Both the position numbers and the translations under genes were made by a program. This document shows, one piece after another, positions 1 through 61,767 of a stretch of DNA of 61,767 nucleotides. The stretch comes from Planctomycetia bacterium. GTDB taxonomy: Bacteria; Planctomycetota; UBA1135; GCA-002686595. The notes under the pieces were generated by a model. That model was not told the DNA's origin. It saw nothing but the letters and a program-made list of their open reading frames with translations, and made no database searches. Positions within the stretch are counted from its first letter, which is position 1. Every line of letters begins with the position of its first letter. The stretch is taken from the NCBI GenBank assembly GCA_005799545.1, contig SYGM01000009.1, positions 1-61,767 of the forward strand, given 5' to 3'.

Positions 1-477
1 CTGGATGAACGAGGTGTAGAAGCCCCGCCGGTGATCCGGCGCGTGCTCCGCCACATAGGTTGCCGCGCCGCCGTACTCACCACCGAGTGCGAGGCCTTGC
101 AGCAGACGCAAGAGCAGCAGCAGGATCGGCGCCAGCACACCCGCCTGCTCATAGGTCGGCAACAGTCCGATCGCCATCGTGCTGAAGCCCATGATCAGCA
201 GCGTGACAAGGAAGGCGTACTTGCGCCCGACGATGTCGCCCACGCGGCCGAACAAGATTGCGCCGAATGGGCGCACCACGAATCCTGTGGCGAAGGTCGC
301 AAGCGTGGAGAGCAAGGCCACTGTCGGATTGCCCTGCGGGAAGAAGCTCTTGGAGATGATCGTGGCAAGGCTTCCGAAGATGTAGAAGTCGTACCACTCG
401 ATCAGCGTTCCGGCACTCGAGGCGCCGATCACTGTCCAGATCCTGTTGCGCGGCGTGGCGCTGCCGGGTTGATTCAT
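1..477 (-). CDS. MFS transporter, metabolite:H+ symporter-like (N-terminal part, runs off window start)
   Basis: Manual translation from ATG at 477: MNQPGSATPRNRIWTVIGASSAGTLIEWYDFYIFGSLATIISKSFFPQ...RPFGAILFGRVGDIVGRKYAFLVTLLIMG; classic MHS-family MFS motif GRxGDxxGRK. Open to position 1. Confidence 0.9.
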   Translation of the reverse strand, partial: MNQPGSATPRNRIWTVIGASSAGTLIEWYDFYIFGSLATIISKSFFPQGNPTVALLSTLATFATGFVVRPFGAILFGRVGDIVGRKYAFLVTLLIMGFSTMAIGLLPTYEQAGVLAPILLLLLRLLQGLALGGEYGGAATYVAEHAPDHRRGFYTSFIQ

Positions 478-540
478 GGGGGGGGAGCACACTCTCGCAA
501 GGGTGATGGGGGCTGCGCCAGACCATTTGCGATTTCGGGA

Positions 541-568
541 TTGCCATATACAGGGCCCTTTATAGGAT
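541..568 (+). promoter_or_regulatory. Candidate sigma70-like promoter (TTGCCA-N16-TAGGAT) overlapping an 18-bp near-palindrome
   Basis: ttgcca 541-546, taggat 563-568; tatacagggccctttata 547-564 is palindromic at 16 of 18 positions; lies between divergent genes. Confidence 0.35.
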
Positions 569-628
569 GGCGCATATCGGCGGTCCGCCCCGCCGGCTCC
601 CCCCGCTCCCCGCAACGGTTCTCTCGAC

Positions 629-2548
629 ATGCTGCACCGCACCGCCGCAGCCCTGCTGACAGGGTTTCTGTTCGTTTCCGCATTGACCGCGAACGCATCC
701 GCGCAGTACGCCGAGCGCCCCTCGCTGGTGGGGTCCGGCGCACCGGATGTCGATGCCTCGGGGCGCTCCGTGAAAGCCCGCCGCGTGCGCGCCGTGCACA
801 GCCCGGATGCTGCGCTGGAAGGCGGCACAGCATGGTTGTTCGAGCGGGATCCGTTCCTCGCCTACCAACTCGGACGCGATCTCAACTTTCTCGAGTTCAC
901 GGAGAAGCATGGTGTGTTCGACAAGCAGGTCTCGAACCTGCTCGGCCCCATGCCCGATGGAACGACGAAGAAGATCACCGCCAACAATCAGGTCTCATGC
1001 CTTGGTTGCCACAACCTGCCCTCGGGCAATCCGGGTTGTGGCCCCAACTTCTCGAAGGACTCCGGCCGTGGCCGCAACACACCTCACTATTACGGTGCCG
1101 GCATCGTCGAGATGCTGAGCCAGCAGGTGCGCGCGGATCTTCTGGCGCAGGCCGATGGAGATGGCAACGGCTGGATCAGTACGAGCGAGGCGGCTCTGGC
1201 GCCAGCAGCGGCCTTGATCCGCACGAGCAGTTCGGCGGATGGTGGCGTGATCCACTACGGTAGCCTGCGACTCTCCAACGGCAAGCCCCAGCTCAACAAC
1301 ATCTTCCGTGTGTGGTATGTGGATGCACTGGGGCGGCATGTTCCCGGTGCTGCTCACGTCGATGGGATCAGCACGCACGGATACAACTTCGAGATGGTCG
1401 TGTGGGGCTGGGGACAGGGCCCCGGGCGATCCGCACTGAACCCCACCAACCGCGCGTTCCTCTGGGATCCCTGGAAGACGCATGGTGGACTGGAGGCCCA
1501 CGATCCCTCGACAACGGTCGATCCCGACGGCAACGGCGTCTCGGCGCCGACGCTCGCCGGAGCGCTGCAGTTCCCGGCCACGCACAAGCCCGCCGACAAG
1601 GGGATCAGCATGGATCCGCTGGGATTCAGTCGCGATGATCCGGATCAGGATGGTTTCCTCAGCGAGATCAGCGAGGGGGATCTCGATCTGGCCGAGTGGT
1701 TCATGCTCAACGCGCCGCGGCCGGCCTTCGCTGGCACTCCTGCTCAGTACGCAGCCGGTGTTTCGCAGCTCAGGACGCTCGGCTGTGCGGAATGCCATGT
1801 CCCGGAATGGCGTGTGAAAACTCGCGATGCCCGCCACCCCGGCGATCGGCGCTTCTTCGATCTGGAGACCAGCTACGACGCCCAGTCGGGTCGACTGCAG
1901 GGGCGAGTCGTCATGCTGACCACGCTGACCGCCGGCCGGCATGTGCGCAACTTCGACGAGTTCCGTGTCAGCGGCTTCTTCAGCGACCTCAAACAGCACG
2001 ACATGGGTGATGGTTTTGCCGAACGAGACTTCAGCGGCCATCGCAACACGCTATGGCGCACCCCGATGCTGTGGGGCGTCGGTTCGGGGTTCCCCTGGGG
2101 CCACGATGGCGCCTCGCTGACACTGGAGGATGTGATCCTGCGACACGGCGGCGCAGCAGCAGCCTCCCGTTCCGCATGGCTGGGCGCAACCCCGCAGCAA
2201 CGCGCGGATTTGCTGGACTTCCTCAACCGGCTGCAGCTCTACGACATCGAGAGCCTCCCGACCGACATCGACGGCAATGGACAGGTATCCGGCCACTACC
2301 AGGTCGCTGGGCAGGACACATTGGAAGAGCGTTTCAATCCCGAATGGCTCTTCCGCGTGCCGCTGGCGATTCAGGGGCCGGTGACCAACTCGGTTGGGCA
2401 ACTCTTCACCAGCTTCGCGGGTGTCAACATCGATGCGGCTTACGGACGCAGCCTGAATCTGCGCAAGGACAGCGATGGCGACGGCTGGCCGGATGTCTGG
2501 GACCACGCGCCGCTGTCGCCTGGCCCAAAGGACGGCGTCAACCCGTAG
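629..2548 (+). CDS. Secreted di-heme oxidoreductase / putative peroxidase (DHOR-like, c-type cytochrome)
   Basis: Signal peptide; two CxxCH heme motifs (CLGCH, CAECH); 'TPMLWGVGSGFPWGHDGASLTLEDVILRHGGAA' typical of di-heme thiol oxidoreductase-like proteins; several D-x-D-x-D-G loops. Confidence 0.85.
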   Translation: MLHRTAAALLTGFLFVSALTANASAQYAERPSLVGSGAPDVDASGRSVKARRVRAVHSPDAALEGGTAWLFERDPFLAYQLGRDLNFLEFTEKHGVFDKQVSNLLGPMPDGTTKKITANNQVSCLGCHNLPSGNPGCGPNFSKDSGRGRNTPHYYGAGIVEMLSQQVRADLLAQADGDGNGWISTSEAALAPAAALIRTSSSADGGVIHYGSLRLSNGKPQLNNIFRVWYVDALGRHVPGAAHVDGISTHGYNFEMVVWGWGQGPGRSALNPTNRAFLWDPWKTHGGLEAHDPSTTVDPDGNGVSAPTLAGALQFPATHKPADKGISMDPLGFSRDDPDQDGFLSEISEGDLDLAEWFMLNAPRPAFAGTPAQYAAGVSQLRTLGCAECHVPEWRVKTRDARHPGDRRFFDLETSYDAQSGRLQGRVVMLTTLTAGRHVRNFDEFRVSGFFSDLKQHDMGDGFAERDFSGHRNTLWRTPMLWGVGSGFPWGHDGASLTLEDVILRHGGAAAASRSAWLGATPQQRADLLDFLNRLQLYDIESLPTDIDGNGQVSGHYQVAGQDTLEERFNPEWLFRVPLAIQGPVTNSVGQLFTSFAGVNIDAAYGRSLNLRKDSDGDGWPDVWDHAPLSPGPKDGVNP

Positions 2549-2587
2549 GGAAGCGCGCACAAAGGGGCTAGGATCGCCGCCCTGAAG

Positions 2588-3379
2588 ATGCTGCGATCCG
2601 CGAGAGCGCTGCTGCGATTGATCGGCTGGGGCCTGCTGACGGGGGGCTTTGCGCTGCTGTGGCTGCTGGGGCTGCCGCCGGTTGCGCTGCTCGGCAGCTG
2701 GCGACGCTGGCGGAGAATCTGCTTCGGCGGTTGGGCGCGCTGCTGCCTGTTCCTGAGCGGCGTGCGCTGCGAACAGCACGGTCCGCGCGTGCAGGGCGCC
2801 GGATTCCTCGTCGCCAATCATCTCAGCTGGCTCGACATCCCGGTGCTCGCCGCCCGCTTCGATGTCGTGTTCGTCTCGATGGCGGAACTCGGCCGCTGGC
2901 CGCTGATCGGGAGCATGGCGCGCGCCTTCGGCACGATCCTGATCGACCGCAGCGACAAGCGCTCGATTCCCGCCGTCAACGAGCGCATCGCGCAAGCGCT
3001 TGAGCGCGGCGAGCGCGTGACCTTCTTCCCCGAAGGCGGGATCGGTGCTACGCGTGAGCTGCGGCCCTTCCGCGCTGCGCTGTTCGAATCGGCGGCGCAG
3101 GGATCGTGGGGCGTGCGCTGCGTGGCGCTGTCCTATGCCACGGGCCCCGGCGATGATTCGGTCGAGGAAGCCGTCGTGTGGGGACAGCGGCCGTTTCTCG
3201 CGCAGGCCTGGCGCCTGGTCCTCCAGAATCGCATCACGGTGCGCTTGCAGGTCGCCGGAGAAGAGCCGCGTGCACGGGATCGCAAGCAGCTGGCCCTGCG
3301 ATGCGAGGCGCTCGTGCGCGCCGAGCTGGGCCTGCCGGAAAAGCTCGAAGGCGCCGTTGCCGACGCCTTCGAGGGTTGA
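2588..3379 (+). CDS. Lysophospholipid acyltransferase (1-acyl-sn-glycerol-3-phosphate acyltransferase-like)
   Basis: NHLSWLD (NHxxxxD box) and FFPEGG motif of PlsC family. Confidence 0.88.
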   Translation: MLRSARALLRLIGWGLLTGGFALLWLLGLPPVALLGSWRRWRRICFGGWARCCLFLSGVRCEQHGPRVQGAGFLVANHLSWLDIPVLAARFDVVFVSMAELGRWPLIGSMARAFGTILIDRSDKRSIPAVNERIAQALERGERVTFFPEGGIGATRELRPFRAALFESAAQGSWGVRCVALSYATGPGDDSVEEAVVWGQRPFLAQAWRLVLQNRITVRLQVAGEEPRARDRKQLALRCEALVRAELGLPEKLEGAVADAFEG

Positions 3380-3380
3380 A

Positions 3381-3400
3381 GAAGCGATAACTACCGCTTC
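3381..3400. terminator. Candidate bidirectional terminator hairpin between convergent genes
   Basis: GAAGCG-N8-CGCTTC in the 35-nt gap between convergent stop codons; no U-tract. Confidence 0.35.
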
Positions 3401-3414
3401 GCGTACTTGACACC

Positions 3415-4092
3415 TCAGCCATAGGCCTTGGTGTCGGGACGCGAGACGGGCTTCTTGGCCTTGATCTCGGCGACGGCCGCCTCGACGTAGTTGACCTTGT
3501 CCTTGGCGTCCTTCTCCTTGGCGTTGTCGATCGCGCCGCGGTAGACGAGGTTGCCCTTTTCGTCGATCACGAAGCAGTGCGGGGTCGACTTGGCGCCGTA
3601 GGAGCGGCCGACCTTGCCCTCGGTGTCCATCAGCACCGAGTACTTCTCGAGCTTGCGGCTCTTGAAGAACTCGATGTTGGCTTCGACCTTGGAGTCGGGG
3701 TGGCCGGCGTGGTTGGAGTTGATCAGCAGCCAGACGACGCCTTCCTTGGCGAGCTTCTCGCCGGTGGCAAGGCAGTTGCCACCGGACTCGTAGCCGGCCA
3801 CGCAGTAGGGGCAGCTCGGCTGGAACCACTCCAGCACGACGATCTTGCCCTTGTAGTCCGCCAACTTGACGGTCTTGCCGTTCATGTCGGTCAGAGTGAA
3901 GTCGGGAGCCGGCTTGCCCAGCTCCGCGACGGTGTCCGCCGGCTTGTCGGCCGGCTTGTCCTTGGGAGTCTCCTTCGGAGCCTCCTTGGGAGTTTCCGCC
4001 GGCTTGGGCGGTTCCTTGTCCTGGATGGCGTAGGTGCTTCCGAGGAGGAAGAGTCCTGCGAGCACCAGGCTCGAGAGTTTGAAGAGGTTCAT
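3415..4092 (-). CDS. Secreted thioredoxin-fold redoxin (AhpC/TSA-like) with Pro/Lys/Glu-rich N-terminal linker
   Basis: Signal peptide; APDFTLTDMNGKTVKLADYKGKIVVLEWFQPSCPYC; linker PKPAETPKEAPKETPKDKPADKPAD. Confidence 0.88.
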   Translation of the reverse strand: MNLFKLSSLVLAGLFLLGSTYAIQDKEPPKPAETPKEAPKETPKDKPADKPADTVAELGKPAPDFTLTDMNGKTVKLADYKGKIVVLEWFQPSCPYCVAGYESGGNCLATGEKLAKEGVVWLLINSNHAGHPDSKVEANIEFFKSRKLEKYSVLMDTEGKVGRSYGAKSTPHCFVIDEKGNLVYRGAIDNAKEKDAKDKVNYVEAAVAEIKAKKPVSRPDTKAYG

Positions 4093-4161
4093 GGAGTTGT
4101 TGAGAAAACAGTTGGTACGCAGAGCCCCGGCAGGATGCCGGAGCCTGTGTTCTGGGTGTGC

Positions 4162-5055
4162 CTACTCGCCGCCTTCAAAACGCGAGTGCAGTGCGTAGTG
4201 TTCGGGGCCCTTCTCGCCCTGAAGGGACAGGATGCCGTAGAAGGAAAGGCTTGTGTCCTCTGTCGGCGGTTGCTTGAAACGCCAGCGCAGGCGCGCCTTG
4301 GATGCATCCATCGGATCAACGGCCAGTCCTTCGAAGTCGACATCCTCCTCGCTGCGGGGGAAGAAGTCCGTGAACTTCGCCTGCGGTGCGACGAGCTCGA
4401 GGATATGGTGCCCGCGCTTGGGATCGGGCACGAGCGTCACCGCCAGTCCGACCCGCTGCGACATTGCCAGAGGCTGCTGGGCGCGCGCGGTGCGGAACTC
4501 CTCGAGGTGCGTCAGGCGCTGCTTTTCGAACTCGCCCGCCTGCGCGGAGCCCTGCGCGCCGACGGGAGCGGCAACCGGCAGCGTCAGCCGTGCGGCGCCG
4601 CGTCCGGGGTAGCACTGCTCGATGCACACCAGCCAGTCGGACTCGACGCCGAACTCGAAGCTCTCCCCGGGCTTGGCATCCTTCGGCACGGTGCACTGCG
4701 TCAGCACGTAGACATCGCCTTCATGCTGGAAGGTGACGATGTCACCGGGCTCGACATGCCGAGTCGGCACGGGGAAGCGCGGGGGCGATTGGCCGAAACC
4801 CTCGGGTGTGGTGACCTCGACGCTGGTCGGCAGCCCGCTGTCGCCGGGGTTCTCGCCCCAGTAGATGTGCCAGCGCGGGGTGACCTTGAGTCGCGTCGCC
4901 AGCAGGAAGCTCTCACCGGGAACCAACTGACTGCGATCGGCCAGCAGGCTGACCTGCACCAGCTTGTTCCCGTCCGGCGGGGGCGGCGCCGGGGGCCTGG
5001 ACGGGGGGCGCTGCTGGGGAAGCAGTCCGAGGAAGAGCAGGCAGAGTGCGCTCAT
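4162..5055 (-). CDS. Protein with DsbD N-terminal (ScsB-like) domain
   Basis: 'GESFLLATRLKVTPRWHIYWGENPGDSGLPTSVEVTTPEGF...VLTQCTVPKDA...ESDWLVCIEQCYPG' matches DsbD N-terminal domain; start placed at MSALCLLFLGLL (5055). Confidence 0.8.
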   Translation of the reverse strand: MSALCLLFLGLLPQQRPPSRPPAPPPPDGNKLVQVSLLADRSQLVPGESFLLATRLKVTPRWHIYWGENPGDSGLPTSVEVTTPEGFGQSPPRFPVPTRHVEPGDIVTFQHEGDVYVLTQCTVPKDAKPGESFEFGVESDWLVCIEQCYPGRGAARLTLPVAAPVGAQGSAQAGEFEKQRLTHLEEFRTARAQQPLAMSQRVGLAVTLVPDPKRGHHILELVAPQAKFTDFFPRSEEDVDFEGLAVDPMDASKARLRWRFKQPPTEDTSLSFYGILSLQGEKGPEHYALHSRFEGGE

Positions 5056-5146
5056 GAACGAAAATGATAGCCCTGAGGCCATCCCGAAAGGCTTCGCCTT
5101 ACACGGGTTTTGGAGGCAGGCTCAGGCTATTCTGTGCGCCCATTCC

Positions 5147-6511
5147 ATGGCACCCCGCAAGCGCTATTCAGTCCTGCGCGACCCCGTCCACGGGGACATC
5201 TACCTGACGCACGAGGAACTGGCGCTGCTCGACACCCGGGAGATGCAGCGGTTGCGCGGGGTCAAGCAGCTGGGGACGGCCTACCTGGTGTTTCCCGGCG
5301 CCCTCCACACCCGCTTCGACCATTCGATCGGCAGCCTGCACATGGCGGCCCGGATGATCGAATCGGTCAACCTCTCGGCCGAGCTCGACCCGGCCGGCTC
5401 GACCGGAATCAGCGAGGAGGAGGCGCGCGTGATCCGCGCCGCGGCGCTGGTCCACGACATCACGCACATTCCCTTCGGCCATTCGATCGAGGATCAGGAC
5501 GGCATCTTCGGACGCCACGATCGTCCGGAGCGCTTCCAGAAGCTGCTGGGGGAGGGCACCGAGGTCGGGCGCGTGCTGCGCGAGCAGGGCCTGTCCGAGG
5601 ACGTGCTGGCCGTGCTGGGCGCGAACCCCGGACGGCGCATCCCTCCGTGCTGGTCGCAGATCGTCGGGGGGACGATCGCCTCGGACATCCTCGACTATCT
5701 GGCACGCGATGCGTACTTCACGGGGCTGAGGCTCTCCGTGGACCCGCGCGTGACGAGCTACTTCAAGATCGACCGATTCACGGGCAATCTGTTCCTCGAT
5801 CTCGCCAAGCATGATCTGTTGCGCGAGGACATTCTCTCGGAGATCGTGCGGTTGCTGGAAGCACGCTACTACTTCTCCGAGCGCGTCTACTATCACCATG
5901 CCAAGGTCAGCGCGGGCGCGCTGCTGGCACGCGCCGTCGAAACTGCGATGGCGGCCGGCGCCGTCAAGGAAGCGGATTTCCAGGATCAGGATGACCATTC
6001 TGTGCTCGATCTGCTCGAGCGCTCGATGGAGGGCCGCGACAAGAGCGCGCGCGAGCGAGTGCGCGCGCTCGTGCGCCGCTTCCGTCTGCGCCAGCTGTAC
6101 AAGCGCGCCTGCGTCTTTCCGCGCTACGACAACGAGGAGGCGCAGGAGCGTCTGGTCAACCGCTTCTTCGCGCCCGGCGGCGCGGTGGCGCGAGCCGAGG
6201 TCGAGGCGCGCATCGGGGATCTGGTGCGCTTTTCCACCGGCCGCACGGTCGACGTGATCGTGTACTGCCCGGCCAAGAAGATGCAGCTCAAGGAGGCCCG
6301 CATGCACGTGCGCTGGCCGGGCATGAAGGAAGTGCGGCCGCTGAGTGAATTTGCGCCCAAGATCCCCCGGTTGGCGGATCTGGAGCGCAGCTACCGCGAT
6401 CTGTGGAAGTTTTACGTGTTCGCGGACACGACCGAACCGCGCCTCCTGGAGGAGGTCCAGAAGGCGGCACTGGCGGAATTCGGGGGGCTTTCCAACGCCT
6501 ACCGGGTCTAG
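5147..6511 (+). CDS. HD-domain phosphohydrolase (SAMHD1/YdhJ-like)
   Basis: RDPVHGDIYLT, QRLRGVKQLGTAYLVFPGALHTRFDHSIG, LVHDITHIPFGHSIED; ORF start trimmed to MAPRK at 5147. Confidence 0.9.
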   Translation: MAPRKRYSVLRDPVHGDIYLTHEELALLDTREMQRLRGVKQLGTAYLVFPGALHTRFDHSIGSLHMAARMIESVNLSAELDPAGSTGISEEEARVIRAAALVHDITHIPFGHSIEDQDGIFGRHDRPERFQKLLGEGTEVGRVLREQGLSEDVLAVLGANPGRRIPPCWSQIVGGTIASDILDYLARDAYFTGLRLSVDPRVTSYFKIDRFTGNLFLDLAKHDLLREDILSEIVRLLEARYYFSERVYYHHAKVSAGALLARAVETAMAAGAVKEADFQDQDDHSVLDLLERSMEGRDKSARERVRALVRRFRLRQLYKRACVFPRYDNEEAQERLVNRFFAPGGAVARAEVEARIGDLVRFSTGRTVDVIVYCPAKKMQLKEARMHVRWPGMKEVRPLSEFAPKIPRLADLERSYRDLWKFYVFADTTEPRLLEEVQKAALAEFGGLSNAYRV

Positions 6512-6621
6512 TAAATGGGAAATGGCCGGATGTCTCCCTTTGGGGTAGAATCCTGCGCCCATCGGCCGCCGCGCACGCTCGCGCGAGCTGCCTGACCCTC
6601 CCTTCTTCCATCCCTAGCCCC

Positions 6622-7809
6622 ATGCCGGACATCGTCATCATTGGCGGATGTGGCCACGTCGGCCTGCCGCTGTGCCTTGCCTTCGCCAAGGCTGGCAAGC
6701 AGGTCGTCGCGCTCGACATCGACGCCAAGAAAGTCGCCGAGACCAACGCTGGCAAGATGCCCTTCATCGACGCGGGGGCGGACGAACTGCTGCTCGCGGT
6801 GCGCAAGTCCGGGAAGTTCGAAGCCACCACGGATTCTTCCTGCATCAGCAAGGCCGACACCGTCATCACCGTGATCGGCACCCCACTGGATGAGCACCTC
6901 AACCCGCGCCTCGAGGTGTACGGCGATCTGATCAAGAAGGACCGCTCCAAGCTGCGCAACGGGCAGCTGCTGATCATGCGGAGCACGGTCTATCCCGGCA
7001 CGACGGAGCATGTTGCCCATGCGCTGAAGACGGCTGGGTTCGAAGTGGATGTCGCCTTCTGCCCCGAGCGCGTGGCGCAGGGCGTGGCACTGGAGGAGAT
7101 CCACTCGCTGCCGCAGATCATCTCGGGCGTGACGCCGCGCGCGGTGGAGCGCGCCAGCGAGCTTTTCAAGCTGCTGACTCCCGATCTGATCGTCGTTCCG
7201 ACGATGGCTGCCGAGCTCACGAAGCTCTACAACAACGCTTGGCGCTACATCCAGTTCGCTGCCGCGAACCAGTTCTACATGATCGCGAACGAGTACGGTC
7301 TCGACTTCTACGAGATCCACCGCGCGATGACCGAGAAGTACCCGCGCGCGAAGGGCTTCCCCAAGGCCGGATTCGCGGCCGGTCCCTGCCTGTTCAAGGA
7401 CACGATGCAGCTGTCCTCGTTCCACGAGAACGCGTTCTTCCTCGGTCACTCGGCCATGCTGGTCAACGAGGGCCTGCCGAACTACATCGTGCGCCGCGCG
7501 GCCGCCAAGTACGACCTGCGCAACATCACGGTCGGCATCCTGGGCATGACCTTCAAGCCGGACTGCGACGACCCGCGCGACTCGCTCTCCTACAAGCTGA
7601 AGAAGTGTCTGGCCTTCGAGGCCCGTGAAGTGCTCTGCGCCGATCCGTATTTGGAGAGGCCGTGGATCCACACTCCCGAGGAAGTGATCGAGCGCTCCGG
7701 CCTGATCTTCATCGGCACCCCGCACACCCCGTACAAGAAGCTCAACTACAAGGGCAAGCCCGTCATCGATGTCTGGAACGCCATCCCCGGCGGAATGACC
7801 ACCATATGA
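6622..7809 (+). CDS. UDP-sugar (UDP-glucose/ManNAc-type) dehydrogenase
   Basis: MPDIVIIGGCGHVGLPLCLAFAKAGKQVVALDID; GTPLDEHLNPR; MRSTVYPGTTE; ELTKLYNNAWRYIQFAAANQF; GFAAGPCLFKDTMQL (catalytic Cys). ORF track start trimmed to 6622. Confidence 0.92.
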   Translation: MPDIVIIGGCGHVGLPLCLAFAKAGKQVVALDIDAKKVAETNAGKMPFIDAGADELLLAVRKSGKFEATTDSSCISKADTVITVIGTPLDEHLNPRLEVYGDLIKKDRSKLRNGQLLIMRSTVYPGTTEHVAHALKTAGFEVDVAFCPERVAQGVALEEIHSLPQIISGVTPRAVERASELFKLLTPDLIVVPTMAAELTKLYNNAWRYIQFAAANQFYMIANEYGLDFYEIHRAMTEKYPRAKGFPKAGFAAGPCLFKDTMQLSSFHENAFFLGHSAMLVNEGLPNYIVRRAAAKYDLRNITVGILGMTFKPDCDDPRDSLSYKLKKCLAFEAREVLCADPYLERPWIHTPEEVIERSGLIFIGTPHTPYKKLNYKGKPVIDVWNAIPGGMTTI

Positions 7810-8828
7810 AAGTACTCGTCACCGGTTCGAACGGATTCATCGCTGGATACCTCGTCGCGGAGCTGCTGCAGAACGGCTACGAGGTCGTCGGCATCGACAA
7901 CTTCAGCAAGTATGGCAAGGTCGCCAAGTCGTATGACTCGCACCCCAAGTACACGCTCGTCGAGGGCGACGCCAAGAACGTGGAGCTGATGAAGAAGCTG
8001 GTCGCGGACTGCGACCAATTTGTGATCTGCGCCGCCATGATCGGCGGCATCAGCTACTTCCACACCTACGCCTACGACCTGATCGCGGAGAACGACCGCA
8101 TCACGGCGGCGGCCTTCGACACGGCGATCTGGGCCCACAAGCACGCCAAGCTGAAGAAGGCCACGCTGTTGAGCTCCTCCATGGTGTTCGAGAGCACCAA
8201 GGAATTTCCGACTCCGGAAGGTGCCGAGCTGCGTTCGCCTCCGCCGCTCTCCACCTACGGCTTCCAGAAGCTGTCCTGCGAGTTCTACGCCCGCGGCGCA
8301 CACGAGCAGTACAAGCTGCCATACACGATCGTGCGCCCTTTCAACTGCGTGGGCATCGGTGAAGGGCGCGCCCGCGGTGAGCACGAGATCATCTCCGGCA
8401 ATGTCAAGCTGGCGATGAGTCACGTGGTGCCGGACATCGTCCAGAAGATCGTCAAGGGGCAGGACCCGCTGCACATCCTCGGCGATGGCAAGCAGGTGCG
8501 TCACTACACCTACGGCGGCGACCTTGCGCGCGGCATCCGCGTGTGCATGGAGCACCCCGCGGCCCTCAACCAAGACTTCAACATCTCGACGCCCGTGCCG
8601 CACACGGTGCTGGAGCTTGCCGAAGCGATCTGGAAGAAGATCCACGGCAACAAGAAGCCCTTCCGTTACACCTCCGACAAGCCCTTCGAGTACGACGTGC
8701 AGATGCGCACGCCGGATGTCAGCAAGGCCAAGCGCCTGCTCGGATTCGAGGCCACCACTCCGCTCGACACGATCCTTGACGAGGTCGTGCCGTGGATCGA
8801 GGAGCAGGTGAAGCTCGGAACGATCTGA
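7806..8828 (+). CDS. NAD-dependent nucleotide-sugar epimerase/dehydratase (extended SDR)
   Basis: MKVLVTGSNGFIAGYLVAELLQNGYEVVGIDNFSKYG; ATGA overlap with preceding gene; STYGFQKLSCE (YxxxK). Confidence 0.92.
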   Translation: MKVLVTGSNGFIAGYLVAELLQNGYEVVGIDNFSKYGKVAKSYDSHPKYTLVEGDAKNVELMKKLVADCDQFVICAAMIGGISYFHTYAYDLIAENDRITAAAFDTAIWAHKHAKLKKATLLSSSMVFESTKEFPTPEGAELRSPPPLSTYGFQKLSCEFYARGAHEQYKLPYTIVRPFNCVGIGEGRARGEHEIISGNVKLAMSHVVPDIVQKIVKGQDPLHILGDGKQVRHYTYGGDLARGIRVCMEHPAALNQDFNISTPVPHTVLELAEAIWKKIHGNKKPFRYTSDKPFEYDVQMRTPDVSKAKRLLGFEATTPLDTILDEVVPWIEEQVKLGTI

Positions 8829-8829
8829 A

Positions 8830-9513
8830 TCAGCCGGGCTTGCGGGCGACGACGAGGAATTGCTCCCCGAACAGTCGCCACAGGAACGGCATCCGCAGAT
8901 ACCAGCGAACGATCCAGCCCGCCTTCGGCGCGCTGGATCGCGTCGTATACGGCAGGAAACGCGGCACGCGGCGTTCGATGCGCAGCCCCGCGAGGATCAG
9001 GGCCTCGCACAGCGAGTTGTCCGAGATGGGCACGAGATGGTCCCAGAAATCCCAGTACGCCCCGGGCACGATGCGCACGTTGGGTCCCATCAGGATCAGG
9101 CGGCCGCCGGGGCGCAGCACGCGCGCCGCCTCGCGCAGGGTCTCGTCGACAGCCTGCTTGTCGGGCAGGTGTTCAAGGAAGTTCGAGCTGAACACCACAT
9201 CGACGGATCCGTCCGCGAGGAAGCCGAGCTTGCGGACATCCGCAGCGTGAAACTCGATGCCCTGATCCAGTCCCTGGCCGTTGTCCGGGTTGAGATCGAC
9301 GCCGATGCGCCGCTTCGCGCGCACATGATTGAGGAACTCGCCGCGTCCTGACCCGACGTCGAGCACGGTGGACTCGGGCGCGATCAGCGGTTGCAGCGCG
9401 ACCTCCACGATGGCCTGCCAGATGCCCCGACGCAGTTCCGCCTCGCCGGCGGGAATCCGAAAGCGATACAGCTCGTCGAGGTACTCGGCCCGTTCCTTGT
9501 TGGGAGAGCTCAT
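8830..9513 (-). CDS. SAM-dependent methyltransferase (class I)
   Basis: STVLDVGSGRGEFLNHV...FHAADVRKLGFLADGSVDVVFSSNFLEHL; start MSSPNKERAEYLDELY at 9513, ATGA overlap with upstream gene. Confidence 0.88.
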   Translation of the reverse strand: MSSPNKERAEYLDELYRFRIPAGEAELRRGIWQAIVEVALQPLIAPESTVLDVGSGRGEFLNHVRAKRRIGVDLNPDNGQGLDQGIEFHAADVRKLGFLADGSVDVVFSSNFLEHLPDKQAVDETLREAARVLRPGGRLILMGPNVRIVPGAYWDFWDHLVPISDNSLCEALILAGLRIERRVPRFLPYTTRSSAPKAGWIVRWYLRMPFLWRLFGEQFLVVARKPG

Positions 9514-11852
9514 GGTTTGTGAACGCGGACTTCCTGCCAGTATGCCCAATCGCAGGCTCCGTCCCCAGCAGGCCCTGTGGTGCATCGCAGGAACAGCAGG
9601 CTGGGCTGGCTGACCTCGAACTCGAGGTCGGCGGAGCGAACCTCGCCCGAAGGACTGAGGATCAGGTCCAGATGCAGGACCTTGAGCGGGCCATCGCGCG
9701 GCTCCAGTACGAACTGGAAGCTGACACCATCGGAGCAGCTGTGCTCCCAGGCCGCCTCCTGCAGTCCATAGCGCGCCTGCAGGCGGTGCGGTCCGGGTTC
9801 CAGCGCGAATACCAGCGAGCCCGGTGCGCCGAAGCTCAGCCCGAAGCGGCCTTCGATTTCAAATTGCCGGACGGGACCGTTCGACGAGACCTCCAGCGGC
9901 AGGGGATCGATGCAGGTGTAGGTCATGCGGGCCAAGGCAACCGGATCGGGTGGAGGCAGCAGCTCTGAGAGGCTCTCCAATTCGATCTCGGCCGAGCTAG
10001 GCAAGCAGGCCTCCAGCCCTTCCGGCGCCGCGAGGCGCAGCCTCGTCACCTCGGGGCCCGGCTGCCCGCTGAACAGGCGGCACCAGCCGTCCTGATCCTC
10101 CGCGAACGGACGCAGCAGGAAGCCGTCGCTCGCCGGTCCTCGGCAGAGGCGGTGGCTCGCGCTGCGGCCATCGGAGAACTCGAGCTCGACCCGCAGCGTG
10201 GCGGCGTGCAGGAAAAACGAGCGGAGACGGCCCTGCAGCGGAGTCTGCCACCGCACGCGCATCCAGAGCGCTTCCTGCTTCCATTGCGCGAGATCGATCC
10301 ACTCGCCCAGTCGAAGCTCGCGCCGGACGAGCACCGTGCGAGGCAAGGGCGACGGCTCATCCGCGCGCTTCTCCAGCAGCACGTAGCCCTTTTCGCCGAG
10401 GCGGGGTTCATAGCGTCTGAGGATCTCCAGCAAGGCGGGAGCGTCGTCCAGCACGGGCAATCGATCATCGATGCGGTCGTGTCGCAGAAGCACGAAGCGC
10501 GGCGCGCGTTCGCCTGTGAAGTACGCCCGGTTGAGCTCGGACAGCAGGGGCGTGTAGGCCGCGTAGCTCTGGAACACCGGCCGGGGCGCGTAGTTGAACT
10601 CGTTGATCAGCGCGATCGCCGCCGCGGAGTGGATCACGTCCACGCGCTCGTCGCCCACGATGGCTCGGATACGCGGCAGATCGTAGAAGCGGGCGATGCC
10701 CTGCATGCCGCGATCGCGCGAAGCTCGCAGCTCCGGCAGAGCGCGCCATTCCTGAATGCGCGCCAGGTGATACTCCTTCATTTCCTGCCAATACTGGCGT
10801 GTCTGTCCCGGAAGCGAAACCGAGCTCTGATAGCCCAGCGCCGCCAGTACCAGCAGGAACACCACCGCCAGCGGCTGCAGTTGCCGGCGCCAGCCGCTCG
10901 CGCCCGCGAGCTGCAGCCAGGCTCCGAATACCGGTGCGCAGGCGAACAGGATCATCGAATTGCCCATGTGGCGCGTGAATCCCGCCTTGAAGGCGAGGAA
11001 CGCCGCTCCGAGTGTCAGCGCACAGCCCGCGAGCGTGCTGCGCCCATTCTGCGAGGTCCAGCCCTGGGTCAGCGCCAGCGCCGCAAGCGTGCCCAGCGAG
11101 AGCAGAGCCAGCCGAAGCTCCAGCGGCGGCCCGTCGGCCGACATCGCTTCGTTGTAACCGCTCGCGATCGAAAGCGATGTGCGCAGATACTGCGGCAGCG
11201 TGATCAGCGACTGTCCCAGCGCGAGCCACGTGCCCAGAAAGAGGCCAAGTCCCAGCACCGCCAGGCGCAAAGCGCGTCTGCGCTCGCCGGCGAGCGTGAT
11301 GCAGACGATCATGAGCGCGTAGAGCATCAGATAACTGAACTTGACCTGCGCCAGCAGCGCGGCGGCCAGCAGGAACAGAGCCTCTCTCGCGCGCGGGAGT
11401 TCCGGCTTGCGGATCAGCAGCAGTCCGATGCCGGTGATCGCGATCAGCGCGAAGGCATCGAGTCCCGCGGGAATCCACAGCAGCGCCAGCGCGGTGAGCA
11501 GCCGGCTGCTCCAACCGCGAAAGGTGGCGACCAGATCAACGCAGGCCAGAGCGCAGAGTCCCTTGAGGCACAGTTCAAACCCCCAGAGCTTCGCCGCCAT
11601 GAGCTCGGGCATGTGCGGTGCTGCATAGAACCATCCCAGCGGCCCGTAGGTGAACACGCTCTCTGTTCCAAGCGCAGTACCCTGCAGCAGTTGCCAGCCC
11701 TTGACGGCCTGCCAGGACTCGTCAAGACCCGGCGTGGCTGCGCGCGCGGGCAGGCTGAATTCCTTGAACAGGATAGCCAGCCACAAGAGCGCCCTCCACG
11801 CGAGTTCAACGCGCAGGGAGGATCCGGACGTCTGACCACCAGAACCACGCAT
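9510..11852 (-). CDS. Multi-TM GT-C-like membrane protein with C-terminal NPCBM-like domain (paralog A)
   Basis: TPGLDESWQAVKGWQLLQGTALGTESVFTYGPLGWFYA, KFSY, LGQS, FKAGFTRHMGNSM; C-terminus GDGACDWAYWQEVRVHKP. Start uncertain (11852 or 11888). Confidence 0.8.
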   Translation of the reverse strand: MRGSGGQTSGSSLRVELAWRALLWLAILFKEFSLPARAATPGLDESWQAVKGWQLLQGTALGTESVFTYGPLGWFYAAPHMPELMAAKLWGFELCLKGLCALACVDLVATFRGWSSRLLTALALLWIPAGLDAFALIAITGIGLLLIRKPELPRAREALFLLAAALLAQVKFSYLMLYALMIVCITLAGERRRALRLAVLGLGLFLGTWLALGQSLITLPQYLRTSLSIASGYNEAMSADGPPLELRLALLSLGTLAALALTQGWTSQNGRSTLAGCALTLGAAFLAFKAGFTRHMGNSMILFACAPVFGAWLQLAGASGWRRQLQPLAVVFLLVLAALGYQSSVSLPGQTRQYWQEMKEYHLARIQEWRALPELRASRDRGMQGIARFYDLPRIRAIVGDERVDVIHSAAAIALINEFNYAPRPVFQSYAAYTPLLSELNRAYFTGERAPRFVLLRHDRIDDRLPVLDDAPALLEILRRYEPRLGEKGYVLLEKRADEPSPLPRTVLVRRELRLGEWIDLAQWKQEALWMRVRWQTPLQGRLRSFFLHAATLRVELEFSDGRSASHRLCRGPASDGFLLRPFAEDQDGWCRLFSGQPGPEVTRLRLAAPEGLEACLPSSAEIELESLSELLPPPDPVALARMTYTCIDPLPLEVSSNGPVRQFEIEGRFGLSFGAPGSLVFALEPGPHRLQARYGLQEAAWEHSCSDGVSFQFVLEPRDGPLKVLHLDLILSPSGEVRSADLEFEVSQPSLLFLRCTTGPAGDGACDWAYWQEVRVHKP

Positions 11853-14109
11853 TGCGCACAGCATCCCCCTCGGGGAGTGTCGCTGCAAGGATCAGGTACT
11901 CCGGCTGGCCGACGGGCAGATCCAGCTGGAGGGACTGCGGACCGCGATCGGTGGCCTCGCGGCCTGGTTCAAGCCAGCGCTCGGATAGGAGCCTCAGCTG
12001 TCCGCGCTCGATGACCGCGACGCGGACACAGATGCGTCTGCTCGAATCCCTGCCTTGCGGGTCGGACTCCAGACCGAAGCGCGCTTCGACGCGCCTGTCT
12101 GCGGGAGAAAGCGCGAAGGTCAGCGAGGACGGCGCGAAGCTGAAGACCTTTTCCAGCCCGCTGTGGTTGATGCGCAGCAGATCGCGCGGCGCGTCGATAC
12201 CGATGGGGGCGCGCTCAAACAGGCTGGCGCCGATCCGCGCCGCCAGTCCCGTCAGCGGCGCACGCTGCAGTTCTCCGCGCTGGAACTTGAGTCCGAAGCG
12301 CTCCGGCCAGGCGAAGCGGAAGACCGGCGGGCAGTGGAAGCGGATGCGGCGGGGACGCGGCAGGGGCGTGCGCTCGTACAGTGCCACGAAGCCCTCATTG
12401 CCCAGCACCAGAGGCCCGAGCAGGAACGGTTCCCGGGCTAGCTCCGGCACGATGCGAAAGCTGCGCGAGCGACCCTGATCGTCTTCGATCTCCAGCATCA
12501 GCTCCGCGCTGCGGTACAGCAGGTTCACGAGCCTGCCCGCGGCATTCGGCCGAAGATCCAGAGCAAGCCGCAGCTGGTCATCTGCGACCTCCGGAACCGG
12601 GATCCACTCTTCCCAGCCGCACTCCTGCACCTCAAGCGGCGTGAGCGTCAGCCCGGACTCGCTCGCGCTGCGCTGCAAAAGCAGATCGCCCCGCTCGCTC
12701 CAGACCGGCTCGTAGGTGCGGAGGTAGTGGTCGAGCAGCTGCGAGTGCTCGTGCATCGGGAAGCGATCGTCGATCGTCGCGAGGCGGAAGAGCACGAACT
12801 GCGGCGGTCGCGTGCGGTAGCCGGCGACATCGAGCGACTGCAGCCTTGGCGTGAACGCCACGTAGCTGTGGGGAATGGGGCGCGGCTGGTAGTTGAGTCC
12901 GTTGAGCAGCGCGACGCCCTGATGATGGTTGTAGACGTCGATGGGGGCATCGCCGACGCGCGCGCGGATCTGCGGGCGGTCAAAGCGCGCAGCGCGCGTG
13001 AGCCTTTCGGAGTTCAACCTATCCCGCGCCTGCATGGGCGTGAATCCTGCCCAGGCGCGTTCGAACGCCAGACGGGGCCACTGCAGCGGCTCCGGTCGAG
13101 AGGTCTGTGGGGCGAGAGCCAGCGCAGTGACCGCCAGCGCGCTCGCGGCAACCCGCACTGCAGCCAGTCTGCCGCTGCCGCACAGCCACGGCGCCAGCGC
13201 CGCGAAACCGAGGAAATAGGGCGTGTGGTCGTCACCACGCGTGATACCCGCCTTCCAGGAAACGAAGTAGGCACCGGCCAGCGCCAGCTTCAGTCCGGGT
13301 CCGGATGAGCCGCGTAGCAGCAGCACGACCTGACAGGCCATGACCGCCAGCGCCAGCACCAGTTGATCCGTGGGCGGGGTCTTCGATTGACCGGAACCGT
13401 AGGCCGCAGCGATCTGCAGCGAGTTGTCGAACCAGGGGAGCAGGTTGGCGGGTGATTGCCCCAGCAGGATCCACAGCAGCAGCACGCAAGTCAGCATGCG
13501 GCCCAGATCCGCAACACCGCGCTTCCACTCGCGCGAGAAGCACAGCGCCGCGAGCGCGCCCGCGCTCGCCACCAGCAAAGTGAACTTGATCAGCGCCAGC
13601 GACGCGAGCAGTCCCGCCAGTCCCCAGCGCACCCAGGCCCGCTGCGGCTCGCCGAGCAGCACGCAGGCCGCCGCCAGCAACGCGATCGCATAAGCATCAA
13701 ATTCCAGCGGAAGCACTGTCGCCAGCAGCACAGCCAGAGCGCGTTGCCAGAGCTGTTCCAGTCGCCAGAATGCGCTCGCCAGCACGCAGCTGGCCGCCAG
13801 TCGCCAACCCAGCTCGAAAAGCCAGTAGCGCGGCCACCACAGCAGCGGCTCATCCACCACGGTCGCGAACCAGCCCAACGGTCCATATGTGAAAGACCAG
13901 TCCTCGCCGACCTGCCAGCGCTGCGCCAGCAGACGACCGATCACGTGCGACCACGAAGGGTCAAGCGCATCGTCCGCGATCACCCGCGGCAGGGACAACT
14001 GGCCGAGCCACAAGAGCAGCACGCACAGGACCGAAAGGCCTCGATTCGTCCGTCCGTGATCTCGCATCGGCACCAGCAATAGCGGCCCGGAGGGCCGGAG
14101 TTCAAACAT
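11806..14109 (-). CDS. Multi-TM GT-C-like membrane protein with C-terminal NPCBM-like domain (paralog B)
   Basis: DDALDPSWSHVIGRLLAQRWQVGEDWSFTYGPLGWF, LGQS, WKAGITRGDDHTPYF; C-terminal VEARFGLES...WFWWSDVRILPAR. Start may be the internal Met at 14067. Confidence 0.8.
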   Translation of the reverse strand: MFELRPSGPLLLVPMRDHGRTNRGLSVLCVLLLWLGQLSLPRVIADDALDPSWSHVIGRLLAQRWQVGEDWSFTYGPLGWFATVVDEPLLWWPRYWLFELGWRLAASCVLASAFWRLEQLWQRALAVLLATVLPLEFDAYAIALLAAACVLLGEPQRAWVRWGLAGLLASLALIKFTLLVASAGALAALCFSREWKRGVADLGRMLTCVLLLWILLGQSPANLLPWFDNSLQIAAAYGSGQSKTPPTDQLVLALAVMACQVVLLLRGSSGPGLKLALAGAYFVSWKAGITRGDDHTPYFLGFAALAPWLCGSGRLAAVRVAASALAVTALALAPQTSRPEPLQWPRLAFERAWAGFTPMQARDRLNSERLTRAARFDRPQIRARVGDAPIDVYNHHQGVALLNGLNYQPRPIPHSYVAFTPRLQSLDVAGYRTRPPQFVLFRLATIDDRFPMHEHSQLLDHYLRTYEPVWSERGDLLLQRSASESGLTLTPLEVQECGWEEWIPVPEVADDQLRLALDLRPNAAGRLVNLLYRSAELMLEIEDDQGRSRSFRIVPELAREPFLLGPLVLGNEGFVALYERTPLPRPRRIRFHCPPVFRFAWPERFGLKFQRGELQRAPLTGLAARIGASLFERAPIGIDAPRDLLRINHSGLEKVFSFAPSSLTFALSPADRRVEARFGLESDPQGRDSSRRICVRVAVIERGQLRLLSERWLEPGREATDRGPQSLQLDLPVGQPEYLILAATLPEGDAVRNAWFWWSDVRILPAR

Positions 14110-14112
14110 CCT

Positions 14113-15093
14113 TCACGATTGCTGGCGGGGTCGCGTCGCCAGCAACAACGCACCGCTGGGGACGGCCGCCAGCAGCAGGAGCAGGCTGGGTCCGCTCATG
14201 AGCACGGGGGCGAGCCAGCAAAGCGGATGGAGCAGGTCGAGCCAGGTATTGCGGTTCCTCAGCCGCCTTGCCACCAGCAGCACCGACAGCGTGACGAGGA
14301 ACAGGAGCGCGATCAGGGAGCGCTGCCCGGAATCGGGAGCCTGCACGAGCCCCGCAGTCGCGAGCAGCAGGGCCAGTCCCGTGCACGCCAGCGGCTGCCG
14401 CATCGCCACCCAGAACCAGTGCAGGTAATTCGGCAGCCACTTCCACAGCTTGAAATTGCTCTGACCCGCGCTGCGATCGGTCCAGGAACTCGGCACTTCG
14501 CTCACGCTCAGGCCCATCTGCTGGGCCTTGACCGTCAACTCCAGTGCGATCTCGAATCCGCGCTTGCTCTCGATCTCGGTGTGGGCGAGGTACTCCGCGG
14601 CGTACGCACGGAAGTTGGTGGTGGCATCGCGCGTTCCCAGTCCCGCGAGATCGTGCAGCAGCCTGCCCGCCACGCACGACATCGTGCGCTTGATCAGGGG
14701 GCCGCCGGTCTGCGAGCCGCCCGGCATGTAGCGCGATCCTGACACGACCGCATTGCCCGCGCGGATCGCCGCCGCCATCTGCGGGATCACTTCCGGAGGG
14801 TCGGAAAGATCCGCCATGGTCGTCACGACCACATCGCCCGTCGCCGCCCGGAAGCCGGTGCGGATGGCGTTGGGCGCGCCTCTGCCGATCGTGTTGCGGG
14901 TCAGCTTCACCGCCGGTGACAGATCGCTCATGGCCCTGATTGCCGGCAGGGTCGTGTCCTCGTCGAAGTCGTAACAGACGAGGATCTCGTGCTCGACGCC
15001 CTTCAGAGCGCGGTCGAGCCTGCGCAGGCACTCGGCAATGTTCTCGCCCTCGTTGTAGACGGGCAGCACGACGCTGATCAATCTGGGTCGCAT
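14113..15093 (-). CDS. Glycosyltransferase family 2, polyprenyl/dolichyl-phosphate hexose synthase-like
   Basis: MRPRLISVVLPVYNEGENIAECLRRLDRALKGVEHEILVCYDFDEDTTLPAIRAM...RGAPNAIRTGFRAATGDVVVTTMADLSDPPE; C-terminal TM segments. Confidence 0.87.
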   Translation of the reverse strand: MRPRLISVVLPVYNEGENIAECLRRLDRALKGVEHEILVCYDFDEDTTLPAIRAMSDLSPAVKLTRNTIGRGAPNAIRTGFRAATGDVVVTTMADLSDPPEVIPQMAAAIRAGNAVVSGSRYMPGGSQTGGPLIKRTMSCVAGRLLHDLAGLGTRDATTNFRAYAAEYLAHTEIESKRGFEIALELTVKAQQMGLSVSEVPSSWTDRSAGQSNFKLWKWLPNYLHWFWVAMRQPLACTGLALLLATAGLVQAPDSGQRSLIALLFLVTLSVLLVARRLRNRNTWLDLLHPLCWLAPVLMSGPSLLLLLAAVPSGALLLATRPRQQS

Positions 15094-15133
15094 GGGGGGG
15101 CTGGTCGAAAGGACTGCGATTCTAGCAGGAATC

Positions 15134-16897
15134 TCAGCGCATCTTGAGGTTGAGCAGCACGATCCACGCACGAGCGGCGGTGCCCGGATCCTCGTCGGGA
15201 AGATCGAAACAGAGCATCAATTGCCCAGTCGCGCCCGCGGGCACAGGGTACTCGCGGGAAACGGGCTCGACGAGTGACTCCTGGGCCAGCGTCTGGATCG
15301 TGCCGTCGGAGCGCTTCCACTCCAGACGCCAGGGGACGGCGACGGCCCGCCCTTCCTTGCGCAACTGCAGCGGCGGCTCCATCAGCAGGCCGAAGGCCTG
15401 CTCGTTGCCCCACAACTGCCAGACCAGCTGAGCGGGTGCGCGCACCACCACGACTGCCTGGCCGTCCATGCGCCGCATGATCAGCTTGTTGTCACCCCGC
15501 ACCGTGTCCGGAGGCGTGTCCAGGCACAGCGAAGAGTCCTGCAGCTGCCGGTCGCTGCTAGGGCCGTGAAACGGAGGGATGCCACGGCGGTGATATTGGA
15601 GCAGCAGATTGCGCACATGAAGAGCATCGGCTGCCAGGGCGGCCTGCTGGTAGCGCTCAGCCAGCTGGTTGGTGGGCACATTTGCATCGGCCAGTGCCTG
15701 CAACTCCATCGCCTCATGGGTGCGGATGGATCCGACCAGATAGGCCTCCTGATTTCCTGCTGGCTGCGCCTGCAGCATCAGCAGCGCAAGCGAGAGCGGC
15801 GCCAGAAAACGTACGGCAAGCCACGGCGTGGTCAGCGCCGTTGCCGCCACTGCCGTGAAAAATGGCAGCGGGAACGGAGTGTAACGATTGGCGACCATCG
15901 TGTTCTGGTACGCGGGTCGCGCATAACTCATCGACAGGCCATAGGCGAGTGCCGCTCCGAGCACGCAGAACAGGACGCAGGCCGGCAGGTCGGAACCGCG
16001 GCTCTTCCAGATGCGCGAGCCGTTCCACAGAAGGGCGGCGAAGAGTGCGGCGCTGATCGGATACCAGAGCCAGCCCTGCAACTGCGTGGAATAGGGGCCG
16101 AAGGCGATGCTCCAGTGGACGGGCACGTGGCTCAGCAATGTCGCCACCGACAAGGCGTATTCCGCGCGCGGCGGGCTTTCGTAGTCGACGAAGTACAGAC
16201 CGAGCGAAACCAGCGGCAGCAGGCTGCCGCCAAGCAACGTCTTTCCGCTCGCTGTCCGGCGGTCGCTCCAGCCGCGCCACAGCAAGGCCGTGGTCAGCGG
16301 CAGCGTCAGAATGATGCCGTAGCCTCCGCACATGGGCAGTCCTGCCGTCGCAACCACTGCGGCGGCAGACCGCCAGACACGATCCTCACTGCTCGCGCGA
16401 GCCAGCGCCCAGATCACGAACATCACCAGCAGCACAGGCACGGCGATGCACAGCTGGAAGCCCATCAGCAGATTCTCGTGATTGGCGATCTGGAGGAATC
16501 CCAGCGGGAAGAACAGGTCCGCGAGATCCGCGCGACCGCGCAGTCTCACAGCGCAGCTGCGGCCGAGCACGGCGGCGATCAGCAGCAGCGTGACCTGAGC
16601 GTGCATACCGGAGCGGATGTCGTCGGTCAGGATGTACAGCGGGAACCACAGCAGCTTGGGCAGCGGCTCGCGATGCTCGTTGTGCAGCGCCATGAGCCAG
16701 TGGCCGAACCAGCCGCCCTCCCGGGCGTGCACGCCGTCGATCAGCGTGGTGTCGTCGGCAAAGAAGATGTTGCTCGCGTTGGTCGCGATGAACAGATGTG
16801 CGTCGAACGCGCACCAAAGGAGCAGCAGCCAGAACATGGCTGAGCACAGGCGCACGTAGCTGTCGCGGAGGGAAGTCGCCGATAACACCCCCGACAT
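15134..16897 (-). CDS. Large multi-TM membrane protein (possible GT-C-type glycosyltransferase)
   Basis: About ten hydrophobic segments; acidic first-loop motif FFADDTTLIDGVHAREGGWFGHWL, HNEHREPLPKLLW; soluble C-terminal tail. Confidence 0.7.
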   Translation of the reverse strand: MSGVLSATSLRDSYVRLCSAMFWLLLLWCAFDAHLFIATNASNIFFADDTTLIDGVHAREGGWFGHWLMALHNEHREPLPKLLWFPLYILTDDIRSGMHAQVTLLLIAAVLGRSCAVRLRGRADLADLFFPLGFLQIANHENLLMGFQLCIAVPVLLVMFVIWALARASSEDRVWRSAAAVVATAGLPMCGGYGIILTLPLTTALLWRGWSDRRTASGKTLLGGSLLPLVSLGLYFVDYESPPRAEYALSVATLLSHVPVHWSIAFGPYSTQLQGWLWYPISAALFAALLWNGSRIWKSRGSDLPACVLFCVLGAALAYGLSMSYARPAYQNTMVANRYTPFPLPFFTAVAATALTTPWLAVRFLAPLSLALLMLQAQPAGNQEAYLVGSIRTHEAMELQALADANVPTNQLAERYQQAALAADALHVRNLLLQYHRRGIPPFHGPSSDRQLQDSSLCLDTPPDTVRGDNKLIMRRMDGQAVVVVRAPAQLVWQLWGNEQAFGLLMEPPLQLRKEGRAVAVPWRLEWKRSDGTIQTLAQESLVEPVSREYPVPAGATGQLMLCFDLPDEDPGTAARAWIVLLNLKMR

Positions 16898-16902
16898 GGT
16901 AG

Positions 16903-19284
16903 CTATTCGAGGCGCTCGATGCGCACGTCCGCCCAATATGTCCAATCGCAGGCGGTATTGCCGGCGGAGCCGTTGGTCGTCCTCAGGTACAGCGAATACG
17001 GGGTCTCGAGGGCGATTTCGAGCTCGAGATCCTGCTCTTCGCGGTCTGCCTCGCGCACGCCAGGCAGGAGCTCACGCCGCATCCACTCGCGAATCTGACC
17101 CGGCTGGTCCTTCGTCAGCACGACGAAGGCGGCACCATCGGTGCAACCCGAGGCCCAGGCGTCGGAAATCAGGCCGAAGCGCCCGCGCAGGCGGTAGCGT
17201 CCCGGCTGCAGATCCCAGCGCGCGGTCGAGGGCGCGTGCATCAGCATCACCTCCGTGCCCTTGTAGGACACCGGATTGGGCGGCTGCGCCGCTCCCAGCT
17301 GAGCGGGTTTCGGGTCAAAGCCGCCAAGCTGGCGCTCAAGGGTCGGAATCTCGGCGGGCGGAGGCAGCAGACCTTCCACGCGCTCGACGCGCACCCTGAA
17401 TTCAGGCTCAAAATGGCCGGAATAGCGGGGAACGACCACCAGCCGGAACCGGCGCACACCCGGCGGCGCCACGCCCGAGAACAGCTTGACGACATCCTCC
17501 TGGGAGATGATGTGAGGGCGCAGCAGATAGCCCTCGCGCAGGGAGCGCGGCACCACGCGGTGATTGAAGCGAACCTGGTTGTCCAGCTCGAACTCGCCCC
17601 ATACCAGCGCCCCGTGCACAAGAAAGGTCCAGGCCTTGCCGGCGAGAGTGGGTTTGAGATCCACGGACACACGCAACGTCTGTCCGCTGACGTTGCCGAT
17701 GTCGATCCACTCGTCAAAGCGGCCGGTGGTCTCCAGTGCCCATTCGCGGATCACCTCGCGCGCAGGTCCCTCGTTGCGCTCGAGCAGCAACCAGCCGTTC
17801 TCGATGAAAACCGGGCGGTAGCGGCGCAGCAGCAGCTCGAAGGTGTCGCCCTCGGCCGCCATCGGCAGGCGCGCGTCAATGATCCCGATCTGATGGAGCA
17901 CGAAGCGCGGTGCGTCCGGACCCGCGTAGTGCGCCGCGTTGATCGCCGCCAGTTCCGGCATGTAGGTCTTGTAGCTCTGGAACACCGGACGCGGCGCATA
18001 GTTGAGCCCGTTGAGCATCGCGATCGACTGCCCCGTGTCGAACACGTCGATCGGCTCCCTGCCCACATGCTTGCACACGCCGGGCAACCGGTAGTGTTCC
18101 CTGATGCGGCGGTCGGAGATCTTCAGGGCCTCGTGCACACGCTCGAGGCCGGTCAGCGTGTTCCAGCGGCCGATGCACAGGTCCTTGTAGGCATACCAGT
18201 AGTACTCCCAACCGTGCTGATACAGCTGGATGGCGTGCAGATAGCCCAGGGCGCAGGCGCAGATCGTGCCCAGGCGCACGGCGCTGATGGACCAGCGCAC
18301 AAGGCGCGAGCCCAGATCCTGGACGCAGCCGAAGGCGAAGAAGGTCGCGGAGGGCACGACCGCGAAGCTGATCATCGAGTTGCCCATGTGCCGCGTGAAG
18401 CCTGCCTTGTAGGCCATGCCTGCTCCCAGCAGCGCGATCAGGGCCATCGCCACGACGCGCGGATCACGCCGCTGCTTCCATCCCAGCAGGGTGACGACTC
18501 CGATCGCCGCTGCCAGCAGCGTCCAGATCAGCAGCAACTCGTGGCGCGAGCCGTCGAGCGACATCCCGTCGTTGTAGCCCTGGGTGACCCACCAGCTGGT
18601 GCGCACATAAGCCGGCAGGTCGGCCAGCGACTGCCCCAGCGCAAACCACACGAACCAGAAAGTCAGTGCCGCACGCAGGAGGAAAATCAGGCCCCGGCGC
18701 ACCGAGTCCGAGCGCATCAGCGCCAGCGCGATCAGGCCGATCGCCAGGAAGAACACCAGCGCGTAGGTGAACTTGACCATCGCGATCGTGACCAGCAGCA
18801 GCAGCGCCAGCATTTCACCCGGCCAGCTGCGGGTTCCCGGTTCGAGCAGATACCGGACCAGCGCGAGCGTCGCGACGAAGGCGAAGCCGTCGAAACCCGC
18901 CGGGACCACCAGCAGCGCCAGTGCGAACAGCAGGCGCGTCAGGAAGCCGGGCGTCAGCCAGACCGCTCGCACGCAGAACATGACGAGCAGTCCCTTGAAG
19001 GCGATCTCAAAGCCCCACAGCTTCCAGTTCCACAGCTCTTCGACGTAGCAGGAAGCGTAGAACCAGCCCAGCCGGCCGTACGTGAAGATGCTCTCGACAC
19101 CCAGCCGCGTGCCGTTCAGGAGTTCCGCGGCCTTGATCGCGTGCCACGACTCATCCAGCGACGGCGTCGCCGTTCGCTCCATCGGGCTGAACTCCTTGAA
19201 CCACAGCGCGAACGCCAGCGGCGCCAACCACCAGAGATTCCACAGCAGCGAAGGCTGTGCGCGCGGGCGAGGATCGCGAGCCAT
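16903..19284 (-). CDS. Multi-TM GT-C-like membrane protein with C-terminal NPCBM-like domain (paralog C)
   Basis: TPSLDESWHAIKAAELLNGTRLGVESIFTYGRLGWFYA, KFTY, LGQS, YKAGFTRHMGNSM; C-terminus RGRFGLISDAWASGCTDGAAF...TACDWTYWADVRIERLE. Confidence 0.82.
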   Translation of the reverse strand: MARDPRPRAQPSLLWNLWWLAPLAFALWFKEFSPMERTATPSLDESWHAIKAAELLNGTRLGVESIFTYGRLGWFYASCYVEELWNWKLWGFEIAFKGLLVMFCVRAVWLTPGFLTRLLFALALLVVPAGFDGFAFVATLALVRYLLEPGTRSWPGEMLALLLLVTIAMVKFTYALVFFLAIGLIALALMRSDSVRRGLIFLLRAALTFWFVWFALGQSLADLPAYVRTSWWVTQGYNDGMSLDGSRHELLLIWTLLAAAIGVVTLLGWKQRRDPRVVAMALIALLGAGMAYKAGFTRHMGNSMISFAVVPSATFFAFGCVQDLGSRLVRWSISAVRLGTICACALGYLHAIQLYQHGWEYYWYAYKDLCIGRWNTLTGLERVHEALKISDRRIREHYRLPGVCKHVGREPIDVFDTGQSIAMLNGLNYAPRPVFQSYKTYMPELAAINAAHYAGPDAPRFVLHQIGIIDARLPMAAEGDTFELLLRRYRPVFIENGWLLLERNEGPAREVIREWALETTGRFDEWIDIGNVSGQTLRVSVDLKPTLAGKAWTFLVHGALVWGEFELDNQVRFNHRVVPRSLREGYLLRPHIISQEDVVKLFSGVAPPGVRRFRLVVVPRYSGHFEPEFRVRVERVEGLLPPPAEIPTLERQLGGFDPKPAQLGAAQPPNPVSYKGTEVMLMHAPSTARWDLQPGRYRLRGRFGLISDAWASGCTDGAAFVVLTKDQPGQIREWMRRELLPGVREADREEQDLELEIALETPYSLYLRTTNGSAGNTACDWTYWADVRIERLE

Positions 19285-19297
19285 GCTGCCCCTGATT

Positions 19298-20485
19298 CTA
19301 GCGTCGCATGGCCGCCGTGCGGGCGGGATGGCGCTGGAGGAAGCTCTCGAGCCGCAAGAGCGCCTTTTCGATCACCTCGAGCGAGGTTGCGTAGGAGAAG
19401 CGGATGTGCTGATCGACGCCGAAGGCCGATCCGGGCACCACGGCGAGGTTTTCCTGCTCCAGCAGGTCTTCGCAGAGGCCCGTGGAGCCGCGCTCATCCA
19501 GGTACGGCGCCACGCTGGGGAATGCGTAGAAGGCGCCTCGCGGCATCGGCGTCTCCAGTCCCAACGCGCGCAGACCGCTGACGATGCGCTGTCGGCGGCG
19601 ATCGAACTCAGCGCACATCTTCGTGACCTCGGGCGGCTCCTGAACGAGTCCGGCCTCGAACGCGGTCTGGGAGATGTAGTTGGGGGCGCCGGTCAGCTGG
19701 CTGTGAAGCTTTCCGACGGCGGCGGCGATGGCACGCGGCGCCGCAACGTAGCCGATGCGGTAGCCGGTCATCGCCAGAGCCTTGCTCGCTCCATCGATGA
19801 TCACGGTGCGCTCGCGCAGCTCAGGGGAGATCTGCACCGGTGAGAAGTCGCGCTCGCCCTCGTAGATCAGACGCCGGTAGATCTCGTCGGAGATGATCCA
19901 CAGGTCATGGCGCTGCGCAAGCGCTCCGAGCGCGCGCACCTCGGCCTCGGTCATCACGTAACCGGAGGGGTTGCAGGGCGAGTTGATCAGGATGCCCTTG
20001 GTGCGCGGCGTGATGGCGCGCGCGATCGCGTCGAGATCGGGGCCCAGATCGCCGCGCGAGGGGATGCTGACCGGAACGCCTCCGGCGAAGCGCACAATCT
20101 CGACGTAGCTGACCCAGGCGGGCAGCAGCATCAGCACCTCGTCGCCCGGCTCGATCAGCGCGAGGCACGCCCCCGAGAGCGCGTGCTTGGCGCTGTGGCA
20201 GACGGTGATCTCATTGGCGGCGTACGCAACCCCGCGGGTTGCAGTGACGTGCTCGGCGATGGTCTTGCGCAGCGAAGGCGTGCCCTCCGCGGGGGTGTAG
20301 CGCACCTTGCCCGAGCGCACGGCCGAGACCGCGGCCGACTGCACGGCCTCGGGAGCGTTGAAGTCGGGCTCACCGACGGTCATGTTGACCACGTCCCGTC
20401 CTGCCGCGACCAGCTCCTTCGCCCGGGTGTCTAGGGCGATCGTGGTCGACAGGCTCATGCTCGCTACCCGTTGGTTGGGCCTCAT
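19298..20485 (-). CDS. PLP-dependent aminotransferase, class I/II (aspartate aminotransferase-like)
   Basis: ARAKEL..GRDVVNMTVGEPDFNAPE; NSPCNPSGYVMTE; IIDGASKALAMTGYRIGYVAAP (PLP Lys). Confidence 0.92.
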   Translation of the reverse strand: MRPNQRVASMSLSTTIALDTRAKELVAAGRDVVNMTVGEPDFNAPEAVQSAAVSAVRSGKVRYTPAEGTPSLRKTIAEHVTATRGVAYAANEITVCHSAKHALSGACLALIEPGDEVLMLLPAWVSYVEIVRFAGGVPVSIPSRGDLGPDLDAIARAITPRTKGILINSPCNPSGYVMTEAEVRALGALAQRHDLWIISDEIYRRLIYEGERDFSPVQISPELRERTVIIDGASKALAMTGYRIGYVAAPRAIAAAVGKLHSQLTGAPNYISQTAFEAGLVQEPPEVTKMCAEFDRRRQRIVSGLRALGLETPMPRGAFYAFPSVAPYLDERGSTGLCEDLLEQENLAVVPGSAFGVDQHIRFSYATSLEVIEKALLRLESFLQRHPARTAAMRR

Positions 20486-20603
20486 CGCTCCCATTCTCAT
20501 GCCCGCGGCCGAAGGATCAATAGGGGGGTGATTTCCCTGCAGCCGGGCCCTGGACCTGCGGCGGGGGATACCCAGAGAGCCGGGGAAGAAAGCCGGCCCC
20601 GCG

Positions 20604-20620
20604 CAGTCCCAAGGGGACTG
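20604..20620 (+). promoter_or_regulatory. Stable hairpin in 5' leader of the 20671 gene
   Basis: CAGTCCC-AAG-GGGACTG perfect 7-bp stem, 51 nt upstream of the start. Confidence 0.3.
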
Positions 20621-20670
20621 GGTCGCTGGCGGAAGCTATCGTACCCGCCCTCCGTCGGTCGCGACCCGCC

Positions 20671-22668
20671 ATGCCCAAGTCCTTCCTCCTCCGCATCCTG
20701 CTGATCGTCTCCGGCGTCCTGCTGTTCGCAGGCTTCTTCGCCTTCACGACCTTCTTCTACAGTCCGTTCGAGTCCGACCTGGAGGTCGACCTCGCGGCCG
20801 TCGCGCCGCGCGATGTGGACTTCTTCGTCGCGCGCGCCGACCTGCAGGGAGTCATCGGCGAGTTCCCGCGGCTGGCGATCGAGCCTCAGCTGAAGCAGCA
20901 CCCGGCCTTCCTCGCCTGGGCGGACTCGCGCCCGGGTCGCGAGCTGGGTCAGGAGATCGAGCGCTCGTTCCGCGAACTGCAGGGCATGAGCTCACAGCTG
21001 CCGTTCGGGATGCAGCTGCACGAGGTCTTCGGCGGCGAGGACATCGCGGTCGCGGGCTACTTCAAGGGCCGCGAGCTGGCGGCTTCGGACTGGGCCGTCT
21101 ACGGCCGCACCAACTGGCTCGGCAAGCTGGCGGCCGCCGGACTGCGCAACCCGGGCCTGATCGGGCTCGACAAGCAGGGCTTCAGCGCGCGCGTCGAGGA
21201 GCAGTACGTCGAACTCAAGGGCGCAACGCTGCCGCGCACGCTGTACATCGGCCGACTGCGCGATGTGGCGATCGTCGCCACGAAGCCGGAGCTGGTCCAG
21301 GCCGCTCTCAACCTCGAATCCAAGAGCTTCGCGGATAGCTTCTTCCAGAGCGCCAGCTACAACGACTGGATCCAGAACGCCGAGCGCACCGGCGCGCGCG
21401 ATGAGGTCGAGGTCTACGTCAATACGCGCAAGCTGCTGGAGAACCTGGCCATCACGGGCGCGCTGCCCGACACGGCATCGCAGGATTTCACGCCCGCGCT
21501 GCTCGGCCGCATGTTTCAGCTGCCGGCTCTCAAGAACCTGATGGGCGTCATCGGCACGCAGGACGGTCTGCAGGTCAATCTGCACGGCGAATTCTCCTCT
21601 GAGAAGATCAGCGATGACATGTCGCGACTGTATCGCACGCGCGGTTTCGACAAGGCGACCTTCGACGAGGTAGCTCGCTACGCGCCGCGCAACACGGGTC
21701 TCTTCGTGTACTTCCACGCTCCCGTCAGCACGCTGCTCAAGATGACGGTGACCTCGATGGAGCCGGCCATGCGCCAGAACATCGAGGATGCCTTCCGGAA
21801 CACGGGGCGCTATCCCAAGCTCGAGTCCCTGATCGACGATCTCGACAAGGGCTTCAAGGACCGCTTCGCCGTCATCATCCGGCCCAACGACTACACCGAG
21901 GAGCCCGGCGGCCCGCCGCACAACAGCGTCGTCGTGCCCGCGGTGGGCATCATCCTGTGGCAGAAGGATCAGGGCACCATCGATGCGGTGCGTGATCTGA
22001 TCGGCTCGCAGGGGCCGCGTTTCGGACTGAAGGGCAAGAACAAGAACGAGGCCGGCTACTACAAGTACCAGGAGGCCGGCTACCAGACCTTCGAGTTCTG
22101 GTCGGAGCTGATCGACGGCACCGGGGTCATCGTGATGGCCAAGTCCGGCGAGGTGAACATCATCACAAACTCGATCGGCATGCTCGGGCACCTCGTGAAG
22201 ACCTTCTCCGTCGGCGGAGAGAAGTACCCGCGCCTGTCGGAGGATCCGCGCTTCGTGATGCAGCTGCAGGACGGCCTCGACAGCGCCAACTTCGGACTCT
22301 GGCTCAACCCCGCCACGATCACGCCGATCCTGCGGCAGACCGCCGCCGAGCGCGCCAAGCTTTCGATCCGCGTCGACTACGCCAGCCTGCGGCCGATCGA
22401 GGAGCGCAAGTTGCTCGACGCCAACTACGGCGGTCGCAAGCTCTCCGATCTCTCGCCCGATGAGCGCAAGCGCTTCGACGGCGAGGTCAACGAGCGCCTC
22501 GACGCCATGCAGGCCCAGGTTCAGCGCGAGCAGCTGCCAGCGCTGATGAGCGAAGAAGAACGCTGGTTCAAGACCGCCGAAGCCCTCGACGGCGCGCTGA
22601 TGTTCCTGCGGCTCGATCCCAAGGCGCTCGACTTCTCGATGCGCTCGCTGATCCCGCTCAAGCGCTGA
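20671..22668 (+). CDS. Membrane-anchored exported protein of unknown function
   Basis: Long ORF with N-terminal TM anchor MPKSFLLRILLIVSGVLLFAGFFAFTTFFYSPF and codon-biased soluble domain; family not recognised with confidence. Confidence 0.8.
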   Translation: MPKSFLLRILLIVSGVLLFAGFFAFTTFFYSPFESDLEVDLAAVAPRDVDFFVARADLQGVIGEFPRLAIEPQLKQHPAFLAWADSRPGRELGQEIERSFRELQGMSSQLPFGMQLHEVFGGEDIAVAGYFKGRELAASDWAVYGRTNWLGKLAAAGLRNPGLIGLDKQGFSARVEEQYVELKGATLPRTLYIGRLRDVAIVATKPELVQAALNLESKSFADSFFQSASYNDWIQNAERTGARDEVEVYVNTRKLLENLAITGALPDTASQDFTPALLGRMFQLPALKNLMGVIGTQDGLQVNLHGEFSSEKISDDMSRLYRTRGFDKATFDEVARYAPRNTGLFVYFHAPVSTLLKMTVTSMEPAMRQNIEDAFRNTGRYPKLESLIDDLDKGFKDRFAVIIRPNDYTEEPGGPPHNSVVVPAVGIILWQKDQGTIDAVRDLIGSQGPRFGLKGKNKNEAGYYKYQEAGYQTFEFWSELIDGTGVIVMAKSGEVNIITNSIGMLGHLVKTFSVGGEKYPRLSEDPRFVMQLQDGLDSANFGLWLNPATITPILRQTAAERAKLSIRVDYASLRPIEERKLLDANYGGRKLSDLSPDERKRFDGEVNERLDAMQAQVQREQLPALMSEEERWFKTAEALDGALMFLRLDPKALDFSMRSLIPLKR

Positions 22669-22741
22669 AAGTCCCGACCGCGCTGTCCCCTGAAGCGCCC
22701 GTTCCGCTTTCGAAAAAACGTGAATTCGGCGACATAGTGCC

Positions 22742-22776
22742 GGTCGGTCTTCGGAACTGATTCCGGAGGATCGACC
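22742..22776 (+). promoter_or_regulatory. Long hairpin abutting an AUG and enclosing GGAGG
   Basis: GGTCGGTC-TTCGGAA-CTGA-TTCCGGA-(G)-GATCGACC: 8-bp plus 7-bp stem, one bulged G, 4-nt loop; ends one nt before ATG 22777. Confidence 0.55.
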
Positions 22777-23004
22777 ATGCTCACCTTTTCAGACTGGTCC
22801 GCGGGCAACTTCGCACATCGCAGCGCATTCGGATGCCGGCACAGCCGACACTCGCATGCGGAATCCGATCACACGCAAATTCATGGGGTGGAGCGCCGCA
22901 AGGCCGGGCCCGCCTTGCTGCGGATCCGCGCCATCCGGGCGCACCGCCATCTCGATGAGCTGCGCCGCAAGTGCGCATCGCGCCGGCTGAGCGAGGCCGG
23001 ATAG
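22777..23004 (+). CDS. Possible small basic His/Arg-rich protein (75 aa), unverified
   Basis: GGAGG Shine-Dalgarno with normal spacing to ATG; ORF ends just before the convergent kinase gene; no recognised family. Confidence 0.35.
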   Translation: MLTFSDWSAGNFAHRSAFGCRHSRHSHAESDHTQIHGVERRKAGPALLRIRAIRAHRHLDELRRKCASRRLSEAG

Positions 23005-23017
23005 GGCGTTTCCCGGC

Positions 23018-24892
23018 TCAGAAGCCGATCACGGGCCGGAACCCGATCTTGCACGAGGCGTGCGCGGCATGCGCGCGCCAGCGGAACGCGCTGCGGCACA
23101 GCTTCAGTCCGTCCGCGAAGGAGCCGCCGCGGATCACGCGCTGTTCGCCGTCGTGGCAGACCGGATCCACGCGCACCTTGGACTGGTAGTACTTCTGCGA
23201 GTAGCGGTCTTCGCACCACTCGTAGACATTTCCGAGCATGTCGTGGAAACCCCACGCATTCGGCTCGAAGCTGCCGACCGGCGAAGTGTAGATGTGGCCG
23301 TCTTCGAAGGGGAATTCCGGGGGCATCATCTCGAAGCGATTGGCATAGGTGCGGTCGCCGAAGTTGCCCTTGCCGCGCCCGTCGCGCGGATCCTCGCCCC
23401 AGAAATACAGCGTTGTGGTTCCGGCGCGCGCCGCGCACTCCCACTCGGCCTCTGAAGGCAGGCGGAAGCCGAAGTGCGCATTGAACGCGGACACATCGTC
23501 CCAGGAGACCTGCGTCACCGGGTGGTGGTCGAGCTCCTGCATCACGGTGGAATCGAGCAGCGGCAGCGGGTTTTCCCAGGTGGCGCGCGCGTGGGCGATC
23601 CACTTGCCCTCCAGATCGAGCGTCGTGCCCATCTGCGAGCGCTCGGCTTCGCTGTGGTAATGCGTGAGCGCGACGAAGCCGCGCCACTGTTCGACGGTGA
23701 CGAGGCATTCCGCCAGATAGTAGGGGTGCGGCAGGCGCACGTGGTGGCGGGGACGCTCGCGCTCCTCGCCGACCGCGTCGGGTGAGCCGCGCACGAACTC
23801 GCAGGGTGCGATCAGCAGGAACACGATGCCGGACTTGTCGTGCCGAACGCGCTTGGCGAAGCCTTCGTGACCCAGCTGGGAGTCCAGCGGGGTGCAGCCG
23901 ATCGGGGCCTTGCCGCGCTTGCGCGAGAACAGCGCGCCGATCCTGCCGACCACGCCTTCCTGCACGACTTCCACGACACCCGTCGGGCGCCGACGCGCTT
24001 CCTGCAGCACGCGCGAGGCCGAATCAGGCCGCTGCACCGGATCCGGATCGAGGCAGCGCAGGAGGATCGCATCCAGCTGATCCGAGCCGCTGTTGGGGTT
24101 GGTGGGCTTCGTCGCCGGCGGCAATTCGCCCGTCACCAGCTGATAGAGCGTGGCGCCCAGCGAGTAGATGTCCGAAGCGGGCGTGGGCTGCGCACCGCGC
24201 GTCAACTCCGGCGCCATGAAGCCCGGCGTCCCGCCCAGCGGCTTGCGCAGCATGCTGCCGCCCTGCGTGTTGCCGCTGACGCGGATCGTCAGGCCCAGAT
24301 CGGTCAGCTTGACCATTCCGCGCCCCTCGCGCAGCGGAAAGCTCAGCGGTGCGCTGAGCATCATGTTGGCGGGCTTGAGGTCCTGATGCACCAGCCCGCG
24401 CTGGTGGATCAGATCGAGCGCGGGAACGATCTATTCCAGAACCCATTCGACGTCCTTGTAGGGCAGGCGCTTGTTGCCGCGCTTCCTGACTGTCCCGAGC
24501 ACTTCGTTGAGGGTCGGACCTTCGAGGTACTCCATGCTGAGGAAGGCGAACTCGCCCGCCCGCGCGATGTCGTGGATGCGCACGATGCGCTCGTGTGACA
24601 GCGCCATGCCCCGGCGCGCCTCGCGCACCAGATCGTCCCAGGCCTGCGGGTCGCTCAGCAGCGACTTGGCGAGGAACTTGAGCGCGATCCGCTGCTTGGT
24701 AAAGCGGTCCTGGGCCAGCCAGACCTCGCCCATGCCGCCGCGGCCGAGGAAGCGCTCAAGCTGGTAGCGCTCGCCGAGCAGCAGGCCCTGCGTCAGCGGT
24801 GCCGTGCTGCCGCGCAGCTCCTGAAAGAGGGCCTCGGTGTTCTCCGGAGTCTGGGGTAGCTCCGGTTCGGTGGGCAACATTGGATCGTTCAT
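23018..24892 (-). pseudogene. Ser/Thr protein kinase fused to C-terminal FGE/SUMF1-type domain, interrupted by in-frame TAG
   Basis: MNDPMLPTEPELPQTPENTEALFQELRGS...LGRGGMGEVWLAQDRFTKQRIALKFLAK...VEWVLE*IVPALDLIHQRGLVHQDLKPANMM...DLGL..GTPGFMAPE...; then SUMF1-like LPSEAEWECAARAG, NVYEWCED, RVIRGGSF. TAG at 24433-24431; both halves are in the same frame. Confidence 0.85.
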
Positions 24893-24975
24893 GGGGGGGC
24901 CTCAGGTTCTGCATTGCGCTGCGGGAGTGCGCCTCACCGGCAATCCGGCGAAAATACGGTATCCGGGTCCCGTTG

Positions 24976-24987
24976 CGGGAATTCCCG
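24976..24987. promoter_or_regulatory. 12-bp perfect palindrome CGGGAATTCCCG in kinase/sigma divergent region
   Basis: Read directly; lies in the roughly 344-bp divergent intergenic region. Confidence 0.3.
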
Positions 24988-25236
24988 GGGAGGCTCGTGG
25001 CAGTCCCGCATTCAGGCCCTTGGAGCGGCGCTGCCGAGGGCGGCGGCTCCCCTGAAACCGATGCGACCCCACCGACGCCACCCTTCACCGGACACCCGCG
25101 CCCGACTCCACAACCCCTTCTGGCAGGGCCAGCGTCGCCGCCGGCGCCAAAAAACCGGAATCCGCGAGAGGCGAGCGAGGAGGTTGGCTTTCTGCACTGG
25201 CTGCGCACCTCGCCCCGCGTGGCCGGAGTATTCTTC

Positions 25237-25977
25237 ATGCTGCGCCGATTCATGAGCACCCAGCCGCCCCCCTCCAGCCAATCCAGCCCTTCCCACTCCT
25301 CAAGCACGCCCGGCTCGCGCCGGCAGGCCAAGAAGGACCTTCTGCGCAGCACGATCATCGGGGGGGTGTCGGATGGCTCCGACCTCGACCGGACGGTCAA
25401 CCTGATCGACCGCGTGCGCAAGAACGACTCCGGTGCCGCGGATGAGCTGGCGTTGCGCTACCGGGACAAGCTGGTGCGCTACCTGCGGGTGCGCATGAGC
25501 GCCGGCGATCGGCGGAATTTCGACACGGACGACATCTTCCAGGAAGTCCAGGTGCGGATGTTCGAGAACCTCGAGCACTTCGAGTACCGCGGCAAGGGTT
25601 CGCTGTACGCCTATCTCAAGGCCATCGCCGAGAACATCCTGCGCGGCGAGGCTCGCTCCCCGAGTGCCTACGGCCGCGTTTCCGGCGAGACCGCCGAGCT
25701 GATCCTCAACAATGCCAAGGACTCCAACCGACTTCCGGAGGATGACCTGCAGTCGGCGGAGTTGCGCCGCATTCTCGATGAGACCGCGGCGGAACTGCCG
25801 GACAAGTTCCGCGAAGTGATCCTGTATCGCTTCTATCTGGAGGCGCCCTCCAAGGAAGTCGCCGAGTGGATGGGGTACGACGATCCGCACGCCGTCGACG
25901 TGCTGTACTCCCGCGCCCGCATGAAGTGGATGGAGCGGGCCGAGCCGCGCCTGCGCGCCTGGCTGGAAGGGGACTGA
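25237..25977 (+). CDS. RNA polymerase sigma factor, sigma-70 family (ECF-like)
   Basis: NFDTDDIFQEVQVRMFENLEHFEYRGKGSLYAYLKAIAENILRGE (region 2) and LPDKFREVILYRFYLEAPSKEVAEWMGY (region 4); start 25237 or 25252. Confidence 0.88.
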   Translation: MLRRFMSTQPPPSSQSSPSHSSSTPGSRRQAKKDLLRSTIIGGVSDGSDLDRTVNLIDRVRKNDSGAADELALRYRDKLVRYLRVRMSAGDRRNFDTDDIFQEVQVRMFENLEHFEYRGKGSLYAYLKAIAENILRGEARSPSAYGRVSGETAELILNNAKDSNRLPEDDLQSAELRRILDETAAELPDKFREVILYRFYLEAPSKEVAEWMGYDDPHAVDVLYSRARMKWMERAEPRLRAWLEGD

Positions 25978-25994
25978 GCTCAACAGATTTGAGC
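25978..25994 (+). terminator. Hairpin immediately after sigma-factor stop codon
   Basis: GCTCAA-CAGAT-TTGAGC begins one nt after TGA; followed by a second structure GACTCC...GGAGTC (26002-26022). No strong U-tract. Confidence 0.4.
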
Positions 25995-26096
25995 GAAACA
26001 GGACTCCCCGATTTGCGGAGTCGGGGGTAGGCTCAACACAGGCGGCGTTGTCTACGCCTGCCCGCTCTCTCTCCCCCTTGCTGAGGATTCCCCCGC

Positions 26097-27716
26097 ATGA
26101 AGCTGCACAGCGTCACGTCTGTCTGTTTTTCGGCCCTCGTCCTGTCATCCAGCCTGCTGGGCCAAGGCGCCAACGAAGCGATCTTTGTGGGTTCCACCAT
26201 CGCAGGCTCCGCGGACCCTTATTGGGTTTATGAGCCCAATACCGGCGCATTGTTGAGCAGTGGTGCCAGTGTCACCAGCAACAATTGCACTGGTTCGCGC
26301 TTCCTCAAGGGTGGCACGGAGATCGCGCTGGCATCCTCGCTGGGCAACCAGATCACCAAGTCCAACGCAACCAATCCCGCCCTCACCTTCACGGTGCTGA
26401 CTCCGCTCAGCGGCGCTTCCTACGGGATCGACGAGGATCACCTCAACCAGCGCATCTGGACGCTCTCCGATCAGGCGGGCAGTTTCGAATTGCGCGTGAT
26501 CGACAACAATGCCTCCAGCCCGACCTTCGGCAGCATCCTCGGCAGCACGACCGGAGCCGCCGTGGGTCTTGTGGAGTCCTGGGCGCTCGCTCCCGACAAG
26601 AAGGTCGCCGTTGTTCCCGGGCTGTCCTTCAACGGCGTCATGGCGATCGTGGACACGGATCCGGCCAGCCCGACCTACCTGCAGGTTGACTACTCCAATC
26701 CCGTCGGCGGCATTCCGGGGTCCTACTTTGCCTTCGACATCGCGATCTCCAGCGATTCGCGCTGGGCGGTCGCGGCGGTCGGTGGCACGGGTGGCACGCT
26801 CTTGCCGCGCTTTGACCTGCTGAATCGCGTCTGGGTGGACACCAATCCCGCCAGTGCGGGCATTCAGCATGTCTTCCTCTCGCAGCCCAATGTCGGCAAG
26901 ATCGAGTTCGTCCCGGGCACGGACTCGGTGATCTGCGGCGGGTTCGGCCTAGGCGTCAACGGCTGGGTCGGCCGAGCGGATCTCAGCACTTCCGCTCCCG
27001 CCAACTGGACCTTCACCGAGTTTGTTCCCGGTCAAGGGCTCCTCGAGAAGGCCAGCGGCATCGCGGTGTCGCCTTCGGGCCGCTATTGCTCCGCGACGGC
27101 GCAGAACCCGGCGCGCGTGCACATCTTCGAGGTCGCGACGGGCAACCTCGTGCGCACGATCAACATCAGCCTCTCCACGGCTGTCAACATGTACGAGTCG
27201 GTCTGGCGCGGTTCGCTCGACGCCGGCACGGCCTTCTGCTTCGGCGACGGCTCCACGGGTGTGAGCTGCCCCTGCTCGAATCCTTCGGGCGGCTCGCAGC
27301 GCGGCTGCGACAACAGCTTCGCCACCGGCGGGGGCCGGTTGCTTGCCACCGGCATCGCTCAGGTCGGGGCCGACACACTGCGCTTCACCACGCTGCAGCA
27401 GGCGCCCAACGGCACGACGATCCTGCTGCAAGGCACCAGTCAGCTGGCGAATGCGGCGCCCTTCGGCATGGGCCTGCGCTGCGTGGGTGGCAGCCTCAAG
27501 CGACTGTACGTGAAGTCGCCGGGCGGCACGGGCGGCATCGCGGCGCCGACGGGCACGGATCTTTCCGTTTCGGACCGGTCCGCGGTGCTCGGGGACACGA
27601 TCGTTGCCGGTCAGCATCGCTACTACATGGCCTACTACCGCGATCCGGTCGTGGTGGGCGGCTGCTCCGCGCTGTCGACGTTCAACGCGACCAACGCGAT
27701 GGACGTCGTCTGGTGA
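26097..27716 (+). CDS. Secreted protein with C-terminal planctomycete-type Cys domain
   Basis: Signal peptide MKLHSVTSVCFSALVLSSSLLGQG; beta-propeller-like repeats; FCFGDGSTGVSCPCSNPSGGSQRGCDNSFATGGGRLLATG...FGMGLRCVGGSLKRLYVKSPGG. Confidence 0.85.
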   Translation: MKLHSVTSVCFSALVLSSSLLGQGANEAIFVGSTIAGSADPYWVYEPNTGALLSSGASVTSNNCTGSRFLKGGTEIALASSLGNQITKSNATNPALTFTVLTPLSGASYGIDEDHLNQRIWTLSDQAGSFELRVIDNNASSPTFGSILGSTTGAAVGLVESWALAPDKKVAVVPGLSFNGVMAIVDTDPASPTYLQVDYSNPVGGIPGSYFAFDIAISSDSRWAVAAVGGTGGTLLPRFDLLNRVWVDTNPASAGIQHVFLSQPNVGKIEFVPGTDSVICGGFGLGVNGWVGRADLSTSAPANWTFTEFVPGQGLLEKASGIAVSPSGRYCSATAQNPARVHIFEVATGNLVRTINISLSTAVNMYESVWRGSLDAGTAFCFGDGSTGVSCPCSNPSGGSQRGCDNSFATGGGRLLATGIAQVGADTLRFTTLQQAPNGTTILLQGTSQLANAAPFGMGLRCVGGSLKRLYVKSPGGTGGIAAPTGTDLSVSDRSAVLGDTIVAGQHRYYMAYYRDPVVVGGCSALSTFNATNAMDVVW

Positions 27717-27774
27717 GAGCGAGTCCGGCAGCAGTGTCCGCGCAGGACGTTCGGGCGGACAGGATCCTGAGTGG

Positions 27775-27860
27775 TGCCCCGGACTGGAGTCGAACCAGCA
27801 AGGGTGATTAAGCCCACTAGCACCTCAAGCTAGCGCGTCTGCCAATTTCGCCACCGGGGC
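27775..27860 (-). tRNA. tRNA-Leu (anticodon GAG), CCA encoded (27772-27774)
   Basis: Reverse complement GCCCCGGTGGCGAAATTGGCAGACGCGCTAGCTTGAGGTGCTAG...GGTTCGACTCC...CCGGGGCACCA; 7-bp acceptor stem, anticodon loop TTGAGGT, long class II variable arm, 86 nt. Confidence 0.95.
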
Positions 27861-27888
27861 ACTCAGGACCTGATTGTCAGGGGGGGAG

Positions 27889-27917
27889 AGCATAGTGCCT
27901 GCCCTCCCTCCCTGCAA
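27889..27917 (-). promoter_or_regulatory. Promoter of tRNA-Leu: TTGCAG-N17-TATGCT
   Basis: Reverse strand TTGCAG (27917-27912), 17-nt spacer, TATGCT (27894-27889), about 30 nt upstream of the tRNA 5' end. Confidence 0.6.
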
Positions 27918-27944
27918 GAGGCTCGGCATTGCTACAGTGACCCC

Positions 27945-29150
27945 ATGCCCCAATCCCGCGGTCAAGTCCTGATCGGTCAGGCCGGCGGCCCCACGGCCGT
28001 CATCAACCAGAGCCTCGTCGGGGTGATCGAGACGGCTCTGGAGCACCGCTCCGTGGGGGGGGTGCTCGGCAGCCTGCACGGCATTCAGGGCCTGCTGAAG
28101 GGCGATTTGATCGACCTGTCCAGGGAGCGTCGCAAGACGCTGGAGGCCGTGGCCCGCACGCCGGGCAGCGCCCTGCGTTCGGTGCGCAAGAAGCCGACCG
28201 AGGAGGAGTGCACGCAGATCCTCGCGGCTCTGCGCAGGCTGGATGTGCGCTGGTTCTTCTACATCGGCGGCAACGATTCAGCCGAGACGGCCCTGCTGCT
28301 TTCGAAGATGGCGGCGGATGCCCGTCAGGATCTGGTCGTGATGCACGTGCCCAAGACCATCGACAACGACCTGATGGTGACCGATCACTGCCCCGGCTAT
28401 CCCAGTGCGGCGCGATTCGTGGCGTTGGCGCATCTGGGCGATGACATGGACAGCCGCAGCCTGCTGGGTGTCAAGGTCAATGTGCTGATGGGGCGTCACG
28501 CCGGCTGGCTGACCGCATCCAGTGCATTGGCGCGCGTGCACGATGATGATGGTCCGCACCTGATCTACTGCCCGGAGAATGATTTCTCCATGGATGGCTT
28601 CTGTGCCGATGTCGATGCCGTGATGAAGCGTCTGGGGCGCTGCGTCGTGGCCGTGAGCGAGGGCATCCACGACTCGAAGGGCAACCTGATCGGCGCGAGC
28701 GGCGAGCGCGACAGCCACGGCAATCAGCAACTGTCGGGCTCGGGACATCTCGGCGATCTGCTGGTCGCCGCGCTCAAGGCCAAGCTGGGTTCCAAACTGC
28801 GCGCGCGCGCAGACACGCTGGGCTACCTGCAGCGCAGCTTCGCGGGCGTCGTCAGTGAGATCGACGTCAAGGAGGCACGCAAGGTGGGCCGTTTCGCCGC
28901 GGAAAAGGCGCTCGGCGGCTCGACCGGCAGCGCCTCGGTCTCGATCGTGCGCAAGCCCCGCAAGCGCTATCGTGCGGATTTCCGCCTGACCGAGCTGGAG
29001 CGCGTGGCCAAGGAGCAGCGGCGCATGGAACCCGCACACTTCAAGGGCGGCAACGACGTCAGTTCCGAGTTCATTGAGTGGCTGCGCCCGCTGGTGGGCA
29101 AGCTGCCCCGCATGGCCCATCTGGCGGAAGTCCGCTACGAGGCTCCCTGA
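27945..29150 (+). CDS. Phosphofructokinase (diphosphate-dependent type)
   Basis: GQAGGPTAVINQSLVGVIE; IGGNDSAETALLL; VPKTIDNDLMVTDHCPGYPSAARFVA (PKTIDNDL motif of PPi-PFKs); VLMGRHAGWLTA. Confidence 0.88.
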   Translation: MPQSRGQVLIGQAGGPTAVINQSLVGVIETALEHRSVGGVLGSLHGIQGLLKGDLIDLSRERRKTLEAVARTPGSALRSVRKKPTEEECTQILAALRRLDVRWFFYIGGNDSAETALLLSKMAADARQDLVVMHVPKTIDNDLMVTDHCPGYPSAARFVALAHLGDDMDSRSLLGVKVNVLMGRHAGWLTASSALARVHDDDGPHLIYCPENDFSMDGFCADVDAVMKRLGRCVVAVSEGIHDSKGNLIGASGERDSHGNQQLSGSGHLGDLLVAALKAKLGSKLRARADTLGYLQRSFAGVVSEIDVKEARKVGRFAAEKALGGSTGSASVSIVRKPRKRYRADFRLTELERVAKEQRRMEPAHFKGGNDVSSEFIEWLRPLVGKLPRMAHLAEVRYEAP

Positions 29151-29152
29151 GC

Positions 29153-29782
29153 ATGCTCTGGATGCGGCATCTGGTGCACGCCATCGTCGGCGGCTTCATT
29201 CTGTTCGCGTGGGCCGCGCTGGCACACATCGTGCTCGGTCTGGACACCGTCGGCCTCAAGCCGCTGCCTGGCGAGGCGCGCGTGCTGGCGGGCGCGCAGC
29301 AGGAGGTCTTGGAGCCGGGGCTGTATTTGTTTCCCGGCGAGGCCCTGCAGCCCGACCTCAACCTCAAGGAGCGCGAGGAGGCCATGGCGCGCTCGATGGA
29401 GAAGGCGCGCAGCGGTCCGACCGGGCTGCTGCTGTGGCATCCGCGCGGGCACGACTACCTGTCCAACGCGCAGTTCGCGCGCGAGTACGTGGGCAATCTG
29501 CTGTGTGCGCTGCTGGCCTCGGTGTTCCTCACACTGACCACTTTCCGTGTCACCGGCTTCTGGGCGCGAACGGGGTTCGTGACGATGCTGGGTGCCTTCG
29601 CGAGCTTCGCTGTCGACCTGCCCCTGTGGAACCGCTACGGCTTCCCGAGCGAGTTCCTGCTGGCGGCGCTGTTCGAAAACCTGGTCGGATTCACCCTTGT
29701 CGGGCTGTTTCTGGCCTGGAGAATGAAACCGGTGCTGCGCATTCCAGCGCGGCCCGCCAACAAGAACCGGAACGGATCCTGA
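29153..29782 (+). CDS. Membrane protein of unknown function (N-terminal TM plus three C-terminal TM)
   Basis: MLWMRHLVHAIVGGFILFAWAALAHIVLG...; starts 2 nt after the PFK stop. Confidence 0.75.
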   Translation: MLWMRHLVHAIVGGFILFAWAALAHIVLGLDTVGLKPLPGEARVLAGAQQEVLEPGLYLFPGEALQPDLNLKEREEAMARSMEKARSGPTGLLLWHPRGHDYLSNAQFAREYVGNLLCALLASVFLTLTTFRVTGFWARTGFVTMLGAFASFAVDLPLWNRYGFPSEFLLAALFENLVGFTLVGLFLAWRMKPVLRIPARPANKNRNGS

Positions 29783-29784
29783 CC

Positions 29785-30510
29785 ATGCTGCCTCTGCTGT
29801 TTGCCGCGCTGCTGACCTCACCCGTCCAACCCATGCAGGATGCCAAGCCGGCTCCCAAGCTGACCGGCAAGGTGCGCTTCGAAGGCGAGCGGCCCGAGGT
29901 GAAGCCGCTCACGGTCGATGCGGACAAGAGCAAGGGCTGCTGCAAGGAAGGCGAGTCGGTCAGCACAGTCGATCCGACGCTGCTGATCGACAAGGACGGC
30001 GGACTGGCCAACGTGGTCGTGACCATCGACGTCCCCGGCAGCAAGGTCAAGCCGGCCGAGAAGCCGGTCGAGATCGATCAGAAGAAGTGCAACTTCGAGC
30101 CGCACGTGATGATCGTGACCGCGGGCAGCAAGGTCGTGTTCCTCAACTCCGACTCGGTCGTGCACAACGTGCACACCTACCCCATGAAGAACGAGCCGAT
30201 CAACAAGACCACCGCGCCCGGCGGCAAGGAGGAGCTGCTGATGGAGGTGGGCGACCGCATCAAGGTCACCTGCGACTACCATCCGTGGATGTCGGCGTGG
30301 ATCGTGGTCACGGAGACCCCGCACCATGCGCTCACCAAGGCGGATGGCAGCTTCGAGATCAGCGGCGTGCCCCCGGGCACGTACAGCGCGACGTTCTGGC
30401 ATGAGCGCCTCGGCCGCGTGAAGCAGGACGTCACGGTGGCGGCCGATGGCACGGCAGCACCGATGGAAGTCAAGCTGAGCGAGAAGAAGAAGAAGGAGCC
30501 GGCCAAGTAG
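29785..30510 (+). CDS. Secreted cupredoxin-like (plastocyanin/methylamine-utilisation type) protein with carboxypeptidase-regulatory-like C-terminal domain
   Basis: Signal peptide; GSKVVFLNSDSVVHNVHTYP...GDRIKVTCDYHPWMSAWIVVTE (His-Cys-His-Met type I Cu ligands); DGSFEISGVPPGTYSATFWHERLG. Confidence 0.85.
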   Translation: MLPLLFAALLTSPVQPMQDAKPAPKLTGKVRFEGERPEVKPLTVDADKSKGCCKEGESVSTVDPTLLIDKDGGLANVVVTIDVPGSKVKPAEKPVEIDQKKCNFEPHVMIVTAGSKVVFLNSDSVVHNVHTYPMKNEPINKTTAPGGKEELLMEVGDRIKVTCDYHPWMSAWIVVTETPHHALTKADGSFEISGVPPGTYSATFWHERLGRVKQDVTVAADGTAAPMEVKLSEKKKKEPAK

Positions 30511-30522
30511 CCGGCCGGGCGC

Positions 30523-30855
30523 TCACGCCGCTTCGCCGTCGGCCTCGTCCGAGGGCAGTTCCAGATCGCCGAGGCGCCTGCTGATGTCGAGCAGCGGTTC
30601 GCTAGGACTCCAGTCGTGGAGCACGCGGGCCACTGCCAGGAGAATCTGGTCCTCGAGGTTCTGGGTCAGCCGCTCGCTCTCGGGCATGCGCTCCGCCTGT
30701 TCGCGCAGATTGCGGTCGACAAGACTCAGGATGCGGTCGCGGACATCACGGGGCGCCTCGAAGGCCCGGCGCACGAGAGGCAGCAGGCGCAGGCCTTGCG
30801 CGTAGGGCAGGGCGTGCTGTTCGCAGAGTGTGCGCAGGAGAAGTTCAGGGGTCAT
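30523..30855 (-). CDS. Hypothetical protein (110 aa)
   Basis: Codon-biased ORF MTPELLLRTLCEQHALPYAQGLRLLPLVRRAFEAPRDVRDRILSLVDRNLREQAERM; no family recognised. Confidence 0.6.
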   Translation of the reverse strand: MTPELLLRTLCEQHALPYAQGLRLLPLVRRAFEAPRDVRDRILSLVDRNLREQAERMPESERLTQNLEDQILLAVARVLHDWSPSEPLLDISRRLGDLELPSDEADGEAA

Positions 30856-30963
30856 GGCAGGGCGCGTCCGGGGAGTGGACGAGGCCGATGGGGGACTGCT
30901 TGAGGGGAAGAAGACATCTCAAAACTACCCCCGCGGTCCGCCCGGTGCGGCCTTCACGCCGTG

Positions 30964-31803
30964 CTAACTCAACGAAATTCCGCCGACCTTCGAAGCCAGG
31001 GCCTCCCAGCCCGGCAGAAGCAACTGCGGCTCCTGATTCAGGCTCGCGAAACAGGCGCGCAGATCCTGCGGCAGGGAATCCCAGTCCGGCTGCACGCCCG
31101 CTTCCAGCGCATGCGCGAGCCAGTCTGCCGCCTTGACGATCGCGCTGACGCCTTCGGTGCCGAGCTCGTGGTGCTGACCGATCGCCAGCGTTGCCGCAGG
31201 AGGCAATCCCCATTGTTCGGCGATCAGTCCGCCGACGTCGGCATGCGTGAAGCCCAGATGCGCGCTTTCCACCGCGTGCCTCGGCAGATTGTCGCGACGC
31301 GCCTGTTCCAGCACGACCAGGTAATTCTTTCCCAGTGCCTCGGCGAGCACCAGCTGCCCCAGATCGTGCAACAGACCGCAGGCATACAGCTCTTCGGGCC
31401 GCAGCTCGATCTGCGCCGTGGTTTCAACGGCGAGCGAGGCGCACAGCTGCGCACACAGCACGGAATGACGCCAATGCGCACGCAGGTCGAAATCCTCCGC
31501 CTGCAGATGCTCGAATTGCCGCATGGCGCAGGCCTGCAGGATCACGTTCCGAAGCACCTTGAGGCCCAGCACCGAAGCGGCTTGCTGCGGAGCGAGACAC
31601 CGCTCCCTCAGTCCGTAGAATGCGCTGTTGGCGATCTTCAGCACCTTGGCCGCTAGCACAGGATCCTCGGCGATCAGGACACCGACATCGCCCACACCCA
31701 CTTCGGGGTCATCGAGCAGCGCAGTCAATCGTCGCATCACCTCAGGCTGCGAGGGCAGACGAATGTTCGTGGAAACCAACTGTCGTGCGCGCGTGGTGAT
31801 CAT
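30964..31803 (-). CDS. HDOD domain protein
   Basis: MITTRARQLVSTNIRLPSQPEVMRRLTALLDDPEVGVGDVGVLIAEDPVLAAKVLKIANSAFYGL...YACGLLHDLGQLVLAEAL...FTHADVGGLIAEQWGLP. Confidence 0.9.
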   Translation of the reverse strand: MITTRARQLVSTNIRLPSQPEVMRRLTALLDDPEVGVGDVGVLIAEDPVLAAKVLKIANSAFYGLRERCLAPQQAASVLGLKVLRNVILQACAMRQFEHLQAEDFDLRAHWRHSVLCAQLCASLAVETTAQIELRPEELYACGLLHDLGQLVLAEALGKNYLVVLEQARRDNLPRHAVESAHLGFTHADVGGLIAEQWGLPPAATLAIGQHHELGTEGVSAIVKAADWLAHALEAGVQPDWDSLPQDLRACFASLNQEPQLLLPGWEALASKVGGISLS

Positions 31804-31948
31804 GATCGCAGCAGCTGTATCGGCCCGGCGCGCGCGGCAGGTGCAGAACGATCCCCACATCTTCTTCGGGATCTCCGGGTCTTGTGCTTGAGCAGAAGTG
31901 CGCATGTCGCTCAAGAGCGGGAGGGCGCTGTTCCGATCCGCATCAAGG

Positions 31949-32497
31949 ATGAAGCGTGCACTTGTCCCCTTGCTCGCCGGGTTGCTACTGCAGACCTGGT
32001 TCCTCTCGCGTCCCGCGCTGGATACTCCGCTGCAGGCAGGCACGAGCGTGCCCATGGAATGGACGGGTCTGGCGGATCGCTGCGAGCACGCGCTCGAGGG
32101 CCGCGTGAAGTCCGTGCGCGTGCAGCGCGTGGCCGGCGCCGTCGAGACGGAAGTCACGCTTCAGGTATTCCGCAGACACCAAGGCACGGGTCCGGCGCAG
32201 CAGCTCATCCGCATTCCCGGCGGACAGCTCGCGGATGGCAGCGGTCTGCTGGTTCCGGGCATGCCGCGCTTCATCGAAGGTGAGGAACTCCTGCTGTTTC
32301 TGAGCCCTGAGAGCTCGCGCGGCTGGCGCGTTCCGGTCGGTCTGGACCAGGGCTTCTGGAAACTCACTCGGGATGGTGCGGGCCGCCGGTTGCTCGAGCG
32401 CCCCGGTTCGAAGCGCATCCGCGAAGACTACGAAGAGGCCATGCTCAAGGTGACGCAGGCGTTGACTGCGCGTCGCATCCGGGAGTCGGGCCGATGA
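31949..32497 (+). CDS. Secreted protein of unknown function
   Basis: Signal peptide MKRALVPLLAGLLLQTWFLSRPAL; ATGA overlap with downstream metalloprotease gene. Confidence 0.75.
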   Translation: MKRALVPLLAGLLLQTWFLSRPALDTPLQAGTSVPMEWTGLADRCEHALEGRVKSVRVQRVAGAVETEVTLQVFRRHQGTGPAQQLIRIPGGQLADGSGLLVPGMPRFIEGEELLLFLSPESSRGWRVPVGLDQGFWKLTRDGAGRRLLERPGSKRIREDYEEAMLKVTQALTARRIRESGR

Positions 32498-34665
32498 GCT
32501 TCGGCCGTCGGGCGGCCTGGCTGATGACGCTTCTGTCGGCGCTGCTTCCGGCGCCTTCCGCGTCCGCCGATGTGCGCCTGATCCATCCGGGCAACGGCTT
32601 GCCGCTGCGCTGGAGTCAGCCGTCCTCCGTGAGCGTCGTGTTTCAGGCGCTCGGCTGCAGCGATCTGGTGCCTCTGACGCATCTGCCGGCGCTGCGCGGC
32701 GCCGTGCGGGCCTGGAACGGAGTGGAGCAGAGTTCCTTCCAGTTGGTCGAGAACACTTCTCCGAATCAGATGGCACGCACCGACTGGGGCAGCAACGCGC
32801 TGCACATGGTGCTCTTTGACGAGCAGGGCAGCAGCGGCTACTTTCCCGCAGGCTCCGGGCTCGTGGCGTTGACGCTGGTCTGGTACGGCAGCAGCGGCGT
32901 GATCAGCGATGCGGACATCCTGTTCAATGCGCGCGATCACGAATTCAGTGTGACGGGCGAAGCCTGGAAGTTCGATGTGCAGGATGTGGCGACCCACGAA
33001 CTCGGGCATCTGGCTGGCTTCGACCACTCGGGTGTCGCGGGCTCGACGATGTATCCCTATGTGCACGGTGCAGAGCAATTGCACCGCTCGCTGGCCGCGA
33101 ACGATCGCCACGGACTCTGCGTGGCCTACCCGCTGGATGCGGGTTCCCGCCTGGAGGGCCGGCTCGTGCGCGGCTCGGGCAGCGCCGTCAAGGGTGCACA
33201 TGTCGTGGCGCGCGACGCGGCGGGCGAACCCCTGGCCTCGACACTCAGCAACTCCTCGGGTGAATGGAGCCTGCAGGGTCTAGAAGCGGGCACATACACG
33301 CTCTACGCCACGCCGCTGGACCAGCCTGTGGGCGCGGTCAATCTGGGACCCGGCCGGGTGATTCAGACGGATTTCAGCACGACACCTCTGGGAGCTCATG
33401 TGCTGGGCTCCGGGGACTCGCTGCAGACGGGCACTCGCACCGTGCGCGCCGATGCCGCTCTGTTGCTCGGTCGCAGCATGGAACAGTTTCCAAAGCGTGT
33501 CACGCGCGGAGAGATCCAGACGCTGACGATCCACGGAGCCGGTCTCACCGAGGGCTGCATGATCGCGTGCAGCGATCCGCTGGTGAGTGTCAGCGCGCTG
33601 GCGTGGAATACGACCCATGTGCAATTGCGCATCGATGCGGCGCAGGCAACGCGCGACGGACTTTGTGACCTGACGGTGACTCAGGGCGAATCGGCGCATA
33701 CGCTGGTCGGCGGCCTGGAGTTGACCCCTGCGGATCCGGTCATCTCTGCCGTCAGCCCCGCGAGTGCGAGCACTGCGGGCGGACAGACGCTCACCATCAC
33801 GGGCACCGGATTGCGCAGCGGTCTGCGCGTCGTGATCGGCGAGCATGAGTATGCGCTGGGTGAGGCCGGCGGCGCCGCCCTGATCAACGCGACGACGCTG
33901 ACACTGGTGTTGAAACCGATGCAGGCCGGTTCGCACCCGGTGGTCGTGATCGATCCCACGGGTGTGGAAGGACGCTGGTCGAGCCAGCTGCTGGTGGAGG
34001 CCATGCCGCGCATCGATGCCCTCTTTCCGCAGGCAGGCTGGGCCGGCGGGGGCACCGAGGTGACGCTGCGCGGCGCCAACTTCGAGCCCGGCGTGCGCGT
34101 TCTGATCGGCGGTATTGAGCAGAGCGAGCTGACGCGCGAGCACTCGGGGCTCCTGCGCGTGATCACAATGGCGGGAGTGGCGGGTCAGCAGACGCTCGAA
34201 GTGCTCAATCCCCGAGTCAGCCCCGCGAGTGCCGGCTTCACGTACACGAACTCGATCGATCCGCAACTGCTGGCGGTCAGTCCCGCGAGTGGTCCCTCGA
34301 GCGGGGGATCGACCGTGTTTCTGCACGGCGAGAATTTCCGCAGCGGTTGCACCGTACGCTTCGGAGTAGATCCCGTCACGGGACTGGGCGGCAAGACTGC
34401 GACCGCGACGATCGTGCGCGAAACCGGGCTGCTGGAGGTCTTGACGCCCGCGCACTCTTCGGGCGCGCAGTCGGTGCTGGTGCTCGACGAGCGCACCGGT
34501 CAGGCGACGCTGCTCTCCGGCGCCTACACCTACCACGGCTCCGGTACATCCGGCGGGGGCTGCAGCGTGATCCCGTACTCCTCGGCAGGACCCGGAGCGG
34601 GGCTGGGCTGGCTGCTGGCGCTGCTCGGTCTGCTGTTGCGAACGCGCCGCGCGCGCACAGCGTAG
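32494..34665 (+). CDS. Secreted matrixin-type zinc metalloprotease with IPT/TIG repeats and C-terminal CTERM-like sorting signal
   Basis: VATHELGHLAGFDHSGVAGSTMYPYV (HExxHxxGxxH, Met-turn); three or more IPT/TIG repeats ('ISAVSPASASTAGGQTLTITGTGL', 'IDALFPQAGWAGGGTEVTLRGANF', 'LLAVSPASGPSSGGSTVFLHGENF'); tail SGGGCSVIPYSSAGPGAGLGWLLALLGLLLRTRRARTA. Confidence 0.88.
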   Translation: MSFGRRAAWLMTLLSALLPAPSASADVRLIHPGNGLPLRWSQPSSVSVVFQALGCSDLVPLTHLPALRGAVRAWNGVEQSSFQLVENTSPNQMARTDWGSNALHMVLFDEQGSSGYFPAGSGLVALTLVWYGSSGVISDADILFNARDHEFSVTGEAWKFDVQDVATHELGHLAGFDHSGVAGSTMYPYVHGAEQLHRSLAANDRHGLCVAYPLDAGSRLEGRLVRGSGSAVKGAHVVARDAAGEPLASTLSNSSGEWSLQGLEAGTYTLYATPLDQPVGAVNLGPGRVIQTDFSTTPLGAHVLGSGDSLQTGTRTVRADAALLLGRSMEQFPKRVTRGEIQTLTIHGAGLTEGCMIACSDPLVSVSALAWNTTHVQLRIDAAQATRDGLCDLTVTQGESAHTLVGGLELTPADPVISAVSPASASTAGGQTLTITGTGLRSGLRVVIGEHEYALGEAGGAALINATTLTLVLKPMQAGSHPVVVIDPTGVEGRWSSQLLVEAMPRIDALFPQAGWAGGGTEVTLRGANFEPGVRVLIGGIEQSELTREHSGLLRVITMAGVAGQQTLEVLNPRVSPASAGFTYTNSIDPQLLAVSPASGPSSGGSTVFLHGENFRSGCTVRFGVDPVTGLGGKTATATIVRETGLLEVLTPAHSSGAQSVLVLDERTGQATLLSGAYTYHGSGTSGGGCSVIPYSSAGPGAGLGWLLALLGLLLRTRRARTA

Positions 34666-34702
34666 GAACGGATCGGCGGTCAGGACGCTACGATGGGCGG
34701 GC

Positions 34703-35428
34703 ATGTCCCTGCCCGTCATCGCGTTCGACATCGAGGTCGCCGGCTTTCCGTGGGAGGAGGTTGACGAGATCACCCGCGGCTATCTCGTGCAGCGCGAGCA
34801 TGACGAGGAGCGCCGCGCCGCCGTGCCGGACCGCACGGCCCTCTACCCGGGTCTGGGCAAGATCGTCGCCATCGGCATGTGGCTGGTCGGCAAGGACAAG
34901 GACGGCAAGGAACTCGACCGCGGGATGATCCTGCTGGAGGGCAAGAGCGCGGAGGAGCGCACCTGGGAGAAGGTGCCGAATTCCAAGATCTTCCGCGGCA
35001 GCGAGACCGAGCTCCTGATGCGCTTCTGGGAGCTGGTGGCGCGCACCAAGGCGGGCCTGCCCCGCGTCGTGACCTTCAACGGGCGCGGCTACGACGGCCC
35101 GATGCTCTCGATCCGCTCCGCGCAGCTGGGCATCCGGCCTTCGCGCAACCTCGTCCCGAGCCGCTGGTCGATCGCGGAGCATTGCGATCTGTCTGAGATC
35201 TTCACGTATCAGGGCACATTGCGCGATCGCTACTCGCTCGATTACTGGTGCCGGCGCTTCGACATCGAGAGCCCCAAGGGGTCCATCGACGGCTCGCAGG
35301 TTGCGCGCGCCTATCGCGCCGGCCGCATCGAAGACATCGGGGAATACTGTCTGCGCGATGTGCGAGCCACTGCGCAGCTCTACAAGAAGCTCGAGCCGAC
35401 GCTGATCCCGCTGTTCCAGGGTGCCTGA
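34703..35428 (+). CDS. Predicted 3'-5' exonuclease (PolB-exonuclease-like)
   Basis: VIAFDIEVAGFP (DxE), VVTFNGRGYDGPML, YCLRDVRATAQLYKKL (YxxxD). Confidence 0.85.
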   Translation: MSLPVIAFDIEVAGFPWEEVDEITRGYLVQREHDEERRAAVPDRTALYPGLGKIVAIGMWLVGKDKDGKELDRGMILLEGKSAEERTWEKVPNSKIFRGSETELLMRFWELVARTKAGLPRVVTFNGRGYDGPMLSIRSAQLGIRPSRNLVPSRWSIAEHCDLSEIFTYQGTLRDRYSLDYWCRRFDIESPKGSIDGSQVARAYRAGRIEDIGEYCLRDVRATAQLYKKLEPTLIPLFQGA

Positions 35429-36848
35429 TCTCATGGTGGAAGTCGAAAAGCTGAAAATCGAACGCAAGGACGAGCTCTCCGATCTGGGAACGCGCGGACC
35501 GCGCTGGACGCGCTGGGCCATCGCACTCCTGCTGCTGCTGGTGATCGGTTTCTTCCTGCGTGACACGCTGACCGCCATGGTCGAGCGCATGACGCAGCCC
35601 GAGGTTCGCACGCAGAAGATCGAGCGCAAGGCGCCGGCGAGTGCCGCGCAGGTCGCGGGAGCTTCGGCCAACGGCTACATCGTGGCGCGCGTGCGCGCCG
35701 CGCTGAGTGCGGACACCCCCGGACGCATCGTCGAGATGAATGTTCAGGAGGGCTCGCGCGTCAAGCGCGGCGATGTCGTCGCACGGCTGTACTCTGAGGA
35801 GTACGCCGCCGCTCTCGCACGCTCCGAGGCTGATCTGGCGTTGGCCGTCGCCGGGCACACGCGCGAGGAGGCATCCGTCGGCGTGGCCGAACGCGAGCTG
35901 GCGCGGGCTGCCAACGTCGAGGAGAGCAGTGTGGCGGAACATGCGCTGCACAAGGCGACGCATGTCGTCGCGGAACTCGAGCACCGCCGTGCCGTTGAGC
36001 TGCTGGCAAGCGGCGTGGAGAGCGCCCAGCGCCGCGACCGCACGCAGGCGGATCTGGACGCGGCAAAGGCCCGCGTGCGCGCAGCCGAGGCCGGCGTGCG
36101 CACCGCGGCGAGCGCCAAGGCCACCGCCGCCGCGCAGCTGGGGGTCGCGCAGGCGCTTGTGGCCGAAGCCAAGTCGCGCGTCGAGGTCGCCAAGGCCTCG
36201 GTGGCGCTGTCAAAGGCGACCTACGACAAGACCTTCGTGCGTGCGCCCTTTGACGGCGTGGTCGTGCTCAAGGACGCGGAAGTCGGTGAAGTCGTCAGCC
36301 CGAACGTCCAAGGCGGCTCCAATGCGCGCGGTTCGGTCGTGACGATGGTCGATTTCTCGACGCTCGAAGTGCAGGCCGAGGTCCCGGAAACCAGCCTGGC
36401 CGCCGTTGCCAAGGACGCAGCGGCCACGATCTTCCTCGATGCGCATCCCGAACAGGGCTATCGCGGCCGCGTCGATCGCATCTGGCCCACGGCCAACCGC
36501 ACCAAGGCCACGGTGGAAGTGCGCGTGGTCTTCGAAGCGCCGGATGAACGGTTGCGGCCCGAAATGGGAGTGCGCGTCGTTTTCGGCAGCCCCGAGCGCG
36601 CACCGACGGATCCGGCGCAGCGCGTGATCGTGATCCCGGAAGCTTCGCTGGTGGCACAGGATGGTCGGCAGGGCGTGCTGCTGCTGGACGTGGACACCCT
36701 GCGCTTCGCCGCGGTCACGCTGGGCGAGCGCCGCAGCGGCAAGGCCATCGTGACGGCGGGCCTTGAAGAGGGACAGGAACTGGTGCTGACGCCGGATGCC
36801 GCCTGGAAACCCGGCATGCGCGTGCGGCGCGCAGCGGCTGCACCCTGA
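35421..36848 (+). CDS. Periplasmic adaptor (HlyD/MFP) subunit of efflux ABC exporter
   Basis: N-terminal TM; GRIVEMNVQEGSRVKRGDVVARL; long Ala/Arg-rich coiled coil; TFVRAPFDGVVVLKDAEVGEVV. Confidence 0.9.
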   Translation: MPDLMVEVEKLKIERKDELSDLGTRGPRWTRWAIALLLLLVIGFFLRDTLTAMVERMTQPEVRTQKIERKAPASAAQVAGASANGYIVARVRAALSADTPGRIVEMNVQEGSRVKRGDVVARLYSEEYAAALARSEADLALAVAGHTREEASVGVAERELARAANVEESSVAEHALHKATHVVAELEHRRAVELLASGVESAQRRDRTQADLDAAKARVRAAEAGVRTAASAKATAAAQLGVAQALVAEAKSRVEVAKASVALSKATYDKTFVRAPFDGVVVLKDAEVGEVVSPNVQGGSNARGSVVTMVDFSTLEVQAEVPETSLAAVAKDAAATIFLDAHPEQGYRGRVDRIWPTANRTKATVEVRVVFEAPDERLRPEMGVRVVFGSPERAPTDPAQRVIVIPEASLVAQDGRQGVLLLDVDTLRFAAVTLGERRSGKAIVTAGLEEGQELVLTPDAAWKPGMRVRRAAAAP

Positions 36849-36858
36849 GGACCCGCCG

Positions 36859-37572
36859 ATGGCTGAAGCAGCGCTGATCCAGCTCAAGGATCTCACCAAG
36901 ACCTACACACGCGGCGGGGAGACGCTGCGCGTGCTGGATCAGCTGGCATTGACCATGGAGCGGGGCGGCTTCTATGCGTTGATGGGGCCTTCAGGCTCCG
37001 GCAAGACCACGCGGCTCAACCTGATCGGCGGCATCGACCGCGCCGATCACGGCGAGATCCGCATCGGCGGCATCGATCTGGCTCATCTCAACAACGCGGA
37101 GCTCGCGCGCTGGCGTGCGGCCAGCGTCGGCTTCGTGTTTCAGGGCTTCAACCTGATGCCGGTTCTCACGGCGCTGGAAAACGTCGAGCTGCAGCTGCTG
37201 CTGACCGATCTGACGCGCGCCCAGCGGCGCGAGCATGCCAGCTACGCTCTGGAACTGGTCGGACTTGCCGATCGGATGCACCACAAGCCCGGACAGCTCT
37301 CAGGCGGTCAGGAGAAGCGCGTCGCCATCGCGCGCGCCATCGTGACCGATCCCACGCTGATCCTCGCCGATGAACCGACAGGCGATCTCGACCGCAAGTC
37401 CGCACAGGCTGTGCTGGAGCTGCTGACAAAGCTCAATCGCGAGCTGGGCAAGACGATCCTGATGGTGACGCACGATCCGGCTGCTGCAGAAGTCGCTCGT
37501 ACCATCGTGCACCTCGACAAGGGTCGACTGGGGCGAATCGAGACCCGCAGTCCCGCGGGAGCGGGCGGCTGA
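36859..37572 (+). CDS. ABC transporter ATP-binding protein (MacB/LolD-like)
   Basis: Walker A GPSGSGKTTRLN; LSGGQEKRVAIARAIVTDPTLILADEPTGDLD. Confidence 0.93.
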   Translation: MAEAALIQLKDLTKTYTRGGETLRVLDQLALTMERGGFYALMGPSGSGKTTRLNLIGGIDRADHGEIRIGGIDLAHLNNAELARWRAASVGFVFQGFNLMPVLTALENVELQLLLTDLTRAQRREHASYALELVGLADRMHHKPGQLSGGQEKRVAIARAIVTDPTLILADEPTGDLDRKSAQAVLELLTKLNRELGKTILMVTHDPAAAEVARTIVHLDKGRLGRIETRSPAGAGG

Positions 37573-38741
37573 TGCCTCCGTTTCGCCTGGTGTGGAAGAA
37601 CCTGCTGCGGCATCGCACGCGTGCGCTGCTGACGGCAGCTTCGCTGGCCGTGGCGATCTTCCTGCTGTGTGTGCTGCGCTCGCTGCTGGTCGTGCTGGAG
37701 TCGGGCATCAAGGCCTCGGCCTCCAACCGCCTGATCGTGCAGTCCTCCGTCAGCCTGTTCGTGTACCTGCCCGAGTCCTACGAGGCCAAGCTGGAGCGCA
37801 TCGAAGGGGTCGAGCGTGTCGTGCGCTGGAACTGGTTCGGAGGCTACTACCAGGAGCCCAAGAACTTCTTCGCGCAGTTCGCGACCGACGTCGAGGATCT
37901 CTTCGAGGTCTACCCGGAGATCGAGCTGGTCGAGGGTTCGCAGGAGGACTTCTTCGGCGACCGGCGCGCCTGCGTCATCGGCTCGGAGATGGCGCGCAAG
38001 TTCAACATGCGAGTGGGGGACACGATGCCTGTCATCGGCGGACTGTTTCCGCGCACCGACGGTCAGCCCTGGGACTTCCGGATCGCCGGCATCTACCACT
38101 CGGTCAAGCCCAACGTCGACAACAACACGCTGTTCTTCCATGCCGACTTCCTCCAGAAGGCGCTGGAATCCGGTGCGGCCAATGGTCCGGAAGGGGTGGG
38201 CATCTTCGTCCTGCGGCTCGAGCCCGGAGCCGATCGTGTGCGCGTCGCGGAAACCGTCGATGCGCTGTTTGCCGGCGGTCCTCAGCGCACGCAGACCACC
38301 ACGGAGGCGGAGTTTCAGGCCCAGTTCGTCTCCATGGTCGGCAATGTGCCCTTCTTCGTCGGTTCGATCGGCGGTGGCGTGCTGATCGCGATCCTGCTGG
38401 CGACTCTCAACACGATGCTGATGGCGGCGCGCGAACAGACGCGCGACATCGGCGTGCTCAAGGCACTGGGATTCCGGGACGGAACGGTCTTCGGTCTGAT
38501 GCTGGGGCAATCCATGCTGCTGACGGGTGTCGGGGGGATGGGAGGGCTGTTGATCGCACTCTCCTCCGAGCGGTTCTTCGCGCAGCTGCTCGGCACCGCC
38601 TTTCCCGGCTATCACATTGCGGCCGAGACCGTTGTCGAGGCCGTCATCGCCACGCTGCTCATCGGTGTGCTGGCCGGGATCGTGCCCGCGCTGCGCGCTC
38701 GCAAGCTGAGTGTGCTGACAGCGCTGAGGAGCGTGGGCTGA
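37572..38741 (+). CDS. ABC transporter permease (FtsX/MacB type)
   Basis: KNLLRHRTRALLTAASLAVAIFLL; C-terminal FtsX-like TM region ILLATLNTMLMAAREQTRDIGVLKALGFRDG. Confidence 0.92.
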   Translation: MPPFRLVWKNLLRHRTRALLTAASLAVAIFLLCVLRSLLVVLESGIKASASNRLIVQSSVSLFVYLPESYEAKLERIEGVERVVRWNWFGGYYQEPKNFFAQFATDVEDLFEVYPEIELVEGSQEDFFGDRRACVIGSEMARKFNMRVGDTMPVIGGLFPRTDGQPWDFRIAGIYHSVKPNVDNNTLFFHADFLQKALESGAANGPEGVGIFVLRLEPGADRVRVAETVDALFAGGPQRTQTTTEAEFQAQFVSMVGNVPFFVGSIGGGVLIAILLATLNTMLMAAREQTRDIGVLKALGFRDGTVFGLMLGQSMLLTGVGGMGGLLIALSSERFFAQLLGTAFPGYHIAAETVVEAVIATLLIGVLAGIVPALRARKLSVLTALRSVG

Positions 38742-38742
38742 G

Positions 38743-39915
38743 ATGGCGCTGATCCCGCTGAGCTACAACCTGCGCAGCCTGATCGTGCGCTGGCCCTCGA
38801 CGATCCTGACGGTGCTCGGCATCGCGGCCACGGTGGCGGTGCTGGTGGGCGTCATGGCGCTCCAGCAGGGTTTCACTGCCCTGTTCCGTGCTCAGGGTCG
38901 GGATGACGTGGCGGTGTTTCTGCGTCAGGGTGCAACGAACGAAGGCGACAGCGCCTTCACGCGCGAGCGGGCGATGATCCTGATGAAGACCGTGCCGGAG
39001 ATCGCCGAGGACGAGGCGGGGCGTCGGCTGGTCTCGGCCGAGTGCTATCTGGCCGTGCGCCGCAACAAGACCGGCGGCGGGGGAGAGACCAACGTCCCCG
39101 TGCGCGGCGTCATGCCGATGAGCTTCGTGATCTTCGGGCGGGACATCACCTTCTCGCAGGGACGCAACTTCACCCCCGGAACCGACGAGGTCATCATCGG
39201 CGCCAAGCTGGCCGAACGCATCGAGGGGGCGCGCCTCGGCGAGGTGCTGCAGTTCAACACGACGCCGTTCCGCGTGGTGGGGATCTTCGAGCATGATGGG
39301 CCGTTCAGCTCCGAGATCTGGGGCGATCACGATCGCATCAGCGAGGCACTCGAGCGTCCGGTGTACAACCGCGTGATCGCCAAGCTGAATGATGAAACGG
39401 ACTGGCCGGAGCTGGTGCGGCGCATGGATCAGGACCCGCAGGTGCCCTCCAAGCTGCTCACGGAACGCGAGTACCTCACCTCGCAGACCTCGGCGTTCTC
39501 ATTCGTCCTGAGCGCGCTGGGCGTGTTTCTTGCCGTCATCATGGGCATCGCCGCGGTGTTCACGGCGACCAATACCATGCTCACGGCGATCGCCGCGCGC
39601 ACCATCGAAATCGGCATCCTGCTCTCGATGGGCTTCCGTCCCCATGCCGTGTTTCTCGGCTTCATGCTCGAGGCGCTGCTGCTGGGCATCATGGGCGGCA
39701 TCGTCGGCGCGCTGATCGTGCTGCCGCTCAACGGCATCCAGACCGGTGCCATGAACTTCCAGACGTTCACCGAGGTGGCCTTCGCGTTCCGGGTGACACC
39801 GCAGATCCTGTTCGGCGCGATCGTCTTCGCTGCCCTGCTCGGCATTCTTGGTGGCGCGATACCGGCGTGGCGCGCAGCGCGCATGCGGCCGACCGAGGCG
39901 ATGCGCAGGGGCTGA
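38743..39915 (+). CDS. ABC transporter permease (FtsX/MacB type)
   Basis: YNLRSLIVRWPSTILTVLGIAATVAVLVGVMAL; TNTMLTAIAARTIEIGILLSMGFRPHAVFLGFMLEALLLG. Confidence 0.92.
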   Translation: MALIPLSYNLRSLIVRWPSTILTVLGIAATVAVLVGVMALQQGFTALFRAQGRDDVAVFLRQGATNEGDSAFTRERAMILMKTVPEIAEDEAGRRLVSAECYLAVRRNKTGGGGETNVPVRGVMPMSFVIFGRDITFSQGRNFTPGTDEVIIGAKLAERIEGARLGEVLQFNTTPFRVVGIFEHDGPFSSEIWGDHDRISEALERPVYNRVIAKLNDETDWPELVRRMDQDPQVPSKLLTEREYLTSQTSAFSFVLSALGVFLAVIMGIAAVFTATNTMLTAIAARTIEIGILLSMGFRPHAVFLGFMLEALLLGIMGGIVGALIVLPLNGIQTGAMNFQTFTEVAFAFRVTPQILFGAIVFAALLGILGGAIPAWRAARMRPTEAMRRG

Positions 39916-39919
39916 GCGT

Positions 39920-41293
39920 TCAGCGCGGGCAGTGCCAGCCGCGCTCGGCATCCCACGCCAGTCGCAGGCTTGCGCGCCGGACTCCCTGCGCCTCATGCGA
40001 AGCCGGTCTCAGATCGCGATCGCTTTGGTAGGCGTAGGAGAGATCCTTCCCGGCCGCTGCGGGCAGCAGAGCCGTCGCGCCCTCGGGCACGAGCGCGCGC
40101 AGAGCCTGTGCGCACTGCTCGGGTGCGGGCAGCGCATGCTGCTGCAGGCGTGCCTCCATTCGCAGCGCACCGAACACTCCGAACAAGGCCAAGGCGACCG
40201 CGCTGATCCAGGCCGTGCGCTGCGGCAGGCGCGTGAGCACAGCCGCTGCACACAGTCCGATCAGCGGGGTGATCCACAGTTGGAACTGCCACTGTTCCTC
40301 GGCGGTGTGCCGGTAGAACGCGAGCCAGTACAGCAGCATGCCTCCCGTGACGGCAAGCAGCACCCTGCGCGGGGCAAACCACGCGCCCGCCAGCCCCACG
40401 ATCAGCCACGGCAGACCCGCTGACTGCGCGAGATGCTGCAACTGGATCGACAGCCAGCGCCACGGCGGCAGGCTGCCGTCGATCATCGGACGCAGCAGCT
40501 CCAGCGGACGCGAACTCAGCGATCCGGTGTTCAGCGCTCCCAGTGGCTGCGCGTTCCACGCATGCAGCAGCAGCGGCAGCAGTGCCGCGACGAGCAGCAG
40601 CGCGCCGGCGCGCCGATTCCGGGTGGCGAGAGCCATCGCTCCGGCGAAGAACAGCGGTGCGAACGTGACGCAGGATGCCGCCGCCAGTCCCAGTGCGCTG
40701 CAGACGAGCCAGCGTGCCCGAGGCTGGTCCTGCCAGCGCGCCCAGGCACCCAACGCGAACACCACGCCGGGCAGCGCGGGGTTCTCGAGATTCGGCAATG
40801 CTCCGGAATGCAGCGCAATCGGCGTGCTCGCCGCTGCGAGCGTGCCCAAGAGTGCGCGCCCGGCTCCGAACGGTGCCGCAAGCCACCACCACATCGCCAG
40901 CAGCGTCAGCAGATGCGCCGCGAGGAACGGAAGCGCTGCCATGCGGTGCCGCTGGGGCGAACGGAAGTCGCCGCCGGTCGCAGCGATGCCGAGGTAGCCG
41001 AGCCAGAACGCCGTCGGCGGATGGTTGCGGTACACCAGCGCAGAACCCCGCGCATCGTGCGCCTGCACCAGATCATCCATTCCGCCGATGCAGGGCGAGC
41101 CTTCCTCCAGCGCCGGATAGCCGTTCCAGCGCGTCAGGCCGTGCCTGTCGTACTGGGATGCGCTCAGCGCAAAGAAGGAACTTTGGTAGCCGCTGAAGTC
41201 ACGACCCAGAGGACTGCGGATCGAATGGAGACCGCACAGAGCCGCCGCCAGCAGCAGCGCGGCCAGCACTGCGAGCGTGCGCGCGCGGCTCAC
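39920..41293 (-). CDS. Multi-TM membrane protein, possible GT-C glycosyltransferase; GTG start
   Basis: MSRARTLAVLAALLLAAALCGLHSIRSPLGRDFSGYQSSFFALSASQYDRHG...NHPPTAFWLGYLGIA; GTGA overlap with rsfS stop. Confidence 0.75.
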   Translation of the reverse strand: MSRARTLAVLAALLLAAALCGLHSIRSPLGRDFSGYQSSFFALSASQYDRHGLTRWNGYPALEEGSPCIGGMDDLVQAHDARGSALVYRNHPPTAFWLGYLGIAATGGDFRSPQRHRMAALPFLAAHLLTLLAMWWWLAAPFGAGRALLGTLAAASTPIALHSGALPNLENPALPGVVFALGAWARWQDQPRARWLVCSALGLAAASCVTFAPLFFAGAMALATRNRRAGALLLVAALLPLLLHAWNAQPLGALNTGSLSSRPLELLRPMIDGSLPPWRWLSIQLQHLAQSAGLPWLIVGLAGAWFAPRRVLLAVTGGMLLYWLAFYRHTAEEQWQFQLWITPLIGLCAAAVLTRLPQRTAWISAVALALFGVFGALRMEARLQQHALPAPEQCAQALRALVPEGATALLPAAAGKDLSYAYQSDRDLRPASHEAQGVRRASLRLAWDAERGWHCPR

Positions 41294-41682
41294 TCGGCCA
41301 GCTTGAGCTCGGACTCCGTCAGTTCCCTGGGCAGGGTGACGGAGCTCAGATCAACCTTGGGGCACTGCGCGTAGAGGCCGTCGAGGTCGTAGTACTCGCG
41401 GGCCTCGGGCTGCAGCACGTGGATCACCACGTCGATGTAGTCGAGCAGCACCCACCAGCCCAGATCGGCGCCTTCCATGCGGCTGTGGCGCTCGCCGAGT
41501 CCCTTGAGCCGCACATGCAGCTCATCCGCGATGGCCTTGACGTGCGGTCGCGAATGGCCGGTGATGATCACGAAGTAGTCCGCGACGCGCAGGTGCTCCG
41601 AGACGTCGTAGATGCGGATGTCGGCGGCCTTCTTCTGCTCGGCAATCCACTGAGCGGCGGCGGCAAGTTGTTTTGGTTCGAT
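41290..41682 (-). CDS. rsfS: Ribosomal silencing factor RsfS (Iojap); apparent AUC start codon
   Basis: (M)EPKQLAAAAQWIAEQKKAADIRIYDVSEHLRVADYFVIITGHSRPHVKAIADELHVRLKGLGERHSRMEGADLGWWVLLDYIDVVIHVLQPEAREYYDLDGLY; AAGGAG 10 nt upstream of ATC 41682. Confidence 0.85.
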   Translation of the reverse strand: MEPKQLAAAAQWIAEQKKAADIRIYDVSEHLRVADYFVIITGHSRPHVKAIADELHVRLKGLGERHSRMEGADLGWWVLLDYIDVVIHVLQPEAREYYDLDGLYAQCPKVDLSSVTLPRELTESELKLAE

Positions 41683-41728
41683 GGCGAGGGCGCTCCTTGG
41701 CGCGCCAGAAGTATACCGAGCGGGCGTC

Positions 41729-42340
41729 CTAGGTCGAGCGGCGCTTGCGCCAGGCCCTGTAGAGCACCCAGCCCGCGGCCAGAACCAGCACGGCGACCAT
41801 CAGACCCAGCAGGAACTGGTGCACGCGCTCCTGCGCCTGCGCCTCGCCCAGCTTCATCGTGATCCAGTAAGCGGCCCAGATCGAGGTGGGCACGGAAATC
41901 AGCACGCCCAGCCCGTCGAGCAGCAGGAAGCGCGCGTAGCTCATCTTCATCGTGCCCGCGAGGAAGTAGCCGGGGATGCGCAGGCCGGGCAGGAACCGGC
42001 AGGTGAAGATGGCCCAGTTGCCGTGCTCGGCGAAACGGCGCTCGAACTTGGCGAAACGCTCGGGGTGCAGCACTTTCGCAACCCAGCGCAGGCGCAGCAC
42101 CGAGAGTCCGTAGCGTCGGCCCAGCAGGAACGGAATCGAGTCGCCGAGCAGGATCGCAAAGCTGCACACGATCGTCACGGGCAGGTACTCGACATTGCCG
42201 CGCGCGACCATGATGCCGGAGGGAATCAGCGCGGCTTCCTCCGGAAGCGGCGCGCCGAGTCCACACAGCATCAGCAGAGTGAACGGGCCCCAGTAGTGGA
42301 ACCGTCCAAACCACTCCAGAATGTCGAGGGCAGCCAGCAC
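41729..42340 (-). CDS. DedA family (VTT domain) membrane protein
   Basis: GLGAPLPEEAALIPSGIMVARG...FTCRFLPGLRIPGYFLAGTMKMSYARFLLLDGLG. Confidence 0.9.
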   Translation of the reverse strand: MLAALDILEWFGRFHYWGPFTLLMLCGLGAPLPEEAALIPSGIMVARGNVEYLPVTIVCSFAILLGDSIPFLLGRRYGLSVLRLRWVAKVLHPERFAKFERRFAEHGNWAIFTCRFLPGLRIPGYFLAGTMKMSYARFLLLDGLGVLISVPTSIWAAYWITMKLGEAQAQERVHQFLLGLMVAVLVLAAGWVLYRAWRKRRST

Positions 42341-42355
42341 GATCGGGCCAAGATG

Positions 42356-42928
42356 CTAGCGGCCGCTGCCGTCCGCGTGCGAGAAATGTTCTTCTGCTGC
42401 CTGCCTGAGGCCCGCCGCCTGCGGATGTCCTGCAGCCTCCGCCCGCGCAAAACAGCGCGCGGCGGCCTGCCAGGCCTCGGCGGGGGAGGCCGGCAGCGGC
42501 CGCAGTTCCTCGGGGAGCTCTGCCCAACCCGCCCAGACCGCACCCTCGTAGAGCGCCGCTTCGCCCGGGTCGGGGAGCACAGCCTGCGCGCGCTCGAGCA
42601 CCTCGAGCCCGGCTCGGCAGTACGCCTCGCGCTCCATCGGGGTCAGCGTGCGCGTGCTGCGCGCCTCGTGGAACAGCAGGCTGTGCGCGTAGAAGATCCA
42701 GACCCCGCTGTCGCGGTCCAGCCACAAGAGCGCGTCCTCGGCGTGCCGATAGGCGCGTGCGCTCTCGCCTTCCCGCAGCGACTGGTCCATGCGCATCCAC
42801 TCCACGGCACCGATCAAGGTGCTCAGCGGTCCGAGCATGCGACGCCAGGTGCCGCCGCGGCCGCCGATGGCGATCAGCAGCAACAGGATTCCGGCCAGAA
42901 TCAGCAGCAATCCCTTGCCGCGACTCAT
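42356..42928 (-). CDS. Hypothetical protein, N-terminal TM and TPR-like helical region
   Basis: MSRGKGLLLILAGILLLLIAIGGRGGTWRRMLGPLSTLIGAVEWMRMDQ...; ATGA-type overlap with upstream gene. Confidence 0.7.
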   Translation of the reverse strand: MSRGKGLLLILAGILLLLIAIGGRGGTWRRMLGPLSTLIGAVEWMRMDQSLREGESARAYRHAEDALLWLDRDSGVWIFYAHSLLFHEARSTRTLTPMEREAYCRAGLEVLERAQAVLPDPGEAALYEGAVWAGWAELPEELRPLPASPAEAWQAAARCFARAEAAGHPQAAGLRQAAEEHFSHADGSGR

Positions 42929-43953
42929 CTCCGCCTCCGCACTCGCACCCAGCTCCAGCCGGCGATGACCGGAGTCAGCAGGCATCCGGTCAACGTCATG
43001 GCAATCAGCATCGGATCCGGCCAGCGCGGCAACCAGCCGAGGCGCAGGAAGTCGAGCGTGTCCTGCAGAGGCAGGCGGGTGCCGACGGCCAGCATCAGCG
43101 CCGCGACCAGTGCGATGGCGATCCCTGCCCGCATCCACAGTGAGCAGAGCAGGGTGGCGCACAAGGCCATGCTGATCAGCAGCCAGCCGTGCAGCAGCAT
43201 GCGCACCGCACCGAGCCTCGACTGTTCGCTGCGCTCAAGCACATACGAATCCATCGGCGACCAGAGCGCGGCCGCGTGCTCGGGTTCGACCCGCAAATCA
43301 AGCACGCGCCGCGTGCCTTCCGCCGGCAGCGGAACCAGCAGGCGTCCGCGCGTGGCAACTTCGAGCACGGCATGCTCCGGCGCGTCCAGCCAGCTTGCGA
43401 GCATCCGAACCTGAGGCGCCCCGCGCGTGGCGATCAGTGCGAGTGACAATGCATCGCCCTGACCCTGTGCGGCAATGCGCACGCGCGCAGGTTCATGACC
43501 ATCCACCCAGATGGCATCGTCGGCGGCAACGCGCGCACGCGCTTCAAAGGCCGCCTGCGGAGCCGGCAGCGTCTCGATCACGGCGGCGCTGATTCCAAGC
43601 CAAATGAGTGCTGCGCAAAGCAATCCCAGCAGCACGGAGGCGTGCAGCCGCAGCGGTGCAACCGAGCGCGTGCGCAGCCAATCGATGTCGTGACGCTTCC
43701 AGCGTTCGATCAACCAGGCCGCGCGTGCGCACAGCCCGGTGCCGACGATCAGGAGCACGAAATTCCAGCCATCGGCCCGCTGATTCCAGGCCAGCCACTG
43801 CGTCAGCGACAGAGGGCCCTGCACATACTCCATCCATGTGGGTGCGATTCCGGAGGCATGGATCAGCGTTGCCAGCAGTGTCAGGTGCAGCAGAAGCAGC
43901 GGCCATGCCAGGCTGGAGGCAAGGATCCAGCGAAAGACGGCGGGGACGATCAT
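42925..43953 (-). CDS. Membrane protein, putative ABC exporter-associated subunit
   Basis: Multiple TM segments flanking a soluble domain; overlaps the ABC ATPase gene by 4 nt. Confidence 0.7.
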   Translation of the reverse strand: MIVPAVFRWILASSLAWPLLLLHLTLLATLIHASGIAPTWMEYVQGPLSLTQWLAWNQRADGWNFVLLIVGTGLCARAAWLIERWKRHDIDWLRTRSVAPLRLHASVLLGLLCAALIWLGISAAVIETLPAPQAAFEARARVAADDAIWVDGHEPARVRIAAQGQGDALSLALIATRGAPQVRMLASWLDAPEHAVLEVATRGRLLVPLPAEGTRRVLDLRVEPEHAAALWSPMDSYVLERSEQSRLGAVRMLLHGWLLISMALCATLLCSLWMRAGIAIALVAALMLAVGTRLPLQDTLDFLRLGWLPRWPDPMLIAMTLTGCLLTPVIAGWSWVRVRRRR

Positions 43954-44684
43954 GCGCTCCCGCGCGCCTGCCGGTAGACCTCCAGCAGGCCCCCTTCCGG
44001 AATCAACTCGCGAGGCGGCCGCACTGTGGCGATCCGGCCATCGAGCATGATCGCGAGCTGGTCACAGTGCTGCAGCAGATCACCGGGCAGGTGCGAGGCG
44101 AGCACTACGGTGATCGACTGGGCGCGTGCGCGCGCCAGCAGACGCGCGAGCACCTCGAAGCCCTCCGCATCGAGACCGGCAGTGGGCTCATCGAGCAGGA
44201 TCAGCTCCGGATCGGCGAGCCAGGCCTGAGCGAGGCCGAAGCGACGCAGCATGCCGCGCGAGCAGCGACCGATGCGCTGCTCCGCATGCTGCGTCAGGCC
44301 GACTTCGCTCAGGCTCTGCGCCACGCGGGCGTCGAGTCCGGCGCGCTCGAGGCCTGCGAGCTCGCCGAGCATCCGCAGCATCGTGCACAGGCGCAGCTCC
44401 GCGGGGAACGGCGTGTCTTCCGAGAGGTAACCCGTGCGTCGCTGCACGGCTGCGGACCCCGGAGAGCCGCCCAGCACCCGCAGCACGCCGGATTCGACGG
44501 GCTCCAGGCCCGCGATGGCGCGCAGCAGCGTGCTCTTGCCCGATCCGTTGGGCCCCGCAAGGCCCAGAAATCGTCCCTGCTGCAGCATCAGATCGACGCC
44601 GTGCAGAACGCGCGTGCTGCCCATCAGCCCGCGCGGGTAGGCCACGCACAACGCTTGAATGTCGAGGCAGGCGGCAGCGCTCAC
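43950..44684 (-). CDS. ABC transporter ATP-binding protein (CcmA-like)
   Basis: GLAGPNGSGKSTLLRAIAGLEPVESG; CSRGMLRRFGLAQAWLADPELILLDEPTAGLD; start probably GTG 44684, alternative 44732. Confidence 0.9.
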   Translation of the reverse strand: MSAAACLDIQALCVAYPRGLMGSTRVLHGVDLMLQQGRFLGLAGPNGSGKSTLLRAIAGLEPVESGVLRVLGGSPGSAAVQRRTGYLSEDTPFPAELRLCTMLRMLGELAGLERAGLDARVAQSLSEVGLTQHAEQRIGRCSRGMLRRFGLAQAWLADPELILLDEPTAGLDAEGFEVLARLLARARAQSITVVLASHLPGDLLQHCDQLAIMLDGRIATVRPPRELIPEGGLLEVYRQARGSA

Positions 44685-44730
44685 ACGCAGAGGATAGCTC
44701 CGGAGGCCTTCACGGACTACCTTGGTGCGC

Positions 44731-45459
44731 ATGCCGCGCTTCTATGTCCTCAGTGGTGCCGACATCGGAACCCAAGCCGAATTGAAGGCCGGGCAGGCCA
44801 TTGGTCGCGGCGCTGACTGCGCGCTGGTGTTGCACGATGCATCGATCAGCCGTCTGCACGCGCGTCTGGAGCCGCGCGGCGCCGCCTGGTTCCTCGTCGA
44901 TGCGGGTTCGCGCAACGGAATCAGCGTGCACGGTGCGCGCCAGAGCGAGCTCGAGCTCAAGGACGGTCTGGAGCTGCGTCTGGGCGAAGTCGATCTGCGC
45001 GTGCGTCTGCCCCGAGAGACCGTGCCGACGAGTGTGCCGACGAATGTGCAGTCGGAGATCGAGCTGGAGGAAATCGAGCTGGAAGAGGCGCCGGAGCCGG
45101 CTGCACCCAAGTCTGCTGCGCCCAAGCCGGTTGCGCCCAAGCCTGCTGTGCCCGCCTCTCTGGCCGCGCCCGCCTCTCCGGCTGCGTTGGCGGGGCCCGC
45201 TGCAGCCGGTCGCAAGCCGATCGGCGGCGTCCAGACCAAGGATCGCGGCATCCTGCAGTACAGCAAGGTCGAGAATCGCGGGGGTCTCTTGCAGAGCGAT
45301 CTGGCACAGGCGCCCTGGTACACGCGGCTGGGACTGATCCTGGGCGCGCTGCTCGTGTTCGCGTTGCTGGGCTGGGGCGCCTTCCGGGTGACGCAGTTCT
45401 TCAAGCAGAAGACAGCGGGCGAGCCGCTTCCCGAAGAGACCGAAGCGCAGCCGCGCTGA
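44731..45459 (+). CDS. FHA domain protein with Ala/Pro/Lys linker and C-terminal TM
   Basis: GQAIGRGADCALVLHDASISRLHARLEPRGAAWFLVDAGSRNGISVHG; C-terminal LGLILGALLVFALLGWGAF. Confidence 0.9.
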   Translation: MPRFYVLSGADIGTQAELKAGQAIGRGADCALVLHDASISRLHARLEPRGAAWFLVDAGSRNGISVHGARQSELELKDGLELRLGEVDLRVRLPRETVPTSVPTNVQSEIELEEIELEEAPEPAAPKSAAPKPVAPKPAVPASLAAPASPAALAGPAAAGRKPIGGVQTKDRGILQYSKVENRGGLLQSDLAQAPWYTRLGLILGALLVFALLGWGAFRVTQFFKQKTAGEPLPEETEAQPR

Positions 45460-45497
45460 GTGAATCCGGCGGCGTCGGCGCTGCGAAAAGCAGGCTG

Positions 45498-46271
45498 ATG
45501 AGCGCTAGCATTGTGATCTACGGCGCCACCGGCGGAATCGGTTCCGCGCTGGCCCGCCAACTTGCCTCTGCCGGGCAGCCCCTGGTGCTTGTCGGCCGCG
45601 ACGCCGGACGGCTTGCGGCGCTTGCGGATGAGTGCGTTGCCACGTCCTGCAATGCGCCTGAGGGCGGTTCTCCGCAGGGCGCTGCGATCACCGTCGAGGG
45701 TGATGCCTGCGATCCTGGTTTGCACGCGCGCGTTGCCGAGGCGGTCGGCGAGCGTTGTCGCGGGCTGGTCTACGCCGTGGGGAACCTGCGGCTGGGGCCC
45801 CTCTCTCGCGTCGAGCCGTCACAGGCTCTGGCGGACTTTCAGCTGCACGCACTCGGTGCGCTGATGGCCGCGCAGGCGCTCACGGCCGCTCTGAAGAACT
45901 GCGCCGACGGATCCGCCATCGTGCTGTGCTCCAGCATCGCGGCACGCAGCGGCTTTCCCAATCACGCTTCGGTCTCCATGGCCAAGGGTGCGGTGGAGGG
46001 GCTGACCATGGCGCTGGCAGCGGAACTGGCGCCGAAGGTGCGCGTCAACGCGATTGCGCCCTCGCTGACGCGCACGCCGCTGGCACAGCCGCTGACCGGC
46101 AACGAGAAACTGGCGGCGGGCATCGCCGCTCTGCATCCCTTGCCGCGACTGGGTGAAGCTCAGGATGCGGCGCAGGCGATTGAGTTCCTGCTCTCGGAAC
46201 GCAGCTCGTGGATCACCGGTCAGATCCTGCCTGTCGACGGCGGACGCTCGAGCGTCCGCAGCAAGGGCTGA
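45498..46271 (+). CDS. SDR family oxidoreductase
   Basis: [74 protein letters not shown]. Confidence 0.92.
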
Positions 46272-46303
46272 GCACGGACTCACAGTCCGACATTCATGCG
46301 TCC

Positions 46304-46501
46304 ATGGCGAAGATGCGTCGTAAATCCGAGCTGCCGGTGAAGGACTGCACGGTATGCGGCCGGCCGATGGTCTGGCGCAAGCGCTGGGAGCGCGTGTGGG
46401 ACGAGGTCAAGACCTGTTCCGAGCGCTGTCGGCGTGCACGCGGCACCAGAAATCCGCCAGTGCAGCGGCCGAGCAATCCCACGAGAAACGCAGGGCGTTG
46501 A
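46304..46501 (+). CDS. DUF2256 domain zinc-knuckle-like protein
   Basis: [41 protein letters not shown]; CxxC...CxxxC pattern of DUF2256. Confidence 0.88.
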
Positions 46502-47504
46502 GCGGACCCGAACGCGCAGCTTCTCCAGCGGAATGCATGGCACGACGGATGGCGCGTGCGCAGTCTCTGGCGTCTGCCGGGTCAAAGCACGGGGCTTGCG
46601 GCACGATTTCCCGGTGTGCGGCGATTGCGGACACCGCCACGGGGCAGCCCGCCTGCGCTGCTTCCAGTGCGCCGATGCCAAAGCCCTCGATGCGCGCCGG
46701 AAACACGGCGGCGGCCGCGCGCGCGTAGAGCTGCGGCAGCGCCTCCTCGGCGATCGGTCCGCAGAACTTCACGCGGTCGGCGATCCCCAGTTCCAAAGCC
46801 AGCGACTTCAGTCGCGCACCTTCGTTTCCCTTCTCCGCGCCGTGAATTTCCAGCGGCGGCAGGCCGGCATCCACGGCCAGCGCCCGCAGCAAGAGCTCGA
46901 GATTCTTGCGGGGTTCCAGATGTCCCAGCGTGATCAGGCCGGCTTGCTCGGTGGGGCAGCGTGCCAGCACCGGCAGGTGATCGGCGGAGTTGGGGATCAC
47001 CGCAATGCGCTCGCTTGGGATCGACATGCGCTGGGCGAGTTCCGTGCGCATGGCTTCGCTCACGACGGCGAGCCCGCGCGCCCGCGACAGCGCGTGCGAC
47101 AGCACGGTGCGCGCGAACCAGCGTTGCACCCAGCTGCCGAATGATGGATCCAGTCTCCGCAGATCGTGGATCAGCAGCGTGCAGGGCAGCGCATGCCGTC
47201 CGGCGAGCGGCAGATGAGCACCGTGCACGAGATCGCAGCTGCCGTGAGCGAGGGCACCCAGCAGGCGGTTCTCCGCGCGCACGCGCGCCAGCGGGGGATG
47301 GGACGGAATGTCGGAGCGCAGCACCTGCACGCAGTCCGGCAGCGTGAAAGCCATGCGCTCGCGGCCTTCGAGCACCAGCAGCTCGCCGCCGCGCTCGGAG
47401 AGCAGTTCCGCCACGCGCGGGAGCAGCTCCGCATTGTGACGCCGTACGCCACCCGGCGGCTGGCCCAGCACACTGCCCAGCACCAGCACGCGCGGCGCTC
47501 TCAT
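46407..47504 (-). CDS. Glycosyltransferase family 4
   Basis: [24 protein letters not shown]...[15 protein letters not shown]...[19 protein letters not shown]...[28 protein letters not shown] track start trimmed to 47504. Confidence 0.88.
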
Positions 47505-48460
47505 CGGGCTTGCTCCTGCCAGATGGCTTCGATCCTCTGTGCGGTATGTTCCCAAGTGAACCGGGCGGCGTGAGCGGGCCCGGCCGACTGGCGCTCGCCG
47601 GCGCAGCGCGTCAGCGCCGCGCACACGGCGGGCAGATCCTGCGGCACGATGCGCAGGCCCAGCTCGCCGGACACTTCGGCCTGTGCGCTGCGCGGCGTCA
47701 CCAGCACATGCGTGCCGCTGGCGAGTGCCTCCAGCGCTGGCAGTCCGAAGCCTTCGCTGCGCGCCAGCAACGCCACGGCACTGGCTCGTTGATACTCGAT
47801 CGCGAGCGCCTCGTCGGGCAACTCGCCGAGCATCTCCAGCGCAACCTTCTGTCGCTGTGCCTGCGCGCGCAGCGCTTCGGACCACCCGGTCTGCGGACCG
47901 CTGATGGCGAGGGTCCAGCCGCCGAGCTTCGCGAGTGCCGGCAGCAGCGCATCCGCGCGCTTCTTGGGCCGTGTTCCTCCGGGGACCAGCACGCGCAGCT
48001 CGCGCGCGATCCGCGAATCCTCGCCGAAGCAACTCGCAACACCCCACGGCACGTGCCGGACACGCTTTCCGGCAAAGGCCAGTCCTGCGCGCGTGGTCGC
48101 GCTGGGCACGATGATGCTCGCTGCGCGCAGCGGACCTGCTAGGGCCCAGAATCGGTGGCGCAGGTCGCTGTTTTCGCGCTCTCCGAAGCGCCAGGGCAGT
48201 TCATGGATGGTCGCCACGATCGGCACTCTCGCGAGCAACGGAAACGCGGACACGAAACTGTGCAGGCCGCCGAGTCCGCGTGCCAGCCCGGGCAGATGCA
48301 GCTGGCGCCAGCGGCGCAGCGGCGCATCCGCAGGCGGTGCCAGACGAACCACCTCCAGAACGCCCCGTCGTTCGAGCGCAGCCAGCGTCTCCCGCGCCAC
48401 GCGCGCCACACCCGCAGGATGCGGGTGCGTCAGCACGGAGCAGTCAAAACCGATGCGCAT
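47501..48460 (-). CDS. Glycosyltransferase family 4
   Basis: MRIGFDCSVLTHPHPAGVARVARETLAAL...LARSEGFGLPALEALASGTHVLVTP; ATGA overlap with next gene. Confidence 0.87.
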   Translation of the reverse strand: MRIGFDCSVLTHPHPAGVARVARETLAALERRGVLEVVRLAPPADAPLRRWRQLHLPGLARGLGGLHSFVSAFPLLARVPIVATIHELPWRFGERENSDLRHRFWALAGPLRAASIIVPSATTRAGLAFAGKRVRHVPWGVASCFGEDSRIARELRVLVPGGTRPKKRADALLPALAKLGGWTLAISGPQTGWSEALRAQAQRQKVALEMLGELPDEALAIEYQRASAVALLARSEGFGLPALEALASGTHVLVTPRSAQAEVSGELGLRIVPQDLPAVCAALTRCAGERQSAGPAHAARFTWEHTAQRIEAIWQEQAR

Positions 48461-48506
48461 CCCGATCAGCGTACGCTCCACGAGTCCTTTTTCGTATAAG
48501 AAGCCC

Positions 48507-48896
48507 ATGCTGCGAACCGCCACCGCCTGTGCCCTGATGCTGTCCCTGCTGCCGAGCTGCTTTCTGGCCCGCACGACGACCAACGAGCCGCTGTCCGCAG
48601 AGCGGCTCGCGGCGCTGAAGGTCGGACAAAGCACCGCGCAGGATGCGCTGACGATGCTGGGTGCCCCGCACGACGTGGTGCAGCTCGGACGGCGCTCGGC
48701 GTGGCGCTACGACTTCAGCAACTCCAAGCGCGCCGGTTTCTCGATCGTGGTTGTGACCCTGCTCAACGAAGACAGCCGCTCCGATCGCGCCTGGCTCTTT
48801 TTCGACGAGAATCTGGTGCTGATCGGCGCAGGCAGCACGCTGCAGGCGGATGCGAGCGAGTTCGCGATGCCTTGGTCCGAGGTCGAGGGTCGGTGA
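48507..48896 (+). CDS. BamE/SmpA-like lipoprotein
   Basis: MLRTATACALMLSLLPSCFLA (lipobox-like); LKVGQSTAQDALTMLGAPHDVVQLGRRSAWRYDF. Confidence 0.72.
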   Translation: MLRTATACALMLSLLPSCFLARTTTNEPLSAERLAALKVGQSTAQDALTMLGAPHDVVQLGRRSAWRYDFSNSKRAGFSIVVVTLLNEDSRSDRAWLFFDENLVLIGAGSTLQADASEFAMPWSEVEGR

Positions 48897-49318
48897 GCGC
48901 GCGTCTCACCGCCATCGGAGCCCTGCTCCTGTGCAGCGCCTGCGTCAGCGTCAGCTGGGAACGCAAGCTGCGCGATCTGCCGCTGCGTCCGGAGCAGTAT
49001 CAGCAGCTGCAGCCCGGCGCAGCCACGCTCGAAGACGTACTGGCGAAGCTGGGAGCGCCGTTGGATGTCTGGGAGCTGGGTCATGGACGCTTCGCGCTGG
49101 CCTACGGCTGGGAGCAGAATCGCGAGCTGGGACTGTCGGTCAGCGTGCCGGTCACCCAGCGTCGGAGCGCCAACTTCGATTACGATGAGATCAATCTGCA
49201 CACGTACGGCATCGTGTGCTTCCTTTCCGCCGAGCTGCGCCTTGAATCGCTCGAGGAAGGTCGCCTGCACGAACTGCGTGCGATGCAGCGGCGCCGTCCG
49301 GAGTACGAGGAGAACTGA
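48893..49318 (+). CDS. BamE-like lipoprotein, GTG start
   Basis: MSARLTAIGALLLCSACVSV lipobox; LQPGAATLEDVLAKLGAPLDVWELGHGRFALAY; GTGA overlap with preceding gene. Confidence 0.7.
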   Translation: MSARLTAIGALLLCSACVSVSWERKLRDLPLRPEQYQQLQPGAATLEDVLAKLGAPLDVWELGHGRFALAYGWEQNRELGLSVSVPVTQRRSANFDYDEINLHTYGIVCFLSAELRLESLEEGRLHELRAMQRRRPEYEEN

Positions 49319-49320
49319 GC

Positions 49321-50166
49321 ATGGATCTGGGTCTCAAGGACAAGGTTGTGCTGATCACCGGTGCATCCGGAGGCATCGGGCGCGCGCTTGCCGAGAGCTT
49401 CGCGGCCGAAGGTGCGCAGCTGATCCTGCACGGCGGAAGTCAGCTCGCCGCTCTCGAGCAGTGGCTCGCGGCGCAGACCTGGCGGCAGCGCGCGATCGCC
49501 GTGGGTGCCGAGATCTCCGATGCGGCCTCGGTCGAGACCATGTTTCAGCGCGGTCTGGAACGCTTCGGGCGCATTGATGTGGCGATCGCGAACGCCGGCC
49601 GCTGGACGCCCGAGTTCCGGCTCGCGCACGAGGCCTCGGTCGAGCGCGTCAAGGGCAACCTCGCCACCAACCTGCATGGTGCGATCTGGACCACGCAGAG
49701 CTTCTTCCGCGCGTTGGCGAAGACCGGGCCGCGTCCGGGCGAAGGCGCCAGCCTGATCCTGATCGGATCGACGGCAGGTCACTTCGGCGAAAAGGGTCAC
49801 ATGGAGTACTCGGTTTCGAAAGCCGGCCTCTACGGCATCCTCTACAGCGCGAAGAACGAGATCGTCGAGCTCGATCCATACGGACGCGTCAACCTGCTTG
49901 AACCCGGCTGGACCGTGACGCACATGGCACGCGCCGCCTTGGAGGAACCCGGCCTCATCGCGCGTGTGCTGCGCACGATGCCCGTGCGTCAGCTTGCCCG
50001 CGCCACCGACATCGCGCAGAGCGCGCTGTTCCTCGCTTCGCCGCGTGCGGCGCGGCACGTTTCCGGACAGGTCATCACCGTTGCCGGCGGCATGGAAGGC
50101 CGCATCCAGTGGGAGACCGCCCAGATCGACGAAGCCGGCGTGCGTCGGCGCGTACACGAGGAGTGA
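49321..50166 (+). CDS. SDR family NAD(P)-dependent oxidoreductase
   Basis: MDLGLKDKVVLITGASGGIGRALAESFAAEGA; NAGRW; EYSVSKAGLYG. Confidence 0.92.
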   Translation: MDLGLKDKVVLITGASGGIGRALAESFAAEGAQLILHGGSQLAALEQWLAAQTWRQRAIAVGAEISDAASVETMFQRGLERFGRIDVAIANAGRWTPEFRLAHEASVERVKGNLATNLHGAIWTTQSFFRALAKTGPRPGEGASLILIGSTAGHFGEKGHMEYSVSKAGLYGILYSAKNEIVELDPYGRVNLLEPGWTVTHMARAALEEPGLIARVLRTMPVRQLARATDIAQSALFLASPRAARHVSGQVITVAGGMEGRIQWETAQIDEAGVRRRVHEE

Positions 50167-50170
50167 TGCC

Positions 50171-51031
50171 GTGAAGGTGCTGATCAGCGGAGCCAGCGGT
50201 TTTGTCGGGACGGCTCTGATCGAGGCGCTGCGCGCGCGCGGTCACGCCGTACGTTCCATCAGCCGGCGACCCGGGGCCGAGCATGACTGGAGCACCGAGA
50301 GCCTCTCGCGCGGTGTCGAGTGGGCGGACGCAGTGGTCAATCTCGCCGGCGAGAACCTCTTCGCGCGTCGCTGGGATCCGGTCTTCAAGCAGGAGCTGTG
50401 GCGCTCGCGTTTCGAGGGCACCAAGGCGCTCGCCACGCTGGTGGGCAAGCGTCCGGGCACCGTGCTGGTCTCCGCCTCGGCGATCGGCATCTACGGCGAC
50501 CGCGGCGAGGAGGAACTGGGCGAGGACGCAGCACCGGGGCGCGGTTTCCTGCCGGAGCTGGCGCGAGACTGGGAGGAAGCCACGCGGCCCGCGGAGCAGG
50601 GCGGCGCGCGCGTCGTGATCCTGCGGATCGGCATCGTGCTGGGCCATGGCGGAGCGTTGGCGCGCATGAAGACGCCTTTCCGGCTGGGACTGGGCGGGCG
50701 ACTCGGCACCGGCAGGCAGTGGATGTCGTGGATCGCGCTCGATGATCTCGTCGCGCTGATTCTGCATGCACTGGAACAGCCTGCGGCGCGCGGCGTGTAC
50801 AACGCCACCGCGCCGCAGCCGTGCACGAACGCGGAGTTCACGCGCACGCTGGCCGGTGTGTTGCGGCGACCTGCGCTGTTTCCCGTTCCCGCCTTCGCGC
50901 TCCGGCTTGCGCTCGGCGAAGCGGCGCAGGTGCTGCTCGAAGGCCAGCGCGTGCTGCCCCGGCGCGCGCTGGCGGAGGGCTTCGTGTTTCAGGAGCCCGG
51001 ACTCGAGCGCTGCCTGCGCAGGCTGCTGTAG
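50171..51031 (+). CDS. TIGR01777-type (SDR39U1/YfcH-like) epimerase family protein, GTG start
   Basis: MKVLISGASGFVGTALIEALRARGHAVRSISRRPG; VVNLAGENLFARRWDPVFKQELWRSRFEGTKAL; SASAIGIYGDRG; DDLVALILHAL. Confidence 0.92.
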   Translation: MKVLISGASGFVGTALIEALRARGHAVRSISRRPGAEHDWSTESLSRGVEWADAVVNLAGENLFARRWDPVFKQELWRSRFEGTKALATLVGKRPGTVLVSASAIGIYGDRGEEELGEDAAPGRGFLPELARDWEEATRPAEQGGARVVILRIGIVLGHGGALARMKTPFRLGLGGRLGTGRQWMSWIALDDLVALILHALEQPAARGVYNATAPQPCTNAEFTRTLAGVLRRPALFPVPAFALRLALGEAAQVLLEGQRVLPRRALAEGFVFQEPGLERCLRRLL

Positions 51032-52737
51032 AGCAGCGCAGCCGCGAGCAGCGAAACGCCCGTCAGCGCCAGCAGATTCACCAGATTGGCGAGGCGCTGG
51101 CGCAGCGGCCATTCGATCTCGAAGGAGCGGTACTCGACGAAGGCCTGCAACTGGGCTTCCTCGCCGGGTTGGAACGGCGCGCCGGGCGCGCGGCCGGCCG
51201 CCTCCGGATACAGGAAGGCCAGCGGATGGTGCAGGTTGCCGATGCGCACCTCGCCGGGCCGCACGGGTCCCTTGGGGAACCACTCGAGCCGGTAGCCGAA
51301 CAATGGTTCGTAGGTCAGCAGCTGCGATTCACCGCGCAGCAGGGCGTCATCGCGGTCCGCGCTCAGACGGATCTGTCCGTCGACCACGGCAGGGATCGTG
51401 ACGCGCGTGATCGTTGGCGCGGCATGCCGCTTCCATGCATCGACGACCGGACGCGGATTGTAGGGTTGCTCGGCGTAGACCTTGCGCGAGTGCATCACCT
51501 GCAGCGCAAGGAACACGGCCATCGCGACCCAGGAAGCGCGCGCCAGCCATGCGCGCCGCTCCAGACCCTCGATGGCGCAGGCGGCGAGCACCGCCACCAG
51601 CGGCACGAACATCCACAGCCAGCGCACGAAGCTCGAAGAGCTGCCCACGACCGGCAGCGACTTGAGCACGCGCTCCCACCCGGGGCTGTGCAGGTTGAGC
51701 GCCAGCGGCACGACGCAGATCAGGAGCAGCGTCGCCAGCGCCCAGCGCTGCCGGGCGAGCGAGCGCAGCGTCTCCGCGCGGAAGCAGAGCGCGGCTCCCA
51801 GCAGGATGGCGACCAGCGGCACGAGCGTCAGACCGAGATCCCACTCGTGTTCTCCCAGCATGAAGGGCTGGTTGACGAACAACTCGCGAGCCCTGTCCGC
51901 GGGCGGTGAGAGGAACAGCGCGCGGAACAGCAGCTCGAGCAGTGCCAGCGGATTCTCCGCGCCCGGCAGGGGATAGCCGCTGCGCGGGAAGCTCGACAGG
52001 AAGGCCAGAGCCGCGCACAGCTTGGCCGCGCACAGGCCCAGCATCACAAGCAGTGCGACCGCTGCGCGGCCCGTCAGACCCCGGATCGTTCCGCCGCGCA
52101 GCACATGGACGCAGGCCAGCGCTGCCAGCACCAGCAGCAGGGGCGGCAGGCCGTACACGTTGCCCGCCTGCAGCTGGTAGCTGAGGCACAGGCCGGCTCC
52201 CAGCGAGCCAGCCCACCAACCCGCGCGCGTGCTGGCCGGGCGCAGCAGCAGCCACGCGCACAGCGGCGCCAGCATCGAGGCGTGGAACGCGAGGTGTCCC
52301 ACCGCCATGCGCGCGATGTGAAAGCCGTTGAGCGCGAAGAGAACGGCTGCGAGCGCCGCAGCTCCCGCACCCAGCTTCAGGCTGCGCCTCGCGAACAGCC
52401 ACATGCCGACAAAGCCGGCGATCAGGCTGATCAGTGCCGTCCAGCGCACGGCGGTCAGCGGGTCCACGAAGGCACACAGCCACTGCGGGAGCGAGACATG
52501 GCCGTTGGCCGGATGCGCGTAGGCCGGCAGGCCCGCACCGAAAGCCGGACTGAACCAAGGCAGCGAGAACCAGCCGTTGTTCTCGATCCAGTACTCGCCG
52601 GCCAGCAGACGCGGCAGGAAGTACGCGTAGTCGTGACCGATCCGGCCCGTCGCGCCGGGCAGCAGCGAATCGGTGATCACCATCCAACTCAGGCAGGTGA
52701 TCAGGAGGCACAGAAGCATCAACTTGCGCTCACTCAT
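50989..52737 (-). CDS. Large membrane protein, YfhO-/GT-C-like
   Basis: MSERKLMLLCLLITCLSWMVITDSLLPGATGRIGHDYAYFLPRLLAGEYWIENNGWFSLPWFSPAFGAGLPAYAHPANGH; more than ten TM; C-terminal soluble region plus final TM. Confidence 0.78.
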   Translation of the reverse strand: MSERKLMLLCLLITCLSWMVITDSLLPGATGRIGHDYAYFLPRLLAGEYWIENNGWFSLPWFSPAFGAGLPAYAHPANGHVSLPQWLCAFVDPLTAVRWTALISLIAGFVGMWLFARRSLKLGAGAAALAAVLFALNGFHIARMAVGHLAFHASMLAPLCAWLLLRPASTRAGWWAGSLGAGLCLSYQLQAGNVYGLPPLLLVLAALACVHVLRGGTIRGLTGRAAVALLVMLGLCAAKLCAALAFLSSFPRSGYPLPGAENPLALLELLFRALFLSPPADRARELFVNQPFMLGEHEWDLGLTLVPLVAILLGAALCFRAETLRSLARQRWALATLLLICVVPLALNLHSPGWERVLKSLPVVGSSSSFVRWLWMFVPLVAVLAACAIEGLERRAWLARASWVAMAVFLALQVMHSRKVYAEQPYNPRPVVDAWKRHAAPTITRVTIPAVVDGQIRLSADRDDALLRGESQLLTYEPLFGYRLEWFPKGPVRPGEVRIGNLHHPLAFLYPEAAGRAPGAPFQPGEEAQLQAFVEYRSFEIEWPLRQRLANLVNLLALTGVSLLAAALLYSSLRRQRSSPGS

Positions 52738-53846
52738 CGCAGGCACTCGGTATAGCCTGCGAGCGTGGCTCGTGCACAGCGTTCCCAGCTGAGTTCCCCG
52801 GCCCACTGCGCGCCGCGGAGGCTGTGAGCCTGCCAGAGCTCCGCATCCGCGAGGCACTCGCGGCTGCGGGCGGCGAGTCCTTCCGCATCGGCAGGATCGA
52901 GCAGCATGGCACCGGTCCCCAGCACCTCAGGCAGCGAACCGCAGGTCGAGGCGAGCGTGGGGATGCCTCGCAGCATGGCTTCCAGCGGAGGCAGGCCGAA
53001 GCCCTCGTCGAGGCTGGTGAACCAGAACAGGGCCGCGCGGTTCCAGAGCGGCCCGAGTGCATCTTCGGGCACGAAATCATGGCGTTCAACGGCCGCGCGC
53101 GCCGACGAGCGCTCCAGTGCCGCATCGAATTCCTCGGCGCCGTGGCCGCGCGGACCCGCAACGATCCAGCGCAGATCGGGCCGTTCGCGGTGCAGAATCT
53201 CGAAGGCGCGCAGCATCGCCGGATGGTTCTTGCGGCGATCGACGCGGCACAGCGTGAGGATCGCATCACGGCCGTCGCGCCGGGGCGCGCTCGGGCGCGT
53301 GCCGCGCAATGAGTGCTCGCAACCCAGCCAGGTGACGCGGATCCGGCTGCGATCCACGCCGAGGGTCGACACCAGATCCTCCGCCACGAACTGGCTGGGC
53401 ACGAACACCAGCCTTGAGCGCGCGATTGCCTCGCGAGCCGATCTGGTCATGCGCTCGGCCGCCGCCTCGGAGAGAAAGCCGCCGCCGCGCATGTAGATCA
53501 GATCGAAGATCGTCACCACTTCCACCGCACTGCGCACGGGCAGCAGGCTGGGCTGCGTGTGATGCCAGAGCTCTGCTCCGCCGACCCTGTCATCGGCGCC
53601 GCGTCCTGTCCACCGGCAAAGGCGCGGAAACCAGCGTGAGGGAAAGCGCACGCGCGAGAGCCGAGCCCGGCCTGCATCAAGACCGCGTTCCTCCGCGCTT
53701 GAGCGATCCGGAGCCAGCGACCATCCGAACAGACCCAGTTCAGGACCATCGGGGAGTCGCAGCATGGCGCGCACGAGCTCGCGCGTGTAGCGGCCGATGC
53801 CCTCGCGGTTGATCAGCGCCGGGCGATAGTCGAGTCCTGCGCGCAT
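52734..53846 (-). CDS. Glycosyltransferase family 4
   Basis: MRAGLDYRPALINREGIGRYTRELVRAML; CRVDRRKNHPAMLRAFEIL; FTSLDEGFGLPPLEAMLRGIPTLAS. Confidence 0.9.
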   Translation of the reverse strand: MRAGLDYRPALINREGIGRYTRELVRAMLRLPDGPELGLFGWSLAPDRSSAEERGLDAGRARLSRVRFPSRWFPRLCRWTGRGADDRVGGAELWHHTQPSLLPVRSAVEVVTIFDLIYMRGGGFLSEAAAERMTRSAREAIARSRLVFVPSQFVAEDLVSTLGVDRSRIRVTWLGCEHSLRGTRPSAPRRDGRDAILTLCRVDRRKNHPAMLRAFEILHRERPDLRWIVAGPRGHGAEEFDAALERSSARAAVERHDFVPEDALGPLWNRAALFWFTSLDEGFGLPPLEAMLRGIPTLASTCGSLPEVLGTGAMLLDPADAEGLAARSRECLADAELWQAHSLRGAQWAGELSWERCARATLAGYTECLR

Positions 53847-55189
53847 CAGAGCATCCTCTCCGCCGCCTGCCGCAACAGCAGGGAAACAAGGCCTGAACCC
53901 AGCAGCGCCAGCGGGGCAAGCAACCATGCGCGTGCGTGCGGTGCGAAGATCTCTCCGGCGCCCAGGCGACGCAGTTCCACGCTCGCCAGCAGCGCCACGC
54001 CGGCTTCGGTCAAGAAGGTCATGAAGCCTGCTCCGCTGATGCCCCAGCGCGGCACAAGCAGCAGATTGCCCGCCAGATTGATCAGCAGGGCCAGCAGGGC
54101 CACGCGCAGGATCGCACGACGGGCGCCTGCGGCGACGAGCGCCGTCATCAGGCTCGCTCCGGCGTAGACGCAGGCTGCGGCCAGCAGCAGCCACGCGAGG
54201 CTGAGGTGTGCGCGTCCGAAGCCGGGCCGAAAGGCCTCCAGCAGCAGATCGCCCCACGGCATGGCGAGGCCGATCGGAATGCAGGCGCGCAGGAACAGGC
54301 GCGAGGCCAGCGCCCCGCTGGCAGCCCCCAACTCATGACTTGCGTGCGCGCGCGATAGCCAGGGCAGCGCCGCCTGCGTGGCGAAGATGGCAACCATGAT
54401 GCTGTAGGACATCACCCGCATGGCGATGTGATACGGACCCAGTTCGGAAGCTCCGCAGAATGAGCGCACGAACAGCGCGTCCACATGGAAGTAGGCCTGC
54501 TGGCACAGGCTGGCGAGTCCAAGCGGCCACACATCGCTCAGCAGAGCGATCAGGGAAGCCGGCTGCGCTTCCAGCCTCGGCAGCCAAGGCCGGCAGGCCC
54601 GATGCAGCAGGAAATTGCCCAGCGTGCTGCCGGCTGCCACGCCGAGCAGATACAGCGCGGGTTCACGGACACCCTGCCAGCCCAGCAGCAGCACGAACAG
54701 GAGCGAGAGCGAAGCCGCGCTGATCCGCAGCAGCACCGGAATCCGCCAATCGATGCGATTGCGCAGCGGCACAGTCGAGAGTTCCAGCGCATGCGTCAGG
54801 GGATACAGGCTCGCCAGAAAGACCCATCCGATGCCGGATTCCCCGTAGGCCCATGCCAGCGCGGTGATCGCGAGGCTGCCTGCGCTTGCCAGCAGCAGGC
54901 GCAGCCTGCGCGCGGCGTGCAGCAGTCCGGCGAGCTCGCGATCATCCGCGCTGCTGCGCTGCACGCAGTACTGGCCGGTGCCGAAGTCGCACAAGGTGTC
55001 CAGCACGACGAACATCGACAGGTAGAAGCCGTAGCGGCCGAAGGCCTCCTCATCGAGCACGCGCGCGATCCACCACAGCGCGATCAGCGTGCAGAGGGAT
55101 CCGTAAAGCCTGCCGAGCACGAGCAGGCGCGTGCCCGACCAAACCCGTGCGGGAACGCTCGTCGCCGGTGACCGTGCCTGGCTCTCCAT
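53846..55189 (-). CDS. Polysaccharide flippase (Wzx/MATE-like)
   Basis: LLVLGRLYGSLCTLIALWWIARVLDEEAFGRYGFYLSM...CQQAYFHVDALFVRSFCGASELGPYHIAMRVMSYSIM; about 12 TM; TGATG overlap with GT4. ORF-track N-terminal extension to 56191 rejected. Confidence 0.87.
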   Translation of the reverse strand: MESQARSPATSVPARVWSGTRLLVLGRLYGSLCTLIALWWIARVLDEEAFGRYGFYLSMFVVLDTLCDFGTGQYCVQRSSADDRELAGLLHAARRLRLLLASAGSLAITALAWAYGESGIGWVFLASLYPLTHALELSTVPLRNRIDWRIPVLLRISAASLSLLFVLLLGWQGVREPALYLLGVAAGSTLGNFLLHRACRPWLPRLEAQPASLIALLSDVWPLGLASLCQQAYFHVDALFVRSFCGASELGPYHIAMRVMSYSIMVAIFATQAALPWLSRAHASHELGAASGALASRLFLRACIPIGLAMPWGDLLLEAFRPGFGRAHLSLAWLLLAAACVYAGASLMTALVAAGARRAILRVALLALLINLAGNLLLVPRWGISGAGFMTFLTEAGVALLASVELRRLGAGEIFAPHARAWLLAPLALLGSGLVSLLLRQAAERML

Positions 55190-55267
55190 GCCGGCGAGCA
55201 CTCTACGCCATCGAGCGGAGGCGGGGGAGGCTGGCTGGCAGCGAATCGCAAAGCTAGGATAAAGCGC

Positions 55268-56509
55268 ATGTTCGCCCGCAAGCGGCTCGACATCTCGTGG
55301 TCCGACCTCGCACACGGCATGGCAGCCTGTGTGCATGCTCGTTCCCGTGCCGCCCTCGAGCACGAGATCGAGAGTTGGTTTGCCCCGGCCGCGGAACGTG
55401 ATCCGGGTGCGGATCCGGCGGCTGTGGCCTGCCTCTCCATCCGCAGCGGTCTGGATCTCTATCTGCGCCTCTTGGCACTCCCGCGCGGTTCGGAAGTGCT
55501 CGTCTCCGCGTTGACGATTCCCGACATGTGGCGCGTTCTCGAGCACCATGGGCTGGTGGCGGTCCCCGTGGACATCGATCCACAGACTCTGGCACCGCGC
55601 ATGGATGCGCTGGAGCGCGGTCGCACGGACCGCACGCGAGCGGTGCTGGTTGCCCACCTGCTCGGCACCCAGATCGATCTCGATCCGATCGCCGCCTTTG
55701 CAAGGCAGCATGGATTGCTGCTTTGGGAGGACTGCGCCCAGGCCTTCACCGATGCCGGATTCCGCGGTCATCCTCAGTCGGATCTGGCGATGTTCAGCTT
55801 CGGTCCGATCAAGACGGCCGCCGCGCTGGCGGGTGCCGTGCTGGTGATGCCGGATGCCCAAATGCGGGCGCGCTGGCGCTCGGCTCACGCGCAGTACCCG
55901 CTGCAGTCCACGCGCGGATACTTCGGGCGGCTGTGGAAGTACTCGCTGCTGAAGTTCCTCACGCTGCCGCTGCCGTATGCGCTGTTCGTGCGAGTGTGCG
56001 AGTGGCGCGGCACCACGCACGATGCCGTGATCCAGAGCACGGTGCGCGGCTTCATCGGGGGCGATTTCTTCGAACGCATCCGCCACGCGCCTTCGCGCGC
56101 ACTCCTGAGTCTGATGGCACGCCGACTGCGCCACGCCGATGGGAGCCGGGTGCGCGCGCGCACGGCGCAGGCCGAGCGCCTGATCGCGCAACTAGGCCGC
56201 GAGTACACCGTGCCCGGTCAGCGGGCGCCACTGCACACGCACTGGGTCTTCACGGTGCTCGCCGATCGTCCCCAGGAACTGGTCAGCGCGCTGCGCGCCG
56301 AGGGCTTTGATGCCACTCAGGTCGCAACCATGAAGTCCGTTCCCGCACCGCAGGGTCGCTCCGAGCTGGCCCCGCGTCAGGCCGAGGAAATGCTGAAAGC
56401 GATGGTCTACCTGCCGGTGTATCCCGAACTGCCGGATGAGGAGCTGCAGCGGCTTGCCGGGGTGCTGCAGCGCTGCGCGCAGACGCAGCTGCGGCCGCTG
56501 GCGGGCTGA
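55268..56509 (+). CDS. DegT/DnrJ/EryC1/StrS-family aminotransferase-like protein
   Basis: EVLVSALTIPDMWRVLEHHGLVAVPVDIDPQTLAPRMD; VAHLLGTQIDLDPIAAFARQHGLLLWEDCAQAF; FSFGPIKTAAALAGAVL (candidate PLP Lys). Confidence 0.85.
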   Translation: MFARKRLDISWSDLAHGMAACVHARSRAALEHEIESWFAPAAERDPGADPAAVACLSIRSGLDLYLRLLALPRGSEVLVSALTIPDMWRVLEHHGLVAVPVDIDPQTLAPRMDALERGRTDRTRAVLVAHLLGTQIDLDPIAAFARQHGLLLWEDCAQAFTDAGFRGHPQSDLAMFSFGPIKTAAALAGAVLVMPDAQMRARWRSAHAQYPLQSTRGYFGRLWKYSLLKFLTLPLPYALFVRVCEWRGTTHDAVIQSTVRGFIGGDFFERIRHAPSRALLSLMARRLRHADGSRVRARTAQAERLIAQLGREYTVPGQRAPLHTHWVFTVLADRPQELVSALRAEGFDATQVATMKSVPAPQGRSELAPRQAEEMLKAMVYLPVYPELPDEELQRLAGVLQRCAQTQLRPLAG

Positions 56510-56645
56510 TCCGGAAGTTTCTTCCCAGCCGTCGCAGCGTCCGCGCGCTCGCTTCTGAAAGGGAGGGGCGGTGCTCGGATTCCCGGGTGGAAGTTCACTT
56601 TCGCCGAGCCGGGCCTCCGATAGAGACGCTGAGGCGTTCTCTCCG

Positions 56646-57152
56646 ATGTGCCATAAGCAGAGGCAAGGCTTCACTCTGATCGAGCTGACCGTGGTGATGG
56701 CGATCCTCACGGTGGCCGTGCTGTTCTTCACGCAGGTGATGCTGGCGTCGCGCCGTCTCGATCCTGTGGCGGAGGAGAGCCGGATGGCAGCAGAAGCCGC
56801 ACGCATCCGTTTGGAGGAAATGCGCGCGCTGCCCTTCGAGCAGATCTTTGGCGCCTATCGCTCGGGTCAACCGAAGGCGCGCTTCGACGTGGCGGGCCTC
56901 AGTCCGGCACCCGGACAGGACAGCGTGGGACTCATCGAGCTGCCGGAACTGGCCGGCGCGCTGCGTGAGGACATCGAGAACAAGGCTTGGGGACTGCCGC
57001 GCGATCTCAACCGAGACGGCGAAGTCGATGCATCCGATCACGCGCTGGACGCCCTGATCCTGCCGGTGACGGTCCGCCTGGAGTGGGCCAGCAAGAACGG
57101 CAAGGACGGCAGGCGGTCTCTGGTACTGCATTCCATGCTCGCACGCCTATGA
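56646..57152 (+). CDS. Type II secretion/type IV pilus pseudopilin
   Basis: KQRQGFTLIELTVVMAILTVAVLFF class III prepilin peptide. Confidence 0.85.
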   Translation: MCHKQRQGFTLIELTVVMAILTVAVLFFTQVMLASRRLDPVAEESRMAAEAARIRLEEMRALPFEQIFGAYRSGQPKARFDVAGLSPAPGQDSVGLIELPELAGALREDIENKAWGLPRDLNRDGEVDASDHALDALILPVTVRLEWASKNGKDGRRSLVLHSMLARL

Positions 57153-57775
57153 GGATCCACGCCCACAGCACCGGTCCTCGCGAGAGGACCTGCCCGCGGA
57201 GCGGCTTCACGCTGCTGGAAGTGCTCGTGGCTGCCGCGCTGGCGGGTGTGCTGCTCTTCAACATCCAGCTGCTGGTGACCGACGCACGTGAAGACCTGGA
57301 AGACACGACGCTCCAGAGCGAGGTCAACCTTCAGGCACAGCGCGCGCTCGATCGCATCGCGCTGGCCGTGATGGGGGCGCTCGCCAGCGATGTGCACGTC
57401 AAGAAGAGCGCCCCGGACTCTTCGGACACGATTCACTACACGTCGGTGGTCGGCTTTGAGGACGGACAGCCCGTCATCAGCGAGCCGCAGTCGATCGCGC
57501 TGACGGCTCAGTCGGGACGCGAGGTCAGCTGGTACTCGAAGCCGGGTACGAGCGAGGAAACACGCGTGGTGTGGGCGCGACATCTGCGCGAATTCTGCGC
57601 AGGTGAGGTCGCCAATGGATTGGACGACAACGGCAACGGTCTCGTGGACGAGAAAGGCCTCGCCTTCGAGGTCGACGGTCCGATGGTCACGATCTGTCTG
57701 ACGATCGAGCGTCCAGGACGAGACGGCAAGTTGGTCACGAAGCGTCTGGAAACGAGGGTTACATGTCGAAACTGA
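57149..57775 (+). CDS. PilW/GspJ-like pseudopilin
   Basis: RSGFTLLEVLVAAALAGVLLFNIQLLVTDARED; ATGA overlap with preceding gene. Confidence 0.82.
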   Translation: MRIHAHSTGPRERTCPRSGFTLLEVLVAAALAGVLLFNIQLLVTDAREDLEDTTLQSEVNLQAQRALDRIALAVMGALASDVHVKKSAPDSSDTIHYTSVVGFEDGQPVISEPQSIALTAQSGREVSWYSKPGTSEETRVVWARHLREFCAGEVANGLDDNGNGLVDEKGLAFEVDGPMVTICLTIERPGRDGKLVTKRLETRVTCRN

Positions 57776-59217
57776 ACTCCAAGCGGCGCGGAGCCGTGCT
57801 GATTCCCGCGGTGATCTGCGTGATGACCGTTGCGGCACTGAGCACGGCCTATCTTCAGCTCTCGATGGACAAGTCGCGTGAAGCGCGCGGAGCCGTCGAT
57901 CAGAAGAAGGCGTTCTATGTGGCGGAAGCAGGACTCGCGGAAGCGTTCTACGGCATCGCGCAAGGCAAAAGCGGTTCCGTGGCCGGACCGGATCAGCCTG
58001 CGGGCTTCGGCGGGGGAGTCTTCTGGGTCGAATCGGAGGATCTGGGCGCGGGCAAGGTCGCGCTGCGCAGCACGGGCCTCGTGGGCTCGGGTCGTGCTTC
58101 GCTGGCGATCACGCTGCAGCGCGATGCGGATGCGCTCGGCAAGCTGGGTCTGTTTTCCGAGCAGGAGATGCAGATCGAATCAGGAGCACTGCTGGATACC
58201 TACGACTCCGAGCTGGGCACGTACGCTTCCCAGGCGGCGATCGCCGAGACCGGTGACTGCGTCTCGAGCAACGGCAGCATCACGCTGGCGGGCGCGCCCG
58301 GCGCCCTCATCCGCGGCGATGCGCGCCCGGGGCCTCAAGGCAGCGTGATGCGCAGCAAGACAGCGCAGGTGACCGGCTCGATGGCTCCGGCCTCCGAACT
58401 GCGTTCGCTGGCCGAAGTGGACATCCCGCAGCCGACCCACGTCTCGGACTATGAACACGACCACGCTGGCGCTGCCTTCCTCGCCTCGGGCGATTACGGT
58501 TTCGGACAGTGGACGGTGCGCGGCGGCGGCACGCTGACCGTACGCGGACCCGCGCAGATCATCGTCGATGAGCTGAGACTCGAGGCAAACTCGCGCCTGG
58601 TTTTCGACACGGGCAGCGGCGCCATCACGCTCTGGGTGCGCAACCAGATCACGACCGACGCCGGAACCTGGCTTTCCAGCAGCGCCGAAGGGACGGATCG
58701 CTTCAGCCTGATACTGGGCGGAAGCACTGCCAGTCTGGCGGGTGGCGGCGTGATCCACGGGCTTGTCTATGCGCCTCTGGCGGAATTCGCCTGGCCGGGT
58801 GGACTGGAGCTTTACGGAAGCGTGGCCGCACGCCGTCTGACCATCGAGTCCAACGCCCGGCTGCACTACGACCGTGCGCTGGGCCGGGCTCCGGAGACTT
58901 CCAGCGGCATTCCCGAGCTTGTGTGCTGGCGGGTGATGGAGCTGCCCGATGTGCCGCTGGTGACGATGAAATTCGATCCGCTCACGGTGCTCCGCATCAA
59001 CAGCGTGGAGCCGGTGAAGGCAGAGCTCGCGCACGAAGCGGCACTGACGGCCGTCGAAGACGGCGAGGCCGCAGAGGAATCGAAGACGCCGTCCGGAACG
59101 CAATCACAGTTGGATTCGTCCGACGAGAGCGGCGCCAAGAACGACTCCAAGCCGTCGAAGGGCAAGCGCAAGTCCGGCAAGAAGAAGTGGGATATGCCGC
59201 GCTCCGGAGGATTCTGA
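57763..59217 (+). CDS. PilX-like protein with extended exported domain and charged C-terminus
   Basis: RRGAVLIPAVICVMTVAALSTAYLQLSMDKSREARGAVDQKKAFYVAEAGLAEA; C-terminal SSDESGAKNDSKPSKGKRKSGKKKW; overlaps preceding gene by 13 nt. Confidence 0.75.
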   Translation: MSKLNSKRRGAVLIPAVICVMTVAALSTAYLQLSMDKSREARGAVDQKKAFYVAEAGLAEAFYGIAQGKSGSVAGPDQPAGFGGGVFWVESEDLGAGKVALRSTGLVGSGRASLAITLQRDADALGKLGLFSEQEMQIESGALLDTYDSELGTYASQAAIAETGDCVSSNGSITLAGAPGALIRGDARPGPQGSVMRSKTAQVTGSMAPASELRSLAEVDIPQPTHVSDYEHDHAGAAFLASGDYGFGQWTVRGGGTLTVRGPAQIIVDELRLEANSRLVFDTGSGAITLWVRNQITTDAGTWLSSSAEGTDRFSLILGGSTASLAGGGVIHGLVYAPLAEFAWPGGLELYGSVAARRLTIESNARLHYDRALGRAPETSSGIPELVCWRVMELPDVPLVTMKFDPLTVLRINSVEPVKAELAHEAALTAVEDGEAAEESKTPSGTQSQLDSSDESGAKNDSKPSKGKRKSGKKKWDMPRSGGF

Positions 59218-59221
59218 GGCC

Positions 59222-60115
59222 ATGCTGCTCGCGCTAATGCTGTGTCTGCTGCAGGATCCGCCCGCCCTCGCCGAATGGTCGCGTCAGCGGACGGACCTCA
59301 GCGCGGCCACGGTGAGTGTGCGGCAGCAATGGCTCGCAGCCTGCCTCAAGGCTGGCGATGATCCGACGCTGCGCGCCGCTGCGCTCGAGATCTACGCCCA
59401 GATCGGGGGCAGGACACACCTCCGGCCGGTGCTCGAATGGCTGGCGGAGGATCCCACACCCCAGGCGCGCATCGCCGTGCGCTCGATCTGTGCGCGTGAT
59501 CCGGAGGGCGTGGAGACTTTGCTCGCCATCGCATCGCATTCGGTTGCGCTGCGCCCCCAAGCCTGTGTGCTGGTGGTCGAGCTGGGCAGTGCCGCCTCCG
59601 CAGCGGAACCGCGCGTCGGAGAGCACATTCTCTCCATGCTCGCGGAACCTGAATCGCAGCTGTGCAGCGAGTTGGTGCTCCTGGCGGGTCGCGGCCATCT
59701 TCAGGCCGCGGTTCCGCGTCTCGTGGAACTCATGGCCGCCGAGTCATCCGGTCTGCGCCGCGATGCGCACTGGTCACTGCAGCAGATCACCGGCCTGGGT
59801 CTGCAGCCGCGCGCCGAAGACTGGCGCGTGTGGTTCGATCGCGAGCAGCAGTGGTGGCATGAGCGCCTGTCTCCGACTCTGGCTGCTCTGGAAGCGGAGG
59901 ACCCGCTGGTTCAGCAACGAGGCCTGCGCGAACTCGGAGAGCGCCACTGGCGTCGCGGGGAACTTCGTCCCGCACTGGAGCAGTTTCTGACCCGCGCCGA
60001 CGAGCCCCGCGCACGGCAGGCCGAGGCGCTGCTGTTGCGCTGGCAGGAATCGCAGCGGAAAAAAGTTCCCGATGCTCGGCCGATACGGCGCGTCAGTCCC
60101 CGGCGCGACATCTGA
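59222..60115 (+). CDS. HEAT-repeat-like exported protein
   Basis: N-terminal hydrophobic segment; repeated helical units (DPTLRAAALEIYAQIG; PQARIAVRSICARDPEGVETLLAIA; AVPRLVELMAAESSGLRRDAHWSLQQITG). Confidence 0.7.
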   Translation: MLLALMLCLLQDPPALAEWSRQRTDLSAATVSVRQQWLAACLKAGDDPTLRAAALEIYAQIGGRTHLRPVLEWLAEDPTPQARIAVRSICARDPEGVETLLAIASHSVALRPQACVLVVELGSAASAAEPRVGEHILSMLAEPESQLCSELVLLAGRGHLQAAVPRLVELMAAESSGLRRDAHWSLQQITGLGLQPRAEDWRVWFDREQQWWHERLSPTLAALEAEDPLVQQRGLRELGERHWRRGELRPALEQFLTRADEPRARQAEALLLRWQESQRKKVPDARPIRRVSPRRDI

Positions 60116-60157
60116 TCGCTCAAGCCCGTCCAGCGGACACGTCGATGCGGGAATACC

Positions 60158-60616
60158 ATGGCTTCTCGTCACAAGCGCCGCATCAAGCTGATCCAGCCTC
60201 GCCTGCAGCTGAAGCTGGTCGGAACCTTTTGCGGGCTGACGCTGCTGGCGCTGGGATTGCAGCTGCTGGTCTTCCTGGAGGGGATCAGCCGCATCGCCGA
60301 GCAGTTGCCAGCCGACCACGGTGTTCTGATGGATGCCGTACCCACGCTCGTGTGGCAGTCCAGCGCGCTCGCACTGCTGGTCGTTCTGCCGTTGGTGCTG
60401 TTCGTTGGCGTTCTCGTCACCTTCCGCATCGCCGGTCCGCTCTACCGCATCGAGAAGCACCTGCGCAGCCTGATTGCGGGTGAAGATCCCGGAGAGTGCC
60501 GCCTGCGCAAGGGGGATGAACTCCAGAACCTGTGCGGGCTCGTCAACCGCGCCACCGAAGAGGTGCGCCTGCGCAACGGCGCCGAACGCGGCAGCGAAGA
60601 TCGCAAGGCGGCCTGA
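60158..60616 (+). CDS. Membrane protein with two TM and HAMP-like region
   Basis: LVGTFCGLTLLALGLQLLVFL...LALLVVLPLVLFVGVLVTFRIAGPLYRIEKHLRSLIAGEDPGECRLRKGDELQNLCGLVN. Confidence 0.75.
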   Translation: MASRHKRRIKLIQPRLQLKLVGTFCGLTLLALGLQLLVFLEGISRIAEQLPADHGVLMDAVPTLVWQSSALALLVVLPLVLFVGVLVTFRIAGPLYRIEKHLRSLIAGEDPGECRLRKGDELQNLCGLVNRATEEVRLRNGAERGSEDRKAA

Positions 60617-60618
60617 GC

Positions 60619-61767
60619 ATGCTGGCCCGGGGACGATCCTTGCGCGCGACGATCATCCTGATCCTCGCGGCGGTGGTTCTGGTCTATGCGGTCGTTGACG
60701 CGGCCGTACAGCGCTTCATCGTCTATCCAAGCTTCGAACGGCTTGAAGAGCAGAGTGCCGAACGCGATCTGGAGCGCGTGCGCGAAGCGTTCGCCAGCGA
60801 GCTCGCGCACCTGGAGTTGCGAGGATGGGACTGGACGCGCCTGGCGGACGTGAGCACGCTCGTCGACGGCCGCAGCGCGCGCAAGAACCCGCTCGACATG
60901 CAGGTGCTCGCGCAGAACCGCGTGCATCTGCTGATGGTCTGCGGATCTGACGGCAGGGTGCTGTGGGGCGGCACGACGCGCGATCCCGGGGCTGAGCTGC
61001 CGGAATATGCGCGCTTCCGGGATTTTCCGATGGAGCGCTTGTCCGCGTCCCATCCGCTGCTGTTGCAGTTGCCGGCCGGTGGCCGGGAAGTGGTCAGCGG
61101 CCTCATGAAGACGGAACACGGAGCGATGCTCGTGTGCGCCCGACGCTTTGCGACGCCGGCTGGCTCGCAGGGCTCGGTGCTGATGGGCCGATTGCTTTCG
61201 GAGGCCTATGTGGACGGCCTCGCTCGACAGACCGGCGTTGCCTTCAGCCTGCGGCCGGTGGAGGAACCGCCGCGCGAGGCCGAGGCGCGCCGCTCCTTCG
61301 AGGAGGCCACTGCCACGGGGCTGCCCGTCTTGCGCGCCCTCGGCTCGGAAGAGCTCGAAGCCAGCCTGTCGCTGGTCGACCTGCAGCATGCTCCGATCGC
61401 GGTGATTGAAGCGCGCGTGGACCGCGCGATTGCGCGGCGTGGTACCAGAGCCATGCAGTATGCGCTCTCCTCAACCCTTGCCGCAGGCTTGCTGATGATG
61501 CTGGTGCTGCTTTTCCTGCTGCAGCGTGCCGTACTGAAGCCGATTGACCTGCTCACCCGGCACGCAGTCGAGGTGGGGCGCACCGATGCGCTGTCTCGCC
61601 GTCTGAAGTCCGCGCGGACCGACGAGCTTGGCGTGCTCGCGCGCGAGTTCGATTCGATGGTCGCCAAGCTCGAAGCCTCGCGCGCCGAGCTGCTGCAGAC
61701 GGCGCGCGAAGCGGGCATGTCGGAGATCGCCACGGGTGTGCTGCACAACGTCGGCAACGTGCTCAAC
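60619..61767 (+). CDS. Sensor histidine kinase with CHASE4-like sensor and HAMP (3' end beyond window)
   Basis: Manual translation open to 61767: TM-YPSFERLEEQSAERDLERVREAFASELAHLELRGWDWT...TM-KPIDLLTRHAVEVGRTDALSRRLKSARTDELGVLAREFDSMVAKLEASRAELLQTAREAGMSEIATGVLHNVGNVLN (HisKA H-box). Confidence 0.88.
   Translation, partial: MLARGRSLRATIILILAAVVLVYAVVDAAVQRFIVYPSFERLEEQSAERDLERVREAFASELAHLELRGWDWTRLADVSTLVDGRSARKNPLDMQVLAQNRVHLLMVCGSDGRVLWGGTTRDPGAELPEYARFRDFPMERLSASHPLLLQLPAGGREVVSGLMKTEHGAMLVCARRFATPAGSQGSVLMGRLLSEAYVDGLARQTGVAFSLRPVEEPPREAEARRSFEEATATGLPVLRALGSEELEASLSLVDLQHAPIAVIEARVDRAIARRGTRAMQYALSSTLAAGLLMMLVLLFLLQRAVLKPIDLLTRHAVEVGRTDALSRRLKSARTDELGVLAREFDSMVAKLEASRAELLQTAREAGMSEIATGVLHNVGNVLN

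What the first reader, a model, noticed from the sequence alone, without database searches (positions are those of the whole stretch)
9510..19284. Three paralogous GT-C-like membrane proteins ending in an NPCBM-like domain
Seen: ORFs 9510-11852, 11806-14109 and 16903-19284 share an ordered motif set: LDxSW, then FTYGxLGWF about 20 aa later, a mid-membrane KF(T/S) and LGQS, and (F/W/Y)KAG(F/I)TR. All have a long soluble C-terminal half. In two of them it closes with 'xACDWxYWxxVRI', in the third with 'WFWWSDVRI', each after an RxGL segment. Established: GT-C glycosyltransferases carry catalytic acidic residues in the first extracytoplasmic loop, and NPCBM domains are carbohydrate-binding beta-sandwiches that often end in a 'D-x-A-D-W' type strand. 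Inference: LDxSW could be the catalytic loop, making these polyprenyl-phosphate-sugar-dependent glycosyltransferases tethered to a sugar-binding module. I do not recognise a named family with this architecture. Paralogs A and C are closer to each other (both keep TRHMGNSM) than to B.
Basis: partly seen in the sequence, partly recalled or inferred. Interest (0 to 1): 0.75.

Follow-up and report, generated by a model that had tools for sequence, protein, structure and literature searches.

The report
Uncatalogued sugar-transferase family with sugar-binding tail
Three related membrane proteins in a planctomycete operon look like enzymes that take sugars from a lipid carrier and add them to surface glycans outside the membrane; they belong to a widespread bacterial and archaeal family that the protein-family databases searched do not yet list.

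Summary
A (9510-11852), B (11806-14109) and C (16903-19284) are full-length homologues (36% and 31% identity) with the stated motifs. A confident AlphaFold model (pLDDT 92) matches solved GT-C glycosyltransferases (AftD, OST, ArnT, AftB, Emb). LDxSW sits just after TM1, and its Asp is present in 69 of 73 relatives. The last ~140 residues are NPCBM/CBM51-like by profile comparison (96.6%), with CBM51 among the fold matches.

In three other genomes the GT2 is fused in frame to the GT-C-like protein. In Burkholderia and Rhizobium the family sits beside polyprenyl-phospho-arabinose genes. All this points to polyprenyl-phosphate-sugar donors.

The family has more than 200 relatives in the genome collection, spans many phyla and one archaeon, and has no Pfam, NCBIfam, PHROG or PDB sequence match. 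GT-C plus CBM has precedent (Emb, AftD, GT136), so this is a new variant of a known kind. Donor sugar and acceptor remain unknown, and A and C lack a conserved His/Asp motif.

The parts
16903..19284 (-). Paralogue C: GT-C-like membrane domain (1-~357), periplasmic alpha/beta domain (~358-497), beta-rich middle domain (~498-654), NPCBM-like module (655-793)
11806..14109 (-). Paralogue B, same architecture
9510..11852 (-). Paralogue A, same architecture
19144..19158 (-). C: LDESW (residues 43-47), first extracytoplasmic loop, putative catalytic Asp44
11712..11726 (-). A: LDESW (residues 43-47)
13951..13965 (-). B: LDPSW (residues 49-53)
16906..17322 (-). C: NPCBM/CBM51-like module (residues 655-793)
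9513..9914 (-). A: NPCBM/CBM51-like module (approx. residues 647-780)
11809..12222 (-). B: NPCBM/CBM51-like module (approx. residues 630-767)
15134..16945 (-). D: different polytopic membrane protein (FADDTTLIDG...HNEHR), GT-C-like by profile comparison, diverged copy of the same C-terminal module
14113..15171 (-). GT2, closest solved relative dolichyl-phosphate mannose synthase; hydrophobic tail with about four apparent TM segments (read by eye); presumed maker of the polyprenyl-phosphate-sugar donor
   Evidence: fused to family members in L034 (=L023), L028 and L066
8830..9585 (-). Class I SAM methyltransferase; a homologue accompanies the family in several other phyla
19298..20500 (-). PLP aminotransferase (aspartate type) 13 bases upstream of C; may share the transcript but is probably housekeeping

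Best explanation
A, B and C (and the distinct neighbour D) are GT-C-type glycosyltransferases. The GT2 encoded between D and B charges a polyprenyl phosphate with a sugar on the cytoplasmic face. A flippase not identified here moves it across. A, B, C and D transfer the sugar on the outer face, with the Asp of LDxSW as probable catalytic base and the conserved Lys, Gln and Arg at the outer helix ends (K171, Q218, K293, R298 in C) binding donor phosphate and sugar. The periplasmic alpha/beta domain (D413, RPVFQSY) completes the site. The C-terminal NPCBM/CBM51-like module probably holds the growing polysaccharide or other envelope glycan. Several paralogues would make successive or alternative linkages, and the methyltransferase would decorate the glycan. 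Shown: homology, operon layout, predicted fold, conservation, GT2 fusions, module identity. Inferred: activity, donor sugar, acceptor, role of each residue.
For: Model of C: pLDDT 92.2, pTM 0.89. Top PDB fold match is the arabinofuranosyltransferase AftD (E=4.9e-7), then EmbC and, further down, OST STT3 and ArnT. With the N-terminal 505 residues alone the first ten matches are AftD, OST and AftB, while decoys such as AmtB have low probability. LDxSW follows TM1; D44 present in 69/73, acidic residue 64 in 66/73, K171 71/73, R298 71/73, D413 73/73, RP(432-433) 73/73. Most conserved membrane-domain residues fall at one face in the predicted topology. GT2 best PDB match is dolichol monophosphate mannose synthase (E=5.9e-31). 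GT2 fused in frame in L034/L023, L028 and L066; GT2 within 1.5 kb in 10 of 78 loci, 9 on the same strand. DprE1/DprE2/UbiA/GtrA neighbours in Burkholderia, Rhizobium, Pseudomonas and Lysobacterales. Module versus NPCBM: hhalign 96.6%, P=5.7e-10; the middle domain as negative control gives 0.7%.
Against: TM-scores to GT-C structures are modest (0.28-0.45 of the query), so it is a divergent GT-C. Sequence-profile similarity to PMT_2 is weak (48.5%, reversed control 1.6%). A and C lack the Asp and His of the otherwise common R-x-D-G-H motif after TM9 (they have TRHMGN), so their chemistry could differ or be lost. No flippase was identified in the operon. Most Verrucomicrobiota members have no DPMS-like GT2 within the flanks held. 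No experiment.
Confidence: 0.8

Rival explanations
1. OST-like or PMT-like protein glycosyltransferases: GT-C enzymes whose acceptors are secreted proteins rather than polysaccharide.
For: OST STT3 structures are among the best fold matches. PMC11841053 cites a GT-C arabinosyltransferase (TfpW) that glycosylates pilins.
Against: A CBM-like tail and several tandem paralogues fit a glycan acceptor better. GT2 and DPA genes supply single-sugar monophosphate donors, not the pyrophosphate oligosaccharides OST uses. No pilin or secretion genes were seen next to the operon.
Confidence: 0.12
2. Diverged, partly non-catalytic paralogues: A and C bind glycan and assist B or D (scaffold or length control).
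For: A and C lost D300/H302 of the common RxDGH motif; B keeps RGDDH.
Against: All other invariant residues, including D44, E64, K171, R298 and D413, are kept in A and C. Two copies are retained in the same operon.
Confidence: 0.1
3. Polysaccharide polymerase or ligase (Wzy/WaaL type, GT-C_B) using pyrophosphate-linked glycans.
For: Large periplasmic parts and tandem paralogues in a surface-glycan setting.
Against: The fold search returned GT-C enzymes of the AftD/OST/ArnT/AftB/Emb kind and no Wzy or WaaL among the listed matches. Donor genes beside it make monophosphate sugars.
Confidence: 0.04

Closest known systems
Mycobacterial AftD and EmbA/B/C arabinofuranosyltransferases
   Same: GT-C membrane domain with carbohydrate-binding modules on the outer side; best and third-best fold matches; polyprenyl-phospho-arabinose genes accompany some family members.
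   Different: No detectable sequence similarity (no PDB chain at E<=10); different motifs and lengths; window members sit with a GT2 rather than DPA genes.
GT136 (Citrobacter youngae ORF12), PMC11127046
   Same: GT-C with catalytic Asp after TM1 and a C-terminal CBM; polyprenyl-phosphate pentofuranose donor.
   Different: ORF12's reported essential residues (D31, E34, H106, R349; Y35 and Y350 also important) do not match this family's D-x-S-W, K, R pattern; no conserved His equivalent to H106 in the alignment.
ArnT / PMT_2 (GT83/GT39, PF13231)
   Same: ArnT is a fold match; weak profile match that aligns FTYGPLG with the KPPL segment.
   Different: No Pfam hit; profile probability only 48.5%.
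GtrA-GtrB-Gtr O-antigen glucosylation systems
   Same: Polyprenyl-phosphate-sugar synthase plus GT-C logic; some members have GtrA nearby.
   Different: No GtrA identified in the window operon; the GT2 is closest to DPMS and ArnC; CBM-like tail added.
NPCBM / CBM51 (PF08305)
   Same: Profile match 96.6% and CBM51 structures in the fold matches.
   Different: Not detected by the Pfam model in A, B or C; on membrane glycosyltransferases rather than glycoside hydrolases.

Membership tests
GT-C glycosyltransferase superfamily | Multi-TM domain with GT-C fold | tested here: met
   AftD, OST, AftB, ArnT, Emb and ALG matches; modest TM-scores
GT-C glycosyltransferase superfamily | Conserved acidic residue in the first extracytoplasmic loop | tested here: met
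   D44 in 69/73, acidic residue 64 in 66/73; helix order places them after TM1. Sidedness inferred, not measured
GT-C glycosyltransferase superfamily | Transfer from a polyprenyl-phosphate sugar | not testable with these tools
   Only genomic evidence: GT2 fusions and DPA gene neighbours
Known Pfam/NCBIfam GT-C families | Match to a curated model | tested here: not met
   No relevant match at E<=1 for A, B, C; none across 24 diverse members beyond one weak DUF2142 hit, E=0.057
GT136 | Active-site residues D31-x2-E34-Y35, H106, R349-Y350 | tested here: inconclusive
   Residues from PMC11127046; the family has D-x-S-W and no conserved His at that place, but no GT136 sequence was available to align
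NPCBM / CBM51 (PF08305) | Match to the Pfam model above its cut-off | tested here: not met
   model finds other genes of the genome, not A, B or C
NPCBM / CBM51 (PF08305) | Profile-level homology and beta-sandwich fold | tested here: met
   hhalign 96.6%; the module HMM also finds a Pfam-positive NPCBM protein of the same genome; CBM51 fold matches
NPCBM / CBM51 (PF08305) | Carbohydrate binding | not testable with these tools
   No binding data
Polyprenyl-phosphate sugar synthase (GT2 in the operon) | GT2 domain of the DPMS/ArnC/GtrB kind | tested here: met
   PF00535 E=2.6e-21; DPMS 5.9e-31, ArnC 3.4e-16, sll0501 (GtrB-type) 5e-9

The most novel reading that the evidence does not exclude
A large GT-C family spread over many bacterial phyla and at least one archaeon and missing from the family databases searched, sometimes made as one polypeptide with its donor-making GT2, and sharing a mobile NPCBM-like glycan-holding module with at least two other membrane protein families, so that PVC bacteria (Planctomycetota, Verrucomicrobiota) combine different transferases with one glycan anchor.
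Probability: 0.6. Interest if true: 0.6.

Novelty: new variant of a known kind. Interest (0 to 1): 0.5.

Why it matters
It would give a testable function to a widespread group of 'hypothetical' membrane proteins (Planctomycetota, Verrucomicrobiota, Legionella, Burkholderia, Rhizobium, Methanoculleus), tie them to lipid-linked sugar donors, and offer a marker (LDxSW...FTYGPLG...RPVFQSY) for finding extracytoplasmic glycosylation loci. The GT2-GT-C fusions make donor specificity directly testable in one protein.

Tried and rejected
Profile search of PDB sequences: no hit at E<=10, so homology to known GT-C enzymes rests on fold. Middle domain as NPCBM: rejected (0.7%). First PMT_2 alignment picked wrong frames for some loci and was redone. 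Phage origin: rejected; no PHROG hit and only a weak 30%-coverage Leptospira phage match. DPA as the window's donor: not excluded, since the genome has DPPR-synthase, DprE1- and DprE2-like genes, but these lie on other contigs. Literature searches for an earlier description found none in the open library.

Full report
Observation. The three ORFs are open at the stated places on the - strand and are homologous end to end: A-C 36%, A-B 31%. All stated motifs are there. A and C are sisters (0.999). The same assembly holds a fourth member on contig C40. The host is a planctomycete by inference: same-family or same-order genomes carry contigs of the same length as records named Planctomycetota (JACRIO010000104.1, JAEUHQ010000038.1, JAEUIA010000015.1, JAKFYL010000344.1).

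Family. No Pfam, NCBIfam or PHROG model fits, nor Pfam or NCBIfam for 24 diverse relatives. One scan of genome contigs found 225 stretches encoding relatives, in Planctomycetota, Verrucomicrobiota (many Opitutaceae), Gammaproteobacteria (Tahibacter, Legionella, Pseudomonas, Thiomargarita), Acidobacteria, Bacteroidia, Elusimicrobia, Armatimonadetes, Nitrospina, Synergistales, Deferribacteraceae and the archaeon Methanoculleus. Annotated plasmid copies in Burkholderia and Rhizobium are called hypothetical protein. In a de-duplicated set, 40 members reach the C-terminal module and 41 stop near profile position 630 or are cut by contig ends, so the module is an accessory to a core of about 630 positions.

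Fold. AlphaFold on a 73-sequence alignment gave pLDDT 92.2 and pTM 0.89 for C. The best PDB match is AftD (E=4.9e-7), followed among others by EmbC, OST, ArnT, and CBM22, CBM51 and CBM6 modules. The first 505 residues alone again match AftD, OST and AftB ahead of all decoys. TM-scores are modest (0.28-0.45), as expected for a divergent GT-C. Helix order (13-31, loop, 82-110 and so on) puts LDxSW, the acidic residue 64, K171, Q218 and R298 on one side of the membrane, taken here as the outer side from the GT-C layout. A profile comparison with local PMT_2 proteins is weak (48.5%, reversed control 1.6%) but lines FTYGPLG up with the KPPL segment.

C-terminal module. Pfam's NPCBM model does not see it, but profile-profile comparison with NPCBM domains of related genomes gives 96.6% (P=5.7e-10), while the neighbouring middle domain gives 0.7%. 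CBM51 structures appear among the fold matches. The same module ends other membrane protein families: D-type proteins (E down to about 1e-22 in relatives; window D itself is diverged, E=0.0018) and at least one large Opitutaceae group. D and the A/B/C family co-occur across 61 genomes (6 shared of 8 each, Fisher p=1.3e-5). D resembles PMT_2 proteins (91%, reversed control 13%).

Operon and donor. C, D, GT2, B, A and the methyltransferase run in one direction with overlaps or gaps of a few bases. The GT2's best solved relative is dolichol monophosphate mannose synthase (E=5.9e-31), then ArnC and GtrB-type enzymes. In L034/L023, L028 and L066 the GT2 and the GT-C-like protein are one reading frame; L066 is from Brocadiia. 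Near relatives of this GT2 lie within 1.5 kb in 10 of 78 loci, 9 on the same strand; a homologue of the methyltransferase is on the same strand in 10 loci, 5 of them within 1.5 kb. In Burkholderia, Rhizobium, Pseudomonas and Lysobacterales the neighbours are instead DPPR-synthase-like UbiA, DprE1, DprE2 and often GtrA. Both settings supply polyprenyl-monophosphate sugars. The window's genome also encodes DPPR synthase (above the NCBIfam cut-off) and DprE1- and DprE2-like proteins on other contigs, so a pentofuranose donor cannot be excluded.

What is uncertain. A and C, unlike about 80-90% of relatives, lack the Asp and His of R-x-D-G-H after TM9. Donor sugar, linkage, acceptor, flippase and the need for the module are unknown. 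Sequences of GT136 and TfpW were not available for a direct membership test.

Verdict. The architecture is not without precedent: Emb, AftD and GT136 are GT-C enzymes with CBMs (PMC11127046). New here are the uncatalogued family, its breadth, the GT2 fusions and the sharing of one module between different membrane families.

Noticed in passing
window 15134-16945 (-): A fourth operon membrane protein, unrelated in its N-terminal half, ends in a diverged copy of the same module; in relatives (L021, L034, L152, L154, L155, L159) the module is clear.
   Followed up: partly
L035, L037, L038, L042, L045, L048, L062: Verrucomicrobiota (mostly Opitutaceae) loci carry tandem runs of three or more membrane proteins that share the C-terminal module; many differ in their N-terminal halves (one cluster of 33 similar proteins).
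   Followed up: partly
L119:2723-5204 and L121:1266-2063 (contigs C194 and C172 of the window's assembly): DprE1-like, DprE2-like and DPPR-synthase genes: a polyprenyl-phospho-arabinose pathway outside Actinobacteria, in a planctomycete.
   Followed up: partly
L115:2835-7431: In Burkholderia stagnalis two isocyanide synthase genes lie just upstream of the family member.
   Followed up: no
window 6403-8828 (+): A nucleotide-sugar dehydrogenase and an NAD-dependent epimerase converge on the operon, consistent with a glycan locus.
   Followed up: partly
window 23018-24391 (-): Protein kinase domain (incomplete as called) fused to a sulfatase-modifying-factor (FGE) domain.
   Followed up: no
window 9510-11852 and 16903-19284: A and C have TRHMGN in place of the common R-x-D-G-H; L034:7902-10343, their nearest relative, has also lost it.
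   Followed up: partly
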